Below, piece by piece: positions 1 through 33,506 of a DNA stretch of 33,506 nt; position 1 is the stretch's first letter; every line of letters begins with the position of its first letter. The stretch is taken from the NCBI GenBank assembly GCA_023380585.1, contig JAMCRN010000020.1:1-33506 (forward strand). Direction: 5' to 3'. The position numbers and the translations under genes were made by a program. The DNA is from Candidatus Parvarchaeota archaeon. Its GTDB lineage: Archaea > Nanobdellota > Nanobdellia > Parvarchaeales > Parvarchaeaceae. The notes under the pieces are model-generated. The model saw nothing but the letters and a program-made list of their open reading frames with translations, was not told the origin of the DNA and did not search any database.

Positions 1-400
1 ACTTCGCAGCTTGCTCCACAGTCTTTGGCTCTCCCCATCCTGGTTGTGCACAAGCAGCCAAGGGTACAGGTGTTCACTGGTTAAAGGGGACCGTGAGCTG
101 AGTTTAGGCCGCCGCGAGGCAGGCCGGGAGTTAACTAGTGGGGGTGTTCGATGCTTGAATGGAAGATTCGACTAGTACGAAAGGAACAGCGAGTCGGCGC
201 CTCTAGTTAGCGGCTATCTGACAAGGTACGCCGCGTCGCCACGCGCTAAGGGATAAGAGCTGAAGGCATCTAAGCTTGAAACCCTCCGTAAAAATAAGCA
301 TCGTTATAGGCTGGGGGAAGAAGACCCCGTTGATAGAATCGGCGTGTAAGAACTAAGGCGTAAGCCGAGGTTTTCAGCGCACGATTACTAATAAGCCGAA
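1..400 (+). rRNA. 23S ribosomal RNA, 3' end (partial)
   Basis: This is the last part of large-subunit rRNA, running in from the left edge. Recognisable landmarks are the A-loop segment (about 73-78), the GTTTAG stretch of the peptidyl-transferase ring (about 101-106), the sarcin-ricin loop at 174-187 and the conserved GCATCTAAGC block near 265-275. The 3' end is placed near 400, after the usual ACTAATAAGCC-like terminal helix strand; it could be off by several bases. Two oddities are seen. Bases 1-24 do not match the almost universal segment that should precede GGCTC, so the window may begin inside an intron. The sarcin-ricin tetraloop reads GAAA instead of GAGA. No 5S gene follows directly. 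Confidence 0.95.
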
Positions 401-436
401 ACTAGCAATCGCACAGTCACATTCTGATAATATGTT

Positions 437-976
437 ATGTCGGGATACGATAATAGAACAGAACTGGAAGTTTTTCTTACGATAAATGGAGTAAAGCCAG
501 CTTCTATTTGTAATTTTGGATTCGGAGAAGAATATAAGAGGCTTTCGGATATGATTAAGGTCCATAAAAAGCCATCTGTCCTCACGGAATGCGGTTGTTT
601 ATTCCTAGGCAGGGATAAAAAGAGCCTTTCCGATCTCCTGGAAGCCGATTCGAAAACGGGCCTTGAGAAGGATTATTATGTAGGCATCGCTCTCGGGTAT
701 CCAGAGGAAGCAGTGTACAATTACATCATGAACCATAATAACAGCACTTTATCATGGGATTATTTTCTCCACTTACGCAAGGCCAAATCCTATGGCATAG
801 AACCGCCGAAGGCATTAGCTTATATATCATATGTGCCAGAAGAATTCGATTTATTTGAAGGGATACTACCTGAGAAGAGCTTAAAGCTCGGTCGTGAATA
901 CATGACTTTTACCCGCAGAAACAAAGTAGGACTGGCTAATAGGATAGAAGAAGAGTTTAAAGAGGATTTAATCTGA
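437..976 (+). CDS. hypothetical protein downstream of 23S rRNA
   Basis: This is a 179-residue soluble protein that I do not recognise with confidence. It has no signal peptide or membrane segment. A central stretch GIALGYPEEAV (about residues 83-93) faintly recalls the LGYP motif of DUF483-type archaeal proteins, but the Cys pair usual in that motif is absent, so this is only a hint. Codon use matches the neighbouring genes, which supports it being real. The ATG lies 36 nt after the inferred 23S end with no clear promoter between, so it may be read through from the rRNA operon. Its stop overlaps the VKOR gene tail to tail by 9 nt, and a small hairpin follows at 980-995. Confidence 0.75.
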   Translation: MSGYDNRTELEVFLTINGVKPASICNFGFGEEYKRLSDMIKVHKKPSVLTECGCLFLGRDKKSLSDLLEADSKTGLEKDYYVGIALGYPEEAVYNYIMNHNNSTLSWDYFLHLRKAKSYGIEPPKALAYISYVPEEFDLFEGILPEKSLKLGREYMTFTRRNKVGLANRIEEEFKEDLI

Positions 977-1426
977 ATTCCTGCTTTTAAGCAGGATCGC
1001 AGATGTTATCGTCAGTCCGAATATGGATATGTGCCCGAACGTGCAATACAAACAGATGTAATGTATGACGAACAACTCAAGATATATCAGATAGATCGCT
1101 ATTCCACTGGCTATAATGCCGAGGCCGAGCATTATATAATTGACCCTAGTCTTAACTCTGCGGTTCTTAGAAACAAAAATATAAACCGAAAGAGCGAGCA
1201 TCAAAGCGAAAAATCCTGCACCTAACTGGGAAAGGTCAATACCGTAGAACTTAGAATACGCACTTGTTACGACCTTTCCGCAGTCTATGTTCTGATATAT
1301 AGGGCATCCACTCGTTGGTACAACTCCAAGGTTAAAGGACAGTATAATGTACATCATGGCTCCTAGCCCCAACAGGCTGAATGCGATCAACAGATATGCC
1401 AGAATAACACGGTATTCCTTAAGCAT
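968..1426 (-). CDS. vitamin K epoxide reductase (VKOR) family membrane protein
   Basis: This is a 152-residue integral membrane oxidoreductase. Prokaryotic VKOR homologues reoxidise a DsbA-like thioredoxin partner and pass electrons to quinone, so disulfide bonds form outside the membrane. Four hydrophobic segments are visible (about 8-31, 66-85, 96-117 and 119-147). The loop cysteines C41 and C49 and the membrane-helix CxxC pair C125/C128 are all present, and the Ser-rich segment before FYGI fits the family. There is no fused thioredoxin domain, so the partner must be encoded elsewhere. The ATG is 1 nt beyond the TBP stop, which makes it the last gene of an IleRS-TBP-VKOR unit. Confidence 0.9.
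   Translation of the reverse strand: MLKEYRVILAYLLIAFSLLGLGAMMYIILSFNLGVVPTSGCPIYQNIDCGKVVTSAYSKFYGIDLSQLGAGFFALMLALSVYIFVSKNRRVKTRVNYIMLGLGIIASGIAIYLIYLELFVIHYICLYCTFGHISIFGLTITSAILLKSRNSD
980..995 (+). terminator. compact inverted repeat just past the 437-976 stop
   Basis: A perfect 7-bp inverted repeat, CCTGCTT/AAGCAGG with a 2-nt centre, starts 4 nt after the stop codon of the upstream + strand gene. It lies inside the last codons of the convergent VKOR gene. It could act as a termination or mRNA-end hairpin for the + strand gene. Archaeal termination usually depends on U-tracts rather than hairpins, so the role is uncertain. Confidence 0.3.
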
Positions 1427-1427
1427 A

Positions 1428-1961
1428 TCAGTTTACTTTTTTTATGGCGGATAAGAGTGTCTTTATTGCCCCGTCGATCTCTGAGACATTCTTAGCTCCA
1501 GTGCATACTATTTTGCCGGTTCCGAAAAGCAGGAAAGTTATCTTCGAGTTAGGCAGCTTGTAAACCAGGCCTGGGAACTGTTCAGGATTGTATTCAGTCT
1601 CGTCCACGTTGAAGGCTATCTTGTTGAGATCCAGTTTTTTGTTAAGGTTCCCGCTTGCTACTATATTCTGTATCTCCAGCTTCCATTCGGATTTTATGTT
1701 TATACCGACTTTTCTGAGTTCTTTCAGGAGCTTGCCCATCGCAGTTATTATGTCCTCCCTGGACCGTCCGCCGGTACAAACCAGTTTCCCACTTCCAAAA
1801 ACAAGAAAAGTTACGTGCATGTCTTGAAGCCTTAAAACCAGGCCTGGGAACTGTTCAGGATTATACTGGGTATTTGGAAGCTTCTTCAGCTTGATTAATT
1901 TTATAGGAGACTTTAAGGATATGCTAGCCACTATATTCTCCACCTTATATATTCTTGCCAT
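1428..1961 (-). CDS. tbp: TATA-binding protein (TBP)
   Basis: This 177-residue general transcription factor recognises TATA boxes and recruits TFB and RNA polymerase. Two direct repeats form the saddle (about residues 8-90 and 99-175). Each contains the family pattern YNPEQFPGLV, followed by a strand with FGSGK or FGTGK and then VCTG. The phenylalanines that kink DNA (for example in FPGLV and FLVFG/FLLFG) are present in both repeats. Length is typical for archaeal TBP and no acidic tail is seen. It lies one nucleotide downstream of the ileS stop codon and one upstream of the VKOR start, so cotranscription with both is likely. Confidence 0.97.
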   Translation of the reverse strand: MARIYKVENIVASISLKSPIKLIKLKKLPNTQYNPEQFPGLVLRLQDMHVTFLVFGSGKLVCTGGRSREDIITAMGKLLKELRKVGINIKSEWKLEIQNIVASGNLNKKLDLNKIAFNVDETEYNPEQFPGLVYKLPNSKITFLLFGTGKIVCTGAKNVSEIDGAIKTLLSAIKKVN

Positions 1962-1962
1962 A

Positions 1963-4900
1963 CTATCTGAACACAGATATAACGATGTTGTTCCCAGATA
2001 TATTTAAATCTTGCAATTTAAGCAGTTTTTTGCCTTTTTTCAGCTCGGAGTTCGTCCTGGCCTTTATGTCATGGATCATTGTTTCCAGCAAGTCGCTTTT
2101 TTCCGAGCCATTTACGGTCAGGCTTACCTTTATTTTCTGGTCCCGTTCCATGCCTAACTCCTTCCTTATCCCTTGTATCGTGCGTATTATCTCCCTCTTT
2201 GTCCATAAGAGCTTTACCTCGTCGGTTAATGAGGAATCCATTATTATCTTAAAATGTGATTCTTGTGACACTTTCAGGTCCGGCTTCTTTGACACAAGGA
2301 TTATATCATCCTTGGATATCTGATACCTATTCTTAGCGTCTCCTATAGAGATTCCCGCTGCCAAGTTCCTTAATAGAGTCTCCTTCGTAAGCTCCAGGAA
2401 CTTCGCAGTGACCACTGCTAAGTCCGCCTGCTTATATCTGGCTTTTAATGACTCGAAATTAAGGCGCACTTCAAATTCATTAGGGTCTATCGAATAGCTT
2501 ATGTGCAAAACGTTCCCTAATCGGTGTATTATATCCTCTATTATATCACCCTCCTTGAGCTCCGTTATAAAAAGCATGCTTATAGGTCTTTTTACAGGAA
2601 TTCTAGCTTTCTCTCTGCTTGACAGAACATCTTGAAGAAGCTGTACCGTAGTTGCCATCTTGGTTTCAAGCTGTGCATCTATTTTGCTTTCATCGACAGC
2701 CGGCAGTGAAGACAGCATGACGCTTTCCTTGCCGCCAGTAACATCGTAAGAATATTCCGATATAAATGGAGCAAACACGGAGAGCAGCGGCAGGGTCTCC
2801 TTAAAGACGGATGAAAAGACCTCGAAAGCAGGATAATCATACTCGTCAAATATCCTTGTCTTCGCCAATTTTACATATGTCCTGCTGAAATCCTCTACTA
2901 TGAAGTTTATTAGCAGATTAAGCGCGCGGTCTATCCTGAATCCCTCCATCGTTTCGAAGAATAGCTTTTTAGTAGTGTTCCATCTTGAAAGTATCCATTT
3001 GTCCTCATTTTTTATAGAGCTGGAACCGGCCTTTTTGCCCGCAAGTATTTTTATACACGAAGTATATAGATTACAAAGATTGTATACCACATTTATGGTC
3101 TTCGTCTCATCTTTTACTTCGCTTAAAGTGAATACCGCAACATCCTCTACGCCATGTTTTAATAGAGAGATTCTTAGTGCATCCCGGCTGTAACCTTCGT
3201 TTAGCATCTCTAAAAGCGGCTTGTAATTGCCCTCGCTCTTTGACAGTTTTGCGCCGTTCTCGCCAACTACAAACTTATGCATAAGGACATTTTTAAATGA
3301 AAGCCTTCCAGTCGCTATGTATCCCATTACTAGCAGGGAATAAAACCACCCTCTTATCTGGTCATTCCCTTCCGTTATGAAGTCGGCTGGGAACCATCTT
3401 GAGAATTCTTTATCAGAAGCAGGGTAATGGAGATCTGCAAAGGAAGCGGATCCGGAATCTATCCAGACATCAAGTACGTCTGGTACTCTTTCCATATTTC
3501 CGCCGCATTTTTCGCAGTTTATTTTTACCCCATCAATGCTGCTCTTATGCAGGTCATTTACGTCTTTTTTGTGGCTGAGTCTTAGCAACTCTGCCTTGCT
3601 CCCCACTACGGTCCTCTGCTTGCAGCCTTTGCATACCCAGATTGGCAGCGGAGTGTTCCAGTATCGTTGTCTCGATATGACCCAGTCCTGAGCGTTTGAT
3701 AGCCACGAAGCGAATGTGTTCTCAGAAAGAGGAGGCGCCCAGTTTATCCCACGGGACAGATCTACTAGTTCTCTCTTTATCTTGCTGATATTAAGGAACC
3801 ACTGATTGCTTGCGCGTGGTATAAGCGGTGTTTTGCACCGCCAACAGTGTGGGTACATATGCAGGACTTTTTCTTTTCCAAAAAGCGCTTTCTCGTCTTC
3901 CAAGTATTTTATTATTTTTTCTCCTGCTTTCAGTACTTCCTCGTTTTCTAACCAGCCTGCTTTATATGTGTAACGGCCGTTTTCATCTACAGGAGAGAGT
4001 ATCGGTAATCCGTTCATCATCCCTATCTTATAGTCAGATTCTCCGTGCCCCGTGGCCACATGCACAAGTCCAGTACCTTCCTTTATATCGACGAATGGTA
4101 CTCCCTCATCAGATACAAGACTTGCTCCGTCTATTACTATGCCTATCTTGTCAGAATTCTCCTTTACTTGTGGTATTTCAGGAAAAACAGGTTCGTATCT
4201 CAGGCCTATTAATTCCATTCCTTCAAATTCTCTCTTTATCTTGTAGTTTATTCCCAACTTATCAAGCACTTCCAGTCTGTCTTTTGCGATTATCATGATC
4301 CGGTCCCCGGCTTCTGCCTCTACGTATAAGAATCCGCTGTTTACAGCTATAGCGACGTTTGACGGCAGGGTCCAAGGGGTCGTAGTCCATATCAGGAGGT
4401 GTCTTCCGTCCTCTGTTCTGAATAAGACATATACAGATTCATCCTCCTTTTCATAGTATTTGTCCCTTACCTCATAATTAGCCATCGGAGTGCTGCATCT
4501 TACGCAAAACCAAGTGCTCTTGAAGCCTTCATATAAAAGGTTCATCTCATCTGCCTTTTTAATTGCAGCCCAGACAGATTCAATATAGTTATCATCATAT
4601 GTCCTGTAAGGAGCATTCCCATACCAAAGCACCCCGTAATCAAGGATCAGTGATGTGTTAGAGGCTATATGCTCCTCGACAAATCTCTTGCACTCCTCTA
4701 TGAACCTTTCCTCTCCAAACTCCTTTATCTCCTTCTTATTCTTTATCCCAAGTTTCTTCTCTACTATCACTTCTATAGGTAAACCGTGGGTATCCCACCC
4801 AGGTCTTGCTCGTACGTCGAAACCACCAAGTTGCCTGAACCTTATCATGCTGTCTTTTATGAAGATTCCGAGCATAGTCCCTTGATGGACTTCGTTAGTT

Positions 4901-5037
4901 ACGAAAGGTGGGCCGTCTAGGAAATAGAATTTATTCTTGTTCAGGTTCCTCTTTTTTATCTTATCGATTATACTCCTTCTTTTCCATCGGGAGATTATTT
5001 TAGTCTCTATCTCTTTGCTGTTGTAAAAGTCCGCCAT
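1963..5037 (-). CDS. ileS: isoleucyl-tRNA synthetase
   Basis: This is a 1024-residue class Ia synthetase that charges tRNA-Ile. The nucleotide-binding signature reads HQGT at residues 51-54, the HxGT form found in archaeal-type IleRS, and the second signature KLSKS is at 597-601. GWDTHGLPIE (80-89) distinguishes it from ValRS. The CP1 editing domain carries TTTPWTLPSN (218-227) and the GHGESD segment (330-335) with its conserved Asp. Zinc-binding Cys pairs are visible at C469/C472 and C508/C511, and an anticodon-binding domain fills the C-terminal third. The ATG is preceded by a TATA-like element at 5059-5073. Its stop is 1 nt from the TBP start. Confidence 0.97.
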   Translation of the reverse strand: MADFYNSKEIETKIISRWKRRSIIDKIKKRNLNKNKFYFLDGPPFVTNEVHQGTMLGIFIKDSMIRFRQLGGFDVRARPGWDTHGLPIEVIVEKKLGIKNKKEIKEFGEERFIEECKRFVEEHIASNTSLILDYGVLWYGNAPYRTYDDNYIESVWAAIKKADEMNLLYEGFKSTWFCVRCSTPMANYEVRDKYYEKEDESVYVLFRTEDGRHLLIWTTTPWTLPSNVAIAVNSGFLYVEAEAGDRIMIIAKDRLEVLDKLGINYKIKREFEGMELIGLRYEPVFPEIPQVKENSDKIGIVIDGASLVSDEGVPFVDIKEGTGLVHVATGHGESDYKIGMMNGLPILSPVDENGRYTYKAGWLENEEVLKAGEKIIKYLEDEKALFGKEKVLHMYPHCWRCKTPLIPRASNQWFLNISKIKRELVDLSRGINWAPPLSENTFASWLSNAQDWVISRQRYWNTPLPIWVCKGCKQRTVVGSKAELLRLSHKKDVNDLHKSSIDGVKINCEKCGGNMERVPDVLDVWIDSGSASFADLHYPASDKEFSRWFPADFITEGNDQIRGWFYSLLVMGYIATGRLSFKNVLMHKFVVGENGAKLSKSEGNYKPLLEMLNEGYSRDALRISLLKHGVEDVAVFTLSEVKDETKTINVVYNLCNLYTSCIKILAGKKAGSSSIKNEDKWILSRWNTTKKLFFETMEGFRIDRALNLLINFIVEDFSRTYVKLAKTRIFDEYDYPAFEVFSSVFKETLPLLSVFAPFISEYSYDVTGGKESVMLSSLPAVDESKIDAQLETKMATTVQLLQDVLSSREKARIPVKRPISMLFITELKEGDIIEDIIHRLGNVLHISYSIDPNEFEVRLNFESLKARYKQADLAVVTAKFLELTKETLLRNLAAGISIGDAKNRYQISKDDIILVSKKPDLKVSQESHFKIIMDSSLTDEVKLLWTKREIIRTIQGIRKELGMERDQKIKVSLTVNGSEKSDLLETMIHDIKARTNSELKKGKKLLKLQDLNISGNNIVISVFR

Positions 5038-5058
5038 AGAGGAGTATAATATGTCTTG

Positions 5059-5073
5059 ATTTATATTAATATA
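5059..5073 (-). promoter_or_regulatory. TATA box upstream of ileS
   Basis: On the minus strand this reads as an A/T-rich TATTAATATAA-type element centred about 29 nt upstream of the ileS ATG. That spacing suits a nearly leaderless archaeal transcript. It suggests that ileS-tbp-VKOR starts separately from alaS, whose stop is 42 nt upstream of the ileS start. Confidence 0.5.
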
Positions 5074-5079
5074 GCGGCA

Positions 5080-7677
5080 TTATTGGTTGCATATAAAAAA
5101 ACTTCCCTTATCTATTATATGTGAGTACTTACTTTCTAGCAACTTTTTTACACGCTCCTCTTTTGGCATTGCAAGTACTCCTATAGGTGTCTTTATAATT
5201 ATTGTTTCCTTTCCCAACCCCGTTTTCATTACAGCGGAGATTATCTTTCCCACATTTTCTAAACCTGTTGACACTTCTATTTCTTTGCCGGTTTTTGACA
5301 TGCTTTTTATCGACATGATGAGTCTTTCAGTTTCAGCGTCTTCGTACTTATCCCTGAATCTTTTCGCATCTGAAAAGAACCTGCAGGCTGTTTTTACTAT
5401 ATCGCCAGGCGTTACTCCCCACATGTTCGAAAGCGCTTTTATTATTGAGTCCTGCTCCTGTACATATCTAAGCGCAGAAGTGTACGCTTTGAACACAAGC
5501 CTTACTACTCCGTCTTGTATTTTCTCCGACTTTACAATCTTTATAAGACCTACCTCGCCGCTTCTATGGCAATGCAGGCCACCGCAGGCTTCTACATCGT
5601 AATCGCCTATATTGACTATCCTTAATTTAGAGTTAGGTATAGCTCCACCCTGGTATATAGACATACCATATTTCATCTCGGCTTTAGTCCTGTCAAGTAC
5701 AGTAACATTTATATCGAGGTCATCAGAGACTACTTTGTTCGCCAAGGCTTCTATCTCATTGAGCTTTACAGGGTCTATTCGGTCGAAATAGGTTATATCA
5801 AGATGCGCCTTGTCTACATCCTTCTCGGCACCATTTTGGAAAACAAACTCTCCAAGCACCCTCCTCGCAGCTTGATTTATTATATGGGTGGCCGTATGGT
5901 GCTTTCTAAGCAGCTCCCTCCTATCTTGGTCGACTTCAAGTTTTACAAACGAACCTGCTTTTAAGCCGAGTTCTTTTTTTAAATAATGGATTATTATATC
6001 GTTTTTTATTTTTACGTCTGTTACCTCCACCCCGTTTATTTTCCCAAGATCAGGCTTCTGGCCGCCCATTTCGGGATAGAATATCGTCTTGTCAAGTACA
6101 AGCCCGTTTCCCCCGATTTTCTTTATTATCTTGGCGCTAGTTCTAAGGAGTTTCTCGTCATAGAACATCTTCTGTGTCTTTGGAAGACCATCCAACTCCG
6201 TGTCCGTCATCTCTGCTGATTTTTGCTTTTGTGTGTTTATCTCCGTGTAAAAATCTTCAGGAAGCTCTACGGCCTTGCCCTGAGTCTCAGCCTCCTGCCT
6301 TATATCGTCTATAGTTATTCCTTTTGATTCGTATAACTGTCTCATCTTATCTCTGTCGATTTTACCAGTGGATACAACAGAAGCTACCAATTTTTTAGTC
6401 CTTATACGGAACTCCTCATATCTTTCCATCTCCTTTTGTATGACTTCTTCTGTTCTGGTCTCTTTTAGCTCTTTGAACCACTCCCCAAATTCGTTTTTAT
6501 GCTGATCTATTACTTCGTTTATACTTATCTTCCAGTTTTTGCTGTCTATGAAACCGGCTGCTCTTCTAAAGATGTTCCTCAAGTTGTACCCTCCGCCGAC
6601 ATTGCTCGGCAGAGAGCCGTCATGTATAGCTACGAGCAGTGTCCTCGTATGGTCGGCTATAGAGTATATAGCCCTCATGTCTCCTAATATCCTGCTGATC
6701 TTTGACTGCTCCATGCCGATTTCTTTTGATAATTTGGGTATTACCTTCTCCAAAGGGTATTTTTCAAAGTTTATGTCTCCTAAATACGCGTAGATTTTCC
6801 GGATCGTTTCTTCATCATATTCGACGCCTGCTTTGTCTTTTATGAAGTTTACAACTTTAGGGAACGTAGCTTCATAGAGCGTTGGAGTCTTCAAGCTGAC
6901 CCACGCCCACCTTTCCAGACCTGCGCCCATATCTATTGTCTTTGTCGGGAGGTCTTTTATCAAATCACCCGAAAGCAAGTACCTCATATAGACCTGGTTG
7001 CCGAGTTCAAGTCCCCCAAGGAAAAACTCCAAGCAGCTGCCGGCATAACCTGCACCGGCCCATGCATCCTCTACGAAAGTTACGTCTTCTTTTTTTATCT
7101 TCATGCCCTTGTTTATCCATTGGAATATGTATTTTATGGCTTCATTGTCAAAATATGTCTTCTTTTTCTTTGTGTTAAAAGCCGCTTCCTCTGCCATCAC
7201 AAAACTAGTAAGATGCCTACCTGATAGCCCGACGTTGTTTATATCATTGAACCTAAAGCATATCTGTGGTACTACAAGCGGATTTGCAGGCGGTTCTGCA
7301 GACCCGTTTATTACGTAGGGGGCAAAGTCATCTATAGCAGCTTCAACGTAATAGATATCATCTCGCCACCTAGCGACTACCGGATACCTGTTTATCTCCT
7401 TATGTCCAAACTTTTTGAACATGGATGAGAATCTCTTCCATAGTTCGGTGTAAGACAGGTTCAAAGCAGAAGGCGTTTTCTGGAGAAACGTGTACGTTCC
7501 AACGCATTCCGCGTCTCCGCATATGTTTGTATCAGAAGACGTCCAGAAATTTTTCCCGCAAGAGCTGCATTTTTTCCTAGAGAACCCCATTTTTACCAGG
7601 GAAGCGTAGGGAATGAGGCTTTTTGGGCTTTCGCTAAGCCGTTTCCTTATTATCTCTTTGGCTTTTTCTCGATCCAT
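5080..7677 (-). CDS. alaS: alanyl-tRNA synthetase
   Basis: This is an archaeal-type AlaRS of 865 residues that charges and proofreads tRNA-Ala. The N-terminus carries the archaeal Cys4 zinc site (C37, C40, C53, C58), followed by the class II catalytic core and the GGGYNLRNIFRRA segment typical of the family. The editing domain has HHTATH (593-598) and CGGLHC (698-703), the zinc and editing motifs. A C-terminal oligomerisation-like region completes it. The reading frame stays open to a TTG at 7743, but the ATG at 7677 gives the usual family N-terminus and has an A/T-rich TATA-like stretch about 26-35 nt upstream (7703-7714), so it is preferred. Confidence 0.96.
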   Translation of the reverse strand: MDREKAKEIIRKRLSESPKSLIPYASLVKMGFSRKKCSSCGKNFWTSSDTNICGDAECVGTYTFLQKTPSALNLSYTELWKRFSSMFKKFGHKEINRYPVVARWRDDIYYVEAAIDDFAPYVINGSAEPPANPLVVPQICFRFNDINNVGLSGRHLTSFVMAEEAAFNTKKKKTYFDNEAIKYIFQWINKGMKIKKEDVTFVEDAWAGAGYAGSCLEFFLGGLELGNQVYMRYLLSGDLIKDLPTKTIDMGAGLERWAWVSLKTPTLYEATFPKVVNFIKDKAGVEYDEETIRKIYAYLGDINFEKYPLEKVIPKLSKEIGMEQSKISRILGDMRAIYSIADHTRTLLVAIHDGSLPSNVGGGYNLRNIFRRAAGFIDSKNWKISINEVIDQHKNEFGEWFKELKETRTEEVIQKEMERYEEFRIRTKKLVASVVSTGKIDRDKMRQLYESKGITIDDIRQEAETQGKAVELPEDFYTEINTQKQKSAEMTDTELDGLPKTQKMFYDEKLLRTSAKIIKKIGGNGLVLDKTIFYPEMGGQKPDLGKINGVEVTDVKIKNDIIIHYLKKELGLKAGSFVKLEVDQDRRELLRKHHTATHIINQAARRVLGEFVFQNGAEKDVDKAHLDITYFDRIDPVKLNEIEALANKVVSDDLDINVTVLDRTKAEMKYGMSIYQGGAIPNSKLRIVNIGDYDVEACGGLHCHRSGEVGLIKIVKSEKIQDGVVRLVFKAYTSALRYVQEQDSIIKALSNMWGVTPGDIVKTACRFFSDAKRFRDKYEDAETERLIMSIKSMSKTGKEIEVSTGLENVGKIISAVMKTGLGKETIIIKTPIGVLAMPKEERVKKLLESKYSHIIDKGSFFICNQ

Positions 7678-7746
7678 ATCAATACATAAACTAACATATT
7701 TTTGTTTATTTATTGTTTCCGAACGTGTAAATCTATGATACAATCC

Positions 7747-7755
7747 TTTAAATTA
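7747..7755 (+). promoter_or_regulatory. TATA box for tRNA-His
   Basis: TTTAAATTA lies about 26-28 nt upstream of the first base of tRNA-His, the spacing expected for an archaeal TATA box. The same A/T-rich block also lies upstream of alaS on the opposite strand. Confidence 0.5.
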
Positions 7756-7778
7756 AACGATATGATAATATAAAACAT

Positions 7779-7850
7779 GGCCGCGATAAGCTAGTGGCAA
7801 ACTGCTGGGCTGTGGCCCCGGTTTCAGGGGTTCGAATCCCCTTCGCGGCC
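7779..7850 (+). tRNA. tRNA-His (GTG)
   Basis: A cloverleaf is readable. The acceptor GCCGCGA (7780-7786) pairs with TCGCGGC (7843-7849). The anticodon stem is CTGGG/CCCGG with loop CTGTGGC, giving anticodon GTG. The T-arm is AGGGG-TTCGAAT-CCCCT. A genomically encoded extra G at position -1 (7779) faces discriminator C73 (7850), the histidine identity pair. The D-stem has one mismatch. The terminal CCA is not fully encoded and must be completed by the CCA-adding enzyme. No intron is seen. Confidence 0.93.
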
Positions 7851-7956
7851 CATTATACAGCTCAGTGCACCATATTTGCTTATCTGTCCTGTTCTTCTGC
7901 ACTACGTGACTCCTTATTTTAAAAATAAAGAATGATGTAAAAAATGACAATAACAC

Positions 7957-7968
7957 TTTTATTATAAG
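7957..7968 (+). promoter_or_regulatory. TATA box for PolD large subunit
   Basis: TTTTATTATAAG is centred about 27 nt upstream of the ATG at 7990. This predicts a leaderless or nearly leaderless transcript. Confidence 0.5.
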
Positions 7969-7989
7969 AGAGACAATCAGACTTAGAAT

Positions 7990-10900
7990 ATGGATTTAAA
8001 CGAGTATTTTAAGACGCTCTCAGATGAGGTAAAAAGACAATATGAAGCTATAAGCAAATTCAAGGACATAAAGATACCGCTTGCACAGGACGTAGGCACA
8101 AGGATAGAAGGTCTTCTTTCAGTACTTGATGGCAGGATACTCGGGAGCGGTCTGGCAGAATTCATAAGACAGAGAGAAAAAGAATTTTCCCCGAACGACT
8201 GGCGCGTCGCACTCGACAGCGCGCTGGAGATGGCGAGGTCAAAGTTCGTAAAATTCGACGATCAGCGTACTGCTATAGAGATGGGGATCCGAGTTGGTCT
8301 GGCTTATATAACGTCTGCGATAGTTTCCGCTCCATTGGAGGGCTTTGTTGGTGCGGATCTGAAGAAGAGAAGGGATGGTGGAAGCTATATCTCTTGCAGT
8401 TTTGGTGGTCCAATAAGAGGTGCTGGCGGAACGGCTGCAGCCTCGGTAATAGTGATAGCTGATGCTCTTCGTGTGGAGTTCGGCCTGGGTGTTTATGACC
8501 CTAGTGAAGAAGAGATAAGCAGAATAAAGGTGGAAGTCACGGATTACAATGACTTTGAAGCCAGGTTACAATATTTCCCTAGTCTAAACGAGATAGACTT
8601 CCTTATGCGCAATATACCTATAGAGATAGACGGTGATCCTACAACCGACAGAGAGGTCTCAGCATACAAGAACATACCGAGGATAAAAACTAACAGGATA
8701 AGGGGGGGAGTGTGTTTGGTCCTTTGCGAGGGCTTTGCCCAGAAGGCGCAGAAAGTAAGCAAGACAATAAAGCCTTTTGCGAATAAGTACAGGATAGAAC
8801 AGGATTTCAGTTTCATACCAAATTACTTGGAAATAAAAGAAGCTTCTCATTCATCAGCAAAACCAGAAGGAAATGGGTTAAAAATCATGCCGAATTACCG
8901 TTATCTGGAAGAACTGGCCGCTGGAAGGCCAGTGTTCTCATATCCTCTGCGCAGCGGCGGTTTCAGACTCAGGTATGGGAGGAGCAGAACATCCGGGCTC
9001 GCAGCCGCTTCCATCCATCCAGCAACCTGTGTTATTTTAGGAAAATTCATAGCTACCGGCTCCCAGCTCAGGGTCGAGCTTCCTGGAAAGGCATGCGCGA
9101 TAACCACATGTTCGACTATAGACGGACCGATCATAAAACTTAAGGATGGTTCTGTAGTAAAAATAAAATCTATCGAGCAGGCAGAGTCTGTCTGGCCAAA
9201 GACGGCAGAGATACTTTATTTAGGGGACATACTATTCAGTTACGGTGATTTCGTGGAGCAGGGTCACCTATTGATGCCTTCTCCGTTTGTGGAGGAATGG
9301 TGGGAAAAGATAATCGAGAAAGCAGGAGAAAAAGCAGTCTCATTTTCGAAGTCTCTGGTCGATTTTAAGTCCCATCTAGATTTCTGCGAGAAATTCGGTG
9401 TGCCTCTCCATCCGAAATTTTCCTATTTCTGGACGCAGATAAGCTATGATGATTTATATTATCTTGTGTCCACCTTGTATACTAGTTCCAAAGTAGAGAT
9501 ACAAGAGAAGATAAACGGCAGCCCAAACAAAATACTTACAATTAAAAACGACTCTAGATTGAAGAGAATACTGGAAATATTGGGAGTAGAACATACTTTG
9601 ATAAGTGATATAATAATACAAAACGCAGACCAACTTATAGCAGCAACAGGGATAGAAAGCACGAGTTTCGACGAATTAAGTGCTATTTTTAATAGGGATA
9701 AGACAAATCTCCAGATAATATCAGAGATTTTAGGAGTAAAAATTATGGATACGGCAGGAACGTTCATAGGCGGCAGACTGGGAAGGCCAGAAAAAGCGAA
9801 AATGAGAGAAATGGAGACGAATCCTAATGTCATATTCCCGGTCGGATCTAGCGGCGGTCCATCTAGAAACATAATGGTGGCAGCGCAGAAAGGGAAAGTA
9901 GAGGCGGAGTATGGGGCGTTCTTTTGCCAGAACTGCAAAAAGAACACTATATTCCGTGAATGTGAAACATGCGGAGATAAAACAGTGGCAACAAATTTCT
10001 GTAAGATATGCGGAGCTAAGACGGCTGAGAAGATTCACCATGGAAGGCAAACGTCATCAAAGCTGAAATTGAGCGTAGATATAAAGCATTATCTGGAAGA
10101 GGCTCTTAAGAATGTAGGGATTGAGGCAAGGCCGCAGGTAATAAAGGGAGTAAAGGGCGTATTCAACTCTACAGGAGCCATAGAGGTGCTTGAAAAAGGC
10201 ATACTTAGGTCATTGAATTCCTTGAACGTCAATAAAGATGGGACAATCAGGTTCGATGCGATAGAGGTTCCGATAACTCATTTTAAACCGAAGGAAATAG
10301 ACGTAAGTATAGACAAACTGCGTGAGATGGGCTATGAAAAAGACGTATATGGTAATCCTCTTGAGGAAAGAGAACAGATACTGCAGTTAAAACCACAGGA
10401 TATAATTATACCTACATTCGGCGGACCCAATGAGAATTCAGCAGAAGTATTCATAAGAATATCCAAGTTCATAGATGACCTGGTCCAGAGATACTACAAA
10501 TCGGAAAAGATAATGAACGTAGAAAAAAAGGCTGATCTTGTAGGAAAGCTCGTAGTAGGCCTGGCTCCCCATACCTCTTCAGCGATAGTAGGCAGGATAA
10601 TAGGTTTCTCTAAGACACAAGGACTCTTCGCTCATCCGTTTTTCCACGCCGCTATGAGGCGCAATTGCGATGGAGATGAGGCTTCTCTAATGCTCCTTTC
10701 GGATATGCTGATCAACTTTGATAGAGATCTCCTCCCAGATTCCAGAGGCGCGAGGTATATGGATTCCCCACTCGTTTTGTCGACAGTTTTAGACATAAAC
10801 AGCATAGATTCTGAAGCCTATAACCTAGACATATCTCAAAGCTACCCTCTTGAATTTTACGAAGCAACTATTAAATATTCCAAGCCAGCAGATATCCCGA

Positions 10901-11406
10901 TAAAACAGGTCAAATCCATACTTTCGAAACCGGACAGCACTATGTATTTTACCCATGATACGATCGATATAAATTATGGGGTCAATATCTCAGCTTATAA
11001 GACTCTAGAGACAATGAGTGAAAAAGTCTTCGCTCAGATGTCACTGGAGGAGAAATTAAGAGCTGTCGATCTCTCAGATATCGCAAGGATAATAATAGAC
11101 AAGCATTTTATAAAGGACATTAAAGGCAATCTGCGAAGGTTCGGTACTCAGGAATTCAGGTGCGTTAAATGCAATGAAAAGTATAAAAGGATACCTTTAG
11201 TAGGACGATGTGTTAGATGCGGTGGAAACATAGTTCTTACATCAAGCGAGGGCAACATAAAGAAATATCTTTATTTATCTTTGGAAATAGCAAAAAAGTT
11301 CAAAGTCCCACAGTACCTTCTGGACGAACTTATACTGCTAAAGAATGAAATAGACACAATATTTGGAGAAACACTCGAAAAGCAGTCTACACTGGCTTCG
11401 TTTTGA
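7990..11406 (+). CDS. polC: DNA polymerase D large subunit (DP2)
   Basis: This 1138-residue protein is the catalytic subunit of archaeal family D polymerase, the replicative enzyme with a double-psi beta-barrel core. The N-terminal region has the DP2 hallmarks GTRIEGLLSVLDGRI and SFGGPIRGAGGTAAA. A zinc-ribbon cluster starts at C646. The catalytic NCDGDE motif is at 892-897, with D894 and D896 as the metal-binding pair. A second C-terminal zinc site begins at C1058. The last seven residues, QSTLASF (1132-1138), fit a PCNA-interacting PIP box. No intein interrupts the motifs. Its partner DP1 is at 26506-27951. Convergent with the CBS gene, 29 nt away. Confidence 0.97.
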   Translation: MDLNEYFKTLSDEVKRQYEAISKFKDIKIPLAQDVGTRIEGLLSVLDGRILGSGLAEFIRQREKEFSPNDWRVALDSALEMARSKFVKFDDQRTAIEMGIRVGLAYITSAIVSAPLEGFVGADLKKRRDGGSYISCSFGGPIRGAGGTAAASVIVIADALRVEFGLGVYDPSEEEISRIKVEVTDYNDFEARLQYFPSLNEIDFLMRNIPIEIDGDPTTDREVSAYKNIPRIKTNRIRGGVCLVLCEGFAQKAQKVSKTIKPFANKYRIEQDFSFIPNYLEIKEASHSSAKPEGNGLKIMPNYRYLEELAAGRPVFSYPLRSGGFRLRYGRSRTSGLAAASIHPATCVILGKFIATGSQLRVELPGKACAITTCSTIDGPIIKLKDGSVVKIKSIEQAESVWPKTAEILYLGDILFSYGDFVEQGHLLMPSPFVEEWWEKIIEKAGEKAVSFSKSLVDFKSHLDFCEKFGVPLHPKFSYFWTQISYDDLYYLVSTLYTSSKVEIQEKINGSPNKILTIKNDSRLKRILEILGVEHTLISDIIIQNADQLIAATGIESTSFDELSAIFNRDKTNLQIISEILGVKIMDTAGTFIGGRLGRPEKAKMREMETNPNVIFPVGSSGGPSRNIMVAAQKGKVEAEYGAFFCQNCKKNTIFRECETCGDKTVATNFCKICGAKTAEKIHHGRQTSSKLKLSVDIKHYLEEALKNVGIEARPQVIKGVKGVFNSTGAIEVLEKGILRSLNSLNVNKDGTIRFDAIEVPITHFKPKEIDVSIDKLREMGYEKDVYGNPLEEREQILQLKPQDIIIPTFGGPNENSAEVFIRISKFIDDLVQRYYKSEKIMNVEKKADLVGKLVVGLAPHTSSAIVGRIIGFSKTQGLFAHPFFHAAMRRNCDGDEASLMLLSDMLINFDRDLLPDSRGARYMDSPLVLSTVLDINSIDSEAYNLDISQSYPLEFYEATIKYSKPADIPIKQVKSILSKPDSTMYFTHDTIDINYGVNISAYKTLETMSEKVFAQMSLEEKLRAVDLSDIARIIIDKHFIKDIKGNLRRFGTQEFRCVKCNEKYKRIPLVGRCVRCGGNIVLTSSEGNIKKYLYLSLEIAKKFKVPQYLLDELILLKNEIDTIFGETLEKQSTLASF

Positions 11407-11435
11407 AGAGGCACGGGCAGGTGATTCTTGTAAAC

Positions 11436-12524
11436 TCAAAAACTCGCCCTATCCTGGTGTTCAAGAGCATTTTCCATTTTTTCTATTGCTTCAGCAAATA
11501 GCGCTTCTTTATTCATGCCTTCCACTTTTATGTTTATTCTCTTCTTGCCATACAGCACTAAATTCATCTGGTATTTGCCAGGTACTCCATGCACATTCTT
11601 TATATGGATCAATATTTTTTTTACCCCGGCGGAATTATACAGGAAAGACTCTCTCTTGCCTATTTCTCCTCTAGTTAGAAGTATAAAATCTATGTCATAA
11701 TCACCGGATATGCGTATGTCTATTATATCTCCTATCCCATTGCCGCTGAGCAGGTTCAATATCTTAAGCCTGCTAAGTATACCTACCGGTTTAAGTTCGC
11801 TGTCGACGACTATCGCTCCTTTTATTTTCTGGCTCAACATTATCTCAAGCGCCCTGCGGAGGTTTATAGTAAGTGAGATCTGAGGCATTTCTCTCTTGGA
11901 TATCGTCATTATATTGTCACCTCTTCGTTTATTGGCATCAAAATCCTTCTTTCCCGGTTTTTTACCGGCTTCCTTCGCGAATATGTACCTTAGTACATCA
12001 GATAGAAAAACTTGTCCTACGACTTTTCCAAAGTTGTCTATTATCGGGAGGCCGTCCACCTTATTTATCGCGGCGAGCTTTTCTGCCTTTTCTATAGTAT
12101 CCTCTCTTCTGAGTACAGGGAACCTTCTTATCACTACATCTTCAACCTTTAGCGAATCAAATATCCTGTTGTTTATAAGGAGCTTCAGTATGTCATAGTC
12201 TGAAACTATGCCGATTACTTTCTTGTCCTCGTCCACTACTGGAAGGCCGCCTAGACCGCTCTTTTCCATCACAGATATGGCTTTGTTTATGGAGTCTTTC
12301 TGGGTTATAAGAGGGGCCTTTATTATGAAATTAGAAACTTTTTCGCTGCCTTTTGCATTTTTGGATATAAGGTCGTAGTACACGAGCAAGCCAATGCATT
12401 TCTTCTTTGAGATTACTGGTAGTTCTTTTATGCCGTTGGAGTCCATTAGATCAAGCGCATCATCAAGTTTTTTGCTTGATTCTACGGTTATTACTTTCTT
12501 TGTCATTATTTTACCTATGTTCAT
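11436..12524 (-). CDS. four-CBS-domain protein with a possible HPF/S30AE-like tail
   Basis: This is a 362-residue cytosolic protein. Four CBS repeats are visible at about residues 3-55, 62-118, 125-185 and 203-262, each with the pattern of a hydrophobic strand, G(I/L)PV(I/V)D and VG. CBS pairs bind adenine nucleotides, so an energy-sensing role is plausible. The last ~95 residues (265-358) are not CBS. Their strand-helix-strand-strand-helix layout, with a strand followed by an Ala-rich AEAIEKMENAL helix, resembles hibernation-promoting-factor (S30AE) domains. That likeness is my reading by eye, not a search result. A CBS-containing ribosome hibernation factor has, from memory, been reported in Pyrobaculum. 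The start fits the usual CBS N-terminus. Confidence 0.9.
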   Translation of the reverse strand: MNIGKIMTKKVITVESSKKLDDALDLMDSNGIKELPVISKKKCIGLLVYYDLISKNAKGSEKVSNFIIKAPLITQKDSINKAISVMEKSGLGGLPVVDEDKKVIGIVSDYDILKLLINNRIFDSLKVEDVVIRRFPVLRREDTIEKAEKLAAINKVDGLPIIDNFGKVVGQVFLSDVLRYIFAKEAGKKPGKKDFDANKRRGDNIMTISKREMPQISLTINLRRALEIMLSQKIKGAIVVDSELKPVGILSRLKILNLLSGNGIGDIIDIRISGDYDIDFILLTRGEIGKRESFLYNSAGVKKILIHIKNVHGVPGKYQMNLVLYGKKRINIKVEGMNKEALFAEAIEKMENALEHQDRASF

Positions 12525-12575
12525 ATGCCCTCAAAGTATTATCCTATAATAGCTATAGAAATAAATATCTGTCGT

Positions 12576-13169
12576 TTACTCCTTAAACAAAAGCTTCATA
12601 GCCGCGTTTATCGTAGAAAGCATGGCAAGTATAGCGTATGCTGTCAGAAGTGAAAATACCCCCAAAGACACAGCCGCGCCGGAAGATATAGATACGGCCC
12701 CAAGATAGCTGATAAGTACTGACGCGTCTACTGGTGATAGTCTTATATATAGAAGAAAGGCTATAAGGACCGACGAATTAACTATCACGTTTATCAACAT
12801 CCCCAAAAATACGCTATGTTTTGTCTTTTTCCCGTAATAAAAGCCGGCAAGTATCATAAGTACGCCGGCTATTAGCATCAGAGGTGCTAGAAACAGCAGC
12901 CCGTATTTGAGAGCCATCGCCCCCTCCGATACCAGATTAAGGAAATTTATAACGTTTGTAATATTGCTGCTGTTGCTGCTCAATATAGGCGCAAGTTTAG
13001 ATATAGAAGAAGGATTGAATGTGATTATATACCAGTTACCAACGACGGCTAACGTACCTCCAGCTATTGACAATGCTCCGGATATTAATGCCAATAATGA
13101 CACTCCAGAGTAAGAAGTCAGATAGTCAATAAATCTTTTATTTTTATATATCGCCTTGCCCTTTTCCAT
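12576..13169 (-). CDS. small polytopic membrane protein, unknown function
   Basis: This is a 197-residue protein with four or five membrane segments (about 20-48, 82-109, 117-143, and one or two in 148-190). An extracytoplasmic loop between the first two carries the N-glycosylation sequons NSS and NIT. No family is recognised. The reading frame extends to a GTG at 13187, but the ATG at 13169 is preferred because a TATA box (13194-13201) is centred about 28 nt upstream of it. It points away from the EF-1A gene. Confidence 0.8.
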   Translation of the reverse strand: MEKGKAIYKNKRFIDYLTSYSGVSLLALISGALSIAGGTLAVVGNWYIITFNPSSISKLAPILSSNSSNITNVINFLNLVSEGAMALKYGLLFLAPLMLIAGVLMILAGFYYGKKTKHSVFLGMLINVIVNSSVLIAFLLYIRLSPVDASVLISYLGAVSISSGAAVSLGVFSLLTAYAILAMLSTINAAMKLLFKE

Positions 13170-13193
13170 TCTGAAAAAAGGAAGCACGGCGCT

Positions 13194-13201
13194 TTTATAA
13201 A
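13194..13201 (-). promoter_or_regulatory. TATA box for the membrane protein gene
   Basis: TTTATAAA on the minus strand is centred about 28 nt before the ATG at 13169. It supports a leaderless transcript and the shorter protein start. Confidence 0.5.
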
Positions 13202-13264
13202 CTTTGCCGGATTCAAATGCTAAAGCATTGAGAACAAGTCGAAAGCGTTTTCACATAGACCAAA

Positions 13265-13278
13265 AGATTTAAATAATG
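13265..13278 (+). promoter_or_regulatory. TATA box for EF-1A
   Basis: AGATTTAAATAATG places transcription start near 13297, giving a leader of about 29 nt. Unlike most genes here, this leader has room for a Shine-Dalgarno site. Confidence 0.6.
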
Positions 13279-13310
13279 AAACTATACTTATAACTATAAT
13301 TAAACAAATG

Positions 13311-13320
13311 AAAAGGTGAT
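13311..13320 (+). promoter_or_regulatory. Shine-Dalgarno site for EF-1A, overlapping a three-codon upstream ORF
   Basis: AAAAGGTGAT is complementary to the usual archaeal 16S 3' end and sits 5 nt upstream of the EF-1A ATG at 13326. It is embedded in a minimal ORF, ATG AAA AGG TGA, at 13308-13319. The site is the strongest Shine-Dalgarno match noticed in the window. Confidence 0.6.
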
Positions 13321-13325
13321 TTAAA

Positions 13326-14600
13326 ATGACAGAAGGGAAACCTCACATGAATCTGATCTTTATAGGTCATGTAGACTCTGGTAAGTCTACTACAGTAGGA
13401 AATCTTCTCTACCAGACCGGAAGTTTCAGCGAACAGGATAAGGCTAAAATACAGAAAGAGATAGAGACATTGGGTAAAGTAGAGTTCGAATTCGCTTATT
13501 TCCTAGACACCTCAGGAGAAGAGAGGAAAAAAGGGGTAACTATAGACCTCAGCCATGAGAAGTTCGTCACGGACAAGTATGAGTTCACTATAATCGATGC
13601 GCCGGGGCATGTAGATTTCATAAAGAACATGATAACAGGCGCCTCCGAAGCGGATGCCGCTGTCTTAGTCATAGACGCAAAAGAAGGCGTCATGCAACAG
13701 ACAAAAGAACATGTTTATCTATCTAGGGTTTTTGGCATAAAAAATATGATAATAGCTTTGAACAAGATGGACCTTATAGGATATAACGAAGCTAAGTATA
13801 AAGAAGTGAAGGAAGCAGTACTAAAGGTAATAAAGATATCATATCCGACTGCAGACTCATTTAATTTCATACCGATAGCTGCTAGGGAAGGGGAGGGTAT
13901 AACCAAAAAGTCGGAAAAAATGCCGTGGTATACGGGACCTACGCTTTTGGATGCGTTAAACGCGCTTCCTTTGCCAGAAAGACCGGTACAGCTCCCGCTT
14001 AGGATACCTATAGAGGATGTTTATAGTATACAAGGGGTAGGTACAGTACCGGTAGGTAAAGTTGTAAGCGGGGTGATAAAACCCGGAGACAAGATAATCT
14101 TTGAGCCTTCACATGTTACTGGAGAGGTAAAATCTGTGCAGATGCATTATCAGAACCTTGAACAGGCCGGTCCCGGTGACAATATAGGTTTTAATGTAAG
14201 AGGAATAGAAAAGGATCAGATAAAGAGGGGAGATATTGCTGGTCTTGTATCTAATCCTCCTACAGTCGCGTCAGAGTTCACGGCCCAGATAATAGTCCTG
14301 AACCATCCTACTGCTATATCTGCAGGCTATAGCCCTGTACTACATACACACACTGCACAGGTGCCAATAAAGTTCAAGAAGCTTTTGAAGAAACTAGATC
14401 CAAAGACAGGTTCGACTCTGGAAGAAAATCCAGCGACGATAAAGACAAGTGATGTTGCTATAGTCGTATTAGAACCTCTAAAACCTCTTTCTATAGAGAA
14501 GTCAGATTTTATACCGCAGTTGGCAGGATTTGCCATAAGAGATATGGGACAAACGATAGCTGCTGGCAGATGCATAGACCTTGTACCTAAGAAGGACTGA
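13326..14600 (+). CDS. tuf: translation elongation factor EF-1A
   Basis: This is a 424-residue GTPase that delivers aminoacyl-tRNA to the ribosome. G1 GHVDSGKS is at 14-21, the switch I threonine is in KKGVTID (68-74), G3 DAPGH at 91-95 and G4 NKMD at 146-149. Two beta-barrel domains follow, as expected. Some positions differ from the common family text. Switch I has KKG where RERG is usual. The G5 segment reads PIAA where (I/V)SA is usual. Both appear tolerable changes, since all nucleotide contacts needed for GTPase activity remain. It has its own TATA box and a strong Shine-Dalgarno site, fitting high expression. Convergent with topA, 8 nt away. Confidence 0.97.
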   Translation: MTEGKPHMNLIFIGHVDSGKSTTVGNLLYQTGSFSEQDKAKIQKEIETLGKVEFEFAYFLDTSGEERKKGVTIDLSHEKFVTDKYEFTIIDAPGHVDFIKNMITGASEADAAVLVIDAKEGVMQQTKEHVYLSRVFGIKNMIIALNKMDLIGYNEAKYKEVKEAVLKVIKISYPTADSFNFIPIAAREGEGITKKSEKMPWYTGPTLLDALNALPLPERPVQLPLRIPIEDVYSIQGVGTVPVGKVVSGVIKPGDKIIFEPSHVTGEVKSVQMHYQNLEQAGPGDNIGFNVRGIEKDQIKRGDIAGLVSNPPTVASEFTAQIIVLNHPTAISAGYSPVLHTHTAQVPIKFKKLLKKLDPKTGSTLEENPATIKTSDVAIVVLEPLKPLSIEKSDFIPQLAGFAIRDMGQTIAAGRCIDLVPKKD

Positions 14601-14608
14601 ACTATAGG

Positions 14609-16675
14609 TTAATTTTCAGTTTTTGCTTTTATACTCTGCTGATTCTTGACCGTCTTTCCCGGTTCTTTTTTCTGTTTGCACGGCGGATTTACGCAAAATA
14701 TATATGTACGTTTTACTTCTTTTCCTCTCCACTCTATCATGTGTATACCGCATTTAGGACAAGTCTGCGGAGATATAAACATGTAACCAGACTGTGGGAG
14801 CGGCATGCCGAAATGACATTTTGGATAATCAGAGCACCCAACGAATCTTTTATGTGTCTTTTTCGAGATTATCATCTTGAGGTTACCCCCGCTCTTAGGG
14901 CATTTGCCGAATATGTACTGCTGAAGCAGTGCTTTATGCATTAGTTCCTTTATTTCAGGCTTCTTTTTTTCAAGCTTGTTAAGTATGACTTTCAGAGTGT
15001 CTTCCGCCTCTTTTACCACTTCATTTTTACTTTTCTCTCCGAGTTCTATTCTCTTCATCTCTCCCTCCAAAGTTGCAGTAAATTTTGCGCTTGTTATATC
15101 CTCTGATATATTCTTTAAGTTTTCTATGACAGCGAATGCCATCTCACTCGGGTATAGAGTGCGGCTAGAAGAGATATACCTTCGTTCCATCAATTTCTTT
15201 AATATTTCAGGCCTTGTGGATTTGGTCCCTAGATTTAATTCCTCCATCAATTTTATTATGCCGCCTTGCGAGTAATGAGAAGGTGGGGTGGTCTGTGCCT
15301 CAGTTTCATCTATAGATTTCACTTTTAATCCTTTTCCTTTTTCTATATCTGGCAGTATGTTTTCTTCATATTTTGAATAGGTATAGACTTCCCTCCATCC
15401 CGCTGAGATTATCCTCGATCCACGGGCCTCGAATTTTTCACCGCCCACATCCAACTTTATCCCGACTATCTCTTCTTTAGATGGTTTAGACAGAGTAGCG
15501 AGGAATCTTCTGGCTATGAGGTCGAATATCTTGGCATCTTGTGGTGGTAGCCTTTCCTTTGGTAACTTGACAGGATGTATCGGAGGATGGTCTTTCGCAG
15601 TTTTTCCGCTTGTAGAGGATAATGGCCTGCTGATTATCTCATTAACATAGGCCTCGTATTGCTTTGAAGCGGCTAGTTCCTTCAATATATCCTTTATATC
15701 CAATGTCGGCGGGTAAGTTTCATTGTCTGTTCTCGGATATGATACGTACCCTTTCATGTACAATCCTTGTACTATCCTCATAGCATTTGGTATGCTGAAA
15801 CCGATAGCAGAAGCGCTTCTCAGGAAGCCCGTCGTATTAAAAGGTTTTGGAGGAGAGACTTCCTTAAGTCTCTTTGAAACATCATCTACGATCGCCTTCT
15901 TTACAGATTTTATCTTCCTTAGCCTGTCCGCCACCGCTTTTTTAAATATTTTACCTTCGACACTGGAAGCCTGGAAGACGTTTTTTCCGAGTTCAATAGA
16001 AGCTTTGAACTCCCAATAAGTCTCCGGCTTGAATACCCTCCTTTCTGCTTCTCTATCGACTATAAGTGTCAATGTCGGAGTCTGGACTCTGCCAACTGAT
16101 AAGAACGAATTACCAAGCCTTTCAGAAGCTAGTGATACGAACCTCGTTAGAACTGCTCCCAATACTAGGTCTATTTCCCTTCTGGCATTGGCGCTATCTG
16201 CGAGATTCTTGTCAGGCTCTTTTAGGTTATTAAACGACTCAAGGAGCTCTTTTGTGGTAAGTGAAGAAAACACGCCCCTCTTTATGTCTATATCTTTTTT
16301 TTCTGATTTTATCACTTCTATAGCTTCAAAGCCGATAGCTTCTCCCTCAGTGTCATAGTCTGTTGCTATTATAGCCTTGTCGGCTTTCTTCGCGTATCTT
16401 TTTATGACCTCTATGTTCTCTTCTGCGGACGGATAATATATTAATTCTGCGTTTATCATCTCATAAAGGTCGCTCTTTTTCCAGTCTTTGAACTTCTCTG
16501 GGTATCTCACTTCTTTTATATGCCCTTTTAAAGGTATTACTACGGACTCCTCGCCGTTTATTTTCGTAGTCCAGAACTTCACAGGTCCAGAATCCTCAGA
16601 TTTTATTTTTCCTTCCCCAAGATTTTTTGCGATTGTTTCAGCCGCTGTACTTTTTTCTGCTATTATAATCTGCAT
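14609..16675 (-). CDS. topA: DNA topoisomerase I (type IA)
   Basis: This 688-residue enzyme relaxes negative supercoils by transient single-strand cleavage. The Toprim domain carries E7 and the acidic motif DYDTEGE (106-112). The catalytic tyrosine is Y313 within SYPRTD. The C-terminal tail holds one partly degenerate zinc element (starting CPKSGG, three cysteines) and one full Cys4 zinc finger (CPKCG ... C...PPC), then a Lys-rich end. No helicase domain is fused, so it is not reverse gyrase. It follows the MFS permease by 25 nt and may share transcripts with pyrH and that permease. Confidence 0.96.
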   Translation of the reverse strand: MQIIIAEKSTAAETIAKNLGEGKIKSEDSGPVKFWTTKINGEESVVIPLKGHIKEVRYPEKFKDWKKSDLYEMINAELIYYPSAEENIEVIKRYAKKADKAIIATDYDTEGEAIGFEAIEVIKSEKKDIDIKRGVFSSLTTKELLESFNNLKEPDKNLADSANARREIDLVLGAVLTRFVSLASERLGNSFLSVGRVQTPTLTLIVDREAERRVFKPETYWEFKASIELGKNVFQASSVEGKIFKKAVADRLRKIKSVKKAIVDDVSKRLKEVSPPKPFNTTGFLRSASAIGFSIPNAMRIVQGLYMKGYVSYPRTDNETYPPTLDIKDILKELAASKQYEAYVNEIISRPLSSTSGKTAKDHPPIHPVKLPKERLPPQDAKIFDLIARRFLATLSKPSKEEIVGIKLDVGGEKFEARGSRIISAGWREVYTYSKYEENILPDIEKGKGLKVKSIDETEAQTTPPSHYSQGGIIKLMEELNLGTKSTRPEILKKLMERRYISSSRTLYPSEMAFAVIENLKNISEDITSAKFTATLEGEMKRIELGEKSKNEVVKEAEDTLKVILNKLEKKKPEIKELMHKALLQQYIFGKCPKSGGNLKMIISKKTHKRFVGCSDYPKCHFGMPLPQSGYMFISPQTCPKCGIHMIEWRGKEVKRTYIFCVNPPCKQKKEPGKTVKNQQSIKAKTEN

Positions 16676-16700
16676 TATACTGACTTGAATATCCTCTTAT

Positions 16701-17960
16701 TTAAGTCTTTCTTGCAGAAAGTGTTATAGAATCTATTTTTTTATCAAAAATCGCCAGAGATATGAATATCGCCACAATGGCGCTTAAAAATGTATATTCA
16801 TATCCAACATATGTGGATATAAAACCCGACAAGAAAGACCCTGCGACTGCAGACACTCCCAATATCGCAGACCATATGCCTATGTAATGAGCCGGCCTCA
16901 TCTTTTTTATGTGAGAATATAAAAGTACCGACGAGCTTACGTTCCAAAGACCATACCCTATACCTGCAATCGAGTAAGCAGCTAAGTTTATATAAAATAT
17001 GTCCCCTACAAATGACAAAATAGGTAAGAAAACTATCGAATATGAGAGTATCCTTACCCACGCAGAGATCTTGTAATACGATTCTAATTTCATACGGCTT
17101 AGAAGGCCTATGAGAACTGTATATACAAGCAATTGTCCTACAGAGTTACCGACATTTATAGAGAATATGCCGCCGTATGTTACAAAGTTCTTGTTAAGAT
17201 AGGGAATATAAGAAGTATTGAAAAGATACAGACCTGCGTTAAAAAGCGCGACCGAGGAAAGTAGCGTATATACACTTCGTATTTTCTTATCCTTCAAGCT
17301 TCCTGTTATTCTTTTTATAAGACCGTGTCCGGTCAAAAGAAAAGGGGTAACGCTTATCAAGTTAAGGATGGAAAAGCTGTGCTTGACTTCTTTCCTGCTT
17401 TCTTTCTTAGTGACGTTTTTGTCGGCTTTTATCAAAATAAGAGCCAAAACTACGGAGAGCAGATTAAGACCGAGTATAAATAACATAAAAGCGAATATAA
17501 GACCGTAAGTCAGAAATATTCCAGGTATAAGTGCTATGAAAGAACCTAATATGACGAGCACACTGTACCTGCTAAAGTAACGTGGCAACCGATTTCTTCT
17601 TGTATTCATCAAAAGTATGTTCAAAGCTGGCGATGCCGCCGTTGCTATAAAAGCATAAAAGGCATAGGATACCTGTATCGATGCTACAGACTTTATCAGA
17701 TAAAGAACGAAAATTATAGGTATTACGCCTACGGTCGATACTAGTATGAACATTTTGGTTTTTTTTACCCGTTCGGTAATCTCCCCCCAGAAAATCGACG
17801 AAGGTATCTCAACTAAATTAAACAAAGTTATAGCTACACCGACATCGAATGCATTGCCGCCTAGCGACAGGATATAGAGCGGCAGTATTACAGAAAGCCC
17901 CGCCGAAACGGCAGATATAGGCAATATGCTGTACATCCAGTATCTACCAGAGTTACCCAT
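16701..17960 (-). CDS. major facilitator superfamily permease
   Basis: This is a 419-residue hydrophobic protein with about 11-12 membrane helices in two halves, separated by a basic cytoplasmic loop around residues 185-215. The loop after the second helix (SIFWGEITERVKKTK) matches the MFS signature position G-x-x-(S/T/E)-D-R-x-x-(R/K). The substrate cannot be read from sequence. The start is 3 nt beyond the UMP kinase stop, so the two are almost surely cotranscribed. That does not by itself make it a nucleoside transporter. Confidence 0.88.
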   Translation of the reverse strand: MGNSGRYWMYSILPISAVSAGLSVILPLYILSLGGNAFDVGVAITLFNLVEIPSSIFWGEITERVKKTKMFILVSTVGVIPIIFVLYLIKSVASIQVSYAFYAFIATAASPALNILLMNTRRNRLPRYFSRYSVLVILGSFIALIPGIFLTYGLIFAFMLFILGLNLLSVVLALILIKADKNVTKKESRKEVKHSFSILNLISVTPFLLTGHGLIKRITGSLKDKKIRSVYTLLSSVALFNAGLYLFNTSYIPYLNKNFVTYGGIFSINVGNSVGQLLVYTVLIGLLSRMKLESYYKISAWVRILSYSIVFLPILSFVGDIFYINLAAYSIAGIGYGLWNVSSSVLLYSHIKKMRPAHYIGIWSAILGVSAVAGSFLSGFISTYVGYEYTFLSAIVAIFISLAIFDKKIDSITLSARKT

Positions 17961-17963
17961 ACT

Positions 17964-18617
17964 TCACTTGACTAAAGTCCCGCTTATTTCTTTTCCGCTT
18001 AGAAAGGCAGATATATCTCTAACATTCGAAGTAATCACTACTTTGATTCCTTTGTTCTCGCAGATCCTCGCCGCCTCAGGGTCAAAGATGAAATTCATTC
18101 CTGGTACACGTGAGCCTCTTGTTAGCCGGTAAAGTCGCTTAAATCCGATAAAATCGAGTTTTTTTGCATCCGGATACTTTGAAGGGTCCTTATCATAGAC
18201 CCCTTTTTCTTTAGACAGGTTAAATAATACGGGCGAACCTAGCGCAACAGCAGAATAAGCGGCACACACATCTGTAGTCCAACCTTCCTTGAAACCCCCC
18301 ATAACCACGCTTTCTGAGGTTTTCAAAAGTCTTGGGTCACCTTCGTATAATTTAGCTTTCATGGCGCAGGAGATTATGAAGGCGTTAAGCAATGTAGATT
18401 TTATACCGACTTCATGTAGTTCTTTTTCGCTAAGACGGAACTTTCTAGCGAAGTGTATATGACTCCTTCCTACAGACCCGCCACCGACTATAAGAACGAA
18501 TTTTTTGTTTAGTGTGTCCGATTCGTTTTTTAATTCAAAAACTATCTCTGGCCTATGGGAAATTACAGAACCCCCTAAGGATATTACCACAAAATCTGTA
18601 TTCTTTAGGCGCCCCAT
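17964..18617 (-). CDS. pyrH: uridylate (UMP) kinase, archaeal type
   Basis: This 217-residue enzyme of the amino-acid kinase fold phosphorylates UMP to UDP in pyrimidine synthesis. The N-terminal SLGGSV (13-18) and GGGSVGR (45-51) form the phosphate-binding loops. The segment GGFKEGWTTD followed later by KGVYDKDPSKYPDAK is characteristic of archaeal UMP kinase. Length is typical. It is the first gene of a minus-strand group with the MFS permease and topA, reading from a bidirectional TATA palindrome at 18638-18653. A related amino-acid-kinase activity is less likely given the VYDKDP motif. Confidence 0.9.
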   Translation of the reverse strand: MGRLKNTDFVVISLGGSVISHRPEIVFELKNESDTLNKKFVLIVGGGSVGRSHIHFARKFRLSEKELHEVGIKSTLLNAFIISCAMKAKLYEGDPRLLKTSESVVMGGFKEGWTTDVCAAYSAVALGSPVLFNLSKEKGVYDKDPSKYPDAKKLDFIGFKRLYRLTRGSRVPGMNFIFDPEAARICENKGIKVVITSNVRDISAFLSGKEISGTLVK

Positions 18618-18637
18618 TTTAAGATTATCCCTGGTAA

Positions 18638-18653
18638 GTATTTAAATAAATAC
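18638..18653. promoter_or_regulatory. palindromic bidirectional TATA element
   Basis: GTATTTA-AA-TAAATAC is a perfect inverted repeat with a two-base centre. It lies about 28 nt upstream of the pyrH ATG on the minus strand and about 36 nt upstream of the ATG at 18682 on the plus strand. One TBP site could therefore serve both genes. Confidence 0.55.
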
Positions 18654-18681
18654 CCCAATTTAATATTATATGATGTAAAAG

Positions 18682-19704
18682 ATGGAAAATTCTGCCCAAA
18701 GTGGAGCTCCCGTGCAACAGTCTTCCATGCTCTCAGTATCAAGTAAACCACCATTGAAGAGTCACATTCTTAGGAACATAATAATAATCCTGATAATTTT
18801 ATTGATAATAGCGTACGTTTTATACCATTTTAACATATTAGGATTCCGTGTACTAGTTCACAATGTCGCTGCTAAAATAGGAATATCAAGCAGCACCACG
18901 TACTCCAGCGCGTTTTCATCCGTGACTAGCACTTCGCAGGCATCATCCGTAGTCTCCGATTATTTTAACAGCTCTCCGGGGTTTAATCTGAGCTATTATG
19001 GCTCTGTAAAACTAGATTTCTTAGCAGGAAACGCATCTTCTGGCGTATCCGCAGGATTTACACTGCCAATCTCCGCAAGTATAGCTAAATCGGATTATCT
19101 TTTCAGGGCCTCTTACTTAGCTAATCTATCCTCGCTATATGCGTTTATCAGGTCTATATTGCCTGCAACCAACACCTCAAACTCGTCTAAAAAACCGGGA
19201 TTAATAAGAGGGATGGTACTTTATAACGGGACCGGGGTCGTGGACTGTTACGGCCAGTCTGTCTTTAACTGTACATACACAAAGTCATACAATGCAAGTA
19301 GCCTATCAAATTCCACTTCTGAAGACCTGCTCGGAGCATTAGGTATAAATCAAAGTACAATCTCAGGTCTCTTCTCCCAGTATAAAGTAAACAGTAGCCT
19401 GTCGGGGGAAAATTCGCCTATACAGCTAAGGTTTTTGAAGAACGTCGTCTATTCTGGAAATACCTGTTCTCTTATGGAGATAAAAGACACGGGCAGCAAG
19501 ACCGCAAACGTTAATTTGAGCGGACAGGTGTGCTTTTCCAATTATATAGGATTGCCATTATTTCTGAATGCGCAGCTTTCCGTAGGTTCGACCATTCCTA
19601 CTCTGACCGTGGACTTTAACTTTTCATCGGTTTTGAACTTGTCCATACCGCCTTCCGCCGACATCATATCTCTTCCATCCGGTGCGAATATAAAAAGCAT
19701 TTGA
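18682..19704 (+). CDS. membrane-anchored, heavily N-glycosylated envelope protein (unknown)
   Basis: This 340-residue protein has a Ser/Gln-rich N-terminal tail, one strong membrane segment at about 31-49 and a long extracytoplasmic domain. The outer domain is rich in Ser, Asn and Thr, with more than a dozen NxS/T sequons. It has only four cysteines, in two close pairs along the chain (the VDC/FNC pair and the NTC/QVC pair), consistent with two disulfides. No catalytic domain is recognised. It ends 6 nt before the open frame of the next gene (first ATG 19711), so the two form an envelope operon. It may be a pilus accessory or S-layer-associated protein; this is inference. Confidence 0.85.
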   Translation: MENSAQSGAPVQQSSMLSVSSKPPLKSHILRNIIIILIILLIIAYVLYHFNILGFRVLVHNVAAKIGISSSTTYSSAFSSVTSTSQASSVVSDYFNSSPGFNLSYYGSVKLDFLAGNASSGVSAGFTLPISASIAKSDYLFRASYLANLSSLYAFIRSILPATNTSNSSKKPGLIRGMVLYNGTGVVDCYGQSVFNCTYTKSYNASSLSNSTSEDLLGALGINQSTISGLFSQYKVNSSLSGENSPIQLRFLKNVVYSGNTCSLMEIKDTGSKTANVNLSGQVCFSNYIGLPLFLNAQLSVGSTIPTLTVDFNFSSVLNLSIPPSADIISLPSGANIKSI

Positions 19705-19719
19705 GACAATATGTTTTCC

Positions 19720-20847
19720 ATGCGCAAATCCCAGTCAGCCTTAGAATACATGATGACCTATGGCTGGGCCATATTGATAATAGTCATCGTGGCTGCAGTC
19801 CTATACTCATTTGGGATATTCTCTCCATCATCTTCATTGCCGATAACTGTGACCGGTTTTTCAGGTTTTATAGGGACCAGGGCAGAATGCACTCCGGCAG
19901 GAGTACTTGTCCTGTCTTTGGACAATTCGATAGGCAACCTCGTCCTCATAAAATATGCAAATGCCACTTACAATGGCAAGACTTCTTCTACAAACGTTTC
20001 AGAGACGATAACCCCAGATTCCACTGGTAATATATTGATTCTAAATGGCTGTGCTAATGCTTCAAACGTCCATTTCTCCTCCAAAGTAACGATAGTCTAC
20101 ACAGAACCCGGGCAGCCGCTTCCAGGTCCATACATTAGCGTTGGTTATGTCACGGGCGTAACGTCTTCGTTTGTGCAGAATACGGTCGCTAACTTCACTG
20201 TAAACCAAAGTCAAATATACATCCCAAACTCGACAACTACTTATAACATGTGGCAGGGCGGCCCGTACACTTTTTCTGCATGGGTGAATCTAACATATGA
20301 CAGCGCTTCGTGTCAGCATTACCCCTGTGTAGCACTGATACAAGTAGAATATGGTTGTACTTCCGGGATAGAAGATTACAGGGCGAATTCCAGCGGCTTT
20401 TGGACAAATGAACTAGAGTGGAACGTTACACATACCTCATGCTCAAATGCTCAAAGTTCGCCGACTGTTTTCGTTCCTTTCAATAAATGGGAGCTTATAA
20501 CCGGCATCTTCGGATACAATATCTCTTCATCTAGTTATTATCTCACTATCTGCGTCGACGCCAGATGCGTAGAAGGCCCTTACACACTAGACCATCCCGG
20601 ATATCAAGGCACTGGTGCGACAGCAATTGGCGCATATCAATTATCTGGTAAAATAGCCAATGTTCAACTTTATGATTCTGTCCTTTCACAGGCACAGATA
20701 ACGACAATTTTTGACGAAGGATACGCTGGAATTCCTCCGACTACGAATGGATTAATAGTATGGTATCCTTTGGACGGTAACGCTAATGATTATTCTGGCA
20801 ATGGCAACAACGGTGTAATTTCCAATATACAATTCGTCCCGCCATGA
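19720..20847 (+). CDS. class III signal peptide (pilin-like) protein with LamG domain
   Basis: This is a 375-residue surface protein. The N-terminus MRKSQSALEYMMTYGW is the archaeal class III (type IV pilin-like) signal, cut before the Gln by a prepilin peptidase, followed by a hydrophobic helix that packs in the filament core. The C-terminal ~230 residues are a LamG/concanavalin-like fold ending in GLIVWYPLDGNANDYSGN, a pattern shared with the protein at 29179-31485. Eight cysteines, an even number, lie outside the membrane. Several N-glycosylation sequons are present. An in-frame ATG at 19711 is possible, but the shorter start matches the usual family form. It probably takes part in adhesion or a pilus. 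Confidence 0.88.
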   Translation: MRKSQSALEYMMTYGWAILIIVIVAAVLYSFGIFSPSSSLPITVTGFSGFIGTRAECTPAGVLVLSLDNSIGNLVLIKYANATYNGKTSSTNVSETITPDSTGNILILNGCANASNVHFSSKVTIVYTEPGQPLPGPYISVGYVTGVTSSFVQNTVANFTVNQSQIYIPNSTTTYNMWQGGPYTFSAWVNLTYDSASCQHYPCVALIQVEYGCTSGIEDYRANSSGFWTNELEWNVTHTSCSNAQSSPTVFVPFNKWELITGIFGYNISSSSYYLTICVDARCVEGPYTLDHPGYQGTGATAIGAYQLSGKIANVQLYDSVLSQAQITTIFDEGYAGIPPTTNGLIVWYPLDGNANDYSGNGNNGVISNIQFVPP

Positions 20848-20854
20848 TAAAAGA

Positions 20855-20873
20855 CATATAAAGAGTTAAATTG
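20855..20873 (+). promoter_or_regulatory. probable promoter for tRNA-iMet and metG
   Basis: An A/T-rich stretch contains CATATAAAG and TTAAATT. The second is centred about 29 nt before the tRNA start. No other promoter candidate exists between the tRNA and metG, because only 5 nt separate them. Confidence 0.4.
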
Positions 20874-20898
20874 AATGCATTTCTTAAGATATCATAAA

Positions 20899-20973
20899 AG
20901 CGGGATGGAGCAGCCAGGAGTGCTCGTCGGGCTCATAACCCGAAGGTCGATGGTTCAAATCCATCTCCCGCTA
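20899..20973 (+). tRNA. initiator tRNA-Met (CAT)
   Basis: The acceptor AGCGGGA (20899-20905) pairs with TCCCGCT (20966-20972), with discriminator A at 20973. The anticodon stem TCGGG/CCCGA encloses CTCATAA, anticodon CAT at 20934-20936. The run of three G-C pairs at the base of the anticodon loop and the A1-U72 end are initiator features, and the whole body resembles archaeal initiator tRNAs. CCA is not encoded. The MetRS start codon follows after only 5 nt. Confidence 0.96.
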
Positions 20974-20978
20974 TCATC

Positions 20979-22481
20979 ATGGAAAAATTTTACATAACCA
21001 CGCCGATCTTTTACGTAAATGATAAGCCACACCTCGGGACTGCGTTCACTGTGATAATAGCTGATGTACTGGCGAGATGGCACAGGCTTAAAAAAGAGAA
21101 GGTTTTCTTCCTTACTGGCACTGATGAGCATGGAGAAAAGATAGAAAAAGCCGCCAAGTCGGCTGGGAAGTCAACAAAAGAATTCGTCGACTCCGTTGTT
21201 TTGCAGTTCAAGAAAGCGTGGGAAAAGCTTGACATCTCATATGATAAATTCATAAGGACCACTGATCCAAAGCATGAGGAAGCAGTCATAAGGTTTGTAA
21301 AGCTTCTATGGAATAATGGAGACATATACAAGGGCGAATACATCGGATGGTACTGCGTGCCTGACGAGACATTTATAGCGGATTCGGAAGTCAAAGACGA
21401 GAAATGTCCGAATTGCGGAAGACCCGTAGAGAGGATAAAGGAGGAGGCATATTTCTTCAGGCTTAGCAGATACAAAGACAGGCTGCTTGGATTCTACGAG
21501 AAAAACCCGGACTTTGTGATACCGGATTTTAGAGGCAAAGAGGTAATAAACCGCGTCAAAGCGGGTTTGAACGACCTCGATATAACCAGGATATCGACAA
21601 CTTGGGGGATAGGATTCCCTTTCGATAAAAAACATACGATATACGTATGGCTCGACGCTTTGACCAATTACATAAGCGCTTTAGACTGGCCGGGCGGAGA
21701 AAAATTCGATGAATTCTGGCCTGCTGATCTGCACATAGTAGGAAAGGATATAAATTGGTTCCATTCTGTTGTGTGGCCTGCGTTTCTCATGTCTGCCGGT
21801 GTAAGCATCCCAAAGTCCATACTTGTTCATGGTTGGTGGACAGTAAGCGGTGCCAAGATGAGCAAATCTTTGAAGAACATCGTCGATCCATCGGAGTTGA
21901 CTAAAACATATTCTGCCGATGGCATAAGATACTTCTTACTAAAGGAAAAATCTATCTGGGAAGACGGAGATTTTTCAGAAAGCGCCCTGGCTTCGGCTAT
22001 AAATGGTGAACTTGTTTCTGGACTGGGAAATCTAGTCGCCAGGGTAACTACTATAGCGGAAAAGTTCAAAGGGGATATAAAGGGAAATGACGAAATCGAT
22101 GAATACATGTATAAAGTCTGTGGATTTGATTTAAGCTCCTTAATAAAGAAGGTAGACGACTGCCTGTGCAAGACGTACAGGACAGATATCGCACTTAAAG
22201 ACATAATGTCAGCCGTCGGCTGTCTTAACAAGTATATAACTGACAAGGAGCCATGGAAATTGGCCTCTGCGGAACTCGGTAACGTGCTGTATAATGTACT
22301 TGAGCCATTAAGGATAATATCTATAATTCTAAGGTCTTTTCTTCCCGAAACTGCTGATAGCATATTCTCCCAGATCGGCGTAGAGCCACAAGACCTTGAA
22401 AAGGCGAAGATGGAGCAGCATTTCACAGGGAAAGTAAAAAGGGGGAAAAACCTGTTCAGACTAGTTGAGATCTCAGTCTAA
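20979..22481 (+). CDS. metG: methionyl-tRNA synthetase, bacterial (Thermus/Bacillus) type
   Basis: This 500-residue class I synthetase charges initiator and elongator tRNA-Met. The opening FYITTPIFYVNDKPHLGTAF and the GTDEHGEKIE segment belong to the Bacillus/Thermus form, not the LPYANG form usual in archaea and E. coli. The first signature reads HLGT (18-21) in place of HIGH. The second is KMSKS (293-297), preceded by VHGWW. The connective domain has only three of the possible zinc ligands (C126, C143, C146). The C-terminal EMAP-like tRNA-binding domain is absent. The start is 5 nt after tRNA-iMet. The stop overlaps the next minus-strand gene by 9 nt. Lateral acquisition from bacteria is likely. 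Confidence 0.95.
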   Translation: MEKFYITTPIFYVNDKPHLGTAFTVIIADVLARWHRLKKEKVFFLTGTDEHGEKIEKAAKSAGKSTKEFVDSVVLQFKKAWEKLDISYDKFIRTTDPKHEEAVIRFVKLLWNNGDIYKGEYIGWYCVPDETFIADSEVKDEKCPNCGRPVERIKEEAYFFRLSRYKDRLLGFYEKNPDFVIPDFRGKEVINRVKAGLNDLDITRISTTWGIGFPFDKKHTIYVWLDALTNYISALDWPGGEKFDEFWPADLHIVGKDINWFHSVVWPAFLMSAGVSIPKSILVHGWWTVSGAKMSKSLKNIVDPSELTKTYSADGIRYFLLKEKSIWEDGDFSESALASAINGELVSGLGNLVARVTTIAEKFKGDIKGNDEIDEYMYKVCGFDLSSLIKKVDDCLCKTYRTDIALKDIMSAVGCLNKYITDKEPWKLASAELGNVLYNVLEPLRIISIILRSFLPETADSIFSQIGVEPQDLEKAKMEQHFTGKVKRGKNLFRLVEISV

Positions 22482-24461
22482 ATAAAAATCTTCTGCAAGG
22501 ATAGATTCATTTCCCAAGTCCAATCTCATTATCCTAAGAGTCCTTATGCTTTTGCTGTTTTCATACAATTTTGATAGCTTTATCATCGTTTCCAGTAACC
22601 CGTTTAAAATCTTAGACCTCGCAGATTCTACCAGGTACAAACCTGCCCATGAATTTTTGAATTCTGACAGGTCAGAATCCGATAATGGAAGCAAAAACTT
22701 GCTTTCCTCCGTATTTGTCGCAGGGCCATTAAGTTTTAATGAAAGCAGGCCGACTCCCGTATTTTCCACCATGGATATATTTAAATCCACTGATACCAAG
22801 TTCTCGTTTGTCTCCACTAATTCATATGAAGACTGTGCCGGTTTCTTATTCTTAGTTTCTCGCTCGAGCAGAGAGACTACATCTTTTAGTTCTTCTCGGT
22901 TATCTACTATGATTTCTTGCTTTTCGAGGTCGGTTTTTTTATCTCTATACAGTGTATAAACCTTTATTGGGAATCCTATATTTTCTGTCGCTTTACCTAA
23001 CTCTCTAATGTTTTCAGTTTTAAAACTTTTAGCCAGTCTTATTCCTACTTTGGCCATTGTGCGTCTTATCACTTCTTCCCCCATCTTTTTATCAAGTTTT
23101 ATCGACGGGTTTATCTTTATTTTATTGTACATCGAGAAGCTCGGCTTGGAGAAACAGCTGTGAATGTAAAGAGATTTTGCCAATGAAACAGCATTTCCAG
23201 GTCTGTCAAAGAAGTGCATGTTTTTTTCGGCCATCAGTCGCCGTCCTTTTTCTACCCTTAATCCACCTATGAAAACAGGCAGCAAAGTGATATCTTTCAT
23301 AGAATCCCTGGCTTCTACCAATTGCTTTGCCGTTTCTATCGGCATAGAAACTATATGCGGAGAAAAGACGAAGATTATCGGCCTGTTCAGTCTATACAGG
23401 ATGGATATTGCCTGCTTGTAGACTTCTGGAGGCGTCTCTGTTTCAAGGACTATCGGGTTATCCCCTTGGGAGTCCTTTGCTACGGTCTTATATAAGTCCG
23501 ATGCGACCGCATTTGTTAATTTTGCCAGCTTTAACCCGGAAGCTTCTATCGCGTTTTTTGTGATGTTTCCCATCGAGCTAGAATTCGTCAAAACTACCAC
23601 TTCATTGCTTTTCTGCTTCAAGCTCGGCGCATCCCTTATAAGCTCCGTGAACTCCACAAGGCTGTTCGCCGATATCCCTCCTATTCTTTTCAGTATTAGT
23701 TCATCCAGGTTCGATTTAGCCCTGTTCCTACTACATACCCCATAGTCTCCGCGTAGGAAGATCAAAGGTGTCTTCTCAGATATCTCTGCAAGCTCTTTAA
23801 TGTATTTGGCATAGCCCTCTATCTTTTCAGAATATATCGCTATAGCTTTGGTTTTTTCGTCCAGCGATAGGAACTGTAGCATCTTTATGGAATCTATATC
23901 GATTTCGTCGCCTATGCTTATTATCTTGCTGAACCCGATCCTCTTCATAGTCGCCATGTCCAATACAGCACTCAGGACAGGCCCGCTTTGTGATACGAAT
24001 GCGGTGTTTCCAGGGAAAGGCTTGTAATCTGGTTCTATGAACGTGCAATTATAATACGGGTCTGTATTTATTACACCTAATGAGTTTGGACCTATAACTC
24101 TTAGCCTGGCCTTTTTAAGGAAACCACTCAGTTCTTTCTTTAACTTCCCATTATCATTCGCGAATTCTGAGCTTATTATTATCGCTATTTTTATCCTTTT
24201 CTTTTCGCATTCCTTCAATATTTTAACCACAGTTTCCGCGTGCGTGGCTATTACGGCGATGTCAACATTTTCTTTTATCCCTGTTACGCTTTTATATGAC
24301 TTTAGTCCTTGTACCTGGTCTGTGTTTTGGTTTACAGGGAAGACGGCGCCGTGATAGCTTATTCTAAGGTTCTTCAATATGACACTGCCTGCCTTGGAAG
24401 GGTTCCTAGATGCCCCTATAACTGCTATCCCATCAGGATTTGTCAATTTTTCTATATCCAT
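22473..24461 (-). CDS. ADP-forming acyl-CoA synthetase homologue lacking the catalytic histidine
   Basis: This 662-residue protein has the alpha-beta layout of ADP-forming acetyl/acyl-CoA synthetase. A CoA-binding Rossmann domain (IAVIGASRNPSKAG near the start), two succinyl-CoA-ligase-like domains (IGPNSLGV, SQSGP, IGDEIDID) and a C-terminal ATP-grasp-like region can be traced. Family enzymes transfer phosphate through a histidine in a SHTG motif. Here the equivalent stretch (about residues 235-260) reads LRGDYGVCSRNRAKSNLDEL and has no histidine. The ATP-grasp region also lacks the usual HK(S/T)D segment. It is therefore probably not a normal synthetase. An open frame reaches a TTG at 24479, but the ATG at 24461 fits the family start and has a TATA-like TTTAATTTAA at 24479-24488. 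Confidence 0.85.
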   Translation of the reverse strand: MDIEKLTNPDGIAVIGASRNPSKAGSVILKNLRISYHGAVFPVNQNTDQVQGLKSYKSVTGIKENVDIAVIATHAETVVKILKECEKKRIKIAIIISSEFANDNGKLKKELSGFLKKARLRVIGPNSLGVINTDPYYNCTFIEPDYKPFPGNTAFVSQSGPVLSAVLDMATMKRIGFSKIISIGDEIDIDSIKMLQFLSLDEKTKAIAIYSEKIEGYAKYIKELAEISEKTPLIFLRGDYGVCSRNRAKSNLDELILKRIGGISANSLVEFTELIRDAPSLKQKSNEVVVLTNSSSMGNITKNAIEASGLKLAKLTNAVASDLYKTVAKDSQGDNPIVLETETPPEVYKQAISILYRLNRPIIFVFSPHIVSMPIETAKQLVEARDSMKDITLLPVFIGGLRVEKGRRLMAEKNMHFFDRPGNAVSLAKSLYIHSCFSKPSFSMYNKIKINPSIKLDKKMGEEVIRRTMAKVGIRLAKSFKTENIRELGKATENIGFPIKVYTLYRDKKTDLEKQEIIVDNREELKDVVSLLERETKNKKPAQSSYELVETNENLVSVDLNISMVENTGVGLLSLKLNGPATNTEESKFLLPLSDSDLSEFKNSWAGLYLVESARSKILNGLLETMIKLSKLYENSKSIRTLRIMRLDLGNESILAEDFYLD

Positions 24462-24479
24462 TATAATATGTGATTGCAA

Positions 24480-24627
24480 TTAAATTAAAGCTTTTCTAAT
24501 ACCATTTAAAAGTAGTGATTATAATAGAATACTATGGGTAATACTTACGCTCCACAACCTTAAACAAACCAGTCTGTTGAAGCAAAAAACTTTATGCAGA
24601 AGCTTTTGATAGTATATAGTAATACTA
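24480..24627. other. intergenic region between primase and the acyl-CoA synthetase homologue
   Basis: No gene is seen in these 148 bases. They hold the likely promoter of the minus-strand gene ending at 22473 and, just beyond the primase stop, a short inverted repeat ATAGTA-A-TACTAT (24616-24628). No tRNA fold or credible ORF was found. Confidence 0.5.
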
Positions 24628-25923
24628 TTAGTAAGATTCGGTATTTTTTTTCTTTTTAAATCCTGTTTCACGCCGCGTCTTCGCAAGTCTTAGATAATAA
24701 GACAAAGGGTTTTTGATTAGTCTACAGGTTTCATCAGGGAAACATACGTTGAAATACTTGTAATAACCTGCCGCATCACAGTTCGGGGGAGGATACGCTT
24801 TGTTTGAGAATATGTAATTGACCTGCTGTGATATCAACATCTCCTTTAATGGAGGTTTGTTTTTCCGGTTCCATTCTAAAAGAAGGGACATAGTCTCTTC
24901 TTTCGTCTTCCCTATGTTCCTGTAAAAGTTAGTAAGTATGAATACGCTCCTCTTTTTTCCGTCGGAAAGTCCTGCGTCTATAGTCCTTATGCAGGGGGGC
25001 AGGAAACGCTTGTCAAGCGCGACGTTTTCTATCTTAAACTCTCCAGCGCGTTTTTCTTCTGCCTCTATCGGCTGGTACGCATCATAAGCCTCTACGAAAA
25101 GCCTATCAGATTCATGAGCGGACGGTTTTATGTCGAAAAAGTCCATATCAGCAATGACGTTTTCAGGCTTAGCTGATTCGATCTGAAAGTCTTGTATTTT
25201 GTTTTTGTCCAAAGGTACAGAAACCAACCATTTCTTTTCGTTAAGGGAATACTGCATCCTAAACATGTGCCTTTCGGAGATCAACACAGTGTCTATGTCT
25301 ACTACTGAATATGGGTTAAACTCGTCGTTCTCCTTCAGTTCTTTTTCAGGCTTTTTGAACATCTCAGCCAATCTTTTGACTCCATAGTCTTTTTCCAGGA
25401 ACTCCTTAAGCTCATCTCTTAACTGGTTCTTTAGGAATATAGATATCGTCATCGGTGCGTCAGGGAAAAGCTTCCTTGTCTCTATTCCGTTTACCTTCTC
25501 AGGGAATCCGCCGTATGGGACGAGTATATGGAACCCGCTTCCGCCACTGAACTTAACAGAAACAGTCCTTATTCCCTCGTCCGCTAATTTCTTTAACAAC
25601 ATCTTTCCGAACGTCTTTGATATCTCTAGCTGCTTGCAGTCTACGTCTATTACCAGGTCCCATCCTATTCGGTTCGATTCCAAGTCTGCATGGGAGGATT
25701 CCTTACTCAATGACAATGGATCGCCCCACCGCTCCTCACTTACATGGAAGCTTGTCGCTCCGTTTCTTACCAGAGCTTCTATCTCAGCAGGATATTGGAA
25801 GTACATCGGCCTCTTCCCAAAATTTTCCCCGTACCTTACTGCGCACTCTCTGTTTTTTACGCTGAGGAGCCTTTGGATCACATCATCTCTGAGATAGTAC
25901 CTGAGAATATCAGACGGTCTCAT
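24628..25923 (-). CDS. priS: single-chain DNA primase (PriS fused to PriL Fe-S domain)
   Basis: This is a 431-residue archaeal/eukaryotic-type primase that makes primers for replication. The catalytic PriS part has the metal-binding pair in IDVDC (D93, D95), the SGGSGFH motif (126-132) and a third acidic segment VDIDT (208-212) ahead of the conserved Arg/His positions. From about residue 305 the sequence matches the C-terminal domain of the large subunit. It begins LPPCI and keeps four cysteines, C311, C382, C394 and C400, in PPC, PNC, NVC and ETC contexts, as in the 4Fe-4S cluster of PriL. Single-chain primases of this kind are known from Nanoarchaeum. A TATA-like stretch (25946-25960) lies about 30 nt upstream. 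Confidence 0.9.
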   Translation of the reverse strand: MRPSDILRYYLRDDVIQRLLSVKNRECAVRYGENFGKRPMYFQYPAEIEALVRNGATSFHVSEERWGDPLSLSKESSHADLESNRIGWDLVIDVDCKQLEISKTFGKMLLKKLADEGIRTVSVKFSGGSGFHILVPYGGFPEKVNGIETRKLFPDAPMTISIFLKNQLRDELKEFLEKDYGVKRLAEMFKKPEKELKENDEFNPYSVVDIDTVLISERHMFRMQYSLNEKKWLVSVPLDKNKIQDFQIESAKPENVIADMDFFDIKPSAHESDRLFVEAYDAYQPIEAEEKRAGEFKIENVALDKRFLPPCIRTIDAGLSDGKKRSVFILTNFYRNIGKTKEETMSLLLEWNRKNKPPLKEMLISQQVNYIFSNKAYPPPNCDAAGYYKYFNVCFPDETCRLIKNPLSYYLRLAKTRRETGFKKKKNTESY

Positions 25924-26166
25924 ATACCTTTATTTCACCCTTATTGTATTAATATTATTTCGACAAAGACTGTTGTAAAACGGAATTTTAGCAGGTCCGG
26001 AAAGTGGTTACCAAAGAAATTTAATAAATGGCATGACGCTCTTTTCCAAGAGGTATCATCTTATAACGGACAGGCGTCCGATAGCCTGCCTAGTCATCTA
26101 TTTATACTAGATATATGCATATAGGACTATAATGGTGACACTAGGGGGTATTTAAGAGAAAATATA
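25924..26166. other. divergent intergenic region, primase / aIF1
   Basis: These 243 bases contain no convincing ORF. They hold the primase promoter near 25946-25960 and A/T-rich promoter candidates for aIF1 at 26111-26124 and 26149-26158. Between them is a GC-richer block with a hairpin at 26068-26090 (GG-A-CAGGC / GCCTG-CC), downstream of another TATA-like site at about 26018-26028. A small non-coding RNA is possible but unproven. Confidence 0.4.
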
Positions 26167-26469
26167 ATGGCAGAAGTTTGCCAAGTGTGCGGATTGCCGA
26201 AGGATATATGTATCTGCGGTACTATATCGCAGGAACAACAAAGGATACGCGTATACAAGAAGTCAGTTTCTTTCAGAAAAGTAGTTACTGTAATAGAGGG
26301 TATAGACCCAAAGACTTCGGACATAAAAGCCCTGACCAAAAAATTGAAGACCGAGATAGCGTGCGGTGGCACGTACAAGGGCAATAAGATAGAATTGCAG
26401 GGCGACCATGCCGAGAAAGTGAAATCTATACTTATAGATGAGGGTTTCCCAGAATCTGCGTTTGTATAA
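26167..26469 (+). CDS. translation initiation factor aIF1 (SUI1)
   Basis: This 100-residue factor binds the small subunit and enforces start-codon selection. The N-terminus has the archaeal zinc-ribbon pattern CQVCGLPKDICIC (C5, C8, C15, C17). The SUI1 core follows, with VIEGID, the basic KALTKKLKT helix, the CGGTYKGNKIELQGDH segment and a final helix. Length is typical. It leads a plus-strand run with DP1 and two thymidylate kinases. Confidence 0.96.
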   Translation: MAEVCQVCGLPKDICICGTISQEQQRIRVYKKSVSFRKVVTVIEGIDPKTSDIKALTKKLKTEIACGGTYKGNKIELQGDHAEKVKSILIDEGFPESAFV

Positions 26470-26505
26470 CAAAGCTTTAAAATTAAGGCGGAATATCATA
26501 GGTTC

Positions 26506-27951
26506 ATGGACCAGGCTGGTTTGGAAAAATTCTTTTTGAACGGCATACTTGTCGATTCTTCCATAAAAAACGTTAGTATAGAAGACATAGATGCGCTGAT
26601 AGCAAAACTGAAAGAAAACAACGTAAATTTCCTCGACAATGCGTCACTGAAGAAATATCTTCAACAGGATTCTATGACAGAGGACACAGCCGTGGAGATA
26701 ATAAAGAACTATGACGGCAAGACGTCCGCGTCTAAGCCGTCTGATTGGGCGGCATATTTCAATGACAGGTTTAACAGGTTGAAAACGATATTGATGAACA
26801 AACAGACTAATGGCGTGACTTCCATCGCAAACTTAAAAAATGTGCCTTCAAACACACAAGTATCAGTAATAGCAATGATAGCCTCCGTCTCTATAAGTCC
26901 GATAAAGAAATATATGGTCCTGGACATAGAGGACAACACTGGCAGGTACAGGGCGCTTTCGTCCGTAATAAACCAGGAGATAGTCGATGACCAGGTGGTC
27001 CTTATAAGTGGCAAAAAGTCGAAAGACGCTATATTCATCGACGAGATAACATTTCCGGATTCGCTTGTAAAAGACGGAACAGACGTCGGCATAACCGACT
27101 CATATGCTCTTTTTCTGTCAGATATACATGTAGGCTCCAAGCTATTCGCGAAGAAAGAATTCGAACGCTTCATAGACTGGCTCTGCGGCAGAGAGGAAGA
27201 ATACGCATCCATATCCAAGTGCGTCAAATTCATAGTCATAGCTGGGGATATGATAGACGGGATAGGCGTTTATCCGGATCAGGAAAAAGAACTTGAGATA
27301 AAGAGCCTAGCTGGGCAATACGAGGCATTATACATGCTTTTGGACAGGATACCAAAGCACATAAAGATACTCCTATCCCAGGGTAATCACGACGCTACGC
27401 ATATCGCCGAACCGCAGCCTGTTTTAGACAGAAAATTCGGCGGAAGCATGTTCAACTTAAAAAACGCAGTCTTTCTGTCCAACCCATATCAGGTAAACCT
27501 TATAGTAGGGAACAAGAAGGTCAATCTCCTATCATACCATGGTTTCAGTCTTATGTACTATGTAAATTCGATACAGAAATACAATAAAATGACAGAAAAT
27601 GACATAATCTCCATAATGAAGCTTCAACTTAAATCTAGGCATCTAGCACCGACGCACGGCTCAGCACAGCTGATACCTCTGGACAGGGATTACTTGGTTA
27701 TAGACGAAACACCGGACATTTACGTTACTGGACACGTGCACAAGGCGGCCGCGGCAAAGTATAAGGAAACGCTCCTGATCAACGCCTCGTGCTGGCAGTA
27801 CCAGACTTCTTACCAGAAGAAATATGGCATAGAACCGGATATAGCCAAAGTGGTAGCTGTCAACTTACGCGATAAAACGTTTCAAATACTGGATTTTATG
27901 GGCGAAAAAGTTCAAATATCAAGAAAGGGAATAAAAGAAGAGGCGATCTGA
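26506..27951 (+). CDS. polB: DNA polymerase D small subunit (DP1), 3'-5' exonuclease
   Basis: This 481-residue partner of DP2 has a calcineurin-like phosphoesterase fold that proofreads. All metal motifs are intact: SDIHVGS (205-211), GDMIDG (247-252), GNHD (293-296), the SYHG histidine and GHVH (409-412). An OB-fold lies at about 110-190, and residues 1-70 form a helical head. Unlike the eukaryotic B-subunits, the active site is not degraded. The protein is near the lower end of DP1 lengths. It follows aIF1 by 36 nt and precedes tmk by 3 nt. DP2 is encoded 15 kb away. Confidence 0.96.
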   Translation: MDQAGLEKFFLNGILVDSSIKNVSIEDIDALIAKLKENNVNFLDNASLKKYLQQDSMTEDTAVEIIKNYDGKTSASKPSDWAAYFNDRFNRLKTILMNKQTNGVTSIANLKNVPSNTQVSVIAMIASVSISPIKKYMVLDIEDNTGRYRALSSVINQEIVDDQVVLISGKKSKDAIFIDEITFPDSLVKDGTDVGITDSYALFLSDIHVGSKLFAKKEFERFIDWLCGREEEYASISKCVKFIVIAGDMIDGIGVYPDQEKELEIKSLAGQYEALYMLLDRIPKHIKILLSQGNHDATHIAEPQPVLDRKFGGSMFNLKNAVFLSNPYQVNLIVGNKKVNLLSYHGFSLMYYVNSIQKYNKMTENDIISIMKLQLKSRHLAPTHGSAQLIPLDRDYLVIDETPDIYVTGHVHKAAAAKYKETLLINASCWQYQTSYQKKYGIEPDIAKVVAVNLRDKTFQILDFMGEKVQISRKGIKEEAI

Positions 27952-27954
27952 CTA

Positions 27955-28581
27955 ATGGCCGGAAGACTCATAGTATTAGAAGGGATAGACGGTACTGGCA
28001 AAGCTTCTCAGACCGCTCTCTTGGAGAAGCGTCTCAGGGATGCTGGTAAGACAGTGTCAGTCTACTCCTATCCTGATTATGATTCGGTATACGGCAAGAG
28101 GATAAAGGCATTCCTTTACAATGAGATAAAACTATCGATAGAGGAGCTATTCTTCCTGTATTTTATAGACATAATAAAGGACAATCGAGAAGTCAAGGAA
28201 AAACTTGCGAGAGGCGAGTTCGTATTGATGGACAGGTATGTTTTTTCCACTGTAGCTTACCAGGCAGCAGGAGGGTTTGATATCGAAAAATCAAAATCTA
28301 TAGTCTCATTATCAGGTATAAACAAACCGGATCTGGTGCTTTACATCGATATGCCAGAAGATATTTCTATGTCGCGCAAATACAAACAGAAGGAGTCCTC
28401 TTCCGTGGACAAGTTCGAAAAGAACAGGAAATTTCTTCTCTCCGTCAAGAAGAATTATAACACGTTACTGGAGGAGAATTTCTATTCGGACAGATGGGCT
28501 AGAATTGATGCAGGCGATGATACGATAGACTCAGTTTTCAAGATGATACTAAAGAAAATAGAAGACGCGAAAATATTATGA
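27955..28581 (+). CDS. tmk: thymidylate kinase (dTMP kinase)
   Basis: This 208-residue P-loop kinase converts dTMP to dTDP. The P-loop GIDGTGKAS (11-18 region) keeps the essential lysine but has Ala where Ser/Thr usually follows it. That form, together with YPDY near 39-42, recalls a known subgroup of thymidylate kinases with GK(A/K)(T/S)Q. The DRY motif is D93-R94-Y95, and a basic lid segment SRKYKQKE is present. It sits directly after DP1 and one nucleotide before a second, divergent paralogue, tying dTTP supply to the replication genes. Confidence 0.92.
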   Translation: MAGRLIVLEGIDGTGKASQTALLEKRLRDAGKTVSVYSYPDYDSVYGKRIKAFLYNEIKLSIEELFFLYFIDIIKDNREVKEKLARGEFVLMDRYVFSTVAYQAAGGFDIEKSKSIVSLSGINKPDLVLYIDMPEDISMSRKYKQKESSSVDKFEKNRKFLLSVKKNYNTLLEENFYSDRWARIDAGDDTIDSVFKMILKKIEDAKIL

Positions 28582-28582
28582 T

Positions 28583-29182
28583 ATGAAAGGCGTTTTTATA
28601 GTGATAGAAGGGCTTGATGGAGCAGGAATATCCACACAGGCGTCCTTGCTGGCGGAGTTTCTGCGCAAGAAAGGCAAGAAAGTGATACTCACCAAAGAGC
28701 CTACAAACAGCATACTTGGAGGCCTGGCAAAATCGGTCTTAATAAACGAATGGAAAGCATCTCCAAAGACTCTTCAGTTGATATTCTGCGCTGATCGGTC
28801 TAATCACCTTGATATAGAGATAGAACCTGCATTGAGCAAGGGATACTGGGTCGTCTGCGACAGGTACATGTTTTCAAGCCTTGCTTACGGATATGCTTCT
28901 AATCTCAATTCTAAATGGCTTCGCTATATAAATCTCAGATTTAGACTGCCGGATCTGTGCATATTTTTGGATGTGAAACCGGATACCGCTATGTCTAGGA
29001 GCAGCAACCAGGATTCCAGTCTGCACCTTTTCGACCAAAGACAGAAGCTAGAACTGGTTAGACAATCTTATATAAAGATAGCAAGAGAATTCCATCTTAA
29101 GACAGTAGATGGGAATGGAAGCATAGAAGAGACAGCTGCGAAGACAGATAAGTTGATAGAAAAGGCGTTTTTTAGGCAATGA
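28583..29182 (+). CDS. thymidylate kinase paralogue lacking the P-loop lysine
   Basis: This is a 199-residue protein of the thymidylate kinase family by overall pattern: VIEGLDGAG at the start, TKEPT, CADRSNH, DRY (93-95) and a lid region near SRSSNQ. The P-loop reads GLDGAGIST, with Ile16 (codon ATA, 28628-28630) replacing the invariant lysine. A single base change from AAA would cause this, so a sequencing error is possible. The rest of the fold looks well kept, which argues for a functional protein, perhaps with altered chemistry or a regulatory partner role to the adjacent kinase. Its stop overlaps the start of the following surface-protein gene. Confidence 0.88.
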   Translation: MKGVFIVIEGLDGAGISTQASLLAEFLRKKGKKVILTKEPTNSILGGLAKSVLINEWKASPKTLQLIFCADRSNHLDIEIEPALSKGYWVVCDRYMFSSLAYGYASNLNSKWLRYINLRFRLPDLCIFLDVKPDTAMSRSSNQDSSLHLFDQRQKLELVRQSYIKIAREFHLKTVDGNGSIEETAAKTDKLIEKAFFRQ

Positions 29183-31485
29183 TGTCAAAAATAGAACAGA
29201 AGGGAGCACAGTCATCCGTAGAGTATCTGATAGTAATAGGCATTGCGCTTGTCATCCTATCGGTCCTTGTTTCCTATTCCATATACTATTCAGTAGGGTA
29301 CAATTCCCAGCGTCTGAGTCAAGAAACCGGGCTTTCCGCTTCAGGGATAGGAAACGCCGTCAATTACTTGAATTCAGAAGAGGTAGGCTCTTCTGTAAAA
29401 TTATCAATAACATCGCCAGGTTTCAGTTATCCAGAGTCTATATTCTGCGGAGACACCGTCGTACTGGCTTCTAACGGAGCCCAATCTGCGCAGAACTTGG
29501 TCCTTAACACTATAGGAGAGCTGCCTTTAGACTCAGGGACTTATACGGGAGTCGTTTCTTCATTTCTGGTAGGAAACACTATAGAGGCCGTAATAAGACT
29601 GAACATGCCGATCTCCTTGATAAACTCAAGTTATTACATGTCGCCTTCTGATTTTCTTTACAACGTGTCATTTTTGGACACTTCCGGTAACCTTGTCGGA
29701 AACGTGAATTTTACCGTCTATCTATACACTCATTCATATGTATTAGTAGCATCTCAGAATGAAACTACCATCTCGGGTAGTTATTCTGGGTCTATACCGC
29801 TATCTGCAGAGTATTCCAGCCTCATAGTGGTGATACTGGCCAGAAGTTTCGGCGTGTTCAGCTCTACGTGCTTCTCTCCTAATACGATGGTCGAGATCAC
29901 CCTGTCTAACTATCAGTCCTCTCCAACGGCGCAGCCTTTCCAACAGATGGTGACAGTCGATTCTGCGGATTTCTCCAGCCTTGAGGCTTCCAATCTCAGC
30001 AATATAGGATTTTTTTATTCCAACGGCACGATAATACCGAGCTGGATGCAAAATGGTAATTCTGCGTATTTCAATGGTTCAAGCACTTACTTGAACGCCC
30101 CTGAAAATACGCCAGTAAACCCGGATTCGTCTCTTTCAGTAGCGGTGTGGTTTGAGACAACGAGCGACGGCGTGATCGTATGGGACGGCAATACATCGCA
30201 GCCTTCGACCGCAAATGCGTATTCTCCTATCCTGTATGTCAATGACAAAGGCAACTTAGCAGGAGGAGACCTGGCCGGAGGAATCCAGCCATTCAATACG
30301 ACTTACCACGTCGCTGACGGTAAATGGCATCTCGTAGTGATAACACAGACGACTTCCGGACAGTCACTTTACCTGGACGGTAATCTGATAGCCACAGTCG
30401 CAGGCGCACCACAGTCTTTCTCTCCTTATTATTGGACTATAGGGGAAGGCTACACTAATTTGTGGGCGAACACGAACAATGGGAATTTCTATTTCAATGG
30501 TTTCATATCGGACGTCCAAATATATAGTGTAGCGCTTTCCCAGTCTAACGTCTCTACTTTGTATTCCGAAGGTATAAACGGTAATCCGATAAGCCAGGGT
30601 CTGGCCGCATGGTGGCCTTTATTAGGAAACGTCAATGATTATTCTGGGAATTCTCACAATCTGGCCGGCAAAGTCTCGTTCCTCCCTTCGTCAGGCAGCA
30701 GTTCAACGACTTACTGGTTGAAGGTAAAGGGGATACCGGCCTTCTCCTCAGAAAACATATACATGGGATTCGCTCCAGAAACGGAGAACCTTTTAAACAA
30801 CAAGAATACCGGCGAAGCTCCTTCTTTATCATCGACATACGGGGAATACGATGACGGTGCGAACGTGTTCATTTATTATACGGATTTCGCAGGAACTTCT
30901 CTACCAAGTGGATGGGGTTCGAGTGTAGGTCCGTCGAGCGGTTCTGTAACAGTAAATAATGGGGTTACTCTCATTTCAGGGACAGGAGGTTCAAACGGCT
31001 GGGGAACTATAACTTATCAATTTGCTATGCCGTCCTCAAATCAAATAATAGTAGAAGTATACGGGCAAACCGCAGAAACAGGAAGGCAAAGAATGTATCT
31101 TACTGATACGTCTGCCACTAGTTTCGGGGGCTACGGCGGCGATTTGGGATTTGATTATGGCATATTTGGCGCGGGTGAGATAACAAGTGGGGATCTGCAA
31201 TACTATTGGAATGGATTTTATTCGCCTTCAAACCCTTCCTTTTCTATAAATACAAGCTATATAGTACAATATATATTGACAGATTCAACTTTTTATTGGA
31301 ATATTTTAAGCAAATACGGGACGTTAATAGCATCTCACTCAACTAGCCAGCCTTCCACGACAGATGTATTAAGCTTAATAGACGATGATGACAGCGGAGC
31401 AACTCAATCCACGTATTATTGGGTCGAATTCAGAGCCTATCCTCCAAACGGCATTATGCCTTCTGTTAGTTTTAGCAGTGTTTAA
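29179..31485 (+). CDS. large pilin-like surface protein: class III signal, DUF2341 split by LamG
   Basis: This 768-residue protein starts with a class III (prepilin-type) signal, KGAQSSVEY, and a hydrophobic helix to about residue 35. A DUF2341-like domain opens at about 250 (PFQQMVTVDS, then IIPSWMQNGN at 285-294). It is interrupted by a LamG domain (about 295-508, FNGSSTYLN to WWPLLGNVNDYSGN). DUF2341 then resumes (TYWLKVKGI, YGEYDDGANVF). A further beta-rich domain ends in RAYPPNGIMPSVSF. The protein has two cysteines and many N-glycosylation sequons. It likely forms or decorates a pilus and may bind carbohydrate. Its ATG overlaps the stop of the thymidylate kinase paralogue by 4 nt. Confidence 0.88.
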   Translation: MMSKIEQKGAQSSVEYLIVIGIALVILSVLVSYSIYYSVGYNSQRLSQETGLSASGIGNAVNYLNSEEVGSSVKLSITSPGFSYPESIFCGDTVVLASNGAQSAQNLVLNTIGELPLDSGTYTGVVSSFLVGNTIEAVIRLNMPISLINSSYYMSPSDFLYNVSFLDTSGNLVGNVNFTVYLYTHSYVLVASQNETTISGSYSGSIPLSAEYSSLIVVILARSFGVFSSTCFSPNTMVEITLSNYQSSPTAQPFQQMVTVDSADFSSLEASNLSNIGFFYSNGTIIPSWMQNGNSAYFNGSSTYLNAPENTPVNPDSSLSVAVWFETTSDGVIVWDGNTSQPSTANAYSPILYVNDKGNLAGGDLAGGIQPFNTTYHVADGKWHLVVITQTTSGQSLYLDGNLIATVAGAPQSFSPYYWTIGEGYTNLWANTNNGNFYFNGFISDVQIYSVALSQSNVSTLYSEGINGNPISQGLAAWWPLLGNVNDYSGNSHNLAGKVSFLPSSGSSSTTYWLKVKGIPAFSSENIYMGFAPETENLLNNKNTGEAPSLSSTYGEYDDGANVFIYYTDFAGTSLPSGWGSSVGPSSGSVTVNNGVTLISGTGGSNGWGTITYQFAMPSSNQIIVEVYGQTAETGRQRMYLTDTSATSFGGYGGDLGFDYGIFGAGEITSGDLQYYWNGFYSPSNPSFSINTSYIVQYILTDSTFYWNILSKYGTLIASHSTSQPSTTDVLSLIDDDDSGATQSTYYWVEFRAYPPNGIMPSVSFSSV

Positions 31486-31510
31486 TTAATATACGCTCCT
31501 TAATATCAGC

Positions 31511-32854
31511 ATGGAAACACAGCGCATAAAGGTGATAGCTACGGTAGGCCCGGCCTCGGACAAGCCGGAGATGCTAAAAGCCATGATAAAGTCCGGTGTC
31601 AACATCTTCAGATTCAATTTTTCACACGGAAATCAGTCTTATTTCAGGTCTATAATAAAGAATGTGAGGGCTATAGACAGGAATCTAGGCACAAAAACCA
31701 CCATGTTCATAGACCTGCCTGGTCCTAAATTCAGGACAGGGAAGTTAGAAAATGAGCCTTTTCAGATAAAAAAAGGGCATGTATACAGGCTAGGGCCAGA
31801 CGCAGACATACCAGTAGATCAAGCCATACTTAAGAAGTTAAACGTCCACAAGAAGATACTCATATCTGATGGCAAATTGGAGCTTCGCCCAATCAAGTTC
31901 AGCGGGAAGTACCTTCTTGCGAGGGCAGAAAACGACCTATTGCTTCGGAACGAACAGAGCATAAATTCGCCATCTCTCTCCTATTCGAAGCGGTACCCTA
32001 CAAATAAGGACATAGAAGGGATAAGATTCGGACTTAAGAACGGCATAGACACATTTGCGCTTTCTTTTGTCGCGTCAGCAGAAGACATATCAAAGGCAAG
32101 ACGTATAACCGGCAAAAGCTCGAATATAATAGCTAAGATAGAAAGAAAGGAAGCCGTAGAGAATTTTCACAGCATACTCGAAGTATCCGATATAATAATG
32201 GTAGCTAGAGGGGACCTTGGGCTGAACATGGACATAGCAGAGGTCCCTGAGATACAAAAGAAGCTGATATACCAGAGCAACAAAGCAGGAAGGCCTGTTA
32301 TAACCGCCACGCAGATGCTAGAATCTATGACGTCAAGCATAACCCCCACAAGGGCAGAAGTAGATGACATATTCACGGCAATAGAGGAAGGCACAGACGC
32401 CGTGATGCTTTCGGAGGAAACAGCAATAGGGGATTATCCGCTGAAAAGCGTGCAGATGATAAGGCATGTCATAAACAAGTTTAATTACTCAAGTACGGGA
32501 AAGAGAGCATATACTGAAGAGACATTGCAGGATTCTATCCTGGATGCTGCGGTAGAACTTGTGCATAAGACCGGTATAAAGGATATAGCGGTGGTAACTG
32601 CCACCGGCGAGTCAGCCTTCAAGCTTTCAAGGTACGACCTGGCGGTAAGGATATTCGCACTTGCAAGATCAGATACAGTACTGGATAAACTGTCCTTCGG
32701 CAGGGGAATAATAGGTATAAAATACACAACAGTCCGAGGTGAGAAAGCCATAGTTTCTTACCTAAGGAAAAGATTCAAGATCAGGGACATAATATTGATT
32801 TCAGCCCCGCGGAACGCAAAAAACCTCCAGGAAAGTGTAAAAATATACACTTGA
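31511..32854 (+). CDS. pyk: pyruvate kinase
   Basis: This 447-residue glycolytic enzyme makes pyruvate and ATP from phosphoenolpyruvate and ADP. Motifs in order are TVGPAS (11-16), FNFSHG, the B-domain entry GPKFRTG, the catalytic lysine K209 in IIAKIERKEAV, MVARGDLG with the metal-binding acidic residues, and ATQMLESM followed by TRAEV. The C-terminal domain is present but short. The region between the B domain and the TNKD segment is more divergent than usual. It lies 25 nt after the surface protein gene with no clear TATA box between, so it may be cotranscribed. Confidence 0.96.
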   Translation: METQRIKVIATVGPASDKPEMLKAMIKSGVNIFRFNFSHGNQSYFRSIIKNVRAIDRNLGTKTTMFIDLPGPKFRTGKLENEPFQIKKGHVYRLGPDADIPVDQAILKKLNVHKKILISDGKLELRPIKFSGKYLLARAENDLLLRNEQSINSPSLSYSKRYPTNKDIEGIRFGLKNGIDTFALSFVASAEDISKARRITGKSSNIIAKIERKEAVENFHSILEVSDIIMVARGDLGLNMDIAEVPEIQKKLIYQSNKAGRPVITATQMLESMTSSITPTRAEVDDIFTAIEEGTDAVMLSEETAIGDYPLKSVQMIRHVINKFNYSSTGKRAYTEETLQDSILDAAVELVHKTGIKDIAVVTATGESAFKLSRYDLAVRIFALARSDTVLDKLSFGRGIIGIKYTTVRGEKAIVSYLRKRFKIRDIILISAPRNAKNLQESVKIYT

Positions 32855-32902
32855 TTGCATTGTGCGTCCGCCGGCAGTACCACTTTCAAGGGTAACCAAT
32901 AA

Positions 32903-32914
32903 GATTTAAATACT
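32903..32914 (+). promoter_or_regulatory. TATA box for the right-edge gene
   Basis: GATTTAAATACT is centred about 28 nt upstream of the ATG at 32936, predicting a leaderless transcript. Confidence 0.55.
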
Positions 32915-32935
32915 GAGTGAGTAGAGTTATTAGGA

Positions 32936-33506
32936 ATGGCAAACCCGAGCGTTGCTTTGCTGCTCTTAAATTTCGGCGGTTTGAGCAGGCGTAGAAGAGA
33001 AGCCTTTCTTGGATTTTTGGAGGAAAACCTGCCAAAAGACACGGTGATACTACTGGATTCTGATGATAGACCAAGCGATTACGACCTGAAAATGGTCAAA
33101 TTCCAGCATGATAACAGCCTAGGCGACAGCTTTAGGACTGGACTTATGGCAGCAGTGAACTTAGGTGCAGAAAGGATAGTTACCTTTGAAGAGTATTCTA
33201 TGCAGAACGCTACCTGGTTCATGCCATACCTAGAACTGGAAAACGTCATAGAATCAAGGAAGAGGAGCTTTACAGAGATGATAACAATAGAGGCGTCGAA
33301 CATATTATCTTTTGGGAATGCCTATAACAGTTTCTCCATGAACCGGATATTCACAAAAGAAGCCGCCATCCTGCTTAAAGACACAAAGCTCTTTGACAGG
33401 TCGTTTTTAGTCGAATCAGTGAGCCTTCTGTCATCTAAAGGCCTTAAGATAACAGAGATAATCAAGCCTAACAAAAAGAAGAGCAAGGCTATAAATCCTA
33501 AAGAAG
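32936..33506 (+). CDS. divergent GT2-like glycosyltransferase-like protein (partial)
   Basis: This reading frame is open from ATG 32936 to the right edge (190 codons seen) and lacks its stop because the window ends. The first residues form a hydrophobic strand (VALLLLNFGG). The pattern ILLDSDDRPSD, then an N-S-L-G-D-S-F-R-T-G-L helix, then a strand RIVTFEE, and later FTKEAA and an SKGLKITEI strand is reminiscent of dolichyl-phosphate mannosyltransferase-type GT2 enzymes. The usual acidic DxD at the metal site is not recognisable; the place reads TFEEYSM. The family assignment is therefore weak, but that it is a gene is well supported by the TATA box and codon use. Confidence 0.8.
   Translation, partial: MANPSVALLLLNFGGLSRRRREAFLGFLEENLPKDTVILLDSDDRPSDYDLKMVKFQHDNSLGDSFRTGLMAAVNLGAERIVTFEEYSMQNATWFMPYLELENVIESRKRSFTEMITIEASNILSFGNAYNSFSMNRIFTKEAAILLKDTKLFDRSFLVESVSLLSSKGLKITEIIKPNKKKSKAINPKE

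Follow-up and report, generated by a model that had tools for sequence, protein, structure and literature searches.

A fused ADP-forming acyl-CoA synthetase homologue without phosphohistidines, possibly kept as a CoA-binding protein in a Parvarchaeota archaeon

In the fused ADP-forming acyl-CoA synthetase (ACD) Nmar_0206, phosphate has been proposed to pass from ATP to H535 in the ATP-grasp part and from there to H256, carried by a swinging loop that crosses ~30 A to reach the CoA site; in the homodimer (8WZU), the CoA pocket is made of subdomains 1 and 2 of one chain and subdomain 5 of the other (PMC11494057). The same scaffold is also known in a histidine-less form, since in Pat acetyltransferases, according to a review, the ACD domain is inactive for want of its catalytic histidine and regulates the enzyme by binding acetyl-CoA (PMC8556138). 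His-less ACD domains acting as acetyl-CoA-binding parts of bacterial acetyltransferases are thus already on record, and a pseudo-ACD is not a new category; a stand-alone, full-length ACD devoid of these histidines was not found in the literature that we searched.

Here, we analyzed a window of 33,506 nucleotides that makes up contig C20 in a draft genome of 702 kb (G000; 31 contigs, 83% complete, listed contamination 0.01). The relatives of this genome that carry names are Parvarchaeota/Nanoarchaeota MAGs, Ca. Acidifodinimicrobium mancum and Ca. Rehaiarchaeum fermentans among them. On the minus strand of this window, an ORF running from 24461 to 22473, stop included, encodes a protein of 662 aa (with an alternative TTG start upstream, at 24479) that its sequence identifies as a fused ACD homologue. 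It is convergent with metG (20979-22481, plus strand), the tails of the two genes overlapping by 9 bases, and the gene of the PolD small subunit (26506-27951, plus strand), a conserved marker, lies on the other side. Pfam recognizes CoA_binding_2 (residues 12-132) and Succ_CoA_lig (residues 150-251) in the protein, Ligase_CoA_2 (residues 288-388) as well as the NCBIfam acetate--CoA ligase models match below threshold, and the C-terminal ATP-grasp part is seen only via alignment and fold. Its sequence relatives in the PDB are ADP-forming acyl-CoA synthetases and PatZ. As in fused ACDs such as Nmar_0206 and the family members L002 and L005, the subdomain order 1-2-5-4-3 is kept in one chain, alignable over its full length to 8WZU and relatives and recovered in the predicted fold, and the CoA-binding domain is conserved; unlike them, the protein has lost both phosphohistidines as well as the HRD..FG and DxNP motifs, and its ATP-grasp_5 domain is undetectable.

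The CoA-binding half is the best preserved. Subdomain 1, a Rossmann-like domain (residues 1-132; 24066-24461, minus strand), retains the GASxxPxKxGS motif as GASRNPSKAGS and matches CoA_binding_2 (PF13380) with 78.8 bits, vs 77-84 in four intact relatives. The flavodoxin-like subdomain 2 (residues 150-236; 23754-24014, minus strand) keeps SQSG, and its PF13607 match stops at residue 251, at the expected position of the swinging loop. In the remnant of that loop (residues 237-258; 23688-23753, minus strand), the family alignment shows SHTGSLAG replaced by KSNLD, nine gap positions and EL, which places Asn251 at the phosphohistidine position His254 beside a 9-residue deletion (family residues are numbered here as in L002); no histidine is found in residues 237-262. 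Subdomain 5 (about residues 288-433; 23163-23600, minus strand) is partly eroded, its 13.5 bits against Ligase_CoA_2 (PF19045) falling below the cut-off and comparing with 40-50 in the four intact relatives. The ATP-grasp part (residues 448-662; 22476-23120, minus strand) is eroded further and gives no match to ATP-grasp_5 (PF13549), which scores 108-155 bits in the same relatives: AHKxxxGG has become YRDKKTDLEKQ, with Lys508 (codon 22938-22940, minus strand) in place of the second phosphohistidine, His523, and H582, D584, and F587 of HRD..FG are lost together with D663, N665, and P666 of DxNP. In the alignment to 8WZU, His254 and His523 fall on H256 and H535 of Nmar_0206, and both are present in 27/27 family ACD copies scored as intact. 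A sequence-only reading of this DNA had claimed a kept ACD domain order, an SHTG region without histidine, and an ATP-grasp part lacking the HK(S/T)D segment; Pfam, the alignment to a solved ACD, and the predicted fold bear out each of these points, and the damage proves wider than that reading had listed. The erosion is uneven, with 23/31 family-invariant columns kept in subdomain 1 and 27/32 in subdomain 2 (counted over alignment positions 131-235), 24/40 in subdomain 5, 3/9 in the swinging loop, and 8/28 in the ATP-grasp part. The difference between the CoA domain plus subdomain 2 (50/63) and the swinging loop plus ATP-grasp (11/37) is more than chance (Fisher p 1.6e-6). The CoA site is itself altered in places, for instance by a change of P74 to His.

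Among known proteins, the ACD domain of PatZ/Pat (9ISQ, 9IT0) offers a close likeness, being an ACD scaffold without the swinging-loop histidine motif, and PatZ is also the best whole-chain structural match. PatZ nevertheless keeps the HKS of its ATP-grasp part and carries a GNAT domain, whereas the protein studied here has neither, no acetyltransferase (GNAT) domain being found by Pfam in its ORF. This likeness, together with the additional losses and the missing GNAT domain, leads us to propose a stand-alone CoA/acyl-CoA-binding pseudoenzyme. Phosphate transfer between ATP and acyl-CoA would no longer be possible, CoA or acyl-CoA might still be bound (as a dimer if the 8WZU arrangement holds), and the protein would act by binding, as a sensor, CoA buffer, or scaffold, comparably to the His-less ACD portion of PatZ but with no acetyltransferase fused to it. 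The conservation of the CoA-binding domain to the level of intact enzymes is compatible with such a sensor or scaffold role. Alternatively, the scaffold could have been turned to a different reaction that needs no phosphohistidine, for which E. coli AllF (FdrA) provides a precedent, as this annotated putative acyl-CoA synthetase serves as a part of oxamic transcarbamylase (PMC11326118). AllF, however, works with AllG and AllH, and no operon partners of that kind are recognized at the ACD locus of the window; the FdrA-like entry 3DMY is a weak and distant fold match, and a single sequence offers no recognizable new conserved motif, so that we regard repurposing as improbable.

From a genomic perspective, it is informative that the same genome holds a second ACD, as the sequence-only reading had suggested looking for: L002, on contig C17, is fused, intact, and only 36% identical to the His-less protein. 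An arrangement in which the latter is a recent duplicate of L002 was rejected (p 1e-10). Instead, L002 nests within the ACD copies of genus g3, as sister to that of G031 (100/99; 84% identity), and since G000 itself is placed in genus g1, L002 was probably acquired from a relative. By contrast, many genomes of the family have an ACD that converges on metG and is flanked on its other side by the polD small subunit gene, for which reason we take this locus as ancestral and, on gene order, the His-less gene as the native copy. No acetyltransferase or 2-oxoacid oxidoreductase gene was found among the neighbors examined at this locus, and the GNAT genes present elsewhere in G000 showed no link to it. 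In several relatives (L038, L039, L043, and L047), argS adjoins the metG-locus ACD, with an arginase-family gene also adjoining it at L038 and L039; both genes are absent from the two His-less loci, that of the window and L034, described below.

The reconstruction above depends on C17 and C20 belonging to one organism. Were C17 to come from another, G000 would hold only the His-less ACD, a scenario that the fragmentation of the draft into 31 contigs and the discrepancy between L002 (84% to the g3 genome) and metG of G000 (only 57%) could invite. Yet the two contigs are alike in GC content and tetranucleotide usage (correlations of 0.60-0.78, vs 0.58-0.66 within C20), which argues against misbinning, the listed contamination is 0.01, a neighboring C17 gene is closest to g1 (82-84%) and not to g3 (75-76%), and the same layout recurs in a relative whose genome is 98% complete (G004); we consider such an artefact very improbable. 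If both genes do share a cell, the His-less protein might form mixed dimers with L002 and tune it as a regulatory subunit, which is conceivable because in enzymes of this kind two chains jointly form the CoA pocket, as in the 8WZU homodimer (PMC11494057), and which would suit the pairing of one intact with one His-less copy in 2/2 two-copy genomes. However, the apparent acquisition of L002 and its 36% identity to the His-less protein imply that the two have not long coevolved, which makes this arrangement rather unlikely in our opinion.

The arrival of an intact copy also raises the question of whether the native gene is simply decaying, its function lost and its frame still unbroken. Several features would fit this: the redundancy with L002, the loss of several unrelated motifs, a very long branch, and an amino-acid rate on that branch some three- to six-fold above that of intact copies. 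On the other hand, an ATP-grasp region drifting neutrally to its 35% identity would be expected to accumulate 7-9 stops, with a probability of at most 0.002 of finding none, the CoA_binding_2 score is undiminished, and a three-taxon codon model rejected omega=1 on this branch in 3/3 partitions (2dlnL 24.8, 27.5, and 12.7), although, because synonymous sites are saturated, this test averages over the time before the histidine loss and the absolute omega values are meaningless. AlphaFold likewise predicts a confident fold in all domains (pLDDT 85.7, pTM 0.81; only residues 239-250 below 50), with the isolated ATP-grasp part modeled at pLDDT 85.2 and matching the ACD1 beta subunit, DddX, and succinyl-CoA synthetases at modest TM-scores of ~0.6, even if input alignments dominated by intact relatives favor an intact-looking fold. 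The earlier claim of catalytic losses within an intact, retained ORF is upheld by these results: the catalytic residues are gone, and the frame is intact and, on an average over its branch, apparently constrained, as befits a putative pseudoenzyme. Retention for a function is accordingly the more likely outcome, and decay, despite the accelerated rate, seems to us unlikely. Overall, we put at about 0.5 the probability that this gene is a native, vertically inherited fused ACD that was relieved of its ATP-forming job by the acquired L002 and has since been kept as a non-catalytic CoA/acyl-CoA-binding protein.

We know of no orthologue in exactly the same His-less state, at the end of what is a very long branch. 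With the protein alone as query, GTDB contigs yielded no relative, and with an alignment as query they yielded 43 loci, the more distant of which, as far as checked, all keep the histidine except L145 (a 24% match without a recognized loop motif). Within the family, two full-length ACD copies are found in 2/32 genomes, G000 and G004, with the proviso that draft genomes may hide further second copies (in G018, one ACD copy is split over two contigs). In G004, a second species from the genus of G000, the metG-locus ACD (L034) has SIISSLID in place of SHTGSLAG, with Ile at the swinging-loop histidine, and the second copy (L012) is intact, stands at another locus, and clusters with the G012 copy. 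L034 is thus like the His-less gene of the window in its locus, in its lost swinging-loop histidine, and in coexisting with a second, intact copy at a different place in its genome. It differs in keeping the loop length, the ATP-grasp histidine, and HRD..FG, in matching ATP-grasp_5 with 121 bits, and in being only mildly accelerated. Of the two losses that the sequence-only reading had proposed to look for in related genomes, the first is therefore recovered in L034 and the second is not, a combination much like that of PatZ, where the swinging-loop motif is lost and the ATP-grasp histidine kept; L034, having only that loss, suggests that the swinging loop can be the first to go. The loop region is visible in 30 ACD copies, and the two His-less ones fall one per two-copy genome, for which random placement gives a chance of 4/435, or ~0.009 (computed post hoc); this distribution fits a loss that a genome can bear only if it still has an intact copy.

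The gene tree pairs the His-less protein of the window with L034 (86/85), as a single shared loss would predict, on a window branch as long as 2.41. Without L034, the position of the window protein does not resolve; without the window protein, L034 falls at the species-tree place of G004. Eight concatenated flanking genes set G000 outside the group formed by G014, G012, G004, G024, and G015 (100/99), and a gene-tree arrangement that places the window protein outside this group (group A) was not rejected (p 0.158). Since the two loops also differ in sequence, and since the flanking genes separate the two genomes, two independent losses appear favored, and a shared one is judged less likely. The acquisition of a second ACD may have twice independently made the metG-locus enzyme a retained CoA-binding regulator, with G004 at an earlier stage (one histidine lost) and G000 at a later one (both), in a natural repeat of the His-less change of Pat type; we offer this scenario as a speculative one that is more probably wrong than right by a good distance.

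Should CoA indeed be bound without catalysis, the protein would act as a metabolic sensor or subunit in archaea that are inferred to live by this very reaction, as ATP in the group of Ca. Acidifodinimicrobium and Ca. Rehaiarchaeum is inferred to come from acetate fermentation via acd, with korAB supplying acetyl-CoA (PMC7779479, PMC10134863). The G004 relative would then add a stepwise series showing how gene acquisition may be followed by the emergence of a pseudoenzyme. There is also an annotation trap, in that a His-less gene of this sort readily receives the name acetate--CoA ligase and is then taken for an energy-conserving step. A KorA-type gene is found in 12/12 genomes tested, and on contig C10 of G000, a succinyl-CoA synthetase pair (L003 and L146; 366 aa and 285 aa), whose 285-aa member has an intact GHAGA motif, adjoins the single KorA-type oxidoreductase gene of this genome.

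Other genes of the window deserve mention in their own right. A 431-aa gene (24628-25923, minus strand) has a weak small-subunit primase match of 25.2 bits, just under the cut-off, joined to a large-subunit match of 37.9 bits, and so has the appearance of a fused PriS-PriL primase; none of the relatives examined has a homologue of it at the matching locus. Next to a 340-aa ORF (18682-19704) for which Pfam gave no match, a plus-strand gene (19711-20847) encodes a pilin-like N-terminus (SQSALEYMMTYGWAILII) and, after it, a LamG-like lectin domain (PF13385, E 2.5e-7).
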